Of a DNA stretch of 64,000 nt, positions 1-64,000 are shown one piece after another. Source of the DNA: Actinomycetes bacterium (GTDB lineage Bacteria; Actinomycetota; Acidimicrobiia; Acidimicrobiales; Ilumatobacteraceae); NCBI GenBank assembly GCA_025360105.1, contig JANYCT010000051.1:1-64000 (forward strand). The letters are read 5' to 3'. Position 1 is the first letter of the stretch, and every line of letters begins with the position of its first letter. The translations under genes and the position numbers were made by a program. The notes below the pieces were generated by a model. That model worked only from the letters and a program-made list of their open reading frames with translations, was not told the origin of the DNA and did no database searches.

Positions 1-316
1 GTTCATCGAAGAACGAATCAGACGAGGCTGCACAGAACACGGAAATCACCTCCACACGAACACGCCAGCAACACCAGCACACTGTTAAAAACACAGGGGA
101 CAGAACGAATCCGTCGAGAACGATCGGGGAAGATCAGCACCTGAACCATAACAGAACATACGTACGACCACAACCCCGCCTCGCAGAACTTCCGATTGTT
201 GCAGTTTCAACCATCGACACGATGATCGGCGGGCGTGGCTCGCATGTCGGGGTAGCGCAACCTGGTGGGAAATCACTCCAGCACGATGCTTCTGGCGCGG
301 CCGTGGATGGCCATCT
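1..316. other. Intergenic or unassigned left edge
   Basis: I see no convincing gene here. Open frames on the minus strand (to about 424) have no recognisable motif and arginine/cysteine-rich composition typical of antisense reading. The stretch is AT-richer than the rest of the window, for example around 85-100. It may hold the promoter or leader of the decayed DUF1254 gene that follows. Confidence 0.5.
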
Positions 317-1723
317 GTGCGTATGACCGCCGTGCCAGCCCCCATCTTCTCGTCGCCTGTCGACACCCGCATCGGACGTCTTGACTTCTTGAACGGCTAT
401 CCGACTCCTCACACCACACAGCAACTGTTCAACGAACTCGACTTCCAGCGTGCACGGATATTTGTGGGGAATTTCGTACGTGAGCTTCGGTCACTGGCAG
501 CACCAGCACGAGTGAGTGTTCGGTGCCTCCGATGGTGACGTGGTCGAGTACGTGTCGTTTCGCGAAAGCTCGGCATCCTCACTGCATACGCAACCACGCC
601 GCACGTGCTCGGGCTCGTGAGCCTCGGTCGCACCGGGCCACTGGTCATCGATGTTCCGGCGGGCCCTACAGCTGGCGCCGTGCTCGACTTCTGGCAGCGA
701 CCCGTCACCGACACGGGATTGACCGGACCCGATGGTGGCGCTGGTGGGGGCCATCTGGCGGTCGGGCCGCGGCAGGAATTTCCCGATGTTGCGGGCGCGG
801 GGGTGGTCGTGATGCCGACGATGAACCTGGTGCACGGCACGCGAATCCTGTCGACCGATCCAGATGAGGCAGCGCGCACGCTCGAGAGTTGTCGCGTCTA
901 TCCGGCGAGTCGGCTCGCTGATCCACCGCCCGCCCGCATCCTTCGGCCCGAAGGCAGAGAGTGGAGTGGCACCCAACCTCGTGTAAACGCGTACTGAGAA
1001 ACAGTCGCCCGACTCGTGTCCGATGAGCCCACTCAGGATCGCGACCGCATCGTGCTGGCGATGCTTCAGCCCGTCGACATCGTGAAGGGCCAGCCCTTCG
1101 CTCCGAACGAGCGCCAATACAGCATCCTCGAGTAGGCGGCGGTTGTTGGCGAAGCGATGAACCGCGCTATCGGATACGAGCCCCGCTTCGAGGGGGCCAC
1201 GTGGTGGCCGGGCCGAGACTGGAAGCTCGCCCTCTTTCTCGACCCGAGCCAGGAGATCGAGCACACCACTCAGCTCGACGAGCGCACGGTGTGGTTCTAC
1301 GAAGCGGTGACCGCGACGAAGGGAATGACCTCCACCACGCCCGGTCAGGGACAGGCGTATCTTCACGTCGGTCGTGACAGCGATGGGCAGTGGCTGAGCG
1401 GTGAACATCAGTACGAATTGGTCGTGCCCGTCGACGCGCCGGTGGAGCAGTTCTGTTCGTTCATTGCGTACGACGCCGATACGCGCCGCTTCATCGACAA
1501 CCCCACCGATCGCGCCGACCGGTCGTCTCGTGCCGACCTGCTGATCAATGCCGATGGCAGCGTCACCCTGCACCTCGGGCCTCGGCTACCGGCAGGTCGC
1601 GAACAGAACTGGATCCCCACCGTGGCAGGCCGCGGCTGGTTCGCGTACTTCCACTTCTATGCGCCCAAGGTCGGCTACTGCGACACGACTTGGCAGCTGC
1701 CTGATCTGATCCGGGTCGATTGA
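317..1723 (+). pseudogene. Decayed DUF1254/DUF1214 domain protein
   Basis: One reading frame, with a short excursion, encodes almost a whole DUF1254-DUF1214 protein. The N-terminal part (317-about 505) contains RIGRLDFLNGYPTPHTTQQL. A middle part (about 560-994) contains GPLVIDVPAGPTAGAVLDFW and GTRILSTDPDEAARTL. The C-terminal DUF1214 part (1157-1723) contains TVWFYEAVTATKGM. It is broken three ways: TGA at 995-997, where relatives have Trp after Tyr; TAG at 1133-1135 in continuous homologous sequence (QPFAPNERQYSILE, stop, AAVVGEAMNRA); and about 50 nt near 517-560 where homology (VPPMVTWSST) sits in the neighbouring frame. The family is of unknown function, often secreted in proteobacteria; no signal peptide is visible here. 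The two stops plus a frame change argue for a pseudogene, but sequencing error is not excluded. Confidence 0.85.
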
Positions 1724-1735
1724 GCGCCGAAGGTC

Positions 1736-1785
1736 GTTCTGCGTGACGCTGTGTGCCCTCTGGGGCACGAAACATCACGCAGAAC
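1736..1785. terminator. Long hairpin between convergent genes
   Basis: Arms begin GTTCTGCGTGA on the left and end TCACGCAGAAC on the right, with about 24 paired positions, a few mismatches and a 2-3 nt loop. It lies between the end of the DUF1254 pseudogene and the end of the convergent thiolase-like gene, so a bidirectional terminator is likely. There is no clear T-tract. Confidence 0.6.
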
Positions 1786-1800
1786 GGGGTCGGGCGGTGG

Positions 1801-3261
1801 TTACGCCCGCAGCGATGATCCGTCGACATTGACGGTGCGGTCGCACCAGTCGTTGGTGAGCATGTCGTTCATCAGCCGCAGATCGGTGGTGGATGCAAGG
1901 CAGCGCCGGCCATCGGGGGACGTGCCGATCACGATGCCCTGAACCGGCGTGCCCTTGTCGCAGGCCACTGTGTACGTGACTGTTGCCGCGGTGCCGGCGT
2001 AGTCAGGGTCGACCGTCGTGACCGGAGTCGCTTTCGCTGCATCGGACGACACGTCGAGAGCTGCGAACGGCCGCGTCGGCGGTGTACACGACCACGCCGA
2101 TGCGCCGAACTTGGTGAGCATCCCGCTCACATTGGTGACGAGCCCACGCGACGTTGGATCGGCGCGCAGCGCGCGCGTCATGGCCGCGACTGCCTGCAAC
2201 GTGTAGTTGTTGAGCGGACCGCCGCCGAACGTCATCCCACCGGTCACGGTGAGTTGGCGATCCGCGCCGAGTGCGAGCTCGGCCATCTGCACGCGAACCG
2301 CCGCTGGAAAGCAGCTGTAGATGTCGAGGTGCTCGAAGTCTGCAGCGGCTACGCCGCAGTGATCGCGCACGGCATCGCCGACGACCGCAACGGCGGGTGA
2401 TCGATGGAGATCAGCGCGCCGGGTGAACGGCACCATCAGGTTCGACTCGACACCGGCGTGCGCGAACACCCACCGGTCGCGCGCGATGCCAAAACGCTCG
2501 GCCGTCGATGCGCTGCAGATGATGAGACCCGCCGCCTGATCGACGTTCCATTGCGAGCAGTGCAGCTTGGTGTACGGCCAGGCAATCATCGGGTTTGACG
2601 CCGGCGCGTTGATCAAGGTGTCATGGTCGACGACGTTTCTGGTCCACGCATCGGGGTTCGCTGCAGCCACGCGGCTGAAGCCCAACCAGAGATCGGCCAG
2701 CAACTCGACATGCTGTTCTGCCGTCAGACCCTGCGCGTGCCGGAGCGCAGTGTCGATCATCGCGTATTGTCGCGCGGGCACCTGGAGGCCGCGGGCGATC
2801 TCCTCGGCGGTGAGGATCTCGTGCGCAGGTTCAAGGCGTTCGTCGGGCACACCGGCCGTCGCCGTGTCGACCACCGCGATACCGGTGATCAGCGAACGCA
2901 ATGCGCGGAACTTCGTCTCACCGCCGCACACGAGCACGATGTCGGCGGAACTGTCGGCCACCATCGCACAGGCCCGGCCGAGCAGCGTCTGCTGCAACAC
3001 GCCAATCGCGGCAACGATGGTGCGGAGTGCTGGATTCCACGGCGCCGCGATCTCACCCGGATTTCTGTACGGCCACGTGCCCTGTGGGATCAGCAGTGTG
3101 TCGGCCGCGTCGAGCAAAGCTCGGGTGCCGGCGTCGTCGGCCGCGTTCTCGAGCGCAGCGCGCATGAGCAGGCTGGCCTCGAGCGCGTGCGACGGATCGT
3201 CGAAGCGCTGCTGCGCGACGCCAGCACCAACGATGACCGGCGCGTTCGGTTCATAGATCAT
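1801..3261 (-). CDS. Thiolase-like acetyl-CoA acetyltransferase family protein
   Basis: This 486-residue protein has a thiolase fold: N-terminal VIVGAGVAQQRF, a central ADIVLVCGGE strand-turn, and GGMTFGGGPLNNY where classical thiolases have the GHP motif. About 70 extra C-terminal residues (TYTVACDKG, DGRRCLAST) resemble the small OB-like domain fused to some actinobacterial thiolase-like proteins. The classical nucleophile context (Cys-Ala/Ser-Ser/Gly) is not visible; that position reads GVLQQTLLGR. It may therefore be a non-canonical or non-cleaving acyl-CoA enzyme, perhaps acting on sterol-like or branched substrates. It is divergent from a crotonase 48 nt away, and the pair suggests acyl-CoA catabolism. 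The ATG at 3261 gives the expected MIYEPNAPVIVGAG start. Confidence 0.85.
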   Translation of the reverse strand: MIYEPNAPVIVGAGVAQQRFDDPSHALEASLLMRAALENAADDAGTRALLDAADTLLIPQGTWPYRNPGEIAAPWNPALRTIVAAIGVLQQTLLGRACAMVADSSADIVLVCGGETKFRALRSLITGIAVVDTATAGVPDERLEPAHEILTAEEIARGLQVPARQYAMIDTALRHAQGLTAEQHVELLADLWLGFSRVAAANPDAWTRNVVDHDTLINAPASNPMIAWPYTKLHCSQWNVDQAAGLIICSASTAERFGIARDRWVFAHAGVESNLMVPFTRRADLHRSPAVAVVGDAVRDHCGVAAADFEHLDIYSCFPAAVRVQMAELALGADRQLTVTGGMTFGGGPLNNYTLQAVAAMTRALRADPTSRGLVTNVSGMLTKFGASAWSCTPPTRPFAALDVSSDAAKATPVTTVDPDYAGTAATVTYTVACDKGTPVQGIVIGTSPDGRRCLASTTDLRLMNDMLTNDWCDRTVNVDGSSLRA

Positions 3262-3309
3262 GGGTGCTTACCGGCCAAGATGGGGGTGAGGAACGAGAGG
3301 GAGTTCAGC

Positions 3310-4107
3310 ATGGCTCAGGTCGAGGTCGCAACTGAAGGCGCAGTGATGGTGGTGACGCTCAATCGTCCCAAGCGGTACAACGCGATGACGCTCACGATGT
3401 TCGCTCTGCTCGCCGACGTGTGGCAGGAGGTCAGCGACAACGACGACATCCGCTGTGCGATCCTCACCGGTGCTGAGGGCAACTTCTGTTCGGGTATGGA
3501 CCTGCGCGCGATGGCCGGCGATGTCGACGAGGTCGACTCGATCGATGTGCCCACGCGCATGAAGGAGGACCCCGGCTTCATCTACCGCGGCCTGCTCAAG
3601 ACCTACCAGCCGAGCAAGCCGATCATCTGCGCCGTCGAGGGCGTGGCTATCGCGGGTGGCACCGAGATCCTGCAAGGCACCGACATTCGCGTGGCCGGCG
3701 AGAGTGCTCGCTTCGGTGTGAGCGAGGCGCGATGGTCGCTGTATCCGATGGGTGGATCGGCTGTTCGTCTGCGTCGCCAGATCCCGTACGCGGCCGCGGC
3801 GGAAATCCTGCTTACCGGTCGGCATCTGCTGGCTCAAGAGGCCAAGGACCTCGGCTTGATCAACCATGTAGTGCCCGACGGGCAGGCCATCGACAAGGCG
3901 ATGGAACTCGCCGGGATGATCGCCGCCAACGGCCCGCTCGCGGTGGAGGCGATTCTGAAGACGCTGCGGGTCACAGAAACGATGTCCGAAGCAGAGGCCT
4001 TCGAGTGGGAGAGCGCACACGGCATGGCAGTCATGAACAGCGCCGACAGCAAAGAAGGCCCACGCGCGTTCGCCGAGAAGCGCCCCGCGAACTTCCAGCG
4101 CCGCTGA
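3310..4107 (+). CDS. Enoyl-CoA hydratase/isomerase (crotonase) family protein
   Basis: This 265-residue crotonase-fold protein opens with VMVVTLNRPKRYNAM. The first oxyanion-hole loop is EGNFCSGMDLRAM and the second is AVEGVAIAGGTEIL. The GARWSLYPMGGS-like region (SEARWSLYPMGG) lacks the usual paired glutamates of a hydratase, so the exact reaction on the acyl-CoA (hydration, isomerisation or hydrolysis) is open. The frame is open far upstream, but the ATG at 3310 is supported by an AGAGGGAG ribosome-binding site 7 nt before it and by family length. It is divergent from the thiolase-like gene and convergent with the fucosidase gene. Confidence 0.9.
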   Translation: MAQVEVATEGAVMVVTLNRPKRYNAMTLTMFALLADVWQEVSDNDDIRCAILTGAEGNFCSGMDLRAMAGDVDEVDSIDVPTRMKEDPGFIYRGLLKTYQPSKPIICAVEGVAIAGGTEILQGTDIRVAGESARFGVSEARWSLYPMGGSAVRLRRQIPYAAAAEILLTGRHLLAQEAKDLGLINHVVPDGQAIDKAMELAGMIAANGPLAVEAILKTLRVTETMSEAEAFEWESAHGMAVMNSADSKEGPRAFAEKRPANFQRR

Positions 4108-4131
4108 TACCGGCTCGCTGCCCAGGCGCGG

Positions 4132-6276
4132 TTACGACGGCTCGGGGCCGATGACCACGTGGGTATTCTCGTGGAGATCGACGAATATGTTGGGGCCGAC
4201 ACGGGTTGTGGGGGCATCCCAGACAAGCACCCCGATGCGGCATCGCTCGATGCGGTTGTCGATCACTGACGTGTCGGTTGCACCGAACTCGACCACGGCT
4301 CCGCTATCGCCGTCGGCAACCCAGTTGTCGGCGACAATGGTGCCGTTGCCGCCCTCGACATCGACGGCGCGCATCGTGTGTTGCGTGCCGTTGTCGATGA
4401 CTTCGATGTGATCGCAGTTGGCTAAGTGCACGGCCCACCAACGACCCTCGAAACGGTTCTCGGAGATTGTGCTCGCGCTGGCATCGCGCAGGCGCACATT
4501 GCAGAGATGATCGATCACCTCGTTGCGGGTGATCACATGGCCAGAACCGCCCGTGAGTTCGATGCCTACGTCCCAGCGCATGCCCTTGAACGTGCATCGC
4601 TCGATGCGTGTGCGCTCGGCCCAGCCGACAACGCCGATGCCGGTGACGGATTGGATCACCGCGTCGTCTGCACCGACGAGCACATGGCCATCGCAGTGAG
4701 ATCCGACGAGGGCGGCACCAGCGCCGTACATCGCGATGGCGGGTGCGTGAAAGTTGAAGAACCGTGACGGGCCACCGAGCACATGCACGTGCTCGAGCCG
4801 TGATCCGGCACCGAGCTGCACCACCATCTCGCTTGAACCAACAATGGCCGTGCGGTCCCAACCCATGCCGCGCAGGGTCACGCCGTCGGGGATGGTCACG
4901 TTGCCCTGATACCGCCCCTCGTTGAGTTGCACGATGTTTCCCGGCGCGGCCGCGTCGAGTAAACCCTGCAGCGCGAGTAGCGGCTCGGCGCGCTCGTCGA
5001 ACAGGCGAATTGCTTTGGCGACGGGACGAAAACCGATGCGATACACGCCGGCGAGACCGGTGGGCGAACGGTCGATTCGGCTCAGCACCACGCCGCCGCG
5101 ATGCTGCTCCCAGTGCAGCGCGCCACCGTCGTCGGCCTCGACCGAGGCAACCTCGTATCGATCGGGCGTGAGCCCGGCCAGCGTGACCTCGATGCCCGCG
5201 GCGAGATCGACCGCAATCAGCTCGTCGCCGACGCAGACGTAGCGCACCTGCGCGTCGCCCCACTGATCGAACGGGCGGCTGTTGTGAATCACGTCGCGGT
5301 GTTGATTCACCCAGGCGCCGGTCTCGCGGATGGGGCGCTGCTGTAGTTCGGGAATGCTGCCATCAACCGATGGGCCGACGTTGAGGAGCAGGTTGCCGCC
5401 CTTGGCGATGACCTCGGTGAGCAGATCGAGTAAGGCACCCGTGGAGAGCATGTGCTCGGCGCGCTCTGCGCGATTGTTGCAAAAGGAATGACCGACGCCG
5501 CGGCAGAGCTCCCACGGACTCAGTTCGATGTCGGCCGGTGCGATGTATTCGTAGGTGGTGACGTGTGGTGAGGGATGCCACCAACGGTCGTTCACCAGGA
5601 GTTCGTGCCCCTGCGCGGAGGCGATTTCCTGAGCGCGCTCAATGAGCGCCTCGCTGCGCCAGAGCTCGGGTCCATGGCCCCAGTGGCCATCGCCCCACAG
5701 AATCTGCGAGCCGTATCGCTCGACGAGGTCGAGTACGTGCGGGTGAAGAATCTCGTCGACATACGACCTGTCTGGGAAGCGTTCGTCGGCCCAGTCGAGC
5801 AACGAGTAGTACGTACCGAAGAGCACGTCACGACTGCGGCACGCGTCTGCGAGCTCTGCCATTACGTTGCGCTTCGGTCCCTGCAGCACCGAGGTGCGCC
5901 TGGTACCCGGAGCATCCCACCAGCAGAACCCGTCGTGGTGTTTGGTGACATGCACCAGATAGTTCATGCCCGCGCTGGTAGCGAGTTCGAGCTGTTCGTC
6001 GGCGTCGAAGCGATGGTACGAGAGGAAGGGGATGAAGTCGTCGAAACGATCTACGTGCGCCCAACGATCGCGGTGATACGCGAGCACCTCGGCCACCGGT
6101 GCGGGGTGCAGCAACACGTCTTTGAGCTGGTCGGTTCCCATGTGGCTCCAATACCAGTCGGCGTACTCGCCGATGGGACTGAACGAGGGCACAGTGGCGA
6201 TGTTCGAGTGCACGAAGAGGCCATAGCGTCGTTTGTTCCACCAGCTCGGCACTGTCACAGGCCGCAATCCTGTCAT
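4132..6276 (-). CDS. GH29-like alpha-L-fucosidase fused to a parallel beta-helix domain
   Basis: The protein has 714 residues. Residues about 1-340 match the GH29 fucosidase barrel: YGLFVHSNIATVPSFSPIGE, TKHHDGFCWWD (111-121) and ILWGDGHWG, where Asp196 is the probable nucleophile. A beta-sandwich-like stretch follows. From about 440 the chain becomes a right-handed parallel beta-helix: GNIVQLNEGRYQGNVTIPDG, then repeated short turns such as NEVIDHLCNVRLRDAS, ENRFEGRWWAVHLANCDH and DNRIERCRIGVLVW. No signal peptide or membrane anchor is evident, so it is either cytosolic or exported by another route. The order is unusual, since beta-helices are commoner in polysaccharide lyases. The helix may act as a glycan-binding or second catalytic module. 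The gene stands alone between convergent and divergent neighbours. Confidence 0.85.
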   Translation of the reverse strand: MTGLRPVTVPSWWNKRRYGLFVHSNIATVPSFSPIGEYADWYWSHMGTDQLKDVLLHPAPVAEVLAYHRDRWAHVDRFDDFIPFLSYHRFDADEQLELATSAGMNYLVHVTKHHDGFCWWDAPGTRRTSVLQGPKRNVMAELADACRSRDVLFGTYYSLLDWADERFPDRSYVDEILHPHVLDLVERYGSQILWGDGHWGHGPELWRSEALIERAQEIASAQGHELLVNDRWWHPSPHVTTYEYIAPADIELSPWELCRGVGHSFCNNRAERAEHMLSTGALLDLLTEVIAKGGNLLLNVGPSVDGSIPELQQRPIRETGAWVNQHRDVIHNSRPFDQWGDAQVRYVCVGDELIAVDLAAGIEVTLAGLTPDRYEVASVEADDGGALHWEQHRGGVVLSRIDRSPTGLAGVYRIGFRPVAKAIRLFDERAEPLLALQGLLDAAAPGNIVQLNEGRYQGNVTIPDGVTLRGMGWDRTAIVGSSEMVVQLGAGSRLEHVHVLGGPSRFFNFHAPAIAMYGAGAALVGSHCDGHVLVGADDAVIQSVTGIGVVGWAERTRIERCTFKGMRWDVGIELTGGSGHVITRNEVIDHLCNVRLRDASASTISENRFEGRWWAVHLANCDHIEVIDNGTQHTMRAVDVEGGNGTIVADNWVADGDSGAVVEFGATDTSVIDNRIERCRIGVLVWDAPTTRVGPNIFVDLHENTHVVIGPEPS

Positions 6277-6349
6277 GTCATGCGCCGGTCCGCATTGGAA
6301 GTGGCGTTACCGACTGCGATCATGAGGCGATGAGCATCGACGCGGCCAC

Positions 6350-6813
6350 CTCCTCGACGAGAAACTCGCGCTGCTCGACGCCGAACTCCTCCGGCTTGGT
6401 TGTGTGATCGTCGCGTTCAGCGGTGGTGCCGATGCATCGTTCTGGCGCATCGGGCCGTGTATCGCACCAACGACATCGACCGCTGTAACCACTGCAGGGC
6501 CGAGTTGATGGATCTGGTCGGGCCTCTCGCTGCCGCCGAGGGCGCGCGCACAGTTCTCGATCGCAGCGAGGCAGCGCTGAAGCGGCTGGGCTTTCGCCAA
6601 CTCCGAGTGCGCCACTACGACGACACCGCGCGACTTGAGGTCGACCTCGTCGATCTGGCAATGGTGCTCGCTCAACGCGAGGCTGCCGTCGATGCCGTCG
6701 ATGCCGCTGATGCCGTCGATGCCGTCGATGCCGTCGGCTACCGCTGCGTCACACTCGACCTCGAAGGCTTCCGGTCCGGAAATCTCAATGACGGTCGCAT
6801 AGGGTCAGTTTGA
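6350..6813 (+). pseudogene. larE: Remnant of LarE-type sulfur transferase
   Basis: LarE is an ATP-dependent sacrificial sulfur transferase for the nickel-pincer cofactor. Its N-terminal PP-loop is readable in one frame (LLDEKLALLDAELLRLG, then VIVAFSGGADAS) up to about 6440. The reading then shifts frame into LAHRAVYRTNDIDRCNHC, the conserved DRC-x-C region. The text then jumps from AEGARTVLDRSEAALKRLG straight to the C-terminal FRQLRVRHYDDTARLEV and YRCVTLDLEGFRSGN. About 90 residues, including the sacrificial-cysteine region, are missing. No start codon exists in the first frame after TGA 6323-6325. The remnant ends in TGATG, overlapping the next gene. Confidence 0.85.
6691..6735 (+). repeat. 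Tandem 9-nt repeat in the larE remnant
   Basis: There are five consecutive copies of GATGCCGTC (the second reads GATGCCGCT), encoding Asp-Ala-Val or Asp-Ala-Ala. Intact LarE proteins do not normally have this expansion, so it fits slippage in a gene no longer under selection. Confidence 0.85.
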
Positions 6814-7868
6814 TGAAGCTCTCAATGATGATCAATTACGCGGGCGGGTTCAAGCAGGCCGTCGATCAGGTGGTCGAACTCGAAAAGGTGGGCCTCGATC
6901 AGGTCTGGATCGCCGAGGCGTACAGCTTCGACGCGGTCAGTCAGGTGGGTTACCTCGCCGCGAAAACCGAGCGGGTCGAGATCGGTACCGGCATCCTCAA
7001 CGTGTACAGCCGCACTGCTGCGCTGATGGCGATGACAGCCGCCGGGTGCGACTACATCTCTGATGGTCGGTTCATCCTCGGCCTCGGCGCCAGCGGTGCG
7101 CAGGTCATCGAGGGCTTTCACGGCATGCCGTACGAGAAGCCGATGGTTCGCATCAAGGAATACATCGAAGCCTGCCGGATGATCTGGAAGCGCGAAGAGC
7201 CGTTCAACTATCAGGGCCAGGTGGTGCAGGCACCGCTGCCTGCCGGCCAGGGCACGGGTCTGGGCAAGGCGTTGAAGATCATCAATCATCCGGTGCGCAG
7301 TGACATCCCTATCTGGTGGGCGAGCCTGAAGGACCGTGCGGTCGAGGCCACCGCCGAGATGGCCGACGGTTGGCTACCGATCATGTTCATCCCCGACAAG
7401 TTTCAGCAGGTGTGGGGCAACGCGTTGAAGGCCGGTACGGCCAAGCGCGACCCGTCGCGCAAGCCGCTCGACATCGCAGCTGGTGGCATGCTCGCCATCG
7501 ACGACAGCCTCGTTGGTGAGGCGCGCACGAAGATCCTCGATTACGGCCGCCCGGGTATGGCGCTGTATGTCGGCGGCATGGGGGCGCGCGGCAAGAACTT
7601 CTACAACGACATCTGCAGTGCGTACGGATATGAGAAAGAGGCCGCCGACGTGCAAGACCTCTATCTCGACGGCAAGAAGGCCGAGGCGGCTGCGGCGTTG
7701 CCGGGCGAGTGGCTCGAGCTCGCCAACCTGGTAGGCCCGAAGAGCTACATCAAAGAGCGCGTCGGCGCGTTCAAGGAGGCCGGTGTCACCGTGTTGTCGG
7801 TGAATCCCGTCGGCCCCGATGCAGTGAAGACCATCGAAACCCTGCGCGAGATCGTGGACAACGCATGA
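6813..7868 (+). CDS. LLM-class F420-dependent oxidoreductase
   Basis: This 351-residue luciferase-like TIM-barrel oxidoreductase starts MKLSMMINYAGG. It has LDQVWIAEAYSFDAVSQ, VEIGTGILNVYSRT and DGRFILGLGASGAQVIEGFH, the usual cofactor-pocket segments of F420-dependent family members. DIPIWWASL and MADGWLPIMF lie at the C-terminal face. The substrate cannot be read from sequence; relatives reduce or oxidise small alcohols, lipids or xenobiotics. The first ATG at 6813 overlaps the stop of the larE remnant; an in-frame TTG at 6810 adds one residue. The stop overlaps the next start (ATGA), so the next gene is translationally coupled. Confidence 0.9.
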   Translation: MKLSMMINYAGGFKQAVDQVVELEKVGLDQVWIAEAYSFDAVSQVGYLAAKTERVEIGTGILNVYSRTAALMAMTAAGCDYISDGRFILGLGASGAQVIEGFHGMPYEKPMVRIKEYIEACRMIWKREEPFNYQGQVVQAPLPAGQGTGLGKALKIINHPVRSDIPIWWASLKDRAVEATAEMADGWLPIMFIPDKFQQVWGNALKAGTAKRDPSRKPLDIAAGGMLAIDDSLVGEARTKILDYGRPGMALYVGGMGARGKNFYNDICSAYGYEKEAADVQDLYLDGKKAEAAAALPGEWLELANLVGPKSYIKERVGAFKEAGVTVLSVNPVGPDAVKTIETLREIVDNA

Positions 7869-8167
7869 TCATCGTCGCTGCCGCCGTACCCGTTGATGCC
7901 AGCAAGCACGATCTCATCGTGGAGGCAACCAACACCATGCGCAATGCCACGCTCGCCGAGGATGGCTGTGTGGAGTACCGCTTCTCGTTCGCTATCGACG
8001 ACCCCAGCACCGTGTTGATCTTCGAGGAGTGGCGCGATCAAGACGCACTCACCGCGCACTTCACTGCGCCGCACATGGCGGTGTTCCAGAGCGTGCTCGG
8101 CAAGGTCGTCACGGCTGCGCCCGTGGTCACCCGCTACGAGGCGTCGAACAAGGGTCCGCTGCGTTAG
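7865..8167 (+). CDS. Antibiotic-biosynthesis-monooxygenase (ABM) domain protein
   Basis: This is a 100-residue ferredoxin-like ABM-domain protein: MIIVAAAVPVDASKHDLIVE, then EDGCVEYRFSFAIDDPSTVL and FEEWRDQDALTAHFTAPHM. Such proteins form dimers and include quinol monooxygenases (YgiN type) and many of unknown substrate. It overlaps the LLM oxidoreductase by four bases, so the two enzymes are probably made together and may act on the same compound. Confidence 0.88.
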   Translation: MIIVAAAVPVDASKHDLIVEATNTMRNATLAEDGCVEYRFSFAIDDPSTVLIFEEWRDQDALTAHFTAPHMAVFQSVLGKVVTAAPVVTRYEASNKGPLR

Positions 8168-8173
8168 ACCCGC

Positions 8174-8179
8174 TACGTT
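8174..8179 (+). promoter_or_regulatory. -10 element for a leaderless esterase transcript
   Basis: TACGTT lies 6 nt before the ATG at 8186 and there is no ribosome-binding site between. It would place the transcript start at or next to the start codon. Confidence 0.55.
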
Positions 8180-8185
8180 GGCCGC

Positions 8186-9379
8186 ATGAGCAACATCGTG
8201 GGAACGGTTGCGCCCGGCTGGGAGCCGGTGCGTGACGCATTTGCAGCAAATCTTGCCAACACCGAAGAGGTCGGCGCAGGCGTCTCCGCGTACCACCGCG
8301 GCGTGCAGGTGGTCGATCTGTGGGGCGGCTGGTTCGATGCCGAAAAGACGGTGCCCTACGCGGAGCATTCGTTGCAGCTGGTGTTCAGCACCACCAAGGG
8401 CATCACCGCGATTGCCGTTGCGATGTGCGTCGATCGTGGGCTGCTGTCCTACGACGCTCCGGTGTCGCAGTATTGGCCCGAGTTCGCAGCGCACGGCAAG
8501 GGCGACGCGACCGTTGCGCAATTGCTGTCACATCAGGTCGGCCTCTACACCGTGGATGGTCCGATCACGCTTGACGAAGCACTCGATTGGGCCACGGTCA
8601 CGGCTCGCTTGGCCGATACGGCGCCGCGGTGGCCCATTGGCTCGGCACACGGCTACCACGCGCTCACGTTCGGTTGGTTGGCCGGCGAACTGGTACGCCG
8701 AGTCGATCCCGCGCATCGCAGCCTGGGCACGTTCGTGCGCGAGGAGATCACGATCCCGCTCGGCATCGAACTGTTCGTGGGCCTACCTGCGGAGTCGATG
8801 TCGCGCGTGTCACCCATCCTCACCTCGCCACCCACCGACGATCCAGCGGTCGCGGCACTGGTTGCGCAATTCATCGGACCCGGCACACCTGCGGGCGATG
8901 CGTTGTCGCTGAACGGAGCCTTCAGCACCACCAGTGAGCCGGGCGTGTTGGGGGCGAGCGTGTTCAACACGCGCGCGGTGTTGGCCGCCGAGATTCCCGC
9001 CGCCAACGGGGTCAGCAACGCACCATCGTTGGCCAAGGTCTACGCCGCGACGATGACCCCCATCGACGGTGTGCAACTGATGAGCGACGCGGTGCGCAAC
9101 CGCGCGCGGATCACCGTCACGCCCGAGAACGAACCCGACAATTGTCTGATCATGCCCACCACGTTCGGTATGGGGTTCATGACTGCCGGTGCGTTTTCAA
9201 TGTATGCCGGTCCCGGTTCGTACGGCCACCCCGGTGCGGGTGGCTCGGTGGCCTTCGCCCAGCCCGAACGCGAGTTCTCCTTCGCCTACGTGATGAACCA
9301 GATGGCGAGCAACCTTGCGTCCGACATGCGCGCGCAGGCGCTCATCGACGCGTGTACCAAGGTCATCGACGCAGGCTGA
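8186..9379 (+). CDS. Beta-lactamase-family serine hydrolase (EstB-type esterase)
   Basis: The 397-residue penicillin-binding-protein fold has the catalytic SxxK tetrad at Ser68-Lys71 (VFSTTKGITA), a tyrosine motif region in SAHGYHALTFGWL, and a late YGHPGAGGSVAFAQP loop at the usual KTG-equivalent position. No signal peptide is seen, so a cytoplasmic esterase or lactone hydrolase is more likely than a beta-lactamase. It could supply or process acids for the neighbouring acyl-CoA and F420 enzymes, but this is only context. It converges with the MFS gene, with 11 nt between. Confidence 0.88.
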   Translation: MSNIVGTVAPGWEPVRDAFAANLANTEEVGAGVSAYHRGVQVVDLWGGWFDAEKTVPYAEHSLQLVFSTTKGITAIAVAMCVDRGLLSYDAPVSQYWPEFAAHGKGDATVAQLLSHQVGLYTVDGPITLDEALDWATVTARLADTAPRWPIGSAHGYHALTFGWLAGELVRRVDPAHRSLGTFVREEITIPLGIELFVGLPAESMSRVSPILTSPPTDDPAVAALVAQFIGPGTPAGDALSLNGAFSTTSEPGVLGASVFNTRAVLAAEIPAANGVSNAPSLAKVYAATMTPIDGVQLMSDAVRNRARITVTPENEPDNCLIMPTTFGMGFMTAGAFSMYAGPGSYGHPGAGGSVAFAQPEREFSFAYVMNQMASNLASDMRAQALIDACTKVIDAG

Positions 9380-9390
9380 TCGCGTTCAGC

Positions 9391-10620
9391 TCATGTCGCA
9401 GGTTCACGTTGCAACCTGCGGCGAAGTTGCCGGGTCGCGAGCATGTACACCATCGATGCCAATCCGGCCGCGACGGCGAACACAGTGATCGCCCAGCGTA
9501 CGCCGACGGCTTGAGACACTACGCCCGCCAGTGCGCTGGTGATCGCCAACATCAGCGTGACGAGCGCGAAGTCGCCCGCCAGAATGCGGCCGCGCATGCC
9601 GTCGGCTGACCGAACCTGCAGGCCATACGTGGACAGTGTCCATTGGGCGCCGCCACCGAGATGCGCGAGCGCCACGAACGCCGCGGCCACCAACAGATAC
9701 GGCGACCACGCCGCTGCTGCGTAACACGCGGCGAATCCGCATCCGGCTACTCCGCAAATCCACAGCACGCGCGACAGATCGCGGCCCACATACCTCGCCG
9801 CGATGATCGGCCCGAATCCTGCACCAATACCACGCGCACCGATCATGACGCCTCGCGCACCGTCGCCACCGTGAAACACATCGCTGGCGAGTACCGCAAG
9901 CTGACTGACGACGCCGGCGCCGACTGCAAAGGTGGCCTTCGAGGTGAGCAGTGCGAGCAGCACCGGGTCACGCCGAGCCTGGGCGAGCGCCTCGCCCATA
10001 TCGGCCAACGGACGAATGCGCCGACTGCCGAGGTGAGCGCGCGACTCTTGCATCGCGCCGCGTACCAGCATCACCAATCCAGCCGCGATCACGAACGAGA
10101 CGGCATCAGCAATGAATGCCGCCCGCCGTCCGAAGACGGCACTGAATGCTCCGCCGAGCGACGCCCCGACCGCGAGCATCACACCCCAACTCGAACCGAA
10201 TAGTGCGTTGGCCCGATTGAGTTCGTCGGTGTCGGCAGCAAGATTCGGTACGGCGGCCTCGATGGCAGGCCGCACGAACGCAGCCAGACCGGAGATGACC
10301 GACTGCGCAGCGAACGCAATCCAGATCGTGCCCGGCCCGGCGCCGAGGAGCGCGAGCGCGGCAACGGACTGCATGAGCGAGACGACGATTACTATCCTCT
10401 TGCGATCAAAACGGTCGACCGTGGAACCGGCGATCGGTGACATCAGAAACGACGGCAACGAGAACGCAACGAGCAGCATCGACACCAGCAGCTTCGAGCC
10501 GGTGACGTCGTAGATCAACCCGGCGAGCGCGACGTAACAAAACCAGTCGCCGAGATAGCTGATGATCTGCGCGAAGAAGAGCAGGCGCAGGTTGCGATTA
10601 CTGCGCAGGAGCGCGATCAC
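9391..10620 (-). CDS. MFS transporter
   Basis: This 409-residue major facilitator has about 12 hydrophobic segments. The N-terminal part reads NLRLLFFAQIISYLGDWF, and the cytoplasmic loop between helices 2 and 3 is GSTVDRFDRKRIVI, the typical MFS motif A region. It resembles drug/macrolide-type exporters (the MFS_3 group), but the substrate is unknown. It starts with GTG at 10620, 25 nt after the nitronate monooxygenase, so the two probably share a transcript. The frame is open a little further upstream but has no better start. Confidence 0.85.
   Translation of the reverse strand: MIALLRSNRNLRLLFFAQIISYLGDWFCYVALAGLIYDVTGSKLLVSMLLVAFSLPSFLMSPIAGSTVDRFDRKRIVIVVSLMQSVAALALLGAGPGTIWIAFAAQSVISGLAAFVRPAIEAAVPNLAADTDELNRANALFGSSWGVMLAVGASLGGAFSAVFGRRAAFIADAVSFVIAAGLVMLVRGAMQESRAHLGSRRIRPLADMGEALAQARRDPVLLALLTSKATFAVGAGVVSQLAVLASDVFHGGDGARGVMIGARGIGAGFGPIIAARYVGRDLSRVLWICGVAGCGFAACYAAAAWSPYLLVAAAFVALAHLGGGAQWTLSTYGLQVRSADGMRGRILAGDFALVTLMLAITSALAGVVSQAVGVRWAITVFAVAAGLASMVYMLATRQLRRRLQREPAT
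9397..9420. terminator. Hairpin at convergent gene ends
   Basis: CGCAGGTT and AACCTGCG form an 8-bp stem around an 8-nt loop. It lies just past the esterase stop and inside the last codons of the MFS gene. There is no T-tract, so its role is tentative. Confidence 0.45.
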
Positions 10621-10645
10621 CGGTGCGCGGCCGTGCAGTCGGGGA

Positions 10646-11611
10646 TCATCCGCGCAGCGAGATGAGGTGATCGATTGTGCGCTCGGCCTCGGCCATCATC
10701 GAACGCACGATGTCACCAGCGGGGATCAGTTCGTGAATGGCGCCGGCACCCTGACCGGCGGGCATGAACTCCTTGTTCGTCTGCACCACTGTGCCCGAGG
10801 GAGAGCCGAGATGATTCACGCCAGAGCGCGCCGAGACGCCGGCCTGCGCGGGGAAAGGCTGCAGTTCTTCGGGGTGCTCCTCAAAATGGTTGGTCCAGTC
10901 GTTGCGCACCACCCGGCAGGTCTTGCCGGTGTAGCTACGGCTGATCACGGTGCCGTCTTCGCTGAGGCCGAGCAGCGCTTCCTTGTAACCGTTCACGGCT
11001 TGGGCCTCGGGCGTGGCGATGAAGCGCGTACCAATCCATACACCGTCGGCGCCGAGCGCGAGCGACGCGGCCAGACCACGACCATCGAACAAACCTCCAG
11101 CTGCGACCACAGGCACCTTGTGGCCCACCGCGTCGACTACCTGCGGCACGAGCGCCATCGTCGCAACCGTGCCGGTATGGCCGCCGGCTTCGGTGCCCTG
11201 CGCCACCACGAAGTCGCAGCCGCTGGCCACTGCCGACACGGCATGACGAACCTTGCCGGCCATACTGCCGACGAGGATGTTGTGCGAGTGCAGGAGGTCG
11301 ATGACCTCGCGCGGCACGCCCAGACCGGCCACGAAGATGCGCGCACCGCCGTTGATCACGGCCTGAATGCCGGCTTCGACCTGGCCCGGAAAGGCGGTGA
11401 GCAGATCGACGCCGAACGGCTTCGACGTGAGCGCCTTGACCTGCGCGATCTCTTGGGGCAGTTGCTCGATGCTCATCGTGCTCGCGCCAAAGGTGCCGAT
11501 GCCGCCCGCCTCGCTGACGGCGGCGACGAGGGCGTGATAACTGACGCCACCCATACCGGCCAGCATGATCGGGTGCTCGATGTCCAACAGTTCGGTGAGA
11601 CGTGTGCGCAT
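10646..11611 (-). CDS. Nitronate monooxygenase (2-nitropropane dioxygenase family)
   Basis: This 321-residue FMN-dependent TIM barrel starts MRTRLTELLDIEHPIMLAGM. It has the FMN-phosphate and catalytic-histidine segment VVAQGTEAGGHTG and the VVAAGGLFDGRGLAASLALG phosphate-binding loop. Family members oxidise nitronates; close relatives in actinobacteria are sometimes enoyl reductases. The open frame continues upstream into another gene's antisense. The start at 11611 is fixed by family length and by a TACCGT -10 box 7 nt upstream. The MFS gene follows. A second, divergent paralogue is at 62753-63868. Confidence 0.9.
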   Translation of the reverse strand: MRTRLTELLDIEHPIMLAGMGGVSYHALVAAVSEAGGIGTFGASTMSIEQLPQEIAQVKALTSKPFGVDLLTAFPGQVEAGIQAVINGGARIFVAGLGVPREVIDLLHSHNILVGSMAGKVRHAVSAVASGCDFVVAQGTEAGGHTGTVATMALVPQVVDAVGHKVPVVAAGGLFDGRGLAASLALGADGVWIGTRFIATPEAQAVNGYKEALLGLSEDGTVISRSYTGKTCRVVRNDWTNHFEEHPEELQPFPAQAGVSARSGVNHLGSPSGTVVQTNKEFMPAGQGAGAIHELIPAGDIVRSMMAEAERTIDHLISLRG

Positions 11612-11618
11612 ACGGCGT

Positions 11619-11624
11619 ACGGTA
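11619..11624 (-). promoter_or_regulatory. -10 element for nitronate monooxygenase
   Basis: TACCGT on the minus strand is 7 nt from the ATG at 11611, with no ribosome-binding site. It lies in the short gap after the upstream flavoprotein stop at 11634. Confidence 0.6.
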
Positions 11625-11633
11625 TCGCCGCGC

Positions 11634-12857
11634 TCACCTACCGAAAGTACCCGGGCGACGGAAGAATCGCCGATGCCATCGCGACGGCGTGAACAACACC
11701 GCGCGAGGTTCGTCCTCGAACATCCAACGTGCAAAGTTGCGTCGGGTCCAATCGCTGATGCCGACCACGCGGACCGCGCCACGAGCGCCCCACGGTTTGG
11801 CGAGCACGCGACTGAGCAACACCGACATCTTGTGATCGGCAAAGAGATGGTGGTGCACGCTCTGCTCGTAGTGATTGCGCGTTGCCTCGACCGAGAGTCC
11901 GCTTGCCGCGAGGATCGCATGCGCAGCCAAACGCCCGGTGAGCAGCGCCTGGCCGATGCCTTCGCCGGTGAGTGCGTCGGTGGCGGTAGCTGCGTCGCCC
12001 ACGAACAGCACGCGATCGTGAGTGAGCACGGTGTGATCGATACGGGCAGGAATGGGCCATGCCGTGTGCCGGCCCTCGAAGACTGCGTCAGGTCCGAGCG
12101 CTGCGCGGATGTGCGGGCGTTGCAGGAGATCGGGCCAGATCGTCTTCATGTCCTGCACGCGCGTCGTGCCGCCGCGCAAGATCCCGAAGCCGATGTTCAC
12201 GCGGCCGTCGGGTAGCGGAAACGACCACGAATATCCCGGCAGGATGTCCTCGTCGAACCACACGTAGAGCCGGTCCTTCGCGGGTCCGGTGATGCCGTTG
12301 GCGTACTGGCGAAATCCGTGCCACTCACCGAGGTATCCGGGTTCGGCGAGACCGAGCGCCTTGCGTACCGGTGACCACATGCCGTCGGCCGCGATGAGAT
12401 ACCGGGTGCGTACATGACCGATGCCCTCGATGTCGGCCGTCACGTGATCGGCAGACTGCTCGACGATGCCGACGAACCCGTGGCCATCGAGCACGGTGGC
12501 GCCCGCTGCCCGCGCGTGTTCGACCAACGCGTTATCAAGCTCGATACGGGGTGCGACTGCCGCGAATTGGCCGACGCCGACCAGCGGTACGCACACTTCA
12601 CGGCCGCTCGGCGAGCGGATCCATGCGCCATCGACCGTGGTCCAACTCGGCACTGTGATCGGATCGAACTGCAGCAATTCGAGTTCACGCAGACCGAGGG
12701 TGGTCAGGCCGTCGCCGCAGCACTTGTCGCGCGGGAACACTGCTTTGTCCACCACGGTGACGCTGCGGCCGGCCTTGGCGAGAACTCGGGCCGCTGCAGT
12801 TCCGGCCGGGCCGGCACCCACGATCAGGACGTCGGTCTCGTGCAGATTCTCCACCAC
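11634..12857 (-). CDS. Geranylgeranyl-reductase-family FAD oxidoreductase
   Basis: The 407-residue flavoprotein has an N-terminal Rossmann FAD site (DVLIVGAGPAGTAAARVLA), a PRDKCCGDGLT segment typical of geranylgeranyl and menaquinone reductases, and FVGDAATATDALTGEGIGQA, the second FAD-contact motif. It likely saturates isoprenoid chains of quinones or lipids; halogenase or hydroxylase activity is less likely. The open frame extends 31 residues upstream, but those residues overlap the amidase gene. The tandem GTG at 12857/12854 fits homologues and sits 7 nt after a TAGCCT box. A soluble or membrane-surface location is expected. Confidence 0.85.
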   Translation of the reverse strand: MVENLHETDVLIVGAGPAGTAAARVLAKAGRSVTVVDKAVFPRDKCCGDGLTTLGLRELELLQFDPITVPSWTTVDGAWIRSPSGREVCVPLVGVGQFAAVAPRIELDNALVEHARAAGATVLDGHGFVGIVEQSADHVTADIEGIGHVRTRYLIAADGMWSPVRKALGLAEPGYLGEWHGFRQYANGITGPAKDRLYVWFDEDILPGYSWSFPLPDGRVNIGFGILRGGTTRVQDMKTIWPDLLQRPHIRAALGPDAVFEGRHTAWPIPARIDHTVLTHDRVLFVGDAATATDALTGEGIGQALLTGRLAAHAILAASGLSVEATRNHYEQSVHHHLFADHKMSVLLSRVLAKPWGARGAVRVVGISDWTRRNFARWMFEDEPRAVLFTPSRWHRRFFRRPGTFGR

Positions 12858-12864
12858 GAGGTGC

Positions 12865-12870
12865 AGGCTA
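12865..12870 (-). promoter_or_regulatory. -10 element for the flavoprotein, overlapping the amidase stop codon
   Basis: TAGCCT precedes the GTG at 12857 by 7 nt. Its first three bases are the TAG stop of the amidase gene, so termination of one frame and initiation of the next transcript share bases. Confidence 0.55.
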
Positions 12871-13659
12871 CGGGGCAACGCGGCCAAGACGCTGGGCGTG
12901 ATACACGCCATTTTCAGGCGGCGCGCCAATCCACGCGAAACGCTGTGCATTCACGAGGTCGCGTAGACCCGAATTGAGCAGCCAGTACACGTGATCGCCA
13001 GGACACTCGGTGTCGGACATGTCGCGATGCCCGGCGATGGTAGACGTGGTCACTTGCACGCCCGCCTTGTAGATCTGCGAACCGCGCGAGATGAACGACG
13101 TGGTGGCATCGGGGTAGGTATCGATGCCGTAACGGATGCCCAACCACGCGAGCACCTTGATGAGCGAGTCGACCATCGCTTGTGTTGGGTCCACCGTCTT
13201 GAACGAGCCGACGAGGCACACGAGTTGAGCAAACCCCTGGCTTCCGCCGGTTGCGTCGGCCATCACCGGACCGGCGAGGGCCCCGGCGCGGCCCTCCCAG
13301 ACGCCGCCATCGTGATCGACGAAGAACTCGTAGCACACGTCGGCCCAGCCCTTGGCCGGGCTGGTGTGCCATGCGTACGCGGTGCGGATGACCTCTCGTG
13401 CGCCACCCGAGCCGTAGTCGTTCGACGAATCGGTGTGATGCACGAGCAGGAACTGCGGTGTCTCCGGTTGGATCGCGTAGCGCGGTGGCAGGTCGGCGCC
13501 CCAGGTGTCGCGTGGGTAGATCAGCAGGCCCGGCATCACCTCGACGGGTGGTGGAGGTGCCGCTGCCGCGGGCCGCGTCGAGCCACTGGTCATGGTCGCG
13601 GCGGCGAGCAGACCTGCGGCGATGATTGCCTCGCGTCGCGTCAAATGAGAGTCACACAC
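12868..13659 (-). CDS. Secreted N-acetylmuramoyl-L-alanine amidase (PGRP/amidase_2 type)
   Basis: The 263-residue protein begins with a twin-arginine type signal (LTRREAIIAAGLLAAATM) followed by an AAAAPPPP linker, so export by Tat is likely. The zinc amidase domain shows LLVHHTDSSND (first metal His), WADVCYEFFVDHDGGVWEGR, and the distal AGHRDMSDTECPGDHVY, with His and Cys positions as in peptidoglycan recognition proteins. It would cleave the lactyl-Ala bond in peptidoglycan during wall turnover. A GTG at 13668 gives three more residues, but the GTG at 13659 lies exactly 7 nt from a TAAAGT box and is preferred. Confidence 0.85.
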   Translation of the reverse strand: MCDSHLTRREAIIAAGLLAAATMTSGSTRPAAAAPPPPVEVMPGLLIYPRDTWGADLPPRYAIQPETPQFLLVHHTDSSNDYGSGGAREVIRTAYAWHTSPAKGWADVCYEFFVDHDGGVWEGRAGALAGPVMADATGGSQGFAQLVCLVGSFKTVDPTQAMVDSLIKVLAWLGIRYGIDTYPDATTSFISRGSQIYKAGVQVTTSTIAGHRDMSDTECPGDHVYWLLNSGLRDLVNAQRFAWIGAPPENGVYHAQRLGRVAP

Positions 13660-13666
13660 TCCCGCC

Positions 13667-13672
13667 ACTTTA
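13667..13672 (-). promoter_or_regulatory. -10 element for the amidase
   Basis: TAAAGT is 7 nt before GTG 13659. A TTGACA-like hexamer is present upstream on the same strand, only about 5 nt from the box, so it is not a proper -35. The box overlaps the oppositely directed TATGAT at 13671-13676. Confidence 0.5.
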
Positions 13673-13676
13673 TGAT
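13671..13676 (+). promoter_or_regulatory. -10 element for the SDR-MaoC operon
   Basis: TATGAT would give a leader of about 25-30 nt with the TAGGAG ribosome-binding site at 13697-13702 before ATG 13710. It overlaps the minus-strand box, so the divergent transcripts should exclude each other. Confidence 0.5.
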
Positions 13677-13709
13677 GTCAAATGCTGCACCGTGAGTAGG
13701 AGATCTGAA

Positions 13710-14636
13710 ATGAGCAATCGTTTGTGTGAGGGCCGCGTCGCCATCGTTACCGGAGCTGGTCGTGGTATCGGTCGCGAACATGCGTTGAGCTTGGCCAGTC
13801 AGGGTGCCAAGGTGGTCGTGAACGATCTCGGCGGGAACATCGATGGCTCGGGCGGCGATCAGTCGCCGGCCCAGCAGGTGGTCGACGAGATCAAGGGCAT
13901 GGGCGGCGAGGCCGTGGCCAATGGCGACAACGTCGCGTCTTGGGAAGGTGCGCAGCGTCTCGTCAACACCGCCATCGAGACCTTCGGCGATCTGCATGCC
14001 GTGGTCAACAACGCAGGCATCCTGCGCGACCGTGTGCTGATCAACATGACCGAGGAAGAGTGGGACGCGGTCATCGCGGTGCACCTGAAGGGCACGTTCG
14101 CCCCCAGCCGTTGGGCCGCCACGTACTGGCGCGAGCAGAGCAAGGCCGGCAAGCCGGTGGATGGCCGCATCATCAACACCACTTCGGTCAGCGGTATCTA
14201 CGGCAACCCCGGCCAGACCAACTACGGCGCGGCCAAGGCAGGCATCGCTGCTTTCACAAACATCGCTGCGCTCGAACTGTCCCGCTACGGCGTCACGGTG
14301 AATGCCGTTGCTCCCGTCGCCCTCACGCGTATGACCGAGGGCCTCGGGCCGGCGCCCGAAACCGACGAAGAGCGCGAAATGCGTTCGCCGCGATGGATCG
14401 CACCCATCGTCACCTGGCTCGCTTCGGCCGAGTCAGCCGGTGTCACCGGCAACGTGTTCGAGGCCAGCGGGCAGACACTCGCGATCGCCGAGGGTTGGCA
14501 TCGTGGCCCACGCGTCGCTCCGCAGGAGGACCCCACCAAGCTCGGGCCCATCGTGGCCGATCTGCTCAGCCGTGCCCGCCGCAACGCCGGCATGGACGGC
14601 GAAGAGGGCACCTGGCCCCAGCCGCGTCGCTCCTGA
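13710..14636 (+). CDS. SDR family dehydrogenase (peroxisomal multifunctional-enzyme type)
   Basis: The 308-residue SDR has the cofactor motif TGAGRGIGREHA, the NNAG motif (VVNNAGILRD) and the catalytic Tyr-x-x-x-Lys in QTNYGAAKAG. The insertion NDLGGNIDGSGGDQSPAQ is typical of the 3-hydroxyacyl-CoA dehydrogenase part of multifunctional enzyme 2. Together with the MaoC-type hydratase that follows, it makes a hydratase-2/dehydrogenase pair for beta-oxidation of bulky or branched acyl-CoA. The start is fixed by a TAGGAG site 7 nt upstream; the open frame upstream of it lacks homology. Confidence 0.92.
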   Translation: MSNRLCEGRVAIVTGAGRGIGREHALSLASQGAKVVVNDLGGNIDGSGGDQSPAQQVVDEIKGMGGEAVANGDNVASWEGAQRLVNTAIETFGDLHAVVNNAGILRDRVLINMTEEEWDAVIAVHLKGTFAPSRWAATYWREQSKAGKPVDGRIINTTSVSGIYGNPGQTNYGAAKAGIAAFTNIAALELSRYGVTVNAVAPVALTRMTEGLGPAPETDEEREMRSPRWIAPIVTWLASAESAGVTGNVFEASGQTLAIAEGWHRGPRVAPQEDPTKLGPIVADLLSRARRNAGMDGEEGTWPQPRRS

Positions 14637-14706
14637 TCGAGATTTCGTAGTCCCCCTTTTTCGTAATCGAAATTCTGCCCAAACAACAGTCTCAAGGAGT
14701 CGTGCC

Positions 14707-15543
14707 ATGCCGTTGAATCCAGATGCCGTCGGATCCGTATCCGAACCCACCACCGTGAGTTGGACCAGTAAAGACGCGCTGCTCTACGCAGTGAGCGTTG
14801 GGGCAGGCACCAACGAACTCGCGTATACCACCGAGAACACCAAGGACACGCCGCAGCAGGTTCTGCCCACGTTCCCGGTGGTCATCCCCGGTGCCGGTGG
14901 CACCTTCTCCAGCATGGGCACGTTCAACCCGGCGATGCTCGTGCACGGCTCGCAGTCGGTCACGCTGCATCAGCCGCTGCCGGTATCGGGCACGGCCAGT
15001 GTGGTCGGCCGCATCGCCGCGATGTACGACAAGGGTAAGGCCGCGGTGGTTGTCACCGAGAGCGTGGCCACCGACGAATCGGGCGCGCCGCTATACACCA
15101 CCGGCGCGTCGTTGTTCATCCGCGGCGAGGGCGGATGGGGCGGCGACCGTGGCCCCAGCGGCCCACAGAACGTGCCACCCGAGCGCGCCGCCGACCATTC
15201 GGTCACCTATCAGACCTCGGTGGACCAGGCGCTGGTATACCGGCTCAACGGCGACCGCAACCCACTGCACAGCGACCCGTCGTTCGCTGCAATGGGTGGC
15301 TTCGATCGCCCGATTCTGCACGGACTCTGCACCTACGGCTTCACCGGTCGGGCGCTGTTGCACTCGGTGTGCGGTGGCGAGTCGTCACGCTTCAAGCATG
15401 TCGAGGGTCGCTTCGCGTCACCGGTGATTCCGGGCGAGGCGCTCACCATCAGCATCTGGGTGATCGGCGACGGTGAGGCGGTGTTCACCACCTCGGCGGG
15501 TGACCGCGTGGTGCTCGATCAGGGCCTGGTTCGTTTCAGCTGA
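14707..15543 (+). CDS. MaoC-family enoyl-CoA hydratase 2
   Basis: This is a 278-residue double hot-dog protein. The second hot-dog carries the hydratase-2 signature YRLNGDRNPLHSDPSFA with the catalytic Asp and His, then GGFDRPILHGLCTYG. It hydrates trans-2-enoyl-CoA to the (R)-3-hydroxyacyl-CoA that the preceding SDR could oxidise. It lies 70 nt after that SDR on the same strand with a CAAGGAG site before ATG 14707. The spacer is AT-rich. The gene ends 1 nt before the convergent pncB. Confidence 0.92.
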   Translation: MPLNPDAVGSVSEPTTVSWTSKDALLYAVSVGAGTNELAYTTENTKDTPQQVLPTFPVVIPGAGGTFSSMGTFNPAMLVHGSQSVTLHQPLPVSGTASVVGRIAAMYDKGKAAVVVTESVATDESGAPLYTTGASLFIRGEGGWGGDRGPSGPQNVPPERAADHSVTYQTSVDQALVYRLNGDRNPLHSDPSFAAMGGFDRPILHGLCTYGFTGRALLHSVCGGESSRFKHVEGRFASPVIPGEALTISIWVIGDGEAVFTTSAGDRVVLDQGLVRFS

Positions 15544-15544
15544 T

Positions 15545-16852
15545 TCAGGCTGTGAGCACGCGGGTCGGGATCGCCGACTCGCCACGCGAGAGCGACAAGC
15601 CCTCCCACGGCAGCGTTTGCAGCGTCGCCCGCAACCGCTCGCGGGCCGCGGCCAGGGTCTGCGCGCCGGCGTCGGTGATGGCCCCCTCGCGCATCAGTGT
15701 CTGCTGCAATGCACGCAGGTTCGTGTGTTCACTTCCCAACCGTTCAGCGACTCGTTCCGGTGGACCGGCAATCACGATCTCATCCGTGGCTGTCCCGCTT
15801 GATCGATGGGCGCGCATGGCCACCTTTGCTCCGCCGTTGGTGGTCTTGTGCTCGGATCGTTTGGCCACCGGACGACCATCGACCTCGACCAACTTGTAGA
15901 TCAGCCCTGCCGTCGGCGCGCCTGATCCCACCACCACTGCCGTGCCCGCGCCATAGATATCCACCGGTGCCGCAGCGAGGCCTGCAATCGCGAATTCATC
16001 GAGGTCGCCGCTGACGACGATCTTCGTGTTCGCGTTTCCGAGCGCATCGAGTTGGGCGCGTGCCTGCTGGGCGAGCACGCCGAGATCGCCGGAGTCGATG
16101 CGAATCGCAGCCAATTCGGGCCCGGCCGCGGCGACCGCGTTGGCGATGCCCTGGGTGATGTCGTAGGTGTCGACGAGCAAGGTGGTGGCCGCGCCGTACA
16201 GCGACACCTGCGAGCGGAACGCCGAGATCTCGTCGCCATGCAACAAGGTGAAGGCGTGTGCCGCCGTGCCTGCAGTAGGGATCTCGAAGGTGCGGCCGGC
16301 TGCGAGATTCGAGGTCGAGGCGAAACCAGCGAGATATGCCGAGCGCGCTGCTGCGACGGCAGCGAATTCGTGCGTCCGGCGCGAGCCCATCTCGATGATC
16401 GGACGGTCGCGCGCTGCGGTGACCATGCGCGATGCGCCGGCTGCGACGGCCGCGTCGTGGTTGAGAATCGACAGAATTACGGTCTCCAACACGACGGCCT
16501 CGGCAAATGTGGCGCGCACGGTGAGAATGGGCGAGTCGGCGAAGAACACCTCGCCCTCGGGGTAACCATCCACCGTGCCGGTGAACTGGTAGTTGCGAAG
16601 GAAAGCCGCCGTGGTGGCATCGACCACTGCGCAGTCCTGCAACCACTGCAGCTCGTTTGCATCGACACCGAACGAGGTGATGGCATCGAGCACCCGCGCG
16701 GTTCCGGCAACCACGCCGTAACGCCTGCCCTCTGGCAGGCGACGGGCAAACACTTCGAACGCACAGGGGGTGTGCGCCGTGCCATCGCGCAGCGCGGCCG
16801 CGAGCATCGTCAACTCATAACGATCGGTCAACATGCCCGTGCTCGTGCTCAT
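15545..16852 (-). CDS. pncB: Nicotinate phosphoribosyltransferase
   Basis: The 435-residue enzyme joins nicotinate to PRPP in the NAD salvage pathway. Visible family segments are MLTDRYELTMLAAALRDG, AFEVFARRLPEGRRY, EMGSRRTHE (the strongly conserved substrate loop), ASTSNLAAGRTFEIPTAGTA, DTYDITQGI and IRIDSGDLGVLAQQAR. The latter is the phosphate-binding face. The frame is open upstream to 16939, but MSTSTGMLTDRYE matches the family start. A CAGACT hexamer sits 6 nt before it. It converges with the MaoC gene. Confidence 0.93.
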   Translation of the reverse strand: MSTSTGMLTDRYELTMLAAALRDGTAHTPCAFEVFARRLPEGRRYGVVAGTARVLDAITSFGVDANELQWLQDCAVVDATTAAFLRNYQFTGTVDGYPEGEVFFADSPILTVRATFAEAVVLETVILSILNHDAAVAAGASRMVTAARDRPIIEMGSRRTHEFAAVAAARSAYLAGFASTSNLAAGRTFEIPTAGTAAHAFTLLHGDEISAFRSQVSLYGAATTLLVDTYDITQGIANAVAAAGPELAAIRIDSGDLGVLAQQARAQLDALGNANTKIVVSGDLDEFAIAGLAAAPVDIYGAGTAVVVGSGAPTAGLIYKLVEVDGRPVAKRSEHKTTNGGAKVAMRAHRSSGTATDEIVIAGPPERVAERLGSEHTNLRALQQTLMREGAITDAGAQTLAAARERLRATLQTLPWEGLSLSRGESAIPTRVLTA

Positions 16853-16866
16853 CGGTTCAGTCTGAC

Positions 16867-17163
16867 GTGCGTGGCACCCTGCGCCGTATTCGGTGGGACG
16901 ACGGATTCGCAGCTGATGGTGTCCTTTCGAGTTGGCCACGTTCGTCGAATGATGGAGCGGCCATCATCGACGGTGGCAATCCCACCGGCCAGGCCAAGAC
17001 CGTCGGCACCAACGGTGTTGTCGACGGCGGAGGTTTGAACCCGATCACCGGCTATTCACTGATCGACGCCCCGTCCCTCGACGCCGCAGTTGCCATGGCC
17101 GGTGGCTGCCCCGTTCTGAAGTCCGGCGGCACCGTGGAAGTAGCCGAAACCTTCGACATGTAA
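16867..17163 (+). pseudogene. Probable remnant of a YCII-like small protein
   Basis: The last 60-65 residues (GAAIIDGGNPTGQAKTVGTN, then TGYSLIDAPSLDAAVAMAGG and a GGTVEVAETFDM end) match a family of about 100-residue YCII-like actinobacterial proteins. The N-terminal part in this frame does not match. Another frame offers MVSFRVGHV from 16915, which resembles the family start, so about 25 residues plus the frame seem lost between 16945 and 16960. It could instead be a shortened but working protein. Confidence 0.5.
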
Positions 17164-17206
17164 GAAGGCGCCGCGGACGGCGGGGCCAGAGGGACGAGTG
17201 AGGAAT

Positions 17207-17274
17207 GCCGGGGATTTCATTGACGAGCGGTAGCCCGAGCGAAGCGAGTGGCGTGCGAGGAGAGAAACCCCGGC
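17207..17274. terminator. Inverted repeat between convergent genes
   Basis: GCCGGGG(A)TTTC and GAAACCCCGGC bracket about 45 nt that include GAGCGAAGCGAG. It lies between the YCII remnant and the convergent proS end, and could terminate both strands. Confidence 0.5.
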
Positions 17275-17291
17275 AGTCCGAACGGCGTGCG

Positions 17292-19067
17292 TCAGTGACG
17301 AATCCCGCAGATGTCGAGCAGATACGGAACGATCTCATCGACAGCGACGTCGACGCGTTCGCCGGTGTTGCGATCCTTCACCTCGATGGTGCCGCCGGCC
17401 AAGCCTTTACCAACCACCACGATGGTGGGCACACCGAGTAACTCGGCGTCGTTGAACTTGATGCCGGGCGACACGCCGACGCGATCATCGAGCAACACCC
17501 GCGCGCCAGCGGCTTCGAGCTCTGCGGCCAACTGTTCAGCAGCGGGCCCCTGCGGATCGGCGGGTTTGCCGGTGATCACGATGTGCACATCGGCCGGCGA
17601 GATCTCGCGCGGCCAGCACAGGCCCTTGTCGTCGGCAACGGTCTCGGCAATCGCAGCAACTGCGCGCGATACACCGATGCCGTAGCTACCCATCGTGACG
17701 GTGACCTGCTTGCCGTTGTGGTCGAGCACCGTGAGCCCGAGCGACTTCGCGTACTTGCGACCGAGCTGGAAGATATGGCCGATCTCGATGCCGCGGGCGA
17801 TCTCGAGTGATTCGCCACAGTTGGGGCACGGATCGCCGCCGTGCACTTCGGCTGCTTCGATGACGCCATCGGGGGTGAAGTCGCGCCCCATCGTGAGATA
17901 CATCACGTGTCGGCCGGGGGCGTCGGCGCCTGTGATCCATGCCGAACCGTCGACCACGCGGGGATCGACGAGATAGGGGATACCCGAGGGCTGATCCTTG
18001 CCGAGCGAGCCGGGTCCGATATAGCCCTTCACGAGCGAAGGGTTCTTGGCGAAGTCATCGGCCTCGAAGGCCACCACCTCGGCCGGACCCACCTGGGCCT
18101 CGAGCCGCTTCATGTCGACCTCGCGGTCGCCGGGTAGGCCGACAGCGAGCGCCGAGAACGTGCCATCGGGATGCTTCAGCTTCACGACCACGTTCTTGAG
18201 CGTGTCGGCCGCGGTCCAGTCGCGCTCGGGATGGCGCAGGTCGGCGCGGGCATTCACCAGATCCACCAAGGTTTGAATGGTGGGCGTGTCGGGCGTGTCA
18301 GCCACGACGGCCGCGGTGGCGCCTTGCCACGATGTAGCGACCGGCGGGCGCACCTGCACGGCTTCGGTGTTGGCGGCGTAGTCGCAACTGGTGCAACGCA
18401 CGAACGTGTCTTCGCCGACCTCTATGGGAGCGAGGAACTCTTCACTCGCAGAACCACCCATTGCGCCACTCATCGCTGACACGATCACGTACGGCAGATG
18501 CAGACGGTCGAAGGTATTGATGTACGCGGCACGGTGTTGGTCGTAGCTCACCTGCAGGCCAGCATCGTCGATATCGAAGCTGTAGGAGTCCTTCATCACG
18601 AATTCGCGTGAGCGCAGCAGCCCCGCGCGCGGGCGGGCCTCATCGCGATACTTCGTCTGGATCTGGTAGATGTGCAGCGGCAGGTCCTTGTAGCTGCTGT
18701 ACAGGTCCTTCACGAGCAGCGTGAACATTTCCTCGTGGGTGGGCGCGAGCAGGAAGTCGTTGCCGCGGCGGTCCTTCAGCCGGAACAGGTTGTCGCCGTA
18801 TTCGGTCCAGCGGTTGCTGATCTCGTATGGCTCGCGGGGCAGCATCGCGGGGAAGTGCACCTCTTGAAAGCCGGCCGCGTCCATTTCCTCGCGCACGATG
18901 CGTTCGACGTTGCGGTAGACGATCCAGCCGAGCGGCAGCCACGTGTAACCACCGGGCGCAGCGCGACGGATGTAGCCGCCGCGCACCAGCAGGCGGTGAC
19001 TAGCCACCTCGGCATCGACGGGATCCTCACGTAAGGTCCGTAGGAACAACGTCGACATTCGTAACAC
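17292..19067 (-). CDS. proS: Prolyl-tRNA synthetase
   Basis: This 591-residue bacterial-type class II synthetase charges tRNA-Pro. It starts [13 protein letters not shown] and shows motif 1 ([20 protein letters not shown]), motif 2 ([19 protein letters not shown]) and motif 3 near [16 protein letters not shown] central insertion of about 180 residues ([14 protein letters not shown] to [14 protein letters not shown]-like text) is the editing domain of bacterial ProRS. A zinc-like pair is present at CTSCDY. GTG 19067 has a GAGG site about 7 nt upstream and is preferred to ATG 19058. It is divergent from rimP. Confidence 0.95.
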
Positions 19068-19081
19068 GGTGGAACCTCACT

Positions 19082-19098
19082 ACTGGTCAGCGACCAGT
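19082..19098. promoter_or_regulatory. Perfect palindrome upstream of proS
   Basis: ACTGGTC-AGC-GACCAGT has 7-bp arms and a 3-nt spacer, 15 nt from the proS start. It could be an operator or a hairpin in the proS leader. Nothing else identifies it. Confidence 0.4.
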
Positions 19099-19160
19099 CC
19101 ATGGGGCTGATCGGCGGCTGTTGCCGTGGTCAGCGGCGTCTCACGACTGTATCGGCCCGA

Positions 19161-19166
19161 TATACT
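19161..19166 (+). promoter_or_regulatory. Putative -10 element of the rimP-nusA-infB operon
   Basis: TATACT would start RNA about 19173, giving a leader of about 135 nt that includes the 19197-19220 hairpin. The -35 position (about 19138-19143, GTCTCA) is weak. Confidence 0.45.
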
Positions 19167-19196
19167 CGCACCGCCCGAAGTTCGCACAACGACAGC

Positions 19197-19227
19197 AGGC
19201 GTGGGTGCAGACCCACGCCTTTTGTTT
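19197..19227 (+). terminator. Attenuator-like hairpin in the rimP leader
   Basis: AGGCGTGGGT and ACCCACGCCT form a perfect 10-bp stem with a GCAG loop, followed directly by TTTTGTTT. This looks like an intrinsic terminator placed between the probable promoter and rimP. The operon encodes NusA, a terminator-stimulating factor, so autoregulatory attenuation is plausible. Confidence 0.7.
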
Positions 19228-19308
19228 CAGATAGGGCCGGTTTCTGCCGGCTCCGAATATTGACCCGACGCTGATCCCAGACGATTGACAACGAGAGAGA
19301 AGGTGACC

Positions 19309-19932
19309 ATGACCAGCACGCCCGTGAACGACAAAATCCTCGCACTCGTTGCTCCCATGGTTGCTGACCTGCAACTCGATCTCTACGACCTCGAATTCAA
19401 CGGTGGCATTCTGAAGATCACCGTCGATACTCCGCCCGGCAGCGATGGTGGGGTCACGCTCGACAAACTGGCGCTCATCACGCGCCTGCTCAACCGCGAG
19501 TTCGAGCACAACGATCCAATCCCGGGCAACTACACCCTCGAGGTGTCGAGCCCCGGTCTCGAACGCACGTTGCGTACTCCGGCGCACTTCCAGCGCGAGA
19601 TTGGCAAGACCGTTGCCATTCGCTTGCGCGAAGTGCTCGATGGGGCCCGCCGTTTGCAGGGCGTGCTCATCGCCGCCGACGCCACCACCGCGACCGTTCG
19701 TCTCGACGATGCCGCGCTCACCGAGCGCGTCGTTCCGCTGGCGCTCATCGATCGCGCTCGCACGGTGTTCAACTGGGCGCCTGCACCCAAGCCGGGCAAG
19801 GCGCCTGCCAAGAAGGCCGGCAGCCCGAAAGCAGCGGCAAAGAACGGTAAGACCGCTGCCGTCGCGAAGCCGGCCCCCGGGCCGTCTGACGAACTCGATT
19901 TCCCTATCGCACACGAGGAGGCGACCGCATGA
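19309..19932 (+). CDS. rimP: Ribosome maturation factor RimP
   Basis: The 207-residue protein promotes maturation of the 30S subunit. The N-terminal domain has LYDLEFNGGILKITVDTP and the hallmark YTLEVSSPGLERTLRTPAHF; an Sm-like C-terminal domain follows to about 150. A basic Ala/Lys/Pro-rich tail of about 45 residues (KPGKAPAKKAGSPKAAAKNG) is longer than in most RimP proteins and may contact RNA. ATG 19309 has a GAGAGAAGG site. It overlaps nusA by four bases (ATGA). Confidence 0.95.
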   Translation: MTSTPVNDKILALVAPMVADLQLDLYDLEFNGGILKITVDTPPGSDGGVTLDKLALITRLLNREFEHNDPIPGNYTLEVSSPGLERTLRTPAHFQREIGKTVAIRLREVLDGARRLQGVLIAADATTATVRLDDAALTERVVPLALIDRARTVFNWAPAPKPGKAPAKKAGSPKAAAKNGKTAAVAKPAPGPSDELDFPIAHEEATA

Positions 19933-21119
19933 GTGGTCTCGACATGGCAGAAGCCGTACGCATGCTGGCTGCCGACAAGGGCATCACTGTTGATGCCCTG
20001 CTACAGGTACTGGTCGATGCATTGGCGATGGCCTACAAGCGCCGTCCCGGTGCAGCCGCCGAGGTGGATGTGCGCATCAACCCCGACACGATGGACATCC
20101 AGTTCATTGCCTACGACATCGACGAAGAGGGCAACTGGGTCAACGAGCGTGACGATACGCCCGATGCGGGCGAACTCGGCCGCATCGCGGCGCAGACGTT
20201 CCGTCAGGTCATGAACCAGCGCATCCGTGAAGCCGAGCGTGATCGCAAGTTCGAGGAATACGCGAACCGCGAGGGCGACATCGTCACCGGCATCATTCAG
20301 CAGACCGACAGCCGCTATACCCTGCTCGACCTCGGTCGGGTCGAGGCGCTGCTGCCCCAAGCCGAGCAGGTGCCCTTCGAGCGTCCCGAGCCAGGTGGGC
20401 GCGTCAAGGCCTACATCGTCGAGGTTCGCAAGACCGCGAAGGGCCCTCAGATCGTGGTGAGCCGTACCCATCCCGGTCTCATCAAGCGTTTGTTCGAACT
20501 CGAAGTGCCCGAGATCGCCGATGGCATCGTCGAGATCAAGGCCTGCGCGCGTGAACCAGGCCATCGCACCAAGATCGCCGTGTGGAGCAACGACTCCAAC
20601 GTCGATCCCGTTGGCGCGTGCGTCGGTGCTCGTGGCGGCCGCGTGCGTATGGTCGTCAACGAACTGCGTGGCGAAAAGATCGACATCGTGCCGTTCAGCG
20701 AGGACTTTCCGGACTTCATTGCCAAGGCGCTGTCGCCCGCAAAGGTGACGCATGTGATCGTGAGCGAGGACGGCACACAGGCCGATGTCATCGTTCCCGA
20801 TCATCAACTGTCGCTCGCCATCGGCAAGGAGGGCCAGAATGCCCGCCTCGCTGCACGCCTCACCGGAGTCCGTATCGACATCCGCGGCGAGAGCCAGCCC
20901 ATCGACCAAGGCGATCTCGAAGACTATGCCGAGGGTGAATGGGTCGAGAACGCCACGACTGGCAAGATGGAATGGCACAACGCCGACGGTACGGTCATCA
21001 GTGCCGACGAATGGGAACAGGGCGAGGGCGAGGCCGTCGCGACTCCTGAGACCACCGAATCCGAAGCAATCTCAACCCCGTCTGCCGAGGGAGCTGAGGG
21101 TGATGCCTCCGACAGTTGA
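19929..21119 (+). CDS. nusA: Transcription termination/antitermination factor NusA
   Basis: The 396-residue protein has an N-terminal RNA-polymerase-binding domain (VDALAMAYKRRPGA), an S1 domain (GDIVTGIIQQTDSRYTLLDL), and KH1/KH2 domains with DPVGACVGARGGRVRMVVNE and LAIGKEGQNARLAARL. The acidic tail (from about 330) has GEWVENATTGKMEW and ends in Glu/Ala/Thr-rich sequence, without the C-terminal acidic repeats of enterobacteria. It modulates pausing and termination, and could act on the leader hairpin of its own operon. Confidence 0.96.
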   Translation: MSGLDMAEAVRMLAADKGITVDALLQVLVDALAMAYKRRPGAAAEVDVRINPDTMDIQFIAYDIDEEGNWVNERDDTPDAGELGRIAAQTFRQVMNQRIREAERDRKFEEYANREGDIVTGIIQQTDSRYTLLDLGRVEALLPQAEQVPFERPEPGGRVKAYIVEVRKTAKGPQIVVSRTHPGLIKRLFELEVPEIADGIVEIKACAREPGHRTKIAVWSNDSNVDPVGACVGARGGRVRMVVNELRGEKIDIVPFSEDFPDFIAKALSPAKVTHVIVSEDGTQADVIVPDHQLSLAIGKEGQNARLAARLTGVRIDIRGESQPIDQGDLEDYAEGEWVENATTGKMEWHNADGTVISADEWEQGEGEAVATPETTESEAISTPSAEGAEGDASDS

Positions 21120-21393
21120 CATCACCGAGCCCCAACGCACCTGCGTCGGGTGCCGCACTGTGCGGCCCCAATCGACGTTGGTTCGGTACGCGCTCGCGGC
21201 CAACGGCAGTCCTGTCGTCAGCCGTACCGCTGCCGGCCGCGGAGCCTGGTTGTGTGCTGGCGGGGAAACCTGCCTGCAGAAGGCAATCAAACGACGTGGT
21301 TTCGAGCGGGCGTGGAAGCGCCCGCTCACAGCCGCCGATTACGAAGCACTCCGAATCGCACACGAAGCGATGATGGCGAATATGAGCAACTAA
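21103..21393 (+). CDS. YlxR-family RNA-binding protein
   Basis: The 96-residue YlxR/DUF448 protein has QRTCVGCRTVRPQSTLVRY and RTAAGRGAWLCAGGETCLQKA, matching the family's cysteine and GRGA(W/Y)C features. Work on homologues links it to RNase P regulation and transcription. The start ATG 21103 is inside the nusA 3' end (17-nt overlap) behind CTGAGGG. It is normally encoded between nusA and infB, as here. Confidence 0.92.
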   Translation: MPPTVDITEPQRTCVGCRTVRPQSTLVRYALAANGSPVVSRTAAGRGAWLCAGGETCLQKAIKRRGFERAWKRPLTAADYEALRIAHEAMMANMSN

Positions 21394-21449
21394 CTACTCG
21401 CTGGCCGGTCTGTCGGTTCAGCGCAACACCACGAAAGGCTGTACTGGTC

Positions 21450-24400
21450 TTGTCGAAGAACATGCGGATGCACGAGCTCGCCAAAGAGCTCGGGATGACC
21501 AACGCTGAGATTATGGACCTCTCCAACGCCATGGGCGTTGGGGCGAAGAGCCATTCCTCAACCATCATCGAGCAGCAGGCCGACCGTTTGCGGCGCCGTG
21601 CGGAACGTGATGGTCTCACCCGGGCCCAGCAGCCCGAAGAAGCCAAGCCCGTGAAGAAGGGCGCTGCCAAGAAAGCTGCCGCTCCGAGCAAGCAGACCGA
21701 GGTCCCGGCAGCAGTTGAGGCGCCAGCGCCCTCGGCCCCCGAGGCCGCTCCGGCCAAGGCGCCGGTGGTCGCTTCCGAAGCGAGCGGCGATCAGGCTGGC
21801 GAGCGTGCCGTCGATGATGCCGCCGCGCCAGTGAAGAAGGCCGTCGCGAAGAAGGCCGCACCCCCGCGTGCCGCCGCTCCCGTCGAGGTCGATGCACCGA
21901 CGCCCACCGCGTCGGTTATTCCGGTGGTTGCTGTCGTCGAAAGCGTGGCCACGGTGGCGCCCGCTCCGCAGGCGGCACCGGCGGCTGCTCCAGTTGTTCA
22001 GGCCCCGCCGGCCGCCGTAACCAAAGCTCCGGCGGTGGCGCCCGCCGCTGCTGCTGCTGCTGCGGTGACACCGGTCGCAGCTGCGCCGACCGAACCGGAA
22101 CACCGTGTCATCTCGAGCGGTCGATCCACTGAGGCACCCCGCGCGTCGGCGGGTGTCGCTGCTCGTCCGTTGCCTCCGCAGGCGCCACCGACACCGGCCC
22201 AGCGACCACCATCGTCGGCGCCGCAGGGTATCCCCCCGTCGCGGCCGCCGGCCGGCCCCCCGCCTGCCCGCCCTGCATCGCCGTCGGGGAAGATCATTCC
22301 CCCGCCTCCCGGCGCAGCGCGCCCGAGGTCAGCGTCGGGCCTCCCCATTCCTCCGCCTCCCGGTAGTGCCCGTCCCGGCGCAGCCGGTGGTCCCGGCGCG
22401 CGTCCTGGCGGAAACAGCTTCTCGCCACGTCCCGGAGGTACGGGTGGCCCCGGCGGTGCACGCCCAGGCGGGCCAGGTGGGGCGCGTCCCAGTGGTCCTG
22501 GTGGGCCTCGTCCCGGTGGTGGATTTGCGCCGCGCACCGGTGGTCCCGGCGGCGCCCGTCCCGGTGGCGGGTTTCCTCCGCGTACCGGTGGTCCCGGTGG
22601 CGCCCCCTCTGGCGGTCCCCCCGGCAACACCGGCGGCCCGCGCCCCAGCGGCCAGCGTCGCGCCCCGCGCAAGAGCAAGAGCCGTCGTCGTCGTCGTGAC
22701 TTCAACGAGTTGCAGCCGCAGCTCACCGGCAGCTACACATCCAGCGATGCGCCGGTTCCCGATGGCACCATCATCATCGAGCGTGGTGTCTCGGCCCAGG
22801 AGTTCGCTCCGAAGCTGAACCGCACGGCAGCCGACGTCGTCCGCTTCCTGCTCAACAACGGTGAGATGATCACGGCAACGATGACCCTCGCCGACGAACA
22901 GATGGAACTGTTCGCGCTCGAAGTCGGGGCCGACCTGTTGCTGGTGGAAGCCGGCCAGCAAGAGGAGATGGAACTGCAGGCAATGTTCGACGACAGCGAT
23001 GACGACGACGAGACGCTGCAGGCGCCCCGCGCGCCCGTCGTCACCGTCATGGGACACGTCGACCATGGCAAGACCACGCTGCTCGACAAGATCCGCCACG
23101 CCAACGTGGTGTCGGGCGAAGCCGGTGGCATCACCCAACACATCGGTGCGTACAAGGTGATGACCGATGGTGGCCACGAGGTCACCTTCATCGACACCCC
23201 CGGTCACGCGGCATTCTCGAAGATGCGTGCCCGCGGCGCGCAGGTCACCGACATCGTGGTGCTCATGGTTGCTGCCGATGACGGCGTCATGCCTCAGACC
23301 ATCGAGGCCATCAATCACGCCAAGGCCGCCGATGTCCCCATCGTGGTCGCACTCAACAAGATCGACAAGGACAACGCCGATCCGCAACGAGTGCTCGCGC
23401 AACTCGCTGAACAGGAACTCGTGCCCGAGTCGTGGGGTGGCGACACCATCGTGGTCGAGATGGCTGCGAACCAGAACCTAGGTATCGACGATCTCCTCGA
23501 GCAGCTACACGCGGTCGCCGAACTCGAAGAACTCACTGCGAACCCCACCGGGCGGGCCAAGGGCATTGTGCTCGAAGCCAAGCTCGATACAGGTCGTGGC
23601 CCTGTGGCCACCATCTTGGTCGACAAGGGCACGCTCAAAGTGGGCGATCCCATCGTGGCCGGCGCCGCGTGGGGCAAGGTTCGTGCGCTCATTAACGATC
23701 GTGGCGAGCAGGTCAAAGAGGCTGGTCCGTCCACGCCCGTTCAGGTGCTCGGTCTCTCGGCCGTGCCGAATGCCGGCGACGAATTCCGTGCCGCTTCCAA
23801 CGAAAAGACTGCCCGCCTCGTTGGTGAGGCACGTGCCATTCGTGCCACGCTGCACAACCAACGCGGCGATGCCCGCGTTCAGCGCGGCGTGAAGCTCGAA
23901 GACATCTTCAGCCAGATCCAGGCCGGCGAAGTCGCCACGTTGAACATCGTGCTGAAGGCCGACGTGAACGGTTCGCTCGAAGCCGTCACCGAGAGCCTGC
24001 GTCGGCTCGAGCGTGAGACCGTCAAGCTCGCGTTTGTGGCCCGTGGCGTCGGTGGCATCACCGAAAACGACATCATGCTCGCGGCCACCACCAACGCCAC
24101 GCTCATCGGCTTCAACGTGCGCCCAGATCGCAAAGCACGCGAGATGGCCGCCAGCGAGCACGTCGAGATCCGTACCTACGAAATCATCTACAAGCTGCTC
24201 GAAGACATCGAGCGGGCGATGGTGGGCATGTTGGCGCCGGAGTTCGAAGAAGTGGTCACCGGCGAAGCCGAGGTCCGCGAAGTGTTCCGTGTACCCCGCA
24301 TCGGTGGCATCGCCGGTTGCTACGTGCGTTCGGGCACCATCACGCGCGGCACCAAGGTGCGCTTCTTGCGTGAGGGCGTCATCATCTGGAAGGGCAGCAT

Positions 24401-24542
24401 CACCTCGCTGAAGCGCTTCAAGGAAGATACGCGCGAAGTTCGTGAGGGCTTCGAGTGCGGTATCGGACTCAGCGACTTCCAGGACCTCAAGCCTGGTGAC
24501 TTGATCGAAACCTTCGAAGAGCGCGAGATTCCGCGCGTCTAA
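21450..24542 (+). CDS. infB: Translation initiation factor IF-2
   Basis: This factor of about 1030 residues delivers initiator tRNA to the ribosome. It begins [20 protein letters not shown] (IF2_N), then has about 400 residues of Ala/Pro/Val and Gly/Pro/Arg low-complexity sequence. A second IF2_N-like part precedes the G domain (from about 525): [15 protein letters not shown] (G1), GITQHIGAY (G2), DTPGHAAF (G3) and NKID (G4). Domains II-IV follow to ERNIPRV-like ERE-IPRV. The TTG at 21450 matches the family start (SKN-x-R-x-HELAKEL); ATG 21462 is the alternative. The frame is open far upstream through ylxR but is non-homologous there. Confidence 0.95.
22366..22650 (+). repeat. infB: Gly/Pro/Arg-rich repeat segment within infB
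   Basis: Degenerate copies of GGTCCCGG(T/C)GG-type units encode runs such as [18 protein letters not shown] and [19 protein letters not shown]. The segment lies between the N-terminal helical part and the conserved core. It predicts a disordered, positively charged linker. Confidence 0.8.
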
Positions 24543-24565
24543 ATGGCGCTCGGCTCAGACGCCGC

Positions 24566-24571
24566 TAGCGT
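24566..24571 (+). promoter_or_regulatory. -10 element for the DsbA-like gene
   Basis: TAGCGT is 8 nt before ATG 24580, in the 37-nt gap after infB. It suggests the DsbA-like gene has its own transcript inside the translation operon. Confidence 0.45.
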
Positions 24572-24579
24572 TTTGACCC

Positions 24580-25218
24580 ATGTCCGATCTCGAGTTTTTC
24601 TTCGATCCCGTCTGCCCATGGGCATGGCTCACATCGCGTTGGGTCGTCGAGGTGCAACAGCTTCGTGACTACGACGTTCGCTGGCGTTTCATCGCGCTCG
24701 CCGTCATCAACGAGAACCGCACGTCTGACTGGTACACGCCCGCATACCGTGCCGGTCACATGGCAGGAATGATGTCGCTTCGCACTGCGGATGCCGTTCG
24801 CCTGAATCACGACAACGCCGCAGTGGGCCGGCTCTACACCGCACTCGGCACCGCGTTCCATCTCGACAAGCGACGCACCGATCTTCAGGACGCACCAGAA
24901 GAATTCATGCGGCGCGCCTTGGCCGAGGCCGACTGTGATCCCGCGTTGGCAAGCGCGGTGCACGACGAATCACACGATGAGTACATCCGCGCTGACACTG
25001 CGTTGGCCTTCGAGCGAGCGGGCAACGATGTAGGCACGCCCATCATCACGTTTCACCCGGGTGCCGGCAACGAAGCCAGCTTCTTCGGTCCGGTGATCGC
25101 CAAGATCCCCCGCGGTGCGGATGCGTTGCGCCTTTGGGACGCTATTGAGGTCGTTGCGACCACCTCAGGCATGGCCGAACTGAAGCGCTCGAACCGCGGA
25201 TCGATCGACTTCACCTGA
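24580..25218 (+). CDS. DsbA-family oxidoreductase (mycothiol-dependent nitroreductase-like)
   Basis: The 212-residue thioredoxin-fold protein starts MSDLEFFFDPVCPWAWLTSR. The CPWA motif keeps only the first active-site cysteine, as in one-cysteine DsbA/FrnE relatives. Actinobacterial homologues include mycothiol-linked nitroreductases, whose motif is CPWC, so chemistry here may be different. GTPIITFHPG contains the cis-Pro loop. No signal peptide is present, so it is cytoplasmic. It interrupts the usual infB-rbfA order. Confidence 0.82.
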   Translation: MSDLEFFFDPVCPWAWLTSRWVVEVQQLRDYDVRWRFIALAVINENRTSDWYTPAYRAGHMAGMMSLRTADAVRLNHDNAAVGRLYTALGTAFHLDKRRTDLQDAPEEFMRRALAEADCDPALASAVHDESHDEYIRADTALAFERAGNDVGTPIITFHPGAGNEASFFGPVIAKIPRGADALRLWDAIEVVATTSGMAELKRSNRGSIDFT

Positions 25219-25329
25219 GCCCGTGGGCTGCGGGCGCGTCGCGCCGGCTGTGTGTGAAATCCTCCGGATGGCACCACCCCACGGCGGTAGGCTCGGGCGG
25301 ACAACAGCTGTCGAAGGACGTGAACAGTC

Positions 25330-25773
25330 ATGAGTAAGCCAACTCGCAAGCGGGCCAGTGCGCCGAGCCAGCACCGCTATCCCCGCGAGGTTCGCCTCAG
25401 CCAGTCGCTGCGTCAGGTGATTGCCGAATCGCTCACCGAAATCGATGACGAGCAACTCGACCTCGTCACCATCACGTCCATCGATGTCGATGCCGAGATG
25501 AACCGAGCCATCGTGTTCTTCGATTCGCTGCGTGGCGAGGATGGTGACGACGAAATCCTCCAGGCTCTTGCCCGCTATCGCGTACGTCTGCAGAGCGCCG
25601 TGGCGCGCCAGATCCGTTCGAAGAAGACGCCCATTCTGGAGTTCCGGCCCGACGAGGTCATTCGCGCGGCCGAACGGATCGAGCGGATCCTGCGCGAGAA
25701 CCCGAGCCCTGCTGTGCAGGCGGCCGAAGCGGCGCCCGCGCCCTACTCCGATGCGGATGATGGCGAGGCGTAG
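25330..25773 (+). CDS. rbfA: Ribosome-binding factor A
   Basis: The 147-residue KH-like protein acts in 30S maturation. It has RYPREVRLSQSLRQVIAESL, LVTITSIDVDAEMNRAIVFF and the C-terminal RIRSKKTPILEFRPDEV-like region with DEVIRAAERIERIL. The Pro/Ala-rich tail is short. A GAAGGA site sits about 10 nt before ATG 25330; a TAGGCT hexamer further upstream (about 25287) could be its -10 box. It overlaps truB. Confidence 0.95.
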   Translation: MSKPTRKRASAPSQHRYPREVRLSQSLRQVIAESLTEIDDEQLDLVTITSIDVDAEMNRAIVFFDSLRGEDGDDEILQALARYRVRLQSAVARQIRSKKTPILEFRPDEVIRAAERIERILRENPSPAVQAAEAAPAPYSDADDGEA

Positions 25774-26650
25774 GCCACCCACCGTCCATGGCATGACGGT
25801 GATCGACAAACCAGCCGGCATGACGAGCCACGACGTGGTGAATCAGTTGCGCCGTCACTTCGGCGAAAAGCGCATCGGTCATGCCGGAACGCTCGATCCT
25901 GATGCCACCGGCGTGCTGGTGGTGGCGGTTGGGAATGCAACTCGCCTGATGCGCTTCCTGAGTGGATGCGACAAGTCGTATGTTGGCGAGATCGTGCTCG
26001 GCAGCTCCACCTCGACGCTCGACTCGGCCGGCGAGGTGCTTGCCACCCACGACATGAGCGGCGTCACCCTCGAGCAGGCACGCGCTCTCGCAGCCGAACA
26101 CCTCACCGGCGACATCATGCAGATCCCGCCGATGGTGTCGGCGTTGAAGGTGGATGGTCGGCGTCTGCACGAACTGGCCCGTGAGGGAATCGAGGTGGAG
26201 CGCGCAGCTCGGGCGGTAACCATCAGCCGGTTCGAACTCGACGCCACCGACGATCCCATGGTGCTGCGCGCCACGGTCGATTGCTCGACTGGCACATACA
26301 TCCGGTCTCTGGCTGATGACCTCGGTCGCCTCCTCGGGGGAGGTGCGCACCTGCGGAACCTGCGCCGCACGCGGGTCGGGCGCTACACGCTCGAACAGGC
26401 TCAGCCACCTCACGAGGCCACTCTGGTGCCGGTTGAAACGGCTGTGGCCCACCTCCCCGCGGTCACCGTCGATGGGCCAACGACCGACCTCATCGCGCAC
26501 GGTCGTTTGCTGCCTCCGTGGCCCGGCGATGGGCCGTGGGCAGTCTTTGGCGAGGACGGCGATCTGCTGGCGGTGTACGAGCGTTTTCACGTTCAACAAG
26601 CCAAGCCCGTCGTGGTGCTCGTTGGTGCTGAGTCGGGCCAGTCCAGCTAG
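25760..26650 (+). CDS. truB: tRNA pseudouridine(55) synthase TruB
   Basis: The 296-residue synthase converts U55 of tRNA to pseudouridine. It has GMTVIDKPAGMTSHDVV, the catalytic loop RIGHAGTLDPDATGVL with Asp46, PPMVSALKVDGRRLHELAR, and VDCSTGTYIRSLADDLG. The ATG at 25760 gives the usual MARR-PTVHG start and overlaps the rbfA end by 14 nt; ATG 25757 and 25751 are alternatives. The open frame further upstream lies inside rbfA and is an artefact. Confidence 0.95.
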   Translation: MARRRPPTVHGMTVIDKPAGMTSHDVVNQLRRHFGEKRIGHAGTLDPDATGVLVVAVGNATRLMRFLSGCDKSYVGEIVLGSSTSTLDSAGEVLATHDMSGVTLEQARALAAEHLTGDIMQIPPMVSALKVDGRRLHELAREGIEVERAARAVTISRFELDATDDPMVLRATVDCSTGTYIRSLADDLGRLLGGGAHLRNLRRTRVGRYTLEQAQPPHEATLVPVETAVAHLPAVTVDGPTTDLIAHGRLLPPWPGDGPWAVFGEDGDLLAVYERFHVQQAKPVVVLVGAESGQSS

Positions 26651-26653
26651 CGT
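26648..26653 (+). promoter_or_regulatory. -10 element for ribF
   Basis: TAGCGT lies 8 nt before GTG 26662, and its TAG is the stop codon of truB. Read-through from truB is also likely with only 11 nt between genes. Confidence 0.4.
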
Positions 26654-26661
26654 CTCGGGTC

Positions 26662-27612
26662 GTGCAAGTGATCACCGATCTCACGCAACGGCCGTGGGCC
26701 GACCAGCGCGCCGTCATCACCATCGGCGCCTACGACGGTGTGCACCGCGGTCATCAGGCGGTCATTTCTGAAGTGAAACAACTCGCCACCGAGTACGGCT
26801 GTCGCTCGGTGGTGGTCACCTTCGATCGACATCCGGCGAGCATCGTGCGTCCCGAGAGTGCACCGAAATTGCTGACGGATCTCGATCAGAAACTCGAACT
26901 CCTCGCCGCCACCGGTGTCGACGCAACGGTGTTGGTGCGCTTCGACGAACAGCAGTCGTACGAAAGCGCCTCTGACTTCGTCGAGCGCGTGCTCGTGCAG
27001 TGCCTAGCCACGCGCACCGTCGTGGTCGGTGCCGACTTCCACTTTGGTCGCCAGCGTTCAGGAAACGTGGCATTGCTGCGCGAGCTTGGCGCAGTGAACG
27101 ACTTCGACGTATTCCCGCGCGAGCTGGTGCCGCGCTCCGACGGTGTCGACGAGCCGATCAGCTCGACGGCCATTCGTCGTGCGCTCGCGGGCGGCCAGGT
27201 GGAATTGGCGAGCGAGATGCTCGGCTATCCCTTCGAGGTGCGCGGCTCGGTGGTGCAGGGAGACCAGCGCGGCCGACAGATCGGTTTTCCTACCGCGAAC
27301 GTGGAGGTCTCGAACCAGATCTGCGTGCCTGCCGACGGGGTGTACGCAGGCTTCTACGAGCGGCCCGACGGGTCATCGCATCCGTGTGCGATCAACCTCG
27401 GTCGTCGGCCTACGTTCTACGAACATGCCGACCACTCGTTGCTCGAAGCACATCTGCTCGACTTCACCGACGATCTCTACGGTGAGTCAGCACATGTGCG
27501 CTTTACCCACTTCCTGCGCAGCGAGCGCAAGTTCGACGGCATCGATGCGTTGGTGATCCAGCTCAAGCAGGACATCGAGCACACCCGCGCATCCATCGCA
27601 GCACTCTCGTAG
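26662..27612 (+). CDS. ribF: Bifunctional riboflavin kinase/FAD synthetase
   Basis: This 316-residue two-domain enzyme makes FMN and then FAD. The N-terminal adenylyltransferase shows ITIGAYDGVHRGHQAVI, VVVTFDRHPASIVRP, VVVGADFHFGRQRSGN and SSTAIRRALAGG. The C-terminal kinase shows GDQRGRQIGFPTANVEV and INLGRRPTF. The position after truB is common in bacteria. GTG start. Confidence 0.95.
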   Translation: MQVITDLTQRPWADQRAVITIGAYDGVHRGHQAVISEVKQLATEYGCRSVVVTFDRHPASIVRPESAPKLLTDLDQKLELLAATGVDATVLVRFDEQQSYESASDFVERVLVQCLATRTVVVGADFHFGRQRSGNVALLRELGAVNDFDVFPRELVPRSDGVDEPISSTAIRRALAGGQVELASEMLGYPFEVRGSVVQGDQRGRQIGFPTANVEVSNQICVPADGVYAGFYERPDGSSHPCAINLGRRPTFYEHADHSLLEAHLLDFTDDLYGESAHVRFTHFLRSERKFDGIDALVIQLKQDIEHTRASIAALS

Positions 27613-27615
27613 CTC

Positions 27616-27628
27616 GCACCGCGGGTGC
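27616..27628. terminator. ribF: Small hairpin after ribF
   Basis: GCACC-GCG-GGTGC starts 4 nt past the ribF stop. It is short and has no T-tract, so at best it is a weak terminator. Confidence 0.35.
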
Positions 27629-27697
27629 GCCGCGCCGAAGCCGTGCGAACGCGCCGAATCGTCGGTGTAGTTTGCGAATCGCACGACGACTTCATGT

Positions 27698-27710
27698 GAG
27701 GAATTTCCTC
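27698..27710. promoter_or_regulatory. Palindrome upstream of the ECF sigma gene
   Basis: GAGGAA-T-TTCCTC lies 41 nt before the sigma factor start. It contains GGAAT, which resembles ECF -35 elements, so it may be part of an autoregulated promoter or an operator. Confidence 0.35.
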
Positions 27711-27751
27711 CGCCGCGAAGGAAAACCGGAGTCCGTAGCGATGGGATATCT

Positions 27752-28285
27752 ATGGACAGCCGCGCTACTCATGCTGAGGCATCGCAGGGCACGGCAGCGT
27801 TCGCTGCTTTCTATGACAACTCGGTTCGCGAGCTGTTCCGCTACTTCTATCGAGCTACGGCGGGCGACCGCCGGGTCGCGGAGGATCTGGTGCAGGAGAC
27901 CTTTATCGCGGTCGTCAAATCCCTTCGTGATGGGCATCCTGACGCGATCACGATGCCGTGGTTGATGGGAGTCTCCCGACACAAGTTGATCGACTACTAC
28001 CGACGTGTCGCCCGCGAGAATCGCAAGGTGCTTCTTGCCTCGAGCATCGGGAGCCGGTCTCTTGACGAGTCCGAGTTCGATGCTGTGGACGCGACAGAAG
28101 CATTGGAGTTGCTGGAGGGACTGTCGGCTTCGCATCGGTTGGTTTTGCTGCTGCGCTATGTCGATGACCTCGCAGTTTCCGACGTTGCCCGGCTCATGGA
28201 CAAGACAGTGTCGGCCACGGAGTCACTCATCGTGCGGGCTCGTCATGCCCTCGAAATTCGCTTGACGGAGGTTCGCAGTGTCTGA
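27752..28285 (+). CDS. ECF-type RNA polymerase sigma factor
   Basis: The 177-residue sigma-70 family protein has region 2 in FAAFYDNSVRELFRYFYRAT, DRRVAEDLVQETFIAVVKSL and PWLMGVSRHKLIDYYRR, and region 4 in LEGLSASHRLVLLLRYVDDL, VSDVARLMDKTVSATESLIV. It should direct a small stress or envelope regulon. The start GTG of the following membrane protein overlaps its stop by 8 nt, so the two are coupled. ATG 27752 is chosen by family length; an ATG at 27741 is out of frame. Confidence 0.92.
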   Translation: MDSRATHAEASQGTAAFAAFYDNSVRELFRYFYRATAGDRRVAEDLVQETFIAVVKSLRDGHPDAITMPWLMGVSRHKLIDYYRRVARENRKVLLASSIGSRSLDESEFDAVDATEALELLEGLSASHRLVLLLRYVDDLAVSDVARLMDKTVSATESLIVRARHALEIRLTEVRSV

Positions 28286-29285
28286 CAATCCTGTTCGTCG
28301 TCTCTTCGATCAGCTTGAGGCGGAACCCACCGAGATCTTTGTTTCATCGTTGCGTCGCGACCTGCTCGCAGGGCTCAGCGACGAGGTGTCACAGCCATTC
28401 GACACCGTCTTGCCGGCGCCGATGTCGCTAGACCGAACCGGCGAGATTGTGCCGCACGCAGTCGTCTCACCGATCGAACTCTCGCGGCGTCGGCCGCGGT
28501 CGTTACGCGTCGTGCTGGTCGCGGCAAGCATCGCCGCCCTTGTCGTTGGCGCAGTGCTTTCAATCGGTGGCCGACACCCCTCGATCAAAGCGCCGAACAC
28601 AACCGAGGGGCCAACGACCGTTCCGTCGACGGCTCCGGCCGCAATCGCCCCCGTTGGTTATTCACAACAGTTGTCCGCAGATCTCATCACACCAGACGGC
28701 TACTCGTACCGTTTTGAGGGCGCGATCAGCCTGAAAGTCGCCGTTGAGTCCAACGAACAATCTTGGCCGGTGCGCCACGACATCTTGCTGTTACGCACCA
28801 TCAGCGGAACCTTTACGAATACCGGTACGGGGCCTGCGCCGCTTGCGCTCGCATTCGTGCAGGTCTTCCTGCGGGGTGATGTCGGAACATGTGTGTACAA
28901 CGGTGCCACATGCGACCCGGCCATCATTCGAGGTCTGATGGAACCGACAGCGTCGGTTCGGACGCTTGCGCCAGGTGAGTCGTATCAGATCATCGAGGAC
29001 GGGGGAACAAGCAGGCTCACCGTGGCTGGCACCGAGGTGGCAGCCGTGCTCGATGAAGTTCGTAGCAGTGCGATGGTTGTTGGGGTCGCAATCGTCGCGG
29101 CCGGCGGGAGTGCCGATCAGCTTGCCTCAGTCGTGTTCGATCGCGCCGGCCAGCGCGTGCTCACGTGCACGAAACTGCCGATCGATTGCATGGACACCGC
29201 GCGTTCAGTGCTGGGTCCACAAGCGCAGCCGGGATCCGCCGCGACGCTGCCGACGGATCCTTCAATTTCCTCAATCCGCGACTGA
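28278..29285 (+). CDS. Single-pass membrane protein, candidate anti-sigma factor
   Basis: The 335-residue protein is not recognised by family. It has about 75 cytoplasmic residues (MSDNPVRRLFDQLEAEPTEI; RRDLLAGLSDEVSQPF), one membrane segment (about 77-97, VLVAASIAALVVGAVLSIG), a Thr/Pro-rich linker and a C-terminal domain of about 200 residues with a possible disulfide pair (TCVYNGATCDP) and another (TCTKLPIDC). Overlap with the sigma gene and this topology suggest a sigma regulator. The HxxxCxxC zinc motif of ZAS anti-sigmas is absent. Location is the plasma membrane with the large domain outside. Confidence 0.7.
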   Translation: MSDNPVRRLFDQLEAEPTEIFVSSLRRDLLAGLSDEVSQPFDTVLPAPMSLDRTGEIVPHAVVSPIELSRRRPRSLRVVLVAASIAALVVGAVLSIGGRHPSIKAPNTTEGPTTVPSTAPAAIAPVGYSQQLSADLITPDGYSYRFEGAISLKVAVESNEQSWPVRHDILLLRTISGTFTNTGTGPAPLALAFVQVFLRGDVGTCVYNGATCDPAIIRGLMEPTASVRTLAPGESYQIIEDGGTSRLTVAGTEVAAVLDEVRSSAMVVGVAIVAAGGSADQLASVVFDRAGQRVLTCTKLPIDCMDTARSVLGPQAQPGSAATLPTDPSISSIRD

Positions 29286-29314
29286 AATGGCCGACTCGCA
29301 GCGATGTACGCACC

Positions 29315-29917
29315 ATGAGCACACACCACCACAGAACTATCCGTCGCAGATCCGTCACCGTTGGCATCGCTGCTTTGCTTGTCGCATGCTCCTCGACGAA
29401 GACGGCGAGCAGTCCGGAGACATCGACAACGACGGCGCCGGTCGGGGCAGCGACCACCCCAGCAACGGTCGCCGCTTCGACAACAACCGAGGCGGCCACA
29501 ACAACGTCGACAACGTCGACCACGCCGGCGTTGCCCGGCAAGTTGGCCTCGTACCACGCACCCGTACCCGGAGCATTGCCCAACGGCACCTACGCCGTGG
29601 ATATCGCTGACGCAGACCTTGCTGCCGTCCATGACCTCAATTTTGCTGAGGATCACGGACACTTTGTCTGGACCCTGAAAGCCGGCGTCTGGTCATTTGT
29701 GCAGACCGCGGACAACGCACTCCAGAACCCGTCGGATACTGGCACCTATGCAGTGCAGGGTGACCACGTCAAGTTCTACGGGGCCACCGACGATCCTGGA
29801 CAGGACTTCACGTGGCTCGTCAATGGGGATGGATCGCTGCAATTCACGTATCAGCCGAGCACGCAGCAGTTTTGGGCAGCAGCGCTCGGCTCACACCCGC
29901 TGATGCCAGTGCCCTGA
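29315..29917 (+). CDS. Putative lipoprotein
   Basis: The 200-residue protein has a signal peptide with lipobox (GIAALLVACSS), then about 45 residues of Thr/Ala/Ser linker (TSTTTAPVGAATTPATV). A folded domain from about 75 has PNGTYAVDIADADL, GHFVWTLKAGVWSF and DTGTYAVQGDHVKFYGA. The repeats of Gly-Thr-Tyr and Trp-rich strands suggest a lipocalin-like beta barrel, but no family is named with confidence. It is 29 nt after the candidate anti-sigma gene and may be its regulated partner or sensor. Confidence 0.75.
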   Translation: MSTHHHRTIRRRSVTVGIAALLVACSSTKTASSPETSTTTAPVGAATTPATVAASTTTEAATTTSTTSTTPALPGKLASYHAPVPGALPNGTYAVDIADADLAAVHDLNFAEDHGHFVWTLKAGVWSFVQTADNALQNPSDTGTYAVQGDHVKFYGATDDPGQDFTWLVNGDGSLQFTYQPSTQQFWAAALGSHPLMPVP

Positions 29918-29960
29918 TCCGGATCGCTGAGTTGCGGCGAGTGCGGCGCCTGCCGGGTAG

Positions 29961-30791
29961 CTAGCGGCCGAGGGTGACCAACAGCACCAGTCCGCAGAGC
30001 ACGATGCCGCTCGCAGTGAGGCGCCGACGTGCGTCACCCTCACCGAGATATCGAGAACCGATGAGCGCAGCGAGCACGACACTCGATTCGCGCAACGCTG
30101 CAACGTATCCGACCGACGCGTAGCGAACAGCGACGAGCACCAACGTGTACGTGAGCAGCGAGGCGAAACCAGCGAGCGCGAACCTGCGCCAATCAACAGC
30201 AAGAGCGACGCGCAGTGCGGCGGTGCGATGGGTGAGAACCCCATAACCCGAGCAGATGGCTGCGGTCATGATGCCCGTTGCGAACGCGTAGCCGAGCTTG
30301 TCAGTGGACCGCGAGCCCTTGCTGTCGAGCAGTGTGTAGAGACAGATCGTGAGCGCAACACCGGCTGCGGTGAGCACTGCCGGACCCTGCCATTTCCCTG
30401 CCAGCAGCATGAGGCCGAGCGCGATGATCACGATGGCGATGATGCTCCAAGCCCTGACGGGGTCGCCGAGGAGCACGATGCCGCCGATCGCAGCGAGAAG
30501 CGCGCCGCCACCGCGGGCGATGGGATAGACCTGCGAGAAGTCGCCGTGTTTGTAGGCGCGGGCGAGCAAGATGAGATACGGCAGGTGCACACAGCCCGAA
30601 AGCACCGCCCACATCCATCCGGCCGATGCCATGCCGCCGCTGAGCGCAAGCCCGATCACTGCGAAGACTCCGCCGAACAGGAACTGTGCCCACAGCGCGA
30701 TGAAGCGCTCGTGCGGCGTTTGCTTCACCGCGAGATTCCACCCCGCGTGCAGCACTGCTGCGCAGAGGGCGAGCAGAGTGGCGGTGAGCAC
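29961..30791 (-). CDS. EamA/DMT-type permease
   Basis: This transporter of about 276 residues has ten hydrophobic segments, two EamA halves, and features such as VLHAGWNLAVKQTPHE, ARAYKHGDFSQVYPIARGGG and GYVAALRESSVVLAALIG. The second half ends RRRLTASGIVLCGLVLLV. The substrate is unknown; family members export metabolites or amino acids. The GTG at 30791 has TAACCT 8 nt upstream; a TTG at 30797 is the alternative start. It is divergent from murI. Confidence 0.85.
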   Translation of the reverse strand: MLTATLLALCAAVLHAGWNLAVKQTPHERFIALWAQFLFGGVFAVIGLALSGGMASAGWMWAVLSGCVHLPYLILLARAYKHGDFSQVYPIARGGGALLAAIGGIVLLGDPVRAWSIIAIVIIALGLMLLAGKWQGPAVLTAAGVALTICLYTLLDSKGSRSTDKLGYAFATGIMTAAICSGYGVLTHRTAALRVALAVDWRRFALAGFASLLTYTLVLVAVRYASVGYVAALRESSVVLAALIGSRYLGEGDARRRLTASGIVLCGLVLLVTLGR

Positions 30792-30855
30792 GAGCAATGA
30801 GGTTACGGGGTTGCCACGCGGCCGGGGTCAATCTCTCGTAGCCTAAGCGGCGGTT

Positions 30856-31692
30856 ATGGATCGTCCCATTGGCATGTTCGACTCGGGTTTCGGTGGGCTG
30901 ACCGTTGCGCGGGCACTGATCGATTTGTTGCCGAGCGAAGACCTGGTCTACATCGGCGACACGGGCCGTTATCCGTACGGCTCGCGACCCCAAGCCGAGG
31001 TGCGCGAGTTTGCCCGCCAGCTCGCGTGGAGCCTTGTGAAGGACTACGACGTGAAGGCCATCGTGGTCGCCTGCAACACCGCTGCTGCCGCCGCGCTGGA
31101 CGAACTCGTCGAGGACATACCCGTGCCTGTGATCGGCGTCATCGAACCTGGAGCGCGGGCCCTGGTGGCAGCAACGCGCAGCGGTCGCGTCGGTGTCATC
31201 GGCACCGTTGGCACGGTGATGTCAGGCGCCTACGACCGTGCTGTGGCCCACACCGGAGTACCTGTCGTGTTGACCGCCGCCGCGTGCCCGGGCTTCGTGG
31301 AATTCGTCGAGCGTGGCCAGACCACGGGCGATGAGATCGCGATTCTGGCCGACCGTCTGCTCGCTCCCGTGAAGGCCGCCGGCGTCGACACGTTGCTGCT
31401 CGGATGCACGCACTACCCGTTTCTTGCCCGCGTGATCGGCCAAGCGATGGGTCCGTCGGTCACCTTGGTCAGCAGCGCAGACGAAACCGCATTTGCGGCG
31501 AGTGCGCAGCTAAGCGCGGCGGGGCTGTTACGGGTCGATGGCACCGAGCCCGCCGAACACCGCTTTCTCTCGAGCGGCGATATCGGTTGGTTCGCCGATC
31601 TCGGCCGACGCCTCCTCGGCCCCGAACTCGCTCATGCCGGCCCGTGGGAGCCGCCCGCAACCGACGTTGTTGCCCGTATCGTCTCGCACTGA
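30856..31692 (+). CDS. murI: Glutamate racemase
   Basis: The 278-residue enzyme converts L-Glu to D-Glu for peptidoglycan. It shows [15 protein letters not shown] with Asp9, [25 protein letters not shown] (Cys73) and [15 protein letters not shown] (Cys183); the two cysteines are the catalytic pair. It is followed by rph and rdgB in the murI-rph-rdgB order common in actinobacteria. Confidence 0.95.
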
Positions 31693-31736
31693 TCCGCACT
31701 CTTGACCTGTTCCGCATTCTTCAACAAGGAGCCCTC

Positions 31737-32513
31737 ATGGCCCGTCCCGATGGCCGCCAACCGAACGAACTTCGCCCGATCACCTTCGAGCGCGACTACA
31801 CCGACATGGCGGCCGGCAGCGTGTTGGTGAGCTTTGGTCGCACTCGCGTACTCTGCACCGCGAGCATCGACGAGGACGTGCCGCGCTGGATGAAGAACAA
31901 GGGCAAGGGTTGGGTCACAGCCGAGTACTCGATGCTGCCCGGTTCTTCCCCCGAGCGCGTGGATCGCGAAGCCGCGAAAGGAAAGCAGAGCGGCCGCACC
32001 GTTGAGATCCAGCGGCTCATCGGTCGTTCGCTGCGCGCCGCGTGCGACATGCGTTTGCTCGGCGAGCGTCAGGTCGTGGTCGACTGCGATGTGCTGCAGG
32101 CCGATGGCGGTACGCGTACGGCGAGCATCTGCGGCGGCTATCTCGCATTGCACGACGCGCTCACCCGTCTGGTGCAGAACAAGGCGATCAGCGCACAACC
32201 ATTGCACTCGTACTGTGGAGCCATCAGCGTGGGCGTGGTCGACGGCGTTCCGGTGCTCGACCTTCCTTACATCGAAGACAGCCGCGCCGAGGTCGACATG
32301 AACGTGGTGATGTTGCAGCGCATCGCCAACATCGGTGGCCAACCAGCCGAGCCCCAGTTCGTGGAGGTGCAGGGCACCGCAGAAGGTGCGCCATTCAGCC
32401 GCAGTGAACTCGACGCGTTGCTCGGGCTCGCCGGCGAGGGTCTCTCTGAGATCATTGGCCTCCAGATGGAAATGATCGCATCGCCTCCGGCACCTCGTCT
32501 GCTCGGCCGCTGA
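31737..32513 (+). CDS. rph: Ribonuclease PH
   Basis: The 258-residue phosphorolytic exoribonuclease trims tRNA 3' ends. It has [55 protein letters not shown], and [14 protein letters not shown] with [20 protein letters not shown]. The start is at ATG 31737 behind CAAGGAG. A longer frame reading upstream through murI is spurious. Confidence 0.95.
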
Positions 32514-32545
32514 CGCCGGCGGTCCGTCGGGCACTCTCACAAGAC

Positions 32546-33142
32546 ATGGAAACGTTCGTGTGCGCCTCTGCGAATCCCGACAAAGTGGCCGAGATCGCTG
32601 CGCTCCTGAACGGTTTCGTGGAGTTGCTGCCGCGGCCTGCGCACCTGCCCGAGGTGGTCGAGGACGCGACCAGCCTGCGTGGCAATGCCCGCCTGAAAGC
32701 AGCGGCGATCTGCGCGGCCACCGGACTTGCAGCCATCAGCGACGACACCGGCCTCGAGGTCGACGCACTCGGCGGCGAACCCGGTGTGCACACCGCCCGA
32801 TTCGCCGGTGAGGGTTGCAGCTATGCCGACAACCGGGCGAAGATGCTGTCGGTGCTGCGCGACGTGCCCATGGTTCAACGCGCGGCGCGCTTCAAGACCG
32901 TGGCGATGGTGATGTGGCCCGATGGGCGCGAACTTGCGGTCGAGGGAGTGTGCGAGGGCTCTATCGCGATGTCCGAGCAGGGCGTGCGCGGCTTCGGCTA
33001 CGACTCGATCTTCGTGCCCGTCGACGGCGATGGTGGCACGTTCAGCCAGATGAGCGAAGCCGCCAAGAACGACATCTCGCACCGTGGTCGCGCCTTTCGT
33101 GCGCTCGTTGCCGCGTTGGCCAATGGGCTACCAACCACGTAG
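32546..33142 (+). CDS. rdgB: XTP/dITP diphosphatase (RdgB/HAM1)
   Basis: The 198-residue house-cleaning pyrophosphatase removes non-canonical purine triphosphates. It has FVCASANPDKVAEI, ATGLAAISDDTGLEVDALGG, PGVHTARFAGE, and GFGYDSIFVPVDGDGGTFSQ followed by KNDISHRGRAFRAL. The last 15 nt overlap the convergent D-threonine-aldolase-like gene. Confidence 0.95.
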   Translation: METFVCASANPDKVAEIAALLNGFVELLPRPAHLPEVVEDATSLRGNARLKAAAICAATGLAAISDDTGLEVDALGGEPGVHTARFAGEGCSYADNRAKMLSVLRDVPMVQRAARFKTVAMVMWPDGRELAVEGVCEGSIAMSEQGVRGFGYDSIFVPVDGDGGTFSQMSEAAKNDISHRGRAFRALVAALANGLPTT

Positions 33143-34132
33143 GTCGATCGGCCAGTGATCGATCACATCGTCGCCGCGGAACAACCACGCAGCTTCGTGC
33201 ATCGCCATCGTTGGATCGATGTGCGCGGGCGCTACGAGCACACGTTCGCCAACGGATGGCTGAGGGCCATCGGTCATCGCAAAGGTGACGTGCTCGTCGC
33301 TACAGAACCACACGGTGGCACCGGTAATCGATGGGTTCCCGTGGTCCATGCCGAGCGCCTTCAGCCCGACGTCGGCAACCGCGAAACGAGGGTTCGATGA
33401 GATCACCGTGCCGATCACGAAACAGGCCTGTTCGAATGGCAGACCGAGTTGCGCGTAGTGGGTGTCCATCAGGGCGTAGCTGCCGGCCTGTACCTCGGTG
33501 ACACGGTCATGTAGGTCGTAGGTGCCGGTGCCCCCGGCGGACACGATGTCGCCGCCGACGGCCTCGTGCGCAGCCACGAGGCCGTCCATCGCACGATCGA
33601 CCTTCTCGCGTTGCAGCACACGATCGTCGAGCACCATCAAATGGCCTTCGTAGCCCATCACCCCGCGTACGTCCAACGATTTGGCGCGTGCGCGGTCTGC
33701 CAAACGGCCGGCCTCTATCGGCCGGCAACCGCAGCGGGGAAGCCCGACGTTCACGTCGATGATCACGTGGGTTAGTCCCGCGGCAGCCGCGGCGTCGATG
33801 GTTTCGATCGAATCCACGGCGACAGTGATACGGGCGTTTGATTGTGCCGCCCCCAGCGCCTTCAGGCGCAGCGGATCGACCACTTCGTTGGCAAGGAGCA
33901 CATCATCGCCGAGGCCGGCGGCGACCATCCCCAGCACTTCTCGCGGGGTCGCGCAGGTGAAGGAGTGGTGACCGTGTGCGTACTGGGCCGCGGCGAGAGC
34001 GGTGCACTTGTGGGCCTTGACGTGCGGTCGCAAACGACTGCCGGGCAGTGAGGCGGCCATAGTCGTGAGGTTGCGTTCCAGGCCATCGGCGGCAATCACG
34101 AGGGCTGGCGTAGGAAGATCGCGAAGGCGCAC
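33128..34132 (-). CDS. D-threonine aldolase/DSD1-like PLP enzyme
   Basis: The 334-residue fold-type III PLP enzyme starts MRLRDLPTPALVIAADGLER. The cofactor lysine is in LRPHVKAHKCT (Lys39). The C-terminal metal site PAHIDPTMAMHE keeps the His-x-Asp of D-threonine aldolases, rather than the His-x-Cys of D-serine dehydratases. It probably cleaves a D-3-hydroxy-amino acid. GTG 34162 extends the frame 10 residues, but GTG 34132 fits homologues and a TAGCCT box. Confidence 0.85.
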   Translation of the reverse strand: MRLRDLPTPALVIAADGLERNLTTMAASLPGSRLRPHVKAHKCTALAAAQYAHGHHSFTCATPREVLGMVAAGLGDDVLLANEVVDPLRLKALGAAQSNARITVAVDSIETIDAAAAAGLTHVIIDVNVGLPRCGCRPIEAGRLADRARAKSLDVRGVMGYEGHLMVLDDRVLQREKVDRAMDGLVAAHEAVGGDIVSAGGTGTYDLHDRVTEVQAGSYALMDTHYAQLGLPFEQACFVIGTVISSNPRFAVADVGLKALGMDHGNPSITGATVWFCSDEHVTFAMTDGPQPSVGERVLVAPAHIDPTMAMHEAAWLFRGDDVIDHWPIDLRGW

Positions 34133-34139
34133 GACAACG

Positions 34140-34145
34140 AGGCTA
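34140..34145 (-). promoter_or_regulatory. -10 element for the D-threonine-aldolase-like gene
   Basis: TAGCCT, 7 nt before GTG 34132, identical to the boxes at 12865 and 57337. Confidence 0.55.
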
Positions 34146-34288
34146 CGAGGCCGCACGGTCACGCTGCGACGCGCTGACGTGCCGTGAGGAATATTGGCTC
34201 CGAACCCTTACCCTTGAGTAGCTAGTGGCGGCACTCCGGTCCGCAGTAGTCAGTTGTGGCGCAACCCACAAACAACAAGTCGTGAGGT

Positions 34289-34816
34289 ATGGGCGTGAAG
34301 TTCAAAAAGGGCGACACCGTCATCTATCCACAGCACGGAGCATGTCTCGTGCAGGGAACCAAGAAGGTCGTGGCCTTTGGTGAAACGCAGGAGTACCTGA
34401 TCCTGCGCACCATCATCAACGAGATGACCCTGTCGGTTCCCGTTGCCCGTGCCGCCGATGTGGGCGTGCGTCCTCCGGTGTCGCCCGACGAACTCGAAGA
34501 CCTCGTATCGGTGCTGTCGAAGGCTGACCCCCGCGTGCCCAGCAACTGGAGCCGTCGGTTCAAGAACCATCAGGAGAAGCTGAAGAGCGGCGACGTGTAT
34601 CAGGTGGCCGAGGTCGTTCGTAACCTCGCTGCCCGCAACCGCGACGCCTCACTGTCGGCCGCCGAGCGCACGATGTATGAGCGTGCACGCATCAACCTGA
34701 TCAGCGAGATCGCGCCCGCACTGAAGGTAAGCGCCGAAGAAGCCGAGCTGTATCTCGACAACGCTCTTGCCAAGGGTGTGCTGAAGCCACCGAAGGAAGT
34801 CAAGAAGAAGGCATAG
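34289..34816 (+). CDS. carD: CarD-family transcription regulator
   Basis: The 175-residue protein has an N-terminal RNA-polymerase interaction domain (KFKKGDTVIYPQHGACLVQG, VAFGETQEYLILRTII) and a C-terminal helical DNA-binding domain (WSRRFKNHQEKLKSGDVYQV, LSAAERTMYERARINLISEI). In mycobacteria CarD stabilises open complexes at rRNA and other promoters and is essential. A GTGAGGT site precedes ATG 34289. The leader contains TTGTGG/CCACAA arms at 34254-34271 of unknown meaning. Confidence 0.93.
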   Translation: MGVKFKKGDTVIYPQHGACLVQGTKKVVAFGETQEYLILRTIINEMTLSVPVARAADVGVRPPVSPDELEDLVSVLSKADPRVPSNWSRRFKNHQEKLKSGDVYQVAEVVRNLAARNRDASLSAAERTMYERARINLISEIAPALKVSAEEAELYLDNALAKGVLKPPKEVKKKA

Positions 34817-34850
34817 TCACCTCGGCGCGCCGTGCCTAGCTCCGCCGATC

Positions 34851-34856
34851 TACAGT
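34851..34856 (+). promoter_or_regulatory. -10 element for the glutamine-synthetase-like gene
   Basis: TACAGT is 7 nt before ATG 34864 in a 47-nt gap after carD. Confidence 0.6.
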
Positions 34857-34863
34857 GCGGGTC

Positions 34864-36246
34864 ATGTCTGAGCGAGTGCACGTCACCAGGGAAGAACTCG
34901 AACGCAAGATTCGTGACGGTCACATCGACACCGTGATCATGGCGTTTCCCGATCTGCAGGGTCGACTGGTCGGCAAGCGCACCACGGGTCGGTTCTTTCT
35001 CGAGCAGGTTGCCGACGGCGGCACCGAGAACTGCGACTATCTCATTGCGTGCGACATGGACAACAATCCGGTACCCGGGTATCGGTTCACGAGCTATGAG
35101 CAGGGGTACGGCGACATGCTCGCGACCGCTGATTGGGACACAATCCGCGTCATTCCGTGGGTACCGAAGACGGCGATGATCATGTGCGACCTGTACGACG
35201 TAGTGAGCCGCAAGCTCGTCGAGGTCGCGCCACGTTCGGTGCTGCGTCGTCAGGTGGAAGCCGCCGCCGAGCTCGGCTTTTTGCCGATGGTGGCCAGCGA
35301 GATCGAGTTCTATCTGTTCAAGGACACCTACGACGAAGCCCACGACAAGGGCTACCGCGATCTCAAACCGCACAGTCCTTGGCTCGAGGATTATCACGTA
35401 TTGCAGACCACCAAGGACGAATACATCATCGGTCAGATCCGTCGCGGCCTCGAAGACGCCGGCGTGCCGGTGGAGTTCAGCAAGGGCGAGGCGGGCCGCG
35501 GTCAGCACGAGATCAACCTCGACTACACCACCGCCGTCGAGATGGCCGACCGCAACGCGGTGTACAAGAACAGCGCCAAGGAGATCGCTGCGCTGAACGG
35601 CCGCAGCATCAGCTTCATGGCCAAGTACGACTTCGACGACACCGGTTCGTCCTGTCATATTCACAGCAGCCTGTGGAGCCTCGATGGTGAGCGAGCGTTG
35701 TTCGATGGCCACGACGAACACGGCGAGCATGGCATGAGCAAACTCTTTCGTCACTACCTCGCCGGCCTCATCGCAACGTCGCGGGAGTTTTCGCTGCTGT
35801 GGGCGCCCACGATCAACAGCTACAAGCGCTTTCAGCTGGGCTCATGGGCGCCCACGGGTATCGGCTGGGGCGTCGACAACCGAACCCTCGGCTATCGCCT
35901 CGTGGGCCATGGCAAGGGCACGCGCGTCGAGTGCCGAATCCCCGGCAGCGATGCGAACAGCTACTTCGCGTTCGCGGGCACGCTGGCGGGCGGACTGTAC
36001 GGCATCCGCAACGAACTCGAGCTCGGTGAGCCATTCGCCGGTAACGGTTACGAGGCCCCCGACATCCCGCGCATCCCCTGGAACATCCGTGATGCCATCG
36101 ATCTGTGGGAGAACAGCACGATCGCGCGCGAGTGTTTCGGCGACGATGTGCACCACCACATCCTCACGATGGCCACGGGCGAGTGGATGGCCTTCAACCA
36201 GACCGTCACCGATTGGGAGATGCGCCGCTATTGGGAACGGGTGTAG
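34864..36246 (+). CDS. Glutamine-synthetase-family ligase (gamma-glutamylamine synthetase-like)
   Basis: The 460-residue GlnA-type enzyme has MAFPDLQGRLVGKRTTGRFF, metal/glutamate-site ASEIEFYLFKD, GEAGRGQHEINLDYTTAVEM, SSCHIHSSLWSLDG, the ATP/phosphate NSYKRFQLGSWAP and RVECRIPGSDANSY. It lacks the adenylylation-loop tyrosine context of housekeeping GlnA. It therefore more likely glutamylates an amine (PuuA/GlnA3-like) than assimilates ammonium. The SDR and 3-hydroxyisobutyrate-dehydrogenase-like genes that follow could act on the product carbon skeleton. Confidence 0.85.
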   Translation: MSERVHVTREELERKIRDGHIDTVIMAFPDLQGRLVGKRTTGRFFLEQVADGGTENCDYLIACDMDNNPVPGYRFTSYEQGYGDMLATADWDTIRVIPWVPKTAMIMCDLYDVVSRKLVEVAPRSVLRRQVEAAAELGFLPMVASEIEFYLFKDTYDEAHDKGYRDLKPHSPWLEDYHVLQTTKDEYIIGQIRRGLEDAGVPVEFSKGEAGRGQHEINLDYTTAVEMADRNAVYKNSAKEIAALNGRSISFMAKYDFDDTGSSCHIHSSLWSLDGERALFDGHDEHGEHGMSKLFRHYLAGLIATSREFSLLWAPTINSYKRFQLGSWAPTGIGWGVDNRTLGYRLVGHGKGTRVECRIPGSDANSYFAFAGTLAGGLYGIRNELELGEPFAGNGYEAPDIPRIPWNIRDAIDLWENSTIARECFGDDVHHHILTMATGEWMAFNQTVTDWEMRRYWERV

Positions 36247-36262
36247 GGCTAGCCTGCTCGCC

Positions 36263-36290
36263 GAGTCATTCAGTAGTGGAGTCATTCAGT
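36263..36290 (+). repeat. 12-nt direct repeat upstream of an SDR gene
   Basis: GAGTCATTCAGT occurs at 36263-36274 and 36279-36290, a 16-nt period, directly before the GGAGG site of the SDR. It could be a direct-repeat operator or a small duplication. Confidence 0.6.
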
Positions 36291-36304
36291 CGCGGAGGCA
36301 TGTC

Positions 36305-37075
36305 GTGGGTCGGTTAACAGGCAAAGTTGCATTGATCACGGGTGCGTCCTCGGGGCTGGGGCGCGTGGGTGCCGAGCGTTTCGCCCAAGAGGGTGCGCAG
36401 ATCGTGATTGCCGACATCAACGACGGCGACGAAGCGGTCGAGGCCATCGCTGCCGCAGGTGGCGAGGCAACGTTCGTACGCTGCGACGTCACCGACGAGG
36501 AGTCAGTGGAATCCGCTGTTGCACATGCCGTCGAGACGTTCGGTGGATTGCACGTGCTGTACAACAACGCCGGTGTCATGCTGGGCGACGACGACGGCCC
36601 CACCAACACCTCGATTGCCACGTACAACCTGACGATGGACATCAACGTGAAGGGCGTGCTGCTCGGCTGCCGCTACGCCATCCCGGCCATGCTCGAAAGT
36701 GGCGGCGGATCCATCGTCAACGTCGCCTCGTTCGTCGCGCACATGGGTGCAGCGACGCCGCAGATCGCGTACACCGCTTCGAAGGGCGCCGTTCTCGCGA
36801 TGACCCGCGAGATCGCCACGATCTATGCGCGTCAGGGCATCCGCGCCAATGCGCTGTGTCCTGGCCCGATCATGACTCCGCTCCTGGCCAAATTCTTGTC
36901 CGATGATGACAAGCGCAACCGCCGACTCGTGCACATTCCAATGGGCCGCTTCGGAGAACCAATCGAGATCGCCAACGGAGCGCTGTTCTTGGCCAGTGAC
37001 GAGAGCAGTTGGATGACGGGCCAGTCGCTCATCATCGACGGTGGCATCACCAGCGCGTACGTGACGCCGCAGTAG
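36305..37075 (+). CDS. SDR family oxidoreductase
   Basis: The 256-residue classical SDR has ITGASSGLGRVGAERFA, an Asp for NAD preference after beta-2 (IVIADINDGD), LYNNAGVM, and the catalytic Tyr-x-x-x-Lys in QIAYTASKGAVLAM. The substrate is unknown. GTG 36305 follows GGAGG by 6 nt, which decides the start in a frame that is open far upstream. It lies in line with the glutamine-synthetase-like gene and the next dehydrogenase. Confidence 0.9.
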   Translation: MGRLTGKVALITGASSGLGRVGAERFAQEGAQIVIADINDGDEAVEAIAAAGGEATFVRCDVTDEESVESAVAHAVETFGGLHVLYNNAGVMLGDDDGPTNTSIATYNLTMDINVKGVLLGCRYAIPAMLESGGGSIVNVASFVAHMGAATPQIAYTASKGAVLAMTREIATIYARQGIRANALCPGPIMTPLLAKFLSDDDKRNRRLVHIPMGRFGEPIEIANGALFLASDESSWMTGQSLIIDGGITSAYVTPQ

Positions 37076-37149
37076 TCACCCGCGCGGCGCGCGTTGTTCA
37101 CGACATGAGTGCACGGTCGGTGCCCTCGGCCTGTCAGAATCGTCAGCGT

Positions 37150-38022
37150 ATGGGACAGGTTGCATTCATCGGTTTGGGAGTCATGGGCGCGCCGATGGCA
37201 CGCCACCTCAGCGGGGCGGGCCACGATGTCACCGTGTACAACCGAACCGAGGCCAAGGCTGAGGCGTGGGTCGAGGCCCACGGCGGCTGGTCGGCGGCCA
37301 CCCCACGAGAAGCCGCACACGAGGCCGACTACGTGTTCATGTGTGTGGGGAACGACGACGACGTTCGCTCGGTGACTCTCGGCCCCGATGGCGCGCTCGC
37401 CGGGATGAGCCACGGGGCGATCCTGGTGGATCACACCACGGCGTCGGCTGATGTGGCGCGTGAGATCTCTGCAGCCGCGATGGAGCTGGGCATCGGCTTC
37501 GTCGACGCTCCGGTCAGTGGTGGGCAGGCGGGGGCCGAGACGGCATCGCTGACGGTGATGTGTGGGTGTGACGACCTGCTCGTCTACCGCAAGGCCCGTA
37601 CCGTGATCATGGCCTACGCGCGTGCTTGTGAGCTGATGGGTGACAGCGGCGCCGGACAACTCACCAAGATGGTCAACCAGATCTGCATCGCCGGTGCTGT
37701 GCAGGGTCTCGCCGAGGCAATGAACTTCGCACAGCGCGCTGGGCTCGAAGTGGACAAGGTGGTGGAGACCATCGGCAAAGGCGCGGCGCAGAGTTGGCAG
37801 ATGGACAACCGGGCCATCACGATGTCGCGCAGTGAGTTCGAGTTCGGGTTCGCCGTCGAGTGGATGCGTAAGGACCTCGGCATCTGTCTCGACGAAGCGA
37901 ACCGAAACGGTGCCCGCCTACCGCTCACCGCGCTCGTCGATCAGTTCTACGCGCAGGTTGTCGCACGCGGTGGCAAGCGGTGGGACACAAGCAGCCTGAT
38001 GCACCTCCTCACCAACGACTGA
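37150..38022 (+). CDS. NAD(P)-dependent dehydrogenase, 3-hydroxyisobutyrate dehydrogenase family
   Basis: The 290-residue beta-hydroxyacid dehydrogenase has VAFIGLGVMGAPMARHLSG (Rossmann), VDAPVSGGQAGAE (substrate loop) and GAGQLTKMVNQICIAG with the catalytic lysine. Substrates of relatives are 3-hydroxyisobutyrate, tartronate semialdehyde or similar C3-C4 acids. It starts at ATG 37150; the longer upstream frame has no homology. It is the last gene of the plus-strand run from carD. Confidence 0.9.
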   Translation: MGQVAFIGLGVMGAPMARHLSGAGHDVTVYNRTEAKAEAWVEAHGGWSAATPREAAHEADYVFMCVGNDDDVRSVTLGPDGALAGMSHGAILVDHTTASADVAREISAAAMELGIGFVDAPVSGGQAGAETASLTVMCGCDDLLVYRKARTVIMAYARACELMGDSGAGQLTKMVNQICIAGAVQGLAEAMNFAQRAGLEVDKVVETIGKGAAQSWQMDNRAITMSRSEFEFGFAVEWMRKDLGICLDEANRNGARLPLTALVDQFYAQVVARGGKRWDTSSLMHLLTND

Positions 38023-38051
38023 GGCGGCTCATCCGCGTCGGTTCGCCCGCG

Positions 38052-38987
38052 CTACTTCGCCGGGTTCGATCGCCACCACGCAACGGTGGCGGCACATGCT
38101 TCGTCCAGCGGCGTTGCCGATAGGCCAAACGTCGTTTCGGTCAGGGTGGAGTCGGTGACGAAGGGCTGATCGAACTGATACCAGGTCTCCTTGAGCTCGC
38201 GCATCATCGGTACAACGATGCCGAGACCACCGAGTACGAACTTCGGGATCGCGCTGACCTTCACGTTCGTACCAGCGGCGCGGGCCAGCATCGCGACGGC
38301 GTTGCGTTGGGTCACTGCCGGCGCATTAGGTACGTGCCACGGTTTGCCCCAGGCGCGTTCGTCGGTGGCGATCGTGACGAGCGTGCGTGCCACGTCGGGC
38401 ATGTAGCTCAGGCTGTGGGGCGCATCGAGGCTGCCGAGGACCGACACCTTCTTGCCCGCAATCACCTTGGGCACTACACGTTCGCCCATGCCTGCATCGC
38501 GTACTCCTGGCCCGAAGAAGTCCGAGGCGCGAGCCAGCGTGGAACGCAGCCGTCCGTCGGCGTGGCCCTGCAGCAGTTCGCGTGCCATCGTGGCGCGCGT
38601 GGAACCCTTCTTGCCAGTGGCGCGCATTGCATCGTTCTCGCGCATCGGCATCGTGGCTTCGGGCCCGAACGCATAGAGGTTGTCCATCATCACCAACACC
38701 GCATCGGTGCGCTCGGCGGCGGCCATCATCGCGTGGTGCATGGGCGGCCAGTCCGTTGCCCAGCGCGCATAGGGCGGGTTCACACAGTTGAAGATCGCCG
38801 CCGCACCAATCGCATGCGAGGCGATCGTGTCGGGGTTGTTGGCATCGCCCGCCACGAGCGTGATGAGGGGATGTGCCGGACCGGTTCCGCTGCGGGTCAA
38901 CACCGTGACGGGCGTGCCCTGGGCCGCGAGCAGTGTGGCGACGCCCGAGCCGACGGGGCCGGAACCGATGACGAGATGATGGGACAT
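38052..38987 (-). CDS. NAD(P)-binding epimerase/dehydratase-like reductase
   Basis: This 311-residue atypical extended SDR has HLVIGSGPVGSGVATLLAAQ at the N-terminus, NCVNPPYARW, VLVMMDNLYAFGPEATMPM and SLSYMPDVARTLVTIAT. The canonical Tyr-x-x-x-Lys is not obvious; NLYAFGP may hold the tyrosine. It could be an NAD-dependent isomerase/reductase or a binding protein. The start is ATG 38987 after AAGGAG. It is preceded by the palindrome array at 39006-39075 and so is separately regulated from the upstream P450 operon. Confidence 0.85.
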   Translation of the reverse strand: MSHHLVIGSGPVGSGVATLLAAQGTPVTVLTRSGTGPAHPLITLVAGDANNPDTIASHAIGAAAIFNCVNPPYARWATDWPPMHHAMMAAAERTDAVLVMMDNLYAFGPEATMPMRENDAMRATGKKGSTRATMARELLQGHADGRLRSTLARASDFFGPGVRDAGMGERVVPKVIAGKKVSVLGSLDAPHSLSYMPDVARTLVTIATDERAWGKPWHVPNAPAVTQRNAVAMLARAAGTNVKVSAIPKFVLGGLGIVVPMMRELKETWYQFDQPFVTDSTLTETTFGLSATPLDEACAATVAWWRSNPAK

Positions 38988-39005
38988 GACCACTCCTTGA
39001 TCAGT

Positions 39006-39075
39006 TGCTCTCAATGTGAGAGCACTGCTCACATTGTGGGGAGTCGTGCGCGAAAATGCAAGAGCACTGCTCTCA
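39006..39075. promoter_or_regulatory. Palindromic operator array before the reductase gene
   Basis: A perfect inverted repeat TGCTCTCA-atg-TGAGAGCA spans 39006-39024. Its right arm also begins TGAGAGCActgCTCACA (39017-39033). A second palindrome CAAGAGCActgCTCTCA spans 39059-39075, with centres 42 nt (about four helical turns) apart. The consensus TGAGAGCA-TGCTCTCA looks like a TetR-type operator. No tetR gene is seen in the window. Confidence 0.8.
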
Positions 39076-39104
39076 AATGCAACGTGGCATCCGCCACACG
39101 GCCC

Positions 39105-40307
39105 TCACACCGACAGGGGCAGGTGATCCACGCCGCGAATCGTGAGCCGGTCGCGCCAGCCCGGTTCGCCGGCGAGTTGCACGTTGGGGAATCGACGGAT
39201 CAACGAGCTGATCGCCACCTGGGCTTCGAGCTTGGCCAGCGACGAACCGAGGCAATAGTGCACGCCTGCGGCAAATGCGAGATGGCGGTTCGAGTTCACG
39301 CGATCGAGTCGCAGCATGTGTGGATCGTCGAACATCGCCGGATCGTGATTGGCGGCACCGAGCAGGGTCATCACCACGACCCCGGGTTCCACGTGCACGT
39401 CGCCGAAATCAACCGGCACGATGGGTACCCGCACGGTGAGTTGTACCGGCCCGTCGTAGCGCAGCAACTCGTCGATGGCGGCAACGTCCAACGATGGGTT
39501 GTCGCGCCACAGGGCGAGCTGATCAGGGTTGCGCAGGAGCGCGAGGGTGCCGTTGCCGATGAGGTTCACCGTGGTCTCGTGGCCCGCGACGTAGAGCAGT
39601 AGCACGAAGGTGATTAACTCGTCGACGCTCATCCGGTCGCCGCTCTCTTCGGCCAGGATCAGCGCCGACAGAATGTCGTCCCCGAGATGGTGGCGACGAT
39701 GCTCGATGATGGTGACGAGATACGGAACGAGCTGTTCGATCGCGGCATCGGCCAGATTGAGGTCGTCCTCGGTTGCTGTGGGCTCTAGCGATGCGGTGAT
39801 GTGCTGCGACCAACCGCGCAGCTCTTCGGCGCGATCAGTGGGCATGTCGAGCATGTCGCTGATTACTTGGAATGGAACGGGGAAGGCGAGCTCGTCGATG
39901 AGTTCCATCGAACCGCGATCTGCGGCACGCTCGAGTACGTCGTCGACGAGTTGCTGCACGCGTGGCCGCAGCTGTTCGATCGCGCTCGGCGTGAACGCTT
40001 GACTCACCAAGCGACGCAGGCGGGTGTGGTCGGGCGGATCGAGGTTGAGGATCGACTTGCTGGTTTCGCTCGAACGCCGGGCGCGCCGGGCGAGTTGCAC
40101 CGGGTCGGTCGGCGGGGTCGCGTTCTTGTCGATATCGCGGCTGAAGTCATTGCTGCGCAATGTGTGGGCGATGTCCTCGTAGCGCGAAAGCACCACCGTG
40201 CCGAGTGGCGTCCAGTATGCCGGCGCCGCTTCACGAAGGGTGTCGTAGAAGGGATACGGGTTCGCGCGAAACGCGGGGTCGAACGGGTTGAAGAGCAACT
40301 CGGTCAT
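39105..40307 (-). CDS. Cytochrome P450
   Basis: The 400-residue bacterial P450 has the I-helix oxygen-activation motif AGHETT (241-246), ExxR at Glu280-Arg283, and the heme loop FAAGVHYCLGSSLAKLE with Cys352. It is soluble and needs ferredoxin partners not encoded here. The substrate is unknown; terpenoid, steroid or fatty-acid hydroxylation are typical. It overlaps the upstream SDR by ATGA, so the P450 probably makes or uses the alcohol/ketone handled by that SDR. Much of the longer open frame upstream is antisense to nothing and is spurious. Confidence 0.92.
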   Translation of the reverse strand: MTELLFNPFDPAFRANPYPFYDTLREAAPAYWTPLGTVVLSRYEDIAHTLRSNDFSRDIDKNATPPTDPVQLARRARRSSETSKSILNLDPPDHTRLRRLVSQAFTPSAIEQLRPRVQQLVDDVLERAADRGSMELIDELAFPVPFQVISDMLDMPTDRAEELRGWSQHITASLEPTATEDDLNLADAAIEQLVPYLVTIIEHRRHHLGDDILSALILAEESGDRMSVDELITFVLLLYVAGHETTVNLIGNGTLALLRNPDQLALWRDNPSLDVAAIDELLRYDGPVQLTVRVPIVPVDFGDVHVEPGVVVMTLLGAANHDPAMFDDPHMLRLDRVNSNRHLAFAAGVHYCLGSSLAKLEAQVAISSLIRRFPNVQLAGEPGWRDRLTIRGVDHLPLSV

Positions 40308-41071
40308 GGCCGTGCGATCAATCCGGCGAAGGGAGGCGTGGGTTCGTACTGCTCGATCGGTAGGTCGCCCCACACCGCCCACACCGAGCCGGCGGTGTTG
40401 GCCTCGATCGCAGTGACCACGGTGTCGGCAACCCGCTCGGGTGACATGACCGGAATCTTCATCAGGCTGAGCATTGCCTTCATGTCGGCAGAGACGATGT
40501 TGGTGTCGGCGAAGCCGGGGCAGATTGCGCTGACGCAGACCCCACGCGGGCCGACCATCTGGCCGAGCGATTTGGCGAAGCCGACGACGGCGTGCTTGGT
40601 GAGTCCATAGATCGGATCGAACGGAATGGCGCCGAGGCCCGCCATCGATGCAGTCATCACGATTTGGCCGCGGCCACGCTCGATCATCTTGCCGAGTACT
40701 GCACGGGCACCGAAGACGACACCATCGACGTTGGCCCCCATGATGCGTCGGTACGCCACGTCGGTTACTTCGCTGAGGGGTTCGTCGCTCGGTGCCTGGT
40801 CGGGCATTCGTGTGCTGACGCCGGCATTCAGAAAGGCGATGTCGAGCGCACCACGATGACTCACGAGGGCGGCCCATTCGTCGGCACTGGAAACATCGAG
40901 GTGGTGGTACTCGCCGCCGATCTCATCGGCGACCTGCGTGCCTCCATGATCGTTGAGGTCGGTCACGATCACGTGTGCGCCGAGCGATGCGAAGCGCCGG
41001 GCCACCGCGGCCCCGATGCCGCTGGCGCCGCCGGTGACGAGTGCATGCTGTCCGGTGAGGTCGAGAGTCAT
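40304..41071 (-). CDS. SDR family oxidoreductase, coupled to P450
   Basis: The 255-residue SDR has LVTGGASGIGAAVARRFA, VIVTDLNDHG (NAD preference), AFLNAGVS and the catalytic DPIYGLTKHAVVGFAKSL. Its stop overlaps the P450 start. No convincing -10 box is positioned close to ATG 41071; a leader is likely. It may oxidise the alcohol formed by the P450. Confidence 0.9.
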   Translation of the reverse strand: MTLDLTGQHALVTGGASGIGAAVARRFASLGAHVIVTDLNDHGGTQVADEIGGEYHHLDVSSADEWAALVSHRGALDIAFLNAGVSTRMPDQAPSDEPLSEVTDVAYRRIMGANVDGVVFGARAVLGKMIERGRGQIVMTASMAGLGAIPFDPIYGLTKHAVVGFAKSLGQMVGPRGVCVSAICPGFADTNIVSADMKAMLSLMKIPVMSPERVADTVVTAIEANTAGSVWAVWGDLPIEQYEPTPPFAGLIARP

Positions 41072-41175
41072 ATCTGTAGTGATCCCTGCGTTCTGGGTAC
41101 ACGCGACGGAATCGTGCGCCAGCAAGAACCTACCGAATGGCGCGTGCGTCCGGAGTGCCGAGCTGCTCGATCGTG

Positions 41176-41283
41176 TCAGCGCAGTCGCGCAGTGAGCACC
41201 AACGAGACCATCGACACCATTGAGAAGCTGACGAAGGCAATGCCGGGAAACAGGCGAGAATTCACGTTCTTTGTATCGGCCAC
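41176..41283 (-). CDS. Possible single-pass membrane microprotein
   Basis: GTG 41283 opens 35 codons: a polar start (MADTKNVNSRLF), one hydrophobic helix (PGIAFVSFSMVSMVSLVLTA) and a basic end (RLR). The shape is typical of small membrane proteins, and the strand matches its neighbours. There is no strong ribosome-binding site and a terminator-like hairpin lies just upstream, so expression is uncertain. Confidence 0.3.
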   Translation of the reverse strand: MADTKNVNSRLFPGIAFVSFSMVSMVSLVLTARLR

Positions 41284-41311
41284 TACGGCGCGGACTTTAC
41301 CGTTTGCCCAA

Positions 41312-41339
41312 AACGCGCCCGAGAAACCGGGGGCGCGTT
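41312..41339 (-). terminator. Intrinsic terminator after the aminotransferase gene
   Basis: On the minus strand AACGCGCCC and GGGCGCGTT pair around about 10 nt and run into TTTTGGG. It is about 80 nt after the aminotransferase stop. Confidence 0.6.
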
Positions 41340-41416
41340 CGGGTGGCGGCGGTGCAACCGCGATTGGGCGCGAGTCGCGCCAGGGGGTGGCGCGGGGCGC
41401 GCCCGAGAAGTTCGTG

Positions 41417-42631
41417 TCAGCGACTGGCGGCGGTGGCGAAGATGTCGAGGAGACGGTCGAGCTGCTCGTCGGTGATCACGAGCGGCGGGCAGAAGGTGTT
41501 CGTGTCGGTATTGAGCGCTCGCACGATGGCGCCGTTGGCGAGCATGTAATCGCGGATGGCGGTGGCGTTCTGGTCGGCCCGCAGACCAGCGGCCCACACA
41601 GCGCCTTCGCCGCGGGCGTGATCGATGATGCCATCGGCGGCCAATGCTTGCAGGCCGGCGCCGAGGCGTGCTCCCACGTGCTTGGCGCGTTCGACGAGTC
41701 CTTCGCGTTCCATGATCTCGAGGTTCTTCAATCCGGCTGCACAGACGCTCGCGTGACCGCTGTACGTGTAGCCATGGCGCAGGAAGAAGGTGGGATCAGA
41801 TTCGAGTGCATCGAGTGGCTTGCGACCCACGAACACGCCGCCGAGGGGCTGATATCCCGACGTCACGGCTTTCGCGAATCCGAGGAAGTCGGGGTTGACG
41901 CCGAAGTGCTGCGCGGCAAACCACGATCCAAGTCGGCCGAAGCCGGTGATGACCTCGTCGAAAATGAGATACGCACCATGCTGATCGCAGAGGCGGCGCA
42001 GGCCCTGCAGGTAGTTCTCGGTGGGAGGGAACACGCCGCCCGCCCCCTGCACGGGTTCGGTGATCACGGCAGCGATCTCGGCGCTGCGCTCTTTCATGAG
42101 TGACGCGAGTGCCTCGATGTCGTCGCTGGGCACCTGCACAACGTCGCCCACGAGCGGTCCGTAACCGGCCTTGTTCGGCGCGATGCCTTGCGCGCTCGTG
42201 CCGCCGTAGTTGGTGCCGTGATACCCGCGGGTGCGGCTGATGATGAGCGTTCGTTCGGGGTGTCCGGCCTGCACGTGGGCCAGCCGGGCGAGCTTCATGG
42301 AGGTGTCCACTGATTCGCTGCCGCTATCGGTGAAGAACACACGGGCCCCCGGCAGTGGACTGAGTGCGATGAGCTTCTCGGCGAGTTCGTCGGCGGGGCC
42401 ATTCGTGAACGGATCGAAGCACGAGTAGGTCTCGAGCGTGCTCATCTGGGCGTGTACGGCATCGGCGATCTCGCGCCGACCGTGACCTGCTGCGCAATAC
42501 CACAGGCTGGCCATGCCATCGATGAGTTCGTTGCCGTCTGCGTCCCAGAGCAGTGCTCCCTCACCGCGCACGATGCGGATGAATGATTCGCGAGTGGTTG
42601 AGGCAAAGGGGTGCAAGAAGGCCGAGGGCAT
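41417..42631 (-). CDS. Class III aminotransferase
   Basis: The 404-residue PLP enzyme has LLWDADGNELIDGMASLWYC, FFTDSGSESVDTSMKLAR, RGYHGTNYGGTSAQG, LIFDEVITGFGRLG (Asp225) and GFAKAVTSGYQPLGG with the Schiff-base Lys254. This is the omega-transaminase (beta-alanine, taurine or polyamine:pyruvate) subgroup by pattern; the substrate is not certain. The start is ATG 42631 with TACCGT 6 nt before it. A longer frame running upstream through the GH3 gene is antisense-like and rejected. Confidence 0.92.
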   Translation of the reverse strand: MPSAFLHPFASTTRESFIRIVRGEGALLWDADGNELIDGMASLWYCAAGHGRREIADAVHAQMSTLETYSCFDPFTNGPADELAEKLIALSPLPGARVFFTDSGSESVDTSMKLARLAHVQAGHPERTLIISRTRGYHGTNYGGTSAQGIAPNKAGYGPLVGDVVQVPSDDIEALASLMKERSAEIAAVITEPVQGAGGVFPPTENYLQGLRRLCDQHGAYLIFDEVITGFGRLGSWFAAQHFGVNPDFLGFAKAVTSGYQPLGGVFVGRKPLDALESDPTFFLRHGYTYSGHASVCAAGLKNLEIMEREGLVERAKHVGARLGAGLQALAADGIIDHARGEGAVWAAGLRADQNATAIRDYMLANGAIVRALNTDTNTFCPPLVITDEQLDRLLDIFATAASR

Positions 42632-42637
42632 GTACCA

Positions 42638-42643
42638 ACGGTA
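42638..42643 (-). promoter_or_regulatory. -10 element for the aminotransferase
   Basis: TACCGT is 6 nt before ATG 42631, within the 38-nt gap after the GH3 gene, so this gene need not depend on GH3 read-through. Confidence 0.55.
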
Positions 42644-42669
42644 GCGGTTGCCTGCGTGTGCCGTTCGAT

Positions 42670-44841
42670 TCACCCGGGCAGCGGAAGCGGTGTGGCGAAC
42701 TGCACGGCAGTGGGGTCGTCGCTGTGACGCGCAACGCGAAGCTGGTAGTTGCCAGGTTCGAGCCACCAGTCGCGCTCGGGGAGTCGCCACACCATCAGCC
42801 GCTGATGGGGCACGGGGATGGTGAGCGTGCACGTCTCGCCCGGCGCCAGTTCGGGTGTGCGTGCGAATCCCACGAGCAGACTCTCGGCGCGCTCCACATC
42901 CGAATCGGGGAGGCCTGCGTAGATCTGCACGACATCGCTTCCGATGGCAATGCCAGTGTTGGTGACCGTGACGGTGACGTCGGTGGCTTCCTCGTCGGTG
43001 ACCGCGTAGATGCCGTCGTGCGAGAACGACGTGTACGACAGGCCGAAGCCGAACGGATACGCGGCCTCGTGCCCGTCGTGCGCGAGCTTGGTATAGCCAT
43101 GCCAACGGTCGTAGATGGCGGTGGTCGCGGCGCGGTCAAACACCGGCAGGTGCGCTTCGTCGGTGGGGATCGTCATCGGCATTCGCCCACTCGGGTTGAC
43201 CCGACCGAGGAGCACATCGGCCAACGCGTGGCCACCCTCCATGCCCGGATACCAGAGCATCACGATGACCGGAACGTGGTGACGCCACGACTCCATGATC
43301 ACCGCGCTGCCCGACATGACCACGACAATGGTGTCGGGATTCGCCGCAACCGTGGCGGCGATCAGCGCCTGGTCGGCCTCGCTGAGACGGATGCTGGCAC
43401 GATCGCCACCGGGTCCCATACTGCGCTCGCCGCCTTGGTTGCGCTGAAACGCCTTGGACAGGAGTTCGCTCGTGTCGGGGGTCTGCGGGGGGTAGAGCGA
43501 TTGTAGGTGCGCCGTGCCCTCGAGCCCCACGTACTCGCCCTCGTCGGCGTGTGTGTAGCCGACCACGACGACGGCGACGTCGGCGGCGTTCGCGACCCGG
43601 GCGAGTTCTGTGGCGTCGGCACCGTCGTTGAAGGAGACCTGATCATCGCCGAGCGCGGCGCGTAGACCATCGAGTGGGGTGATCGCGTACGGCGGGTTGA
43701 CACGGCTGCTGCCGCGGTCACCGAGGTTGGCCGTGGCCCCCAGGCAACCGATCACTGCGACGGTGGTGTCGGGTCGCAGGGGGAGTAACTCGTCCTGATT
43801 GCGGAGAAGCACGATGCTCTTCTGTGCGGCTTCGCGGGCGAGTGCGCGGTGTGCGTCGCAGAGCAGTACGGTCGCATCGCCTGGTAGCGCATACACCGGA
43901 GCGAAGCGCAGCAACGTGGTAACGATGCGCCGGCAGGTCGCGTCGATTTCATCCTGGCTGATGTCGCCGCCGGCGAGTTGCTCGGCCAAGTGTTGGGCGC
44001 GGACCATGCGGAACGGCATCTCGATGTCCAAGCCGGCACGCACGCTTGCGGCAGCGTCGCGCAGACCGAAGATGAAGTCTGAGATCACGATGCCTTCAAA
44101 GCCCCAATCGTCGCGCAAGACATCGGTGAGCAGGGCCCGGCTTTGCCCGCACCATTCGCCGTTCACCGAGTTGTACGCACTCATCAGGCTCGCGACGCCT
44201 TCATCGACCACTCGCCGGAAGTGGGGCAGATACACCTCGTGCAGGGCGCGTTCGTCGACGGTGACATCCACTGCGAAGCGGGTGTTCTCCATACTGTTGA
44301 GCGCATAGTGCTTCACGCACGCCATGACGTGTCGTTGGGTTCCGCGGGTGAGCGCCGCCCCCATTTCGCCGAGCAGAACCGGGTCTTCGCCATAGGTCTC
44401 CTGCGACCGGCCCCATGCCGGGTGGCGAGGCAGGTTGATACAGACGCCGCCGAAGAAGTTCGCGCCCTTGACACGCAACTCCGCGCCGATCGCATCACCG
44501 ATGCGTTCTTCGAGGCCGATGTCGAACGTGGCACCACGCGCCATGCTCACCGGAAAGCACGTGGCGGGCTCGATGACCACGCCGCGAGGACCATCGCTGA
44601 AGGTGATGCCGGGTACACCGAGCCGGGCACACGACCCGCCGGGAAAGGTGTGTTCCACGTATCCGCCGCCGATCATGTCGGCGAGACCCGGCCAGAAGTC
44701 GACGTCGCCGTCGAGGCATTCCATGCGTTCTACCAGGGTCATCTGCGCAACGAGCGCCGCGGCTTCCGACGCTATGACGGAGCCGTTGGCGATTCGTTCG
44801 AGCGCGAGTTCAAAAGCTCGTGAATCGGGGGCAGTCGACAT
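42670..44841 (-). CDS. GH3-family beta-glucosidase
   Basis: The 723-residue glycosidase has barrel features HPAWGRSQETYGEDP and ACVKHYALNSMENTR, and the nucleophile Asp255 in GIVISDFIFGLRDA. A second alpha/beta sandwich domain (VAVIGCLGATANLGDRGSSR; VPVIVMLWYPGMEGG) and a C-terminal FnIII-like domain (DVTVTVTNTGIAIGSDVVQI) follow. The full three-domain layout fits beta-glucosidases. There is no signal peptide, so it works on imported oligosaccharides or glycosides. Confidence 0.93.
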   Translation of the reverse strand: MSTAPDSRAFELALERIANGSVIASEAAALVAQMTLVERMECLDGDVDFWPGLADMIGGGYVEHTFPGGSCARLGVPGITFSDGPRGVVIEPATCFPVSMARGATFDIGLEERIGDAIGAELRVKGANFFGGVCINLPRHPAWGRSQETYGEDPVLLGEMGAALTRGTQRHVMACVKHYALNSMENTRFAVDVTVDERALHEVYLPHFRRVVDEGVASLMSAYNSVNGEWCGQSRALLTDVLRDDWGFEGIVISDFIFGLRDAAASVRAGLDIEMPFRMVRAQHLAEQLAGGDISQDEIDATCRRIVTTLLRFAPVYALPGDATVLLCDAHRALAREAAQKSIVLLRNQDELLPLRPDTTVAVIGCLGATANLGDRGSSRVNPPYAITPLDGLRAALGDDQVSFNDGADATELARVANAADVAVVVVGYTHADEGEYVGLEGTAHLQSLYPPQTPDTSELLSKAFQRNQGGERSMGPGGDRASIRLSEADQALIAATVAANPDTIVVVMSGSAVIMESWRHHVPVIVMLWYPGMEGGHALADVLLGRVNPSGRMPMTIPTDEAHLPVFDRAATTAIYDRWHGYTKLAHDGHEAAYPFGFGLSYTSFSHDGIYAVTDEEATDVTVTVTNTGIAIGSDVVQIYAGLPDSDVERAESLLVGFARTPELAPGETCTLTIPVPHQRLMVWRLPERDWWLEPGNYQLRVARHSDDPTAVQFATPLPLPG

Positions 44842-44848
44842 GCCGCCG

Positions 44849-44854
44849 ACTGTA
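44849..44854 (-). promoter_or_regulatory. -10 element for the GH3 gene
   Basis: TACAGT is 7 nt before ATG 44841, in the 35-nt gap after the copper-oxidase gene. Confidence 0.6.
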
Positions 44855-44876
44855 CCGCTCGTGGCCGAGGCTGAGC

Positions 44877-46037
44877 TCAGTGACTCGGTGTGCTGCCAGT
44901 TGCCGCGACCTCGCCCGCCTGGAACAGTCCGAGCGCACCCTTGCCCACGTTGGCAAACTTGTGTGTCACGATCGGGTACAGACCGGCTGCATCGAAGGTG
45001 AACTCGACGAACCCACCCTGTGCCGGCTGCAGATCAAGCGCCTGCGACCCACCGTTTCGAGAATCAGGTTGCAGGTCGTAGGTTCCTTCTTTGAACACTG
45101 TGTCGAAAATGGTCCCGACAATGTGGAACGACGAGTTCTCCGATGGGCCGTCGTCGACTACCCACACCCGCACCCGTTCGTTCGGCTCGACTCGGATTGG
45201 GCTGAACTTGTACTGGCTCACATAGCCGTTGAACACAACGGCGTCAGGCTGTTGCTTCTGCATCTTGGTGAGATCACCGGGTTGTCCCATCGGCCCGGTG
45301 TAGAGCTCGGACTGAACGATGAGGTACTCGTGGGCCACGGGTGCCAGCACCGGGGGATCGATGACGATCGCGCCGTACATGCCATTGCCGATGTGGTGCA
45401 GCGCCGGCGCCGTACCGCAGTGATACATGAACGCGCCGGCGTACTTGGCCTTGAACTGATACACCAGCGACTCACCCGGCTTGATCGAGCGCATCTCCAC
45501 ATTCCACGCAACCTTGCTGGCGTGGAAGTCGATGGAGTGTTCGATCTTGCCGTCATTGAAGAGTGTGATCGTGAACAGGTCGCCCACCTTGCCGCGCAGG
45601 GTCGTGCCGGGCACGGTGCCATTGAAGGTCCACATCTCCTGGGTCACGCCCGGGGCAACCTCGATGACCTTCTCGATCGCGTGCATCTCGATCTTGTGCT
45701 CGGTCGCACCGTCGGCGGGCTTCAGCGTCGGATCGTATGGCTTCCAGTCGGCCCCCGGCTTGGCGTTGAAGTCGATGACGGCATCAGCGTTCGCTGCCGG
45801 TTGGGTCGTGGCAGTGCTGGCACCTGAGCCCGAGCCACTCCCGCTCGAGCTGGAACCATTGTCCTTGCGGCCGAGCGCAATGGACGCCATCAAGAGCGCA
45901 ACGATGCCGATGATCGCAGCGATGCTCCACATCGTCCACCCGACCGGATCGCGTCGTTGCCTGCTCGGTGTGACCTCTCCGTCGTCTGGCTCCGCGATCG
46001 TTGAGCCGTCGTCGTTGACTGGGTGAAGGTCGCTCAT
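44877..46037 (-). CDS. Membrane-anchored two-domain multicopper oxidase (nitrite-reductase-like)
   Basis: The 386-residue protein has an N-terminal cytoplasmic tail, one membrane helix (about 34-56, MWSIAAIIGIVALLMASIAL), a Ser/Gly linker and two cupredoxin domains. Copper ligands are visible: IEHSIDFHAS (His167, His172), FMYHCGTAPALHHIGNGMYG (His206, Cys207, His214/215, Met220). The later SSFHIVGTIFDTV and PIVTHKFANVGKGALG hold distal ligands. The layout fits NirK or the two-domain laccase-like oxidases; no nitrate or nitrite genes are nearby. It likely faces outside the membrane. Confidence 0.85.
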   Translation of the reverse strand: MSDLHPVNDDGSTIAEPDDGEVTPSRQRRDPVGWTMWSIAAIIGIVALLMASIALGRKDNGSSSSGSGSGSGASTATTQPAANADAVIDFNAKPGADWKPYDPTLKPADGATEHKIEMHAIEKVIEVAPGVTQEMWTFNGTVPGTTLRGKVGDLFTITLFNDGKIEHSIDFHASKVAWNVEMRSIKPGESLVYQFKAKYAGAFMYHCGTAPALHHIGNGMYGAIVIDPPVLAPVAHEYLIVQSELYTGPMGQPGDLTKMQKQQPDAVVFNGYVSQYKFSPIRVEPNERVRVWVVDDGPSENSSFHIVGTIFDTVFKEGTYDLQPDSRNGGSQALDLQPAQGGFVEFTFDAAGLYPIVTHKFANVGKGALGLFQAGEVAATGSTPSH

Positions 46038-46108
46038 TGTTGTGCCGTCCTTGTAAGGCTGATGGTGTCAAGCCTCATCCTTGGGACGCGGTGGGAGAAG
46101 GGACTTTG

Positions 46109-46137
46109 GTCACTTCGGTGACGCGGCCTGACGTCAG
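46109..46137. terminator. UUCG hairpin and palindrome at the operon end
   Basis: GTCAC-TTCG-GTGAC (46109-46122) would form an extra-stable tetraloop on the plus strand. CTGACGTCAG (46128-46137) is a 10-nt perfect palindrome touching the EamA stop. Together they separate the EamA operon from the copper-oxidase gene region. Confidence 0.45.
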
Positions 46138-47097
46138 CTACACCGGCGGCGACTCGGCGAGTACCAGATCGATCTGGGCGCGTTCCTTGCCGCCCTCGCT
46201 GATCCAGATGGCGAGCAACACAATGGCGCCGCCGTACGCGTGGCGCAGATACAGGTGCTCGCCGACCACGAGCCACGAGAACACCACGCCCAACAGCGGC
46301 GTGAGGAACATCGACACGGCAACGCGATTCGACGGCTGGTTGGCGAGCACCGAGCACAGCAGCAGGTAACCAATCGCCGAGCCGACCCCGAGGAAGATCA
46401 CCGCCCACACGGCCTTGGGCTGCACGCCGGCGTCGCGGATCATGCCCTTGCCGAACACATCGAGCAGGCATGCGGGGATCACGAAGAACAACGCACCGAC
46501 TTGGGTGATGGAGGCAACGGCGAGTGGGTCCACGCCCTGACCGGCGCGGCGTACGAAGGCGGTGTAGATCGAGAACGTGACCACGGTGCCGAGCAGCAGG
46601 AGCATCGGCAGGATCGGTGTGCTCTGGCTGCCCTGGCTGATGACACCGGATGCAACCACGACGCCGCAGATGCCGACAACGAGCGCGAGCAGCGAGCGCC
46701 GCGAGGGTCGATCGCCCACGATGAGGGCGCCGGCGAGGGCAACACCGATGGGCTCCAGACCCACGATGATCGAGCTGATCGTGGCCGAGCCCTTGTCCAC
46801 ACCGACACCCAGGAACACCGCCATCAGGCCAATGCCGAACATGCCGATGAGCAAGAGCCGTTTGATGTGTCCGCGTGCTGACGGCAGGCGTTTGCGGGCG
46901 ATGATCACGAGCACGGTCGCTGCGATCAGGAACCGACCGAGGTTGGTAGTTGCCGGGCCGAAGCTTCGCCCCGCCACTTTGTAGGCGGGCATGCTGCCAC
47001 CGAAGAAGGTGACCATCAGCAACAGCGCGGCGCGCACGCCTATGCTCGCCGGCTCGACGGCCGGCTGCTTCGGCACCGTGCGAACGGGCTCAGTCAT
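46138..47097 (-). CDS. EamA-family transporter
   Basis: The 319-residue transporter has ten hydrophobic segments in two EamA repeats: LLMVTFFGGSMPAYKVAGRS, ATISSIIVGLEPIGVALAGA, then GSAIGYLLLCSVLANQPSNR and SMFLTPLLGVVFSWLVVGEH. It overlaps the ADH gene start side by 8 nt and is the last gene of the P450-SDR-ADH operon. It may export or import the pathway compound. The direction and the substrate are not readable from sequence. Confidence 0.88.
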   Translation of the reverse strand: MTEPVRTVPKQPAVEPASIGVRAALLLMVTFFGGSMPAYKVAGRSFGPATTNLGRFLIAATVLVIIARKRLPSARGHIKRLLLIGMFGIGLMAVFLGVGVDKGSATISSIIVGLEPIGVALAGALIVGDRPSRRSLLALVVGICGVVVASGVISQGSQSTPILPMLLLLGTVVTFSIYTAFVRRAGQGVDPLAVASITQVGALFFVIPACLLDVFGKGMIRDAGVQPKAVWAVIFLGVGSAIGYLLLCSVLANQPSNRVAVSMFLTPLLGVVFSWLVVGEHLYLRHAYGGAIVLLAIWISEGGKERAQIDLVLAESPPV

Positions 47098-48151
47098 TCG
47101 GGGTCACGACTGCTCTGCCTCGGAGGCGGCCGTGGTGCAGTGCGTCGTAGGCGTCGCCAACCTGTTGCATCGGAAACAAATCGGCGTCGCTACGAATGAG
47201 GCCCTTTTCGGCCAGACGCACGACCTCGTGCGCGTCGGAGACGCTGCTGCCCTGGAAGTTGATGACCTCGCCGTCGCGCGGCAGGCCGCCGTACCACGGT
47301 CGCTTCAGCGTGCCGCCGTTCGACCCGATGACCGCATAGGTGCCGTAGGGCTGCACCGCGCCGACACCCATGTCGATGGTTGCGTCGATGCCGACGAAAT
47401 CGAGTACCGCCGTGGCGCCCTCGCCGTTGGTGAGCCGTCGTAGCGCACCAGCGCTCTGCGCATCGACGCCGACCAGTGTGTGATGCGCCCCGACCTCGGT
47501 TGCGTACTCGAGCCGAGACGGGTTGTTGTCGATGGCAATCACGGTGGCAGGGCTGAGCGCACGAAGAATCTGCACGGCAAACGCTCCGAGTCCACCCGCG
47601 CCGATGACGACAGCGGTGGAACCGGGGGTGAGCTTATGCAGCACCTTGCGAACACCGTGATACGACGTTGCGCCAGCGTCGGTGAGCGGCGCGGCGTTGC
47701 GTGGGTCGAGCGTTCCGATGTGTACGACATCGCGAGGCGCGCGAGCGGCAACGAACTGGGCAAGGCCACCATCGCGTCCGTAACCCCGACCGGCGAGGCC
47801 ATGCGGACACGCACTGTCGTGACCGCGCAGACACAGCCCGCACACACCGCACGAACTCGGCGACACCAGTGCCACCGCCTGGCCGACATCGAATCCAGTG
47901 ACGTCAGCGCCGACGGCTGCGATCCATCCACCGACTTCGTGGCCGAGCGTGAACGGCATGTGCCAGCCGATCATCTCGCCGATGCTGGCGGGAATCTCCA
48001 TCATCGTCAGGTCGCTGTGGCACAGGCCGTTGCCGGCAACCTTGACGAGTACTTCGCCGACGCCGATGGCGGGGACATCGAGCTCCACGAGCTGGGGCAG
48101 CTGCTGCCATTCGAGCAGGCGATAGGCGAGCATCGTCGAGGGTGTGCTCAT
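47090..48151 (-). CDS. Zinc-dependent alcohol dehydrogenase
   Basis: The 353-residue MDR enzyme has the catalytic-zinc pair in GLCHSDLTMM and TLGHEVGGWI, the structural-zinc loop CGVCGLCLRGHDSAC, and the Rossmann motif VVIGAGGLGAFAVQIL. It should oxidise an alcohol (or reduce an aldehyde) with NAD. ATG 48151 overlaps the SDR stop, so it is coupled in the P450 operon; five more codons upstream (to 48166) are possible but lie inside the SDR. Confidence 0.92.
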   Translation of the reverse strand: MSTPSTMLAYRLLEWQQLPQLVELDVPAIGVGEVLVKVAGNGLCHSDLTMMEIPASIGEMIGWHMPFTLGHEVGGWIAAVGADVTGFDVGQAVALVSPSSCGVCGLCLRGHDSACPHGLAGRGYGRDGGLAQFVAARAPRDVVHIGTLDPRNAAPLTDAGATSYHGVRKVLHKLTPGSTAVVIGAGGLGAFAVQILRALSPATVIAIDNNPSRLEYATEVGAHHTLVGVDAQSAGALRRLTNGEGATAVLDFVGIDATIDMGVGAVQPYGTYAVIGSNGGTLKRPWYGGLPRDGEVINFQGSSVSDAHEVVRLAEKGLIRSDADLFPMQQVGDAYDALHHGRLRGRAVVTPND

Positions 48152-48921
48152 CGTGCGGCCGGCCAATCGGTTGGTCGCAATGCGGCGTCAGTGCCGCCGT
48201 CCATCACGATGAAGCTGCCCACGAAGAAGCCTGCAGCGGGGGAGAGCAGGTAGGCGAGTAGGCCGGCGACCTCGCCCGGTTGGCCGGGGCGTTGGATCGG
48301 AACCGGATACACCTCGCCCAGGCCGAGCACGAAGTCGATGCCGCCCTCGGTCATGGGTGTCTCGATGAGCCCCGGGGCGATGGCGTTGAGACGGATGCCC
48401 GAACCGATCCAGTCGGCACCGGTGGCCTGGCGGCGAACCCAGTGAGCGAGCGCCATCTTCGAGGCGGGGTAGCCACCCATCGGAGATGCCTTCGCAGCTT
48501 GGCGCGCGCCCGGTTCGTCGCCGGCGAGACACGCGTCGACGGCAGCGAGCGGAATGCCCATTTGTGCGGTGGTGCTGTTCGAACTGATCGCGACGGCGCT
48601 TGCGTTGGCGCCGCGCGCAAGGAGCGATCGCAAACCCCCGAGTGTCGAGACGGCACCGAAGTAGTTGATGGACACCACGAGTTCCTCGTTGGAACCATTG
48701 CTGCTGATGCCTGCTGCCGCGACGAGTCCATCGAGCACGCCGTTGCTGGCTGCGGAGACCTGCTCGACCATGGCGTCACGCCCGGCAGAGGTGGAGAGGT
48801 CAGCGATGACATCGGCATTGCGCACGTCGATGCCGATGACGCGGTGTCCGTTCGATTCGAGAAGCGTTCGGGTGGCCGCGCCGATGCCGCCGGCGGAACC
48901 GGTGATCGCGATCGTCCCCAT
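48148..48921 (-). CDS. SDR family oxidoreductase
   Basis: The 257-residue protein has IAITGSAGGIGAATRTLLES, VIGIDVRNADV, VAAAGISSNG in place of NNAG, and the catalytic GGYPASKMALAHWV. An insertion (ACLAGDEPGARQAAKASPMG) lies just before the active-site tyrosine, as in 3-alpha-hydroxysteroid or bile-acid type dehydrogenases. It starts 2 nt after the P450 stop. It probably oxidises the P450 product or its alcohol. Confidence 0.9.
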   Translation of the reverse strand: MGTIAITGSAGGIGAATRTLLESNGHRVIGIDVRNADVIADLSTSAGRDAMVEQVSAASNGVLDGLVAAAGISSNGSNEELVVSINYFGAVSTLGGLRSLLARGANASAVAISSNSTTAQMGIPLAAVDACLAGDEPGARQAAKASPMGGYPASKMALAHWVRRQATGADWIGSGIRLNAIAPGLIETPMTEGGIDFVLGLGEVYPVPIQRPGQPGEVAGLLAYLLSPAAGFFVGSFIVMDGGTDAALRPTDWPAAR

Positions 48922-48923
48922 GA

Positions 48924-50114
48924 TCAGGTGCCGATCAGTTGTAACTGGGCGGACTTCAACCCGAACACGAACGCATTCGGCATTTCCTCGACCGTGCCGT
49001 CGACCACCGTGAACGACTCGATGCGGCGGATGAACTCCTCGAAGAACGTACGGATCTCGAGCCGAGCGAGGGCAGCGCCAAGGCAGAAGTGCGTGCCGAA
49101 CCCAAACGCGATGTGATGGTTCGGTGTGCGGGTGATATCGAACCGCTCGGGGTCGGTGAAGTGCGACGGGTCGCGGTTGGCTGACGAGTACATCATCAGC
49201 ACCTGTGTGCCCGCAGGGATGAGGGTACCGTGCAGGTCGTAGTCGGTCGCGGCCACGCGACACATGTTGTGGATGGGCGTGACGTACCGGATGAACTCCT
49301 CGACCGCCACGGTGAGATCGGTGCCGCCCTTCAGCAAGGCCCACTGCTCGGGGTTGGCGTGCAGGTTGAGCAGCGTGCGCGCAATGACGGTGCGCGTGGT
49401 CTCTGCGCCTCCGTCGAGCAACAGGAGTGCGTCGGAGATCGCTTCGTCGATACCAAAGGCGTGACCGGGGATTTCGGCGGTGGTGTACACGGTCATCAAG
49501 TCGTCCATCGGGCAACCCTTCTTCTGCTCGTACAACCCCGCAGCGGCGACAGCGAACTCGATGGCTGCGTTCATGCCATCGTCGTTGAAGTAGCGCGGCC
49601 CGCCGCCGAGGGCGATGGTTCGCTCGGACCAGTCGCGCAGCTTCGGCCAATCGGCGTCGTCGAAACCGAGCAGGCGACCGATCATCAACGCGGGTAGGGG
49701 CGAGGCGAGGTCTTCGATGACCTCGACGCAGCCGTGCGCGGCGGACTTGGCGAGTGCACCGTCGATGAGGCCCGTGACGACCTCGCGGATGGCGGCTTCT
49801 TTGTCGGCAACTGCCTTGGGTGTAAAGCGTCGCGCAACGAGCGAACGGCGCAGCGAATGCAGCGGATCGTCGAGACCGATGATGGCCTTGTCAGCGGGCA
49901 GGTTGGGGCGATACCCGCCCTTGTTCTGGTCGCTGCTGATGAACACGTCCTTACGGCGCTCGATCTCGACGATGTCGTCGTATCGGGAAATGCCCCAGAG
50001 CTCGTTGGTCGAGTCCCAGTACGCCGGCTCGTTGTCGCGCATCCATGCATACGTGGCGTAGGGACTGTTGGCGTAAAAGGCGCCATCGAGCAGATCGATC
50101 GTTCTGGTGGCCAT
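48924..50114 (-). CDS. Cytochrome P450 (CYP142/125-like)
   Basis: The 396-residue P450 has the I-helix LLDGGAETTR (to residue 241), ExxR at Glu273-Arg276, and heme loop FGFGTHFCLGAALARLE with Cys344. The N-terminus LLDGAFYANSPYATYAWMRD resembles actinobacterial steroid-side-chain P450s, but the substrate is inference. The transcript appears leaderless (TACCAT 6 nt before ATG) and the promoter is covered by a palindrome, so this P450 heads a regulated four-gene operon. Confidence 0.92.
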   Translation of the reverse strand: MATRTIDLLDGAFYANSPYATYAWMRDNEPAYWDSTNELWGISRYDDIVEIERRKDVFISSDQNKGGYRPNLPADKAIIGLDDPLHSLRRSLVARRFTPKAVADKEAAIREVVTGLIDGALAKSAAHGCVEVIEDLASPLPALMIGRLLGFDDADWPKLRDWSERTIALGGGPRYFNDDGMNAAIEFAVAAAGLYEQKKGCPMDDLMTVYTTAEIPGHAFGIDEAISDALLLLDGGAETTRTVIARTLLNLHANPEQWALLKGGTDLTVAVEEFIRYVTPIHNMCRVAATDYDLHGTLIPAGTQVLMMYSSANRDPSHFTDPERFDITRTPNHHIAFGFGTHFCLGAALARLEIRTFFEEFIRRIESFTVVDGTVEEMPNAFVFGLKSAQLQLIGT

Positions 50115-50120
50115 GTCGCG

Positions 50121-50126
50121 ATGGTA
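50121..50126 (-). promoter_or_regulatory. -10 element of the P450-SDR-ADH-EamA operon
   Basis: TACCAT is 6 nt before ATG 50114. Its upstream end touches the operator at 50126-50144, so repressor binding would block RNA polymerase. Confidence 0.65.
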
Positions 50127-50144
50127 TCTGACGCGCCGTCAGAT
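50126..50144. promoter_or_regulatory. Palindromic operator of the P450 operon
   Basis: ATCTGACG-CGC-CGTCAGAT has perfect 8-bp arms and a 3-nt spacer, adjoining the -10 box. The shape suits a dimeric TetR-family regulator. The motif differs from the 39006-39075 array. Confidence 0.8.
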
Positions 50145-50173
50145 CTCGGGAGACGTGCTGTTTGGGCAGTGGC

Positions 50174-51463
50174 TCAGCTGTCGAGCACGCTGCCCGCAGG
50201 AACCAGCGTCGCATCGAAGAAGGCAAAGAATTCCTTGGTGGAACCCTTCAGGTATCGATTCGGACTACCGCCCATGCGCTTGTCGACGAAGTGCCCGGTG
50301 AGATTGCCGTTGTCGTCGGGACCGAAGGTGAAGAACACTGGCCACGTACCATTGATGTCGAGTTGCATCGCCTTGACACAACCAATGTTGATCAGTGACT
50401 GTGCGAGCTGCGTGGCGTTCACCTTGCCAACAAGTACGTAGGCGAGACGACCGTCGCCCATCACGCAGGCGGCCGATCGAGGCACGTAAACCGCGTTGCC
50501 GTAATCGGCTCCCCACCACACACCCTGATCAAGGCCCTTTTGAATCTGTGACTTGCCCTTGTCGACGATGAGGATGAGGTTCTGGCGCAGGCTGATCCAC
50601 GAACCGTCGTCGGTGAGATCTCGTCCGTATTCGCCCAGGGCAAGATGCCCATCGGTACCAACGGCCAAGGTTGCGTCGCCGTTCTTCAGCGGCTTCACGA
50701 CCACGCCTTCGGTCTTGTAGCCGCCTTTGATGTGTTCGAAGCGGAAGCCACCGTTCATCGCAGCGAGGAGTGCCGGTTGCAGTTCGGCGGGCACGCGATT
50801 CGAACGTCTCCAGCTGCCGCCGGGCTCTTCGGCACCGTTGAACAAACCGGCGCGTAAGTGCGTCTGATCGATCTCCACAACCGACGCCACGACCCCACCC
50901 GCGTCAGGCAACGGTCGAACGCTGGTTGCCCAAATGGCGTCATGCCCGCCAGCGCGGGCGATGGGGGTCCACTGACCCTCGGCGTCGAGTGCTGGAGTGA
51001 TGAGCGGGTTGATGGGCTTGGGCGCCACGGGGGCAGGACCTATGGGCACTACCGGAACCGTGGTAGGTGTGGGCGTGCCGGGCTGCACAGCTGAACCACT
51101 ACCAGCGACTGTGGTGGCTGTCGGTGCGGCGGCGAGGGCGGGTGCCGTGAGGTCAAGGTTCTTGGCCGGATCCTTCGAGGGTGGTGTGCTGTAGACGCGG
51201 GTTTCCATCCAGTCGATGAGGCTGCCCATGTGATGGTTGCGGCCCCAGGTGGCGATGCGCTGTGACGTCGTGTCGCCGTTGTCGTGGCCCACGTAGCTGA
51301 TGAAGGAAACGAGGTTCCACACGACGAAGATCGCGGCGAGCGATTTGGTGACGATCCAAAGATCGTGCATTTGTTTCTCGAACGGCGTGCGGACCTTCTC
51401 GCGTCGAGCGGTGCGGCGGATGCGCCGCTGCTCGCGACTCCATCGGCTCAGGAACTTACGCAT
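50174..51463 (-). CDS. Phosphodiester glycosidase (NAGPA) domain membrane protein
   Basis: The 429-residue protein has a basic cytoplasmic N-terminus (WSREQRRIRRTARREK), one membrane segment (about 38-58, WIVTKSLAAIFVVWNLVSF), a Pro/Thr-rich linker and an extracytoplasmic domain from about 170. The domain carries LLAAMNGGFRFEHIKGGY, LRQNLILIVDKG, YVPRSAACVMGDGRLAYVLV and AMQLDINGTWPVFFTF; this is the NAGPA/DUF2233 fold, which removes N-acetylglucosamine phosphodiester caps or acts on wall glycans. It starts at ATG 51463. The exact substrate is unknown. Confidence 0.85.
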   Translation of the reverse strand: MRKFLSRWSREQRRIRRTARREKVRTPFEKQMHDLWIVTKSLAAIFVVWNLVSFISYVGHDNGDTTSQRIATWGRNHHMGSLIDWMETRVYSTPPSKDPAKNLDLTAPALAAAPTATTVAGSGSAVQPGTPTPTTVPVVPIGPAPVAPKPINPLITPALDAEGQWTPIARAGGHDAIWATSVRPLPDAGGVVASVVEIDQTHLRAGLFNGAEEPGGSWRRSNRVPAELQPALLAAMNGGFRFEHIKGGYKTEGVVVKPLKNGDATLAVGTDGHLALGEYGRDLTDDGSWISLRQNLILIVDKGKSQIQKGLDQGVWWGADYGNAVYVPRSAACVMGDGRLAYVLVGKVNATQLAQSLINIGCVKAMQLDINGTWPVFFTFGPDDNGNLTGHFVDKRMGGSPNRYLKGSTKEFFAFFDATLVPAGSVLDS

Positions 51464-51471
51464 ATCAGCTC

Positions 51472-51477
51472 ATCGTA
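51472..51477 (-). promoter_or_regulatory. -10 element for the NAGPA-domain gene
   Basis: TACGAT is 8 nt before ATG 51463. Confidence 0.45.
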
Positions 51478-51616
51478 GTGCGGAGCGCTTGTGAAGTTCC
51501 TTCGCGGCGGGTCTTTGTGCGATCCAAATTGCCTATGGTGAGCCGTTGAGTCGTGCGAGCATCGAGCGTTGCGATCGTGCGAGTCGGACGAACTCTACGT
51601 ACAGGCAGGCGTGAGC

Positions 51617-52117
51617 TTACGAGGTCGACGCGGCGGGTGTGAAGATGCGAGCGGGTGGCGTGCGTGTCGTGATGTCCGCCATCGTGATGCGACCGGCGAA
51701 GTCGGCCATCGCTCCGGCACCGATTGCCGCGGCGAACACATCGGGCGCGCCGCACACCACCGGTGTGTCCCGGGAAGGCCCCAGTTCCGCGGCAACATCG
51801 GCCTGCACGATGCCGAGCACACTGGCTGTGGACACGAGCGTGGGCAGGTTGCCCGGATCGCGCTGAGCCAGTTTCACGAGCGTCGCGTTGCCGCCAAGCG
51901 GCGCGCCCACGAGCCCCCGTGACCACTGGCCGCATTGCGAATGCCGAGCTACCACTGCTCGGGGTCCTGTTCGGGGTCCTGCTCGGTGCCGCCATCGGCA
52001 GAGAGCGCCGTGTCGATCGATCGAAATGCGTTGGCGAGAACGAGCACCCCCGTTGACGGCAGCGACCATGCTGCCCCCGGCGCCGAGGTCGATCGCGAGA
52101 TACCTGCGTGGCTGCAT
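51617..52117 (-). pseudogene. Remnant of an FGGY-family carbohydrate kinase
   Basis: The first 25 codons from 52117 read MQPRRYLAIDLGAGGSMVAA, the FGGY ATP/sugar-kinase N-terminus. The next part is in another frame (VLVLANAFRSIDTALSADGG, EQDPEQ, Trp, then stop at 51949-51951). The first frame resumes with GQWSRGLVGAPLGGNATLVK and then DPGNLPTLVSTASVLGIVQA plus PVVCGAPDVFAAAIGAGAMA, a mid-protein segment, before it ends. About 130 residues are missing in the middle and the C-terminal domain is gone. Two frame changes and two deletions make function unlikely. Confidence 0.8.
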
Positions 52118-52189
52118 GAGCAGGACGTCTTGCCGAATCGTGTTCGTCGCCGTGCACCATTGGCTGGCAGATGTGCCAAGCTCGCAGGC

Positions 52190-53578
52190 ATGAGCAGCTA
52201 CCCCTATGCCGACCGATATCCTGTCTTGCGCGGTATGCCCAGCGAGGGCCGCGATCGCGAGGCAATTCTTGCCGAACTCCGCGAGATGTCGACCCAGGAA
52301 GATGCGTTCTGGCGCACCGGCAAGGCCAGCGGCTCGTTCTACTGCGGCGACATGGACCACTACGCGTTCATGACCGAGGCGTTCGGGCTGTACGGCCACA
52401 TGAACGCGTTGCAGCGCGATGTGTGCCCGAGCGCAACGCGTTTCGAGGGCGAGATCATTGCGATGGGTCTCGATTTGTTCAACGCATCTGCAATCACCGA
52501 CGGTGATCCAGTCGGCATGATCACCAGTGGCGGCAGCGGCAGCATCTTGCACGCAGTCTTGTCGTATCGCGATCACGCCGCGGCAACGCGGGGCGTCAGC
52601 CGCCCCAACTTCGTCAAGCCCGAAACCGGTCATCCCGCGTTCGACAAGGCCTGTCATCTGCTCGGTGTGGAACTGCGCATCGCCCCCGTCGACGCGCTCA
52701 CCGCGCAGGTTGACGTGTCCGCGATGGAGGCATTGATCGACGGTCAGACCATTGCCATCCTCGGCTCGGCTTCGAACTACGGATACGGCACGATCGATCC
52801 CATTTCCGCACTCGGCCAGATCGCACTGGCGCACGGCGTTGGACTGCATGTCGATGGTTGCCTCGGCGGTTTCATCCTTCCGTTCGGCGAGCAACTGGGC
52901 TACGGCATTCCCGCCTTCGACTTCCGTGTCCCGGGAGTCACCACCATCTCGGCCGATACGCACAAGTACGGATACGGACTGAAGGGCACGTCGCTGCTGA
53001 TGTTCCGCGACCGCGCGCTGCGTAACAGCCAGTACTTCTTCCAGACCAACTGGACCGGCGGCAAGTACTGCTCGCCCGGTATCGATGGGTCGCGGTCCAG
53101 CGGTTTGCTCGCGGCGACGTGGGCGGGCATGGTGGCCACCGGACGCACGGGTTACCTCCGGTACGCGAAGCAGATCTTCTCCACCGCCGCCGCGATGCAG
53201 GAGGCCGTACGCAGCCACCCCGAGCTACGCATGATCGGTGACCCCACGTATCTGTTTGCCTTCACGTCTGATGTGTTCGACATTTATCACGTGAACGATG
53301 GGCTGCGTGGCCGCGGCTGGCGGATGAACGGGCTGCAATACCCCAACGCGATTCACATGGCCGTCACCCGTCCGCAGACCCAGCCGGGTGTGGCCGATGC
53401 CTGGGCCACCGACCTCGCGGCCGCAGTGGACTACGCCAACGCCAACCGCGACAAGCCGGCCAAGAGCAGCGGCATCTACGGCGGCGTCTCGGGTGGCTGG
53501 ACCGAAGCGGCCGACGACTTCATTCGCACCATCATGAGCGACATGCTCGACAAGCATCAGGGGTTGCCGCCTGCATGA
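52190..53578 (+). CDS. Sphingosine-1-phosphate-lyase-like PLP enzyme
   Basis: The 462-residue group II decarboxylase-fold protein has FYCGDMDHYAFMTEAFGLYG, GMITSGGSGSILHAVLSYRD, GVGLHVDGCLGGFILPFGE (Asp222) and TTISADTHKYGYGLKGTSLL with the Schiff-base Lys259. The pattern fits bacterial Dpl1-like lyases of phosphorylated long-chain bases, or related amino-acid decarboxylases. No sphingolipid biosynthesis genes are nearby. It overlaps ltrA by ATGA. No Shine-Dalgarno is strong before ATG 52190. Confidence 0.85.
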   Translation: MSSYPYADRYPVLRGMPSEGRDREAILAELREMSTQEDAFWRTGKASGSFYCGDMDHYAFMTEAFGLYGHMNALQRDVCPSATRFEGEIIAMGLDLFNASAITDGDPVGMITSGGSGSILHAVLSYRDHAAATRGVSRPNFVKPETGHPAFDKACHLLGVELRIAPVDALTAQVDVSAMEALIDGQTIAILGSASNYGYGTIDPISALGQIALAHGVGLHVDGCLGGFILPFGEQLGYGIPAFDFRVPGVTTISADTHKYGYGLKGTSLLMFRDRALRNSQYFFQTNWTGGKYCSPGIDGSRSSGLLAATWAGMVATGRTGYLRYAKQIFSTAAAMQEAVRSHPELRMIGDPTYLFAFTSDVFDIYHVNDGLRGRGWRMNGLQYPNAIHMAVTRPQTQPGVADAWATDLAAAVDYANANRDKPAKSSGIYGGVSGGWTEAADDFIRTIMSDMLDKHQGLPPA

Positions 53579-54720
53579 ACGAGCCAATGCCTGGTGTGGT
53601 CGCGATCGAGGAGGTCGGCGAGAAGCGCACGACATACGTTGAGTTGTTCTTCGACCTCGTCTTCGTGTTCGCCATCACCCAACTCGCCGGATTGTTGAAG
53701 CACCGTCACGATGGCGCTGGTTGGGTCCACGTCGCGTTGATGACGTGGATGGTGTGGTGGGCGTGGTCGTTGTATACGTGGGCGGGTAACGCCATCGATG
53801 TGCAACGCACGTGGGCTCGCGGTGGTCTGATCTTCGTCACGGCATTCACGCTGGTGTTCGCCGAAGCGATGCCGCAGGCCTTTGCCGACCGTGGACAGCA
53901 ATTCGCAGTGGCCTACGCGGTGGTACGCCTCGCGGGACTTGCGTTGTACTGGTATGGCTTGCGTGACGACAAGGCCCAGCGGGCCGCGTTGCTCACGTTC
54001 CTGCCGATTTCCACCCTGGCTGTGGTGATCGTGCTCGTCGGCGGTTTCGTCAGCGTGTCGGCGCGCCCGTGGGTGTGGGCCGTTGCCTTGCTCATTGACT
54101 TCGCCAGCACGCAGGCCGCAGGTCGCGGCGAGTTCCATGTGTCCCCGACGCACTTCGCCGAGCGTCACGCGCTCATCGTCATCATTGCGCTCGGTGAATC
54201 CATCGTGTCGGTGGGCGTCGCAGGCAGTGAACTCGATCCCACCGCCGTTCGTTACGCAGCCGCTGGCAGCGCATTCGTGGTGATTGCCGCGTTGTGGTGG
54301 GCCTACTTCGATTGGGTGCAGGGAGCCGCCGAGCACCAGCTCGTGATCACGCCACCCGAGATGCGAAGTCGACTCGCACGTGACCTCTTCACGTACTTCC
54401 ACCTGCCCATCGTGGCCGGCACGGTGCTGTTCGCCGTCGGTGTTGAGGGTGCAGTGGCCGAGCCATCGATGCCGTTCGAACCGTTCCGCCGTTGGGCCAT
54501 CGGGGTGGGCATCGTGCTCTACCTCAGCGGGTTCATCCTCTCGCACGCTCGCAGTGGGCACGGCCTCCTCGTTGATCGCGCGATCGGCGCGGTGATGGTC
54601 GCCGTGTTGGTAGCCGTGCTCGGGCCTCGGCTGAACTCGGTGTGGTTGCTCGCAATCCTGGCCATCGTCAGTGTCGCGATGACGTCGATCGAATCCCTTC
54701 GCCCGCACCGCAACGCCTAA
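53575..54720 (+). CDS. Low-temperature requirement A (LtrA) family membrane protein
   Basis: The 381-residue polytopic protein has the family opening RTTYVELFFDLVFVFAITQL and about ten membrane helices, with a characteristic HFAERHALIVIIALGESIV and AYFDWVQGAAEH. The function is not established; some homologues support growth in the cold. Four-base overlap with the lyase-like gene suggests coupling, perhaps in membrane-lipid adjustment (inference). Confidence 0.9.
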   Translation: MNEPMPGVVAIEEVGEKRTTYVELFFDLVFVFAITQLAGLLKHRHDGAGWVHVALMTWMVWWAWSLYTWAGNAIDVQRTWARGGLIFVTAFTLVFAEAMPQAFADRGQQFAVAYAVVRLAGLALYWYGLRDDKAQRAALLTFLPISTLAVVIVLVGGFVSVSARPWVWAVALLIDFASTQAAGRGEFHVSPTHFAERHALIVIIALGESIVSVGVAGSELDPTAVRYAAAGSAFVVIAALWWAYFDWVQGAAEHQLVITPPEMRSRLARDLFTYFHLPIVAGTVLFAVGVEGAVAEPSMPFEPFRRWAIGVGIVLYLSGFILSHARSGHGLLVDRAIGAVMVAVLVAVLGPRLNSVWLLAILAIVSVAMTSIESLRPHRNA

Positions 54721-54740
54721 CCCGGCCGACTTGCAACGCC

Positions 54741-54794
54741 GAAGTAGCGCTCTACAGGCCCAGGAGGGGCCACTACAGCGCTACTTCGTAGCGC
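54741..54794. terminator. Nested inverted repeats between convergent genes
   Basis: GAAGTAGCGCT (54741-54751) pairs with AGCGCTACTTC (54777-54787). The same right arm also holds GCGCTAC (54778-54784), which can pair with GTAGCGC (54788-54794) across TTC. The two hairpins share a strand and exclude each other. It lies 20 nt after ltrA and 50 nt before the VOC gene end. Confidence 0.65.
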
Positions 54795-54846
54795 GCGAGC
54801 CAGCTGAAGGCGGCAGGGTTCGGCGTGACCACGCCGGTGCGCGCGG

Positions 54847-55338
54847 TCAGAGGACGGTGTTGCCGTACATCTCGCCGAGGGGGTCGCTGATCAGCTCGAG
54901 GCGCACGCCGTCGGGGTCGGGGAAGTAGATCGACGAGCCATCGATGTGCGCGTACTCGATGCCCGCGGCGTCGAGCTTGCCCTTGAGGTGCGCCCAGCGC
55001 TCGGGCTCGACCGAGATGGCCAGATGATGCAGGCCGCCGAGCACCTCGCGATACGGGCCGAGGTCGAGTCCGGGGAGATCGAAGAACGCGAGCCCATTGC
55101 CGTTGCCGATGTCGAAGAAGAAATGCGTCGAACCCTGATAGTCGCGGTTCTCGAACATGTCGGTGAGCGGGAACTCGAGCAGGTCCTGATAGAAGCGCAC
55201 CGTTGCCTCTACGTCGGCGCAGATAAGGGCCAGATGGTGAACGCCTCGAGCCGATGATGCAGGACGTTCATCTTTGGGTCGCATGTGCGCGCTGCGAATG
55301 CGGTCGCGTTCGGCGGTGAGTTGGTCACGATCGTTCAT
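54847..55338 (-). CDS. VOC-family (glyoxalase/dioxygenase-like) protein
   Basis: This 163-residue protein has GVHHLALICADVEATVRFYQ and LEFPLTDMFENRDYQGSTHF in the first beta-alpha-beta-beta-beta module, then GGLHHLAISVEPERWAHLKG and SSIYFPDPDGVRLELISDP in the second. His and Glu positions fit a metal-binding VOC enzyme such as an extradiol-like dioxygenase or a glyoxalase; the reaction is open. It overlaps the SDR stop by ATGA (start ATG 55338). Confidence 0.88.
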   Translation of the reverse strand: MNDRDQLTAERDRIRSAHMRPKDERPASSARGVHHLALICADVEATVRFYQDLLEFPLTDMFENRDYQGSTHFFFDIGNGNGLAFFDLPGLDLGPYREVLGGLHHLAISVEPERWAHLKGKLDAAGIEYAHIDGSSIYFPDPDGVRLELISDPLGEMYGNTVL

Positions 55339-56141
55339 GAGGGACTCGCTTCGGTGGGGAGATCGGGGACCCAGTGTGCCCCGTTGATGTGGCTTCCGCC
55401 GTCGACGAACAGCGTATTTCCCGTGAGGTAGTGGGCGTCGTCGCTCGCCAGGAACACGGCAACCGGAGCGATGTCGCGTTCGGGATCGCCGAGGTAGCCC
55501 ATCGGGTTGGCCGAGTCGGCTGTGGCCACCAGTTCGGGGTTGCGTGCGGCGACGGCGCGGAACGCGGCGCTCTTCGCTGCGGGACAGATCACGTTCACGA
55601 CGATGCCATGTGGTGCCCACTCGCGTGCTGCAGTGCGCGAGAGCGAACGTAGCGCCTCTTTGGCAACGTTGTATTCGGCAGTGCCGATGTGTGCGTTCAC
55701 ACCGTTGAGCGAGCAGAGGTTGATGATGTTGCCGCGACCCTGTGCCTTCATCAGTGGGAACGCTGCCTGCATCGCCCACAGCGGTCCGTAGAAACCCACA
55801 CCGAAGCCGTGCTCGAAGTTGGCGTCGCGCTTGAACTCGACGCGGCTCAACGAGCCGCCGCCCCACGCGTTGTTCACGAGGATGTCGACTGCTCCCCAGC
55901 GCGCTTGCGCCGCGGCGATCATCGCGACGACCTGATCCTTGTTCGAGACGTCGGTCGCCTGATCGACCGCGTCGACTCCGAATTCGTCGCGCAGTTCTGC
56001 TGCAACGCGAGCGCCTGCGTCAGCGTTCAACTCGGCGACCATCACCTTGGCGCCCTCTGCGGCGAACCGACGCGCGATGCCGTACCCGATGCCGTCGCCG
56101 GCGCCGGTGATGACCGCAACCCGATCCTGAAGTCGTGCCAT
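55335..56141 (-). CDS. SDR family oxidoreductase, coupled to VOC protein
   Basis: The 268-residue SDR has VAVITGAGDGIGYGIARRFA, VNNAWGGGSLSR for NNAG, and the catalytic GTAEYNVAKEALRSLSRTA. The C-terminus HYLTGNTLFVDGGSH is conserved. A ribosome-binding site AGGGGAT precedes ATG 56141; 15 upstream codons in frame lack homology. It may dehydrogenate a cyclic alcohol, with the VOC protein acting next (inference from coupling). Confidence 0.88.
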   Translation of the reverse strand: MARLQDRVAVITGAGDGIGYGIARRFAAEGAKVMVAELNADAGARVAAELRDEFGVDAVDQATDVSNKDQVVAMIAAAQARWGAVDILVNNAWGGGSLSRVEFKRDANFEHGFGVGFYGPLWAMQAAFPLMKAQGRGNIINLCSLNGVNAHIGTAEYNVAKEALRSLSRTAAREWAPHGIVVNVICPAAKSAAFRAVAARNPELVATADSANPMGYLGDPERDIAPVAVFLASDDAHYLTGNTLFVDGGSHINGAHWVPDLPTEASPS

Positions 56142-56201
56142 GAGATCCCCTGCTCGTGCCGCGCAACTCGCGCTGCTCGGGCGCATGTTAAGCCCGTTGC
56201 G

Positions 56202-57329
56202 TCATGCAGGGGCGGGTCGTCCGAGCGACACGAGGCCAGCGATTGCGAACGCCGGTAGCACCACCGTTGCCCACGCTAGACCGAACGAGTCGGACAATGT
56301 GCCGAGCAGTAGCGGTCCGAACGTGACACCGACGCCGGACGCGATGGCGGTGACTCTGCCGAGCGTGTTCGTGTCGTCGTGCAGTTCGAAGATGCGCGAC
56401 ACCGACAGTGGGTACACGGGCGAGAGAAACACGCCGAGACCGGTGAGGCCGATGATGCGAACCGCGAGGCCGGGTCCGATGAGGAACGGTGCCAAGAACC
56501 CGAGTGAGCCGATGAACGACAGCATGAGCAAGTGGTGCTCATTGATGCGATCGAGCAACTTCGTGAGCGTGAGCCGGCCCACGAACATACCGATGAAGAA
56601 GCCGATCGTCAGCGACGCGGCGGTGTTCTTCGATGCGTGCCCGAGATCGCGCATGATCGACGACGCCCAGATGACCGTACCGATCTCGACCATGACACCG
56701 AAGACGAGCACTAACCATCGGCGCGCCAACAGCGGCACACGAGCGATGTGGGCGAGCTTGGCCGGTTGCTCGACTGCGGTGCTCGGCACCGGGGCGCGGC
56801 CCGCAGTGATGGTGATGGCCGCCCCGATGAGCAGAACCGGCGCGAGGTAGGCGACCCGCCAGCTGATCGCGACGGCTGCGGCGAGACTCACGGCCAATGG
56901 CAGCAACGTCGACGAGATCATCGGGAATGCGTTGAGTGTGGACATCGTCTGCGTGGGTGCCTGCGGCTGATGCGCGAAGACCACTGCGGGCACGACGATG
57001 ACGAGCAGGGCCGCGCCAGCGCCAGTGATTGCCGCCCCTGTCAGGGTGAGTGCGGGGGTGCGACCAATCCCGAACATTGCACCGCCGCCCACCATCGCCA
57101 ACACGGCCAATCCCAGTGTCGCCCTGTTGCTGAGGGCCGCCAGGACACGATTCCCGAACAGTGCGAAGCCAAGGAGGCAGAAGCCGAACATCGAGCCATG
57201 CAATGCCGCGACGCTGGCCGACAGATGTAGATCGTCGCGGAGCTGCGGCAGGATTGCCCCGTAGCTCAAGCTCCAGGCGAGCAGCGCGTACCCAAGGCCG
57301 ATACCCAGTGTCAAACGGTCCCAACGCAC
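56202..57329 (-). CDS. MFS transporter
   Basis: The 375-residue permease has about 12 hydrophobic segments, starting LTLGIGLGYALLAWSLSYGA, with NRVLAALSNRATLGLAVLAM, and VGRLTLTKLLDRINEHHLLM in the central loop. It is shorter than many MFS (some helices are close together). The substrate is unknown. GTG 57329 sits 7 nt from TAGCCT; the in-frame extension upstream to 57485 lacks homology and lies in the helicase promoter region. Confidence 0.82.
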   Translation of the reverse strand: MRWDRLTLGIGLGYALLAWSLSYGAILPQLRDDLHLSASVAALHGSMFGFCLLGFALFGNRVLAALSNRATLGLAVLAMVGGGAMFGIGRTPALTLTGAAITGAGAALLVIVVPAVVFAHQPQAPTQTMSTLNAFPMISSTLLPLAVSLAAAVAISWRVAYLAPVLLIGAAITITAGRAPVPSTAVEQPAKLAHIARVPLLARRWLVLVFGVMVEIGTVIWASSIMRDLGHASKNTAASLTIGFFIGMFVGRLTLTKLLDRINEHHLLMLSFIGSLGFLAPFLIGPGLAVRIIGLTGLGVFLSPVYPLSVSRIFELHDDTNTLGRVTAIASGVGVTFGPLLLGTLSDSFGLAWATVVLPAFAIAGLVSLGRPAPA

Positions 57330-57336
57330 CGCACCG

Positions 57337-57342
57337 AGGCTA
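57337..57342 (-). promoter_or_regulatory. -10 element for the MFS gene
   Basis: TAGCCT, 7 nt before GTG 57329; it decides the start against a longer open frame. Confidence 0.55.
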
Positions 57343-57533
57343 CGGGCGCGCTCGCACGGGTCACCCCCTCTCGCGGCTGAAACGCCCACATTCCGGGCTT
57401 TCCCGGTATCGTCAATGATGCTTCGTTGCCAACCCTGGCGACGTGCGGTCGAGTGCAGCGCCTCAGGCGCACGATTTTGTTCCATTCAGCGGACAGCCAT
57501 GCATCAACGGCCAACCGATTTGGAAGGAAATCC

Positions 57534-59075
57534 ATGACCACCACCACCCCCTCATCCGGCGCGTCGCGTCGCAACCCTCGTCGTCGCGGCCCTCGTGACA
57601 ACGCATCGGGCGCACCGCGTCGTCCGTCGACTCCGGGCGCCGCGCCCGCGAACACCGGCGCGAACACTGGCACGAACGTTTCGGTGAACCTGTCACCATC
57701 CACAGCGCCGGTGCCCGACGCTGCGGACTTCACCGTGCTGAACGTTCCCGCTCCCATCGTGAACGCGCTCACCGGCCTCGGCGTGACCGCCCCGTTCCCG
57801 ATTCAGACCGCAACCCTGCCCGATTCATTGGCAGGCCGCGATGTACTCGGCCGGGGCAAGACCGGCAGCGGCAAGACCATTGCGTTTGCCATCCCGACCG
57901 TGGTTCGCCTTGCGAATTCCGGCGGACGCCGCGAGACCAAGCGCCCCCGTGCGCTCATCCTCGTGCCCACGCGTGAACTCGCCAACCAGGTTGCTGAGAC
58001 GCTGTTGCCGATTGCGAATGCGATGTCGCTGAAGGTCACCACTGTGTTCGGTGGCGTCGGCCAGGGCCCGCAGGTCACTGCGCTGCGTCTTGGCGTCGAC
58101 ATTCTCGTTGCCTGCCCCGGCCGTCTCGAGGACCTCATCTCGCAGCGTCACTGCCGTCTCGATCAGGTCGAAGTCACCGTGCTCGACGAGGCCGACCATA
58201 TGGCCGACCTCGGATTCCTGCCCGCCGTCAAGCGCCTGCTCGACCAGACCCCCCAAGGCGGCCAGCGCCTGTTGTTTTCGGCCACGCTCGACAACGGCAT
58301 CGATGTGCTCGTGCGTCGCTACCTCACCAACCCCGTCGTTCATTCGGTAGACCCCGAGATCGCCCCCGTCTCGACGATGACGCACCACGTCTTCGCCGTC
58401 ACTGCGGCCGACAAGCCCACTGTCATCCGCGAGCTTGCGCAGGGCGAGGATCGTTCGCTGTTGTTCACCCGCACCAAGCACGGCGCGAAGAAACTCGCCA
58501 AGCAACTCACCGCTGCGGGCATCCCCGCCGTTGAGATGCACGGCAACCTGTCGCAGAACGCGCGTGAGCGCAACCTCGAGTCGTTCTCAGACGGCACCAC
58601 CCGCGTGCTCGTGGCCACCGACATCGCGGCCCGTGGAATTCACGTCGACGACATCGCGCTCGTGGTGCACGTTGACCCGCCAGCCGAGCACAAGGCGTAT
58701 CTGCACCGTTCGGGCCGCACCGCCCGCGCCGGTGCCGAAGGCGTGGTGGTTACGCTGATGACACCCGATCAGGTGGGTGATGTGAAGTCGCTGGCCAAAG
58801 CAGCCCGCATCGAGCCGATCATCACGCGCATCGCGCCAGGTCACTCGATGCTCGAGGGCCTCGTCGGTCCTGCAGCGGCGTACGTGAAGCCGTCGGCCGT
58901 CGCGTACGACGAGCCAGCCGCACGCGGTCCCCGCCAGCCGGCACAACATCGCGGTGCGCGCCAGGCTTCGTCGCACTCAGGTGCGGGCCGACAGGGTTCT
59001 GGTCGCTCGGGTTCTGGTCGCTCGGGTTCTGGTCGTTCGGGTTCTGGTCGTTCGGGTTCCGGCCGCTCGCGCTGA
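57534..59075 (+). CDS. DEAD-box ATP-dependent RNA helicase
   Basis: The 513-residue helicase has a basic disordered N-terminus, Q motif (APFPIQ), Walker A GRGKTGSGKT (to 115), PTRELA, DEAD at 218-221 (VLDEADHMADLGF), SAT 249-251, then domain 2 with LLFTRTKHGAKKLAKQL, RVLVATDIAARGIHVDD and HRSGRTARAG. The tail ends in five copies of Gly-Ser-Gly-Arg-Ser, an RNA-binding-like low-complexity end. A leader of about 200 nt separates it from the divergent MFS gene. GGAAGGAAA precedes ATG 57534. RhlE/CsdA-like roles in ribosome assembly or cold growth are typical. Confidence 0.94.
   Translation: MTTTTPSSGASRRNPRRRGPRDNASGAPRRPSTPGAAPANTGANTGTNVSVNLSPSTAPVPDAADFTVLNVPAPIVNALTGLGVTAPFPIQTATLPDSLAGRDVLGRGKTGSGKTIAFAIPTVVRLANSGGRRETKRPRALILVPTRELANQVAETLLPIANAMSLKVTTVFGGVGQGPQVTALRLGVDILVACPGRLEDLISQRHCRLDQVEVTVLDEADHMADLGFLPAVKRLLDQTPQGGQRLLFSATLDNGIDVLVRRYLTNPVVHSVDPEIAPVSTMTHHVFAVTAADKPTVIRELAQGEDRSLLFTRTKHGAKKLAKQLTAAGIPAVEMHGNLSQNARERNLESFSDGTTRVLVATDIAARGIHVDDIALVVHVDPPAEHKAYLHRSGRTARAGAEGVVVTLMTPDQVGDVKSLAKAARIEPIITRIAPGHSMLEGLVGPAAAYVKPSAVAYDEPAARGPRQPAQHRGARQASSHSGAGRQGSGRSGSGRSGSGRSGSGRSGSGRSR
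58995..59069 (+). repeat. Five 15-nt tandem repeats at the helicase 3' end
   Basis: Units of GGTTCTGGTCGCTCG at 58995, 59010, 59025, 59040 and 59055 (two vary at C/T, the last is GGTTCCGGCCGCTCG) encode Gly-Ser-Gly-Arg-Ser. Copy number could vary by slippage without changing frame. Confidence 0.9.
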
Positions 59076-59085
59076 TCCGGCGATC

Positions 59086-59091
59086 TAGAGT
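59086..59091 (+). promoter_or_regulatory. -10 element for the O-methyltransferase
   Basis: TAGAGT, 7 nt before ATG 59099, in the 23-nt gap after the helicase. Confidence 0.55.
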
Positions 59092-59098
59092 GCCGGCT

Positions 59099-59761
59099 AT
59101 GTCCAGCACTCCCAAGAGCCTCGGGCTCGATACAGACCTTCACCAATACCTCGTCGCTCACGGCACACCACCCGATGCGGTGCTGCAACGGCTCGCCGAT
59201 GACACGAGCGCAATGGGTCCGATCGCGCGCATGCAGATCGCTCCGGAGCAGGGTGCCTTCCTAACGATGCTTGCGGGCATGCTCGGCGCGCGGCTCATCG
59301 TGGAGGTCGGCACGTTCACCGGCTATTCGTCGGTGTGCCTCGCGCGCGGGCTCGTTCCCGGTGGGCGTCTGATCTGTTGCGATGTGAGCGCCGAGTTCAC
59401 GGCACGCGCCGTGCAGGCATGGCACGAGGCCGGCCTCGACGACAGTGTCGAGCTCCGGCTTGCGCCCGGTGCTGACACGCTGCGTGCAATGCCGCTCGAC
59501 GACCTCATCGACCTTGCGTTCATCGATGCCGACAAGTCGGGCTACGCCGTGTACTACGAGGAAATCCTGCAGCGCCTGCGTCCCGGAGGAGTGATCGCGG
59601 TCGACAACGTGTTGTGGTCGGGACGCATCATCGACTCCACGGACACCAGCGTCGATACGGTCGCGCTGCGTGCGTTCAACGACATGGTGCTGGCCGACGA
59701 CCGCGTCGACTGCGTGATGTTGCCGATCGCCGATGGGCTCACGCTCTGCCGGAAACGTTGA
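59099..59761 (+). CDS. Class I SAM-dependent O-methyltransferase
   Basis: The 220-residue catechol-O-methyltransferase-like enzyme has AMGPIARMQIAPEQGAFLTM, the SAM motif LIVEVGTFTGYSSVCLARGL, ICCDVSAEFTARA, DLAFIDADKSGY (metal and catalytic Asp) and GGVIAVDNVLWSGR. Homologues act on hydroxyl groups of catechols, caffeoyl-type esters or small phenolics with a divalent metal. ATG 59099 is preferred to an in-frame TTG/ATG a few codons upstream on the basis of the -10 spacing. Confidence 0.93.
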   Translation: MSSTPKSLGLDTDLHQYLVAHGTPPDAVLQRLADDTSAMGPIARMQIAPEQGAFLTMLAGMLGARLIVEVGTFTGYSSVCLARGLVPGGRLICCDVSAEFTARAVQAWHEAGLDDSVELRLAPGADTLRAMPLDDLIDLAFIDADKSGYAVYYEEILQRLRPGGVIAVDNVLWSGRIIDSTDTSVDTVALRAFNDMVLADDRVDCVMLPIADGLTLCRKR

Positions 59762-59770
59762 ACGCCGATC

Positions 59771-59776
59771 TACCGT
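59771..59776 (+). promoter_or_regulatory. -10 element for the cysteine-rich gene
   Basis: TACCGT, 7 nt before GTG 59784. It selects this start over GTG 59775. Confidence 0.5.
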
Positions 59777-59783
59777 GAGCGAC

Positions 59784-60440
59784 GTGAGTGATTTCGAGGA
59801 GATCCGCGATGGCGACACGGTGTGGCGGTTCGAGCGGGCCTTCCTGCAGTCGAATTGGACATGCATCTGGGGGCGCGGTTGCCAAGGCATTCTCGACGAG
59901 CCCGCTGAGCACTTGAATCAGGGCTGCTGTTCGGTCGGCGCCGAAATCGACGGGGACGACGAAGCGCGCATGATCGATGCGAGTACCGCAGCGCTGCGGC
60001 CCGAGCTGTTCCAGTATTTTGCCGAGGCCAGCGACGGGGGAGTGTTCAGCACCGACGAGCACGCCAACACGCGGGTCATCGATGGCGCGTGCATCTTCCT
60101 CAATCGGCCCGGATTCGCCGGAGGCGAAGGGTGTGCGCTGCACATCGCCGCCCTCGCGGCTGACGAGTCGCCGATCGACTGGAAGCCGTCGGTGTGCTGG
60201 CAGTTACCGATTCGGGTGGATTGGGCGATGCGCGACGACGGCACGGAGCTGGCCGAGGTGCGCGGTTGGCGGCGCGCCGACTGGGGCGACGAGGGCGACA
60301 CGATGGCGTGGTGCTGCACTGAGGTGCCCGACGCATTCATCGGCAGCGAGATGGTGATCGATTCATTGGCCGAGGAGATTGAGGCCATCGTCGGCGTCGC
60401 CGTTGCGGTCGAACTCCGCCGCCGACTCGCCGCGCCGTGA
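59784..60440 (+). CDS. Cysteine-rich protein of unknown function
   Basis: The 218-residue protein is not recognised. The N-terminal part has a cysteine cluster, SNWTCIWGRGCQGILDEPAE then HLNQGCCSVGAEI (Cys27, Cys33, Cys48, Cys49), and further Cys in GEGCALHIAA, SVCWQLPI and AWCCTEV. The spacing suggests a metal or Fe-S site, remotely like DUF3109/YkgJ-type proteins, but this is tentative. Trp-rich surface. No signal peptide. It starts 23 nt after the methyltransferase. Confidence 0.7.
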   Translation: MSDFEEIRDGDTVWRFERAFLQSNWTCIWGRGCQGILDEPAEHLNQGCCSVGAEIDGDDEARMIDASTAALRPELFQYFAEASDGGVFSTDEHANTRVIDGACIFLNRPGFAGGEGCALHIAALAADESPIDWKPSVCWQLPIRVDWAMRDDGTELAEVRGWRRADWGDEGDTMAWCCTEVPDAFIGSEMVIDSLAEEIEAIVGVAVAVELRRRLAAP

Positions 60441-60446
60441 CATGAT
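60441..60446 (+). promoter_or_regulatory. Weak -10-like element for the CoA-transferase
   Basis: CATGAT is 6 nt before GTG 60453; the first base deviates from TANNNT. Confidence 0.35.
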
Positions 60447-60452
60447 CGAGTC

Positions 60453-61745
60453 GTGAATGTTGACGACCTCCTTCGCGGCCGACATGCCGCCAGCGCCGAC
60501 GCGCTGATCCGCCACGTTGCACCCGGCACTGACCTCATCGTGCCCATTGCCAACGGCGAGCCTGTCACCTTGCTCGATGCCGTCGAGCGAGCGGCCGATC
60601 AGCTGCAGGGCGTCACGGTGCATCAGATGCATGCCCTGCATGACCGGCCGATGATGCACGGCGCGTTCGGAGATCGGTTGGTGCACCGCTCGTACTTTCT
60701 CTCGCACATCACGCGGCCGTGTTTCCAGGCTGGCACTGTCGACCTCGTACCCAATCATTTCTCCGAGGTCTACGACGTGCTGCGGCGGCGCGCGCCGAAG
60801 CCACTCGTTATTGCGTCGGTCTCGCCGCCCGATCGACACGGCAACTTCTCGCTCGGCGTGAGTGCCGACTACGCAGGCAGCTTCATCGGTCGCGCTCCGT
60901 TCTTCGTCGAGGTCAACCAGCAGATGCCGCGCACGACGGGTCGTAACCAGATCCACGTGTCGCAGCTGATCGGTTGGGTCGACGCCGACTACCCGCTGCT
61001 CGAGGTGTCACCCATCGAACCCGGCGAAATCGATCGACGCATCGGCGCATTCGTGGCCGAGCGGGTGCCCAACGGTTGCACGATCCAGGCGGGTATCGGC
61101 GCAATTCCCAACAGTGTGCTCGCCCAACTCGACGGTCATGTGAACCTCGGTGTGCACACCGAACTCATCTCCGACGGTCTCATCGATCTCATCGAGGCGG
61201 GCGTGATCACGGGCGTCAACAAGGCCAACAACCGGCTCAAGGTGATCGGCACGTTTGCGCTCGGCACGCAACGCCTGTACGACTTCGTGCACGACAATCC
61301 CACCATCGAAATGTGGTCGGCGCGCTACGTGAACGATCCCCGAGTGATCTCGCGTGAGCCCAACTTCGTGTCGATCAACGCCAGCCTCGCCGTCGACTTC
61401 CTCGGTCAGTGTGCGAGCGAGACCATTCAGGGTCACTACTACTCGTCATCGGGCGGGCAGAGCGACTTTGCCCGCGGCGCGGCCTATAGCGACGGTGGCC
61501 AAAGCTTCATCGTGATGCAGTCCACAGCAAAAGACGGTGAGGTCAGCCGCATCGTGGCGCAACTCGCCGCTGGTGATGTGGTGACGACGCAAAAGAACAC
61601 CGTCGACAAGATCGTCACCGAGTTCGGTGTGGCCGAACTTCGTGGCCGTTCGATTCGAGAACGTACGCGGGCGCTGATCAACGTGGCGCATCCCAAGTTC
61701 CGTGAGGAACTCGAACAAACTGCGCACGCGCTGCGCTATCTGTAA
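60453..61745 (+). CDS. Acetyl-CoA hydrolase/transferase family (4-hydroxybutyrate-CoA-transferase-like)
   Basis: This 430-residue class I CoA-transferase has VSPPDRHGNFSLGVSADY, then GIGAIPNSVLAQLDGHVNLG and VHTELISDGLIDLIEAG with the catalytic Glu237 that forms the CoA thioester. The C-terminal GGQSDFARGAAYSDGGQSF and ITEFGVAELRGRSIRERT-like text complete the family. It moves CoA between short-chain acids and acetyl-CoA, or hydrolyses acetyl-CoA. It converges with the alpha/beta hydrolase with no gap. Confidence 0.92.
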   Translation: MNVDDLLRGRHAASADALIRHVAPGTDLIVPIANGEPVTLLDAVERAADQLQGVTVHQMHALHDRPMMHGAFGDRLVHRSYFLSHITRPCFQAGTVDLVPNHFSEVYDVLRRRAPKPLVIASVSPPDRHGNFSLGVSADYAGSFIGRAPFFVEVNQQMPRTTGRNQIHVSQLIGWVDADYPLLEVSPIEPGEIDRRIGAFVAERVPNGCTIQAGIGAIPNSVLAQLDGHVNLGVHTELISDGLIDLIEAGVITGVNKANNRLKVIGTFALGTQRLYDFVHDNPTIEMWSARYVNDPRVISREPNFVSINASLAVDFLGQCASETIQGHYYSSSGGQSDFARGAAYSDGGQSFIVMQSTAKDGEVSRIVAQLAAGDVVTTQKNTVDKIVTEFGVAELRGRSIRERTRALINVAHPKFREELEQTAHALRYL

Positions 61746-62648
61746 TCAGCCGTCGGCATATGTGAGTAACAGCTCGCGATAGCTGCCCGTTTCGGCATCG
61801 GCACCCGTCGTGGAGGTCATGAAATCGCGCAGGATCTCGGCAAAGCGCTCGGGTTGTTCGGCGTGCGGGAAGTGCGTGGCGCCCGGCATGATCACCAAGG
61901 TGCTGCCAGCGATCGCTTCGTGCGCGGCGTAGGCGTGACTGACCGGGATGATGTCGTCCTGGTCGCCCCACACGATGAGCGTTGGCATTGCGGCGGCAAG
62001 ATACAGGCGATCGAGCGCGCTCACCGTCTGGCCGCCGGGATCAATGACTGATTTGAGCGTGCGCACGAACGCCTTGCGGTTGGGAGAGTCGGCCAACGAC
62101 GCGTACGACCGCCACATCTCGTCGACGCGCACGGAACGAACTCCGAAGCGGCCAAGGAACTGCCCCACGCGGTTGCCCTGATCGCGCACGAACGGCGGGA
62201 ACAGTAGAGGCATTACATACTCCGCGCCTGGCACGGTGAGCCAGCGCAGCAGCCAGCTGACCTCTCGGCCAAGACCACCGCTGCCCACGAGAACCATCCG
62301 CTCGCAACACTCTGGGTGCTGATACGCGAGCTGCATGGCCACGCCGCCGCCGAAGGACTGCCCCACCACCGTGGCTCTGGGGACGTCGAGCACGCGAAGG
62401 AGATCGCGGATGCCGCTAGCGAACGCGCCGAGAGAATAGTCACCCATCGGCTTGGCAGATTCGCCGTGTCCGAGTAGATCGGGGGCGATCACGGTGTAGT
62501 CATCGGCGAGGAGCTGCATCACTGCTTTCCACGTACGCGAACTACCGGCGATGCCGTGCAGGAGCAGGATCACCGGACCATTGCCGGCGCGCCGATAGCC
62601 CACATCGTGGCCGTGGATGGACACGTGCTGCAGATCACATGTTGTCAT
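61746..62648 (-). CDS. Alpha/beta hydrolase
   Basis: The 300-residue hydrolase has ILLLHGIAGSSRTWKAV (oxyanion hole), PDLLGHGESAKP, the nucleophile elbow VVGQSFGGGVAMQLAY, WGDQDDIIPVSH (Asp) and MPGATHFPHAEQPERF (His). It is like MhpC or epoxide-hydrolase relatives, so C-C bond or ester hydrolysis are both possible. MTTCDLQHVSIHG from ATG 62648 is chosen; the seven extra upstream codons are non-homologous. Confidence 0.9.
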   Translation of the reverse strand: MTTCDLQHVSIHGHDVGYRRAGNGPVILLLHGIAGSSRTWKAVMQLLADDYTVIAPDLLGHGESAKPMGDYSLGAFASGIRDLLRVLDVPRATVVGQSFGGGVAMQLAYQHPECCERMVLVGSGGLGREVSWLLRWLTVPGAEYVMPLLFPPFVRDQGNRVGQFLGRFGVRSVRVDEMWRSYASLADSPNRKAFVRTLKSVIDPGGQTVSALDRLYLAAAMPTLIVWGDQDDIIPVSHAYAAHEAIAGSTLVIMPGATHFPHAEQPERFAEILRDFMTSTTGADAETGSYRELLLTYADG

Positions 62649-62739
62649 GATGCATTGTGGACCGGGCAATGCCTGTGCGTCGAGAGGAAAAGGTCCCAGA
62701 GTCCATTTCTTGAACGGCGATTCCCTGAAAGGTGTGCGC

Positions 62740-62745
62740 TACGGT
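62740..62745 (+). promoter_or_regulatory. -10 element for the second nitronate monooxygenase
   Basis: TACGGT, 7 nt before ATG 62753, divergent from the hydrolase. Confidence 0.55.
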
Positions 62746-62752
62746 CGGCGCC

Positions 62753-63868
62753 ATGCGCACTCCCATCTGTGACACGCTCGGCATCGAGTTCCCCCTGTTC
62801 GCGTTCTCGCACTGCCGCGATGTCGTGGCGGCAGTGAGCCGTGCGGGTGGGTACGGCGTGCTCGGTGCGCTTGCGTTCAGCCCTGATCAACTCGAGATCG
62901 AGCTGAGCTGGATCGACGAACACGTTGGTGGCAAGCCCTACGGCGTCGATTTCGCGATGCCCGAGAAGTTCGTCGGCAAAGGCGATGGTGCGTTCAGTCT
63001 GGAGTATCTGCAGTCGCTGATTCCCGAGGAGCACCGCGACTTCGTCGAGATGATCCTGGCCGACCATCACATCCCGCAAATGCCCGATGGCGTAGAGGGC
63101 ACGATGAAGGCCGCTGGGCTCGGTGTTGAGGTCGAAGGCCCGGGCCAGGTGGACATTGCTCTCCGTCACCCGGTGTCGATGCTCGTGAATGCGCTCGGCC
63201 CTCCGCCCGCGTATGCGATCGATGCCGCGCACAGCAAGGGTGTGCTTGTCGGTGCGTTGTGTGGATCCCCGCGCCACGCGATCAAGAACGTGGAGATCGG
63301 TGTTGATGTGCTCATCGCGCAGGGCACCGAGGCGGGGGGCCATTGCGGCGAGATCTCCACGATGGTGCTCATCCCCGAGGTCGTCGACACGGTCGGTCCC
63401 GACATCCCCGTGCTCGCCGCGGGTGGCATCGGCCGTGGTCGGCAGATGGCCGCCGCGATGGCGCTCGGTGCACAGGGCGCGTGGACTGGTTCGATCTGGC
63501 TCACCGTTGCCGAAGCTGACACCCAGCCGTGGGTCGTGGAGAACCTGCTCGCCGCAGGTTTCACCGACACTGTGCGTTCGCGTTCGATGACCGGTAAGCC
63601 GGCCCGCCAGTTGCGCACCGACTGGACCCAGGCCTGGGAGGCCCCCGATGCGCCGGCGCCGTTGCCGATGCCATTGCAGGGCATCCTCTACGCCCCTGCT
63701 GCGCATCGGTTCTCGCGAGCACGCTCGAAAGAACTCGGCGGCTCGCCCGTTGGCCAGATCGTTGGCCTGATGAACTCGGTACGCCCAGCCAAGGATGTGG
63801 TGTACGACATTGTCGAGGAATGGATCGAGACCAACCAGCGCATCGCGCGCAGCGTCTCGGGCGACTGA
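62753..63868 (+). CDS. Nitronate monooxygenase family protein
   Basis: The 371-residue FMN TIM barrel starts MRTPICDTLGIEFPLFAFSH. It has a long inserted segment (PYGVDFAMPEKFVGKGDGAF) compared with the paralogue at 10646, then VLIAQGTEAGGHCGEISTMV and VLAAGGIGRGRQMAAAMALG, the FMN site. The catalytic histidine in GGH is kept. It may oxidise nitronates or reduce enoyl groups. The C-terminal VVYDIVEEWIETNQRI is helical. Confidence 0.92.
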   Translation: MRTPICDTLGIEFPLFAFSHCRDVVAAVSRAGGYGVLGALAFSPDQLEIELSWIDEHVGGKPYGVDFAMPEKFVGKGDGAFSLEYLQSLIPEEHRDFVEMILADHHIPQMPDGVEGTMKAAGLGVEVEGPGQVDIALRHPVSMLVNALGPPPAYAIDAAHSKGVLVGALCGSPRHAIKNVEIGVDVLIAQGTEAGGHCGEISTMVLIPEVVDTVGPDIPVLAAGGIGRGRQMAAAMALGAQGAWTGSIWLTVAEADTQPWVVENLLAAGFTDTVRSRSMTGKPARQLRTDWTQAWEAPDAPAPLPMPLQGILYAPAAHRFSRARSKELGGSPVGQIVGLMNSVRPAKDVVYDIVEEWIETNQRIARSVSGD

Positions 63869-63901
63869 GCGTTCGCTTCGGGCGCGGGCCTTGCCCGTGC
63901 G

Positions 63902-63907
63902 TACGGT
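63902..63907 (+). promoter_or_regulatory. -10 element for the last, partial gene
   Basis: TACGGT, 6 nt before ATG 63914. Confidence 0.55.
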
Positions 63908-63913
63908 TCGGGC

Positions 63914-64000
63914 ATGACAAACGAAGAGCTCATGTCCGTCGCCTGCCCGATCATCCGTGACATCGGCTGGGCCTATTACTTTGCCCCCACCACTCTGGCG
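63914..64000 (+). CDS. Partial gene cut by the window end
   Basis: Only the first 29 codons are inside: MTNEELMSVACPIIRDIGWA and then YYFAPTTLA. They resemble the opening of a SalK-like actinobacterial family, but this is too short to name. The frame is open to the edge and a well-placed -10 box supports a real start. Confidence 0.6.
   Translation, partial: MTNEELMSVACPIIRDIGWAYYFAPTTLA

Follow-up and report, generated by a model that had tools for sequence, protein, structure and literature searches.

The window analysed here is a 64,000-nucleotide stretch of DNA from a member of the Ilumatobacteraceae (Acidimicrobiales). It carries a minus-strand operon of four genes, P450-SDR-Zn-ADH-EamA. 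The first two are separated by a 2-nt gap, and the following junctions overlap by 4 nt and 8 nt, exactly as the sequence-only reading had described. The gene caller overlooks genes in AT-rich or overlapping regions, and those regions were rechecked by tblastn. The features are as follows.

50126..50144, no strand: operator palindrome, ATCTGACG-CGC-CGTCAGAT, perfect; recurs genome-wide and lies before the P450 gene in six of eight testable same-genus genomes
50121..50126, minus strand: -10-like hexamer TACCAT, spotted by eye; overlaps the palindrome by one base, and 6 nt separate its end from the ATG
48924..50114, minus strand: cytochrome P450 gene; closest solved relative of the product is CYP142
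48148..48921, minus strand: SDR gene; closest solved relatives are 3-alpha-hydroxysteroid dehydrogenases (3-alpha-HSDs)
47090..48151, minus strand: Zn-dependent alcohol dehydrogenase (Zn-ADH) gene, of the ADH-A (Rhodococcus ruber) type
46138..47097, minus strand: EamA-family transporter gene; inside the P450 operon only in G000, the genome carrying the window, and G007 among nine genus genomes

The best solved matches of the P450 are the steroid C26-monooxygenases CYP142 and CYP125, and its activity is predicted from this likeness. Identity to CYP142 is 39.7% over 375 aligned residues (260 bits); the customary border of a CYP family is 40%. CYP142 loci are not known to have the SDR and ADH partner genes or the operator found here. 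The SDR has only two strong matches in the PDB, both 3-alpha-HSDs (171.8 and 162.4 bits; the next match scores 56.9 bits), with 44.8% identity to 2dkn over 248 residues. It resembles these enzymes in sequence and presumably in activity, and differs in its setting, an actinobacterial operon with a P450 and a Zn-ADH. The nearest solved relatives of both P450 and SDR are thus steroid-acting by name; the closest match of the Zn-ADH has no steroid specificity. An NCBIfam search with the four operon proteins returned no model above cut-off.

The palindrome is an exact 8-3-8 repeat, 11 nt ahead of the P450 ATG. Sequence footprinting across eight same-genus P450 promoters reveals an invariant arrangement, CGTCAG-n-TAC-nn-T-(6 nt)-ATG, which backs the earlier proposal of a leaderless promoter touching the palindrome, with a predicted transcript start. 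No -35 box is evident ahead of the P450 gene. The palindrome is not remarkable in itself: the window contains 21 perfect inverted repeats of 8 bp, spaced 0–8 nt apart. The operator motif occurs in the window once. Two of the promoters (G001 and G008) have lost the operator; the left half of the palindrome is gone, and the half-site, -10 hexamer and ATG spacing are retained. The full palindrome is therefore not needed by the promoter.

Operator recurrence and target genes

The operator recurs throughout G000. The 19-mer, with up to three mismatches, has 35 sites against 3 for a reversed control, and the 17-mer core, TCTGACG-N3-CGTCAGA, with up to one mismatch, has 21 against 0. Eight genus genomes contain 13–25 core sites each, the control again giving 0. 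It is this recurrence, rather than being a repeat, that exceeds chance. Targets were inspected at 21 of the 35 sites: 18 of the 19 with at most two mismatches (C88:35549, within a long ORF, was omitted) and three of the 16 with three mismatches, chosen for lying in front of genes.

Among the genes of G000 with an operator ahead are EchA20-IpdA-IpdB-IpdC-like ones and one for a steroid-type thiolase. The EchA20-like product matches NF005925 (434 bits, cut-off 260), IpdA matches PDB 6con (E 3.7e-99), and the thiolase matches the steroid 3-ketoacyl-CoA thiolase model NF005889 (615, cut-off 515); EchA20 and IpdB are presumptive names, assigned with the help of gene order. Operator copies near other catabolic genes had been proposed as a check on operator control, and they are present. 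With genes for IpdABC/EchA20-like proteins and for a thiolase of steroid type among its members, the marked set supports both operator control, through putative regulator binding, and the suggested steroid-like direction of the operon. The idea of a compact, self-contained route does not survive: the P450 operon is one unit among about 20 operator-marked places.

KshA is a marker of the classical steroid route. No PF19298 (KshA_C) match was found in G000 at E ≤0.001, so the classical sterol route lacks support here. KshA was also undetected in the genus mates G001, G006, G007 and G008 and in 11 of 24 IpdA-bearing genomes outside the genus; the PF19298 model scores at least 90 bits in 11 of 100 genomes. 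Numerous operator-marked genes encode luciferase-like monooxygenases and amidohydrolases, which are not known to belong to the canonical steroid route. Both observations would suit a regulon that degrades another alicyclic or terpenoid class, its IpdABC-like enzymes opening the rings of a hydrindane or related bicycle that did not arise from a steroid inside this cell. This alternative is unlikely in view of the strong IpdA, EchA20-like and steroid-type thiolase matches, the steroid-acting names of the nearest P450 and SDR relatives, and the known place of IpdAB, IpdC and EchA20 in steroid C/D-ring breakdown (PMC5380842, in the portion consulted). IpdABC-type genes without detectable KshA raise the question of whether these bacteria live on half-degraded steroids or on some other ring system.

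Distribution of the operon and its homologues

The order P450-SDR-ADH is kept in eight of nine genus genomes, so the conservation of gene order on which the earlier reading was to stand or fall holds within the genus. A chemical sequence of hydroxylation, two dehydrogenations and transport had been suggested; the conserved order covers the genes of its predicted P450-SDR-ADH part, and EamA, present in two of nine genus loci, was rejected as core of the route.

Outside the genus, P450 and SDR homologues are almost entirely confined to IpdA-bearing genomes. IpdA is present in seven of seven genomes with a P450 orthologue against 17 of 84 others, and in 15 of 16 with SDR homologues against nine of 75. 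Presence lists were compiled manually from search results, with thresholds set after the bit gaps had been viewed (TetR 108 vs 44; IpdA 276 vs 141; P450 463 vs 330). Per genome, scoring was limited to the 26 best first-look candidates for the SDR and the 18 best for the P450, so that misses are possible. IpdA was not found in two of the nine genus genomes, G005 and G008 (79% and 85% complete). In G063 the only P450 close to IpdA and IpdC is a 39% match, and in G093 a P450 and an SDR homologue share a stretch, 11 kb apart, from which IpdA is absent.

The contiguous P450-SDR-ADH arrangement was found only within the genus. None of the seven outside genomes with the P450 has an ADH orthologue beside it, and none of the outside P450 orthologues has the operator directly ahead. 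The restricted arrangement, the missing ADH neighbour and an ADH match without steroid specificity would be expected if the operon were a private, genus-level gain under a pre-existing regulon operator, serving an unrelated oxidation such as detoxification, outside ring degradation. Such a gain is quite unlikely: P450 and SDR homologues follow IpdA across families, all six P450-bearing families also have the SDR when one genome is taken per family, and in G085 both homologues lie within ~15 kb of ipdABC.

A candidate regulator

A tetR gene had been anticipated near the operon. The best candidate is instead unlinked, on another contig: TetR_C15 (G000:C15:557-1195), a putative TetR_C_38-type regulator with matches to TetR_N (26.3 bits, cut-off 24) and TetR_C_38 (PF19352; 70.5 bits, cut-off 23.9). 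Where its orthologues occur, the operator tends to occur too. In genomes beyond the genus, at least five operator sites are found in 12 of 18 genomes with TetR_C15 and in 0 of 73 others. When one genome is taken per family, which lowers the effect of kinship, at least two sites are found in 10 of 12 against two of 27. Within family f1, outside the genus, TetR_C15 occurs in exactly the six of 52 genomes that have at least five sites. The operator stands ahead of the TetR gene or its SDR-TetR operon in G002, G016, G075, G061 and G078; G071 and G084 carry the TetR yet have zero sites at up to one mismatch. The TetR alignment comprises 24 of 27 orthologues (G005, G006 and G008 omitted).

IpdA shows the same association. 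Beyond the genus, all 18 TetR_C15-bearing genomes have it, against six of 73 others, and the operator marks 15 of 25 ipdA loci of TetR-bearing genomes at up to one mismatch (20 of 25 at up to two) against 0 of 5 where the TetR is absent. The P450 has no clear tie to the TetR (four of six families against eight of 33, one genome per family, p = 0.06). Among 80 TetR loci from relatives, 53 operator sites were counted against 0 for the control; 42 loci have a site and 38 have none inside the flank retrieved. Operator-carrying loci include ones from Streptomyces, Myxococcota and gammaproteobacterial MAGs. The 80 loci were picked via peptide patterns that included PATFYQYF, so helix identity among them is partly selection.

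Co-occurrence of TetR_C15 and operator does not equal binding, and a genuine operator could have a different reader, such as TetR_C95 or some further protein, with TetR_C15 merely accompanying the genes. The association profiles cover two of the 17 TetRs of G000, TetR_C15 and TetR_C95. The latter belongs to the thiolase operon, two genes past the operator-marked thiolase, and is somewhat associated (4/6 vs 8/85), but the operator-rich genomes G032, G045, G047 and G049 lack its orthologue and possess that of TetR_C15. TetR_C95 was accordingly rejected as the top candidate, and with the exact match in family f1 a different reader of the operator is very unlikely. That the palindrome is a chance repeat, of a kind frequent in the window, or a promoter element that no dedicated regulator reads is scarcely credible given the identical sequence at 21 genome sites against 0 for the control, the persistence of the G001 and G008 promoters without it in full, and its strong link to one TetR.

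Proposed switch and known regulators

Operator recurrence, the target genes, the co-occurrence of TetR, operator and IpdA, and the tracking of IpdA by P450 and SDR homologues indicate that the operon is most probably among the outputs of a catabolic regulon of steroid type whose TetR and operator are unlike those of KstR2. P450-SDR-ADH would then be, with good probability, one transcription unit of a dispersed steroid-like catabolic regulon under TetR_C15. From these patterns we infer binding, repression, ligand, induction, enzyme chemistry and substrate as follows. (i) A TetR_C15 dimer would bind TCTGACG-N3-CGTCAGA, just upstream of and touching the -10 hexamer, and block RNA polymerase at the leaderless P450 promoter. 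(ii) The repressor would be released by some breakdown product of a steroid-like substrate; as with KstR2, this could be a CoA thioester. (iii) The P450 would hydroxylate the skeleton, and the 3-alpha-HSD-like SDR and Zn-ADH would oxidize the hydroxyl groups. (iv) The products would pass through CoA activation and beta-oxidation to EchA20-IpdAB-IpdC-type ring openings under the same switch.

An isolated P450 operon thereby becomes a testable regulon unit, and steroid-type catabolism gains a named candidate regulator and operator sequence in a group of bacteria of which few have been cultured. A wider proposal is offered tentatively, as a possibility rather than an expectation: that a TetR_C_38-type repressor acting through this operator is a widespread and so far undescribed master regulator of HIP-type ring catabolism across the Acidimicrobiia. 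It would fill the role of KstR2 by means of a different protein and a different site, and would have relatives in Myxococcota, Gammaproteobacteria and Streptomyces. In KshA-less lineages it might drive a lower-pathway lifestyle, P450-SDR-ADH channelling hydrindanes, or different skeletons of a non-9,10-seco kind, towards the opening of rings C and D. If the cross-phylum link is true, the operator could list catabolic genes of unknown role across many genomes.

A literature search found, among the titles listed, no description of this TetR/operator motif; one on steroid catabolism in Acidimicrobiia or Ilumatobacter gave only a handful of titles, and the parts of PMC5790920 and PMC4810484 consulted make no mention of Acidimicrobi. 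EdcR, the TetR-type repressor of oestrogen catabolism in Caenibius tardaugens, is similar in having a putative palindrome that overlaps the -10 box, as proposed here; its proposed operator, TnnCnnTACnAnTnGTAnnGnnA, is unlike TCTGACG-N3-CGTCAGA (PMC8700777, in part). KstR2-type operator control was rejected: the exact KstR2 operator, AnCAAGnnCTTGnT, occurs at one of 30 ipdA loci, downstream there, and at none upstream of ipdA, and the stretches of the own genome that were scanned contain only scattered one-mismatch matches. A phmmer search of the PDB with TetR_C15 and TetR_C95, compared by chain names, gave no chain named KstR2 among the matches. The KstR2 regulon of Mycobacterium and Rhodococcus (HIP, steroid C/D-ring) likewise places echA20-ipdA-ipdB-ipdC-type genes and a FadA6-type thiolase under TetR-operator control. 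According to the portion of PMC3068626 consulted, AnCAAGnnCTTGnT has three motifs per genome, against 21 places for the operator described here, and one KstR2 site lies between Rv3549c and Rv3550; the operator at C38:14092 in G000 occupies the equivalent divergent SDR/echA20 promoter.

The P450 operon and its promoter

The P450 operon and its surroundings comprise the following features.

46138–47097, minus strand: EamA transporter
47090–48151, minus strand: Zn-dependent alcohol dehydrogenase (ADH)
48148–48921, minus strand: SDR
48924–50114, minus strand: cytochrome P450
50126–50144: operator palindrome, ATCTGACG-CGC-CGTCAGAT, 11 nt before the P450 ATG
50174–51463, minus strand: gene with a NAGPA (phosphodiester glycosidase) domain, upstream of the operon and co-directional

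P450 and SDR are separated by a 2-nt gap; SDR and ADH overlap by 4 nt, ADH and EamA by 8 nt. The palindrome sits within the 59-nt gap between the NAGPA-domain gene and the P450. Window coordinates thus confirm the gene set, spacing and perfect palindrome described in the sequence-only reading. By eye, a −10-like hexamer on the coding strand, TACCAT, begins at the last T of the palindrome and ends 6 nt before the ATG; neither a Shine–Dalgarno sequence nor a −35 box was seen before the P450. The operon contains no ferredoxin gene. Downstream of EamA lies a multicopper oxidase (44877–46037; its top NCBIfam hit, to copper-containing nitrite reductase, does not reach the cut-off), also found downstream of the operon in G006, G007 and G008.

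One hundred genomes were compared: that of the window (G000), eight others of its genus (G001–G008) and 91 outside it. Contiguous P450, SDR and ADH genes occur in 8/9 genus genomes (G002 is without the SDR at that place), so this gene order is conserved. EamA is found at the operon only in G000 and G007, so the transport step once proposed is not part of the conserved set. Of the fetched genus loci besides that of G000, only those of G007 and G002 have a homologue of the NAGPA-domain gene before the P450. The P450 orthologue of G006 (locus L068:9621–10764) is broken into two overlapping frames with a short repeat, through either a frameshift or an assembly error.

The operator lies directly before the P450 in six of the eight testable genus genomes, the G006 locus being cut by a contig end. 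Its core, TCTGACG-N3-CGTCAGA, is exact in G000, G002, G004, G005 and G007 and has one mismatch in G003; G001 and G008 keep just the right half-site, TACCAT and the ATG spacing. CGTCAG-n-TAC-nn-T and the distance to the ATG are invariant in the alignment of eight promoters. This invariance and the survival of the half-site fit a leaderless promoter with a putative −10 touching the operator, a promoter that could outlive operator loss. Seven genomes outside the genus have a P450 orthologue (57–68% by tblastn); in none does the operator directly precede it or an ADH orthologue adjoin it. G016 carries an ADH-like gene (30%) in the vicinity.

A recurring operator and its candidate regulator

As a mere repeat the palindrome is no more than chance, since the window holds 21 perfect inverted repeats of 8 bp (spacers 0–8); as a recurring motif it is more than chance. 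In G000 (3.89 Mb, 96.9% complete) the 19-mer is matched 35 times with three mismatches or fewer, against three times for the reversed control: five exact matches, and eight, six and 16 with one, two and three mismatches. The core at up to one mismatch gives 21 sites against none, so copies of the motif lie elsewhere in the genome. Each of the eight other genus genomes has 13–25 such core sites against none, and 29 distinct genus sites yield the consensus gtWTCTGACG-N3-CGTCAGAWac. Two exact matches to TNNAACNNGTTNNA, presumably a KstR-like core, occur at window positions 22701 and 40279 and may be due to chance. Searches of open-access papers, judged by the titles listed, gave no description of the operator motif, nor did the text of PMC4482099.

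TetR_N matches 17 proteins in G000, two of them within fetched stretches near operator sites; TetR_C15 and TetR_C95, named after their contigs, were profiled. The latter was rejected as best candidate, having no orthologue in the operator-rich genomes G032, G045, G047 and G049. TetR_C15 (C15:557–1195; TetR_N and TetR_C_38 domains) has itself as its sole match in G000. Orthologues scoring at least 108 bits occur in 27/100 genomes (the next score is 44), and the segment SPATFYQYF is nearly invariant in 24 aligned orthologues. Outside the genus, at least five operator sites are present in 12/18 genomes with the orthologue versus 0/73 without, and at least two in 16/18 versus 5/73; when each family is represented by a single genome, the second comparison becomes 10/12 versus 2/27 (p = 6e-6). 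Orthologue-bearing G071 and G084 have no site at up to one mismatch. The operator precedes the TetR gene or its SDR–TetR operon exactly in G002, G016 and G075 and with one mismatch in G061 and G078; a weak copy (two mismatches) lies upstream in G084. None was found in the other 21 of 27 loci within fetched flanks of up to 1.5 kb, the flank in G000 being shortened by a contig start inside the preceding gene. The larger find is this candidate TetR–operator pair for steroid-type catabolism. Operator control, as first proposed, is supported as a reading, with binding and induction predicted.

A profile search of genome contigs with the TetR alignment extended this pairing. The best 80 loci, some near-duplicates, come from Streptomyces, from Acidimicrobiia-type MAGs and from MAGs carrying the labels Myxococcota, Deltaproteobacteria, Pseudomonadales, Gammaproteobacteria and Halioglobus. 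Their 587,625 bp hold 53 sites at up to one mismatch versus none for the reversed pattern, spread over 42 loci: 14/23 from Streptomyces and Streptosporangium, 7/12 labelled proteobacterial or myxococcal, and 21/45 others. Neighbours, judged by eye, include SDR–TetR and amidohydrolase–TetR operons and thiolase-like genes. Streptomyces relatives often carry two near-operators about 50–75 bp apart (L239:6689–6766, L236:6395–6483, others in L215–L240), flanked by genes resembling an acyl-CoA dehydrogenase and a thiolase, 2–4 kb from the TetR gene. Loci L168, L169, L177 and L198 belong to MAGs titled Bifidobacterium breve, with a TetR 45–61% identical to the actinobacterial one; the titles look wrong.

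Operator-marked genes and steroid rings C and D

Genes were inspected at 21 sites in G000 (18 of the 19 with at most two mismatches, three of the 16 with three). Marked are SDRs, luciferase-like monooxygenases, amidohydrolases, acyl-CoA dehydrogenases, enoyl-CoA hydratases, acyl-CoA synthetases, a Rieske oxygenase and a Liv-type ABC transporter. The most telling place is on contig C38, where site 14092 separates an SDR gene (NF005893, 353 bits, cut-off 255) from one for an enoyl-CoA hydratase (434 bits to NF005925, against a cut-off of 260). The next protein matches the CoA-transferase alpha subunits PDB 6con (E 3.7e-99) and 6co6 (E 2.1e-96), which we take to be IpdA. Next come a protein with a CoA_trans domain (30.7 bits), assigned as IpdB from its position, and one resembling FabK, whose 243 bits to TIGR03151 fall short of the cut-off of 453. 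The order is presumably echA20-ipdA-ipdB-ipdC, with names assigned partly by position. PMC5380842 credits EchA20 and IpdAB with the opening of steroid rings D and C and calls IpdC FabK-like.

On contig C95 one site stands before a thiolase that passes the NCBIfam model 'steroid 3-ketoacyl-CoA thiolase' with 615 bits against a cut-off of 515. Weaker evidence comes from two synthetases whose best match, steroid-22-oyl-CoA synthetase, stays under its cut-off of 900 (scores 716 and 656), and from an acyl-CoA dehydrogenase that scores 163 against IpdE2, where the cut-off is 450. The operator-marked C95 operon (L051:8414–10730; G000:C95:38413–40729) comprises the steroid-type thiolase, a cupin-like gene and TetR_C95, whose orthologues in G003, G004 and G005 read with one internal TGA.

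IpdA homologues (at least 276 bits) occur in 24/91 genomes outside the genus and 7/9 inside. Outside it, they are present in 18/18 genomes with a TetR_C15 orthologue versus 6/73 others (p = 3e-14), or 12/12 versus 5/27 with one genome per family (p = 2e-6). The fetched ipdA flank contains the operator in 15/25 loci of orthologue-bearing genomes at up to one mismatch and 20/25 at up to two, against 0/5 loci from the rest. Most lie about 800–950 nt upstream, before echA20; in G078 and G084 the operator sits near ipdA itself, and the G003 stretch does not extend far enough to tell. No KstR2-type site was present upstream of ipdA in the examined loci.

The operon's own genes follow IpdA as well: outside the genus it occurs in 7/7 genomes with a P450 orthologue versus 17/84 without (p = 4e-5), and in 15/16 with an SDR homologue versus 9/75 without (p = 3e-10). 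With one genome per family, all six P450-bearing genomes also have the SDR, and the P450–TetR link is not clear (4/6 versus 8/33, p = 0.06). In G085, without the TetR, P450 (62%) and SDR (45%) homologues share a contig with ring genes within about 15 kb, among acyl-CoA dehydrogenase-like genes, IpdC, an IpdB-like gene and IpdA.

In function the system resembles the regulon of KstR2, the TetR-family regulator of steroid C/D-ring catabolism in Mycobacterium and Rhodococcus. Passages of PMC3068626 place a KstR2 site of M. tuberculosis between Rv3549c and Rv3550, in a divergent promoter equivalent to that of site 14092; in parts of PMC6678751, HIP-CoA releases KstR2. By its operator sequence it falls outside that regulon; the system would work like KstR2 and is not described as KstR2.

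Predicted chemistry and substrate

The best solved relative of the P450 is CYP142 (39.7% over 375 residues); those of the SDR are 3-alpha-hydroxysteroid dehydrogenases (44.8% over 248, with a drop of 100 bits to the following match), and that of the ADH is R. ruber ADH-A, a match that is not steroid-specific. Plausibly, P450 hydroxylation would come first, then alcohol oxidation, ahead of CoA activation. Of the sequence-only reading, operator control and the steroid-like direction are supported, with substrates predicted; the compact stand-alone route and conserved transporter are not.

The model KshA_C, for the marker of the classical 9,10-seco route, has no match in G000, G001, G006, G007 or G008, so this lineage has ring C/D machinery without the upper marker. 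This absence counts against a simple steroid reading. The lineage may live on half-degraded steroids, or may use another entry route into ring C/D breakdown. That the substrate is instead a non-steroid bicycle seems unlikely, though ring C/D genes without detectable KshA in G000 speak for it. IpdA is matched in four of these five genomes, not in G008. Outside the genus, 11 of the 24 genomes with IpdA have no KshA_C match at all. KshA_C reaches at least 90 bits in 11/100 genomes, with an IpdA match in G004, G016, G062, G065, G078, G079 and G082 and without one in G005, G018, G020 and G058; G004 and G005, both above 90 bits, belong to the same genus as G000.
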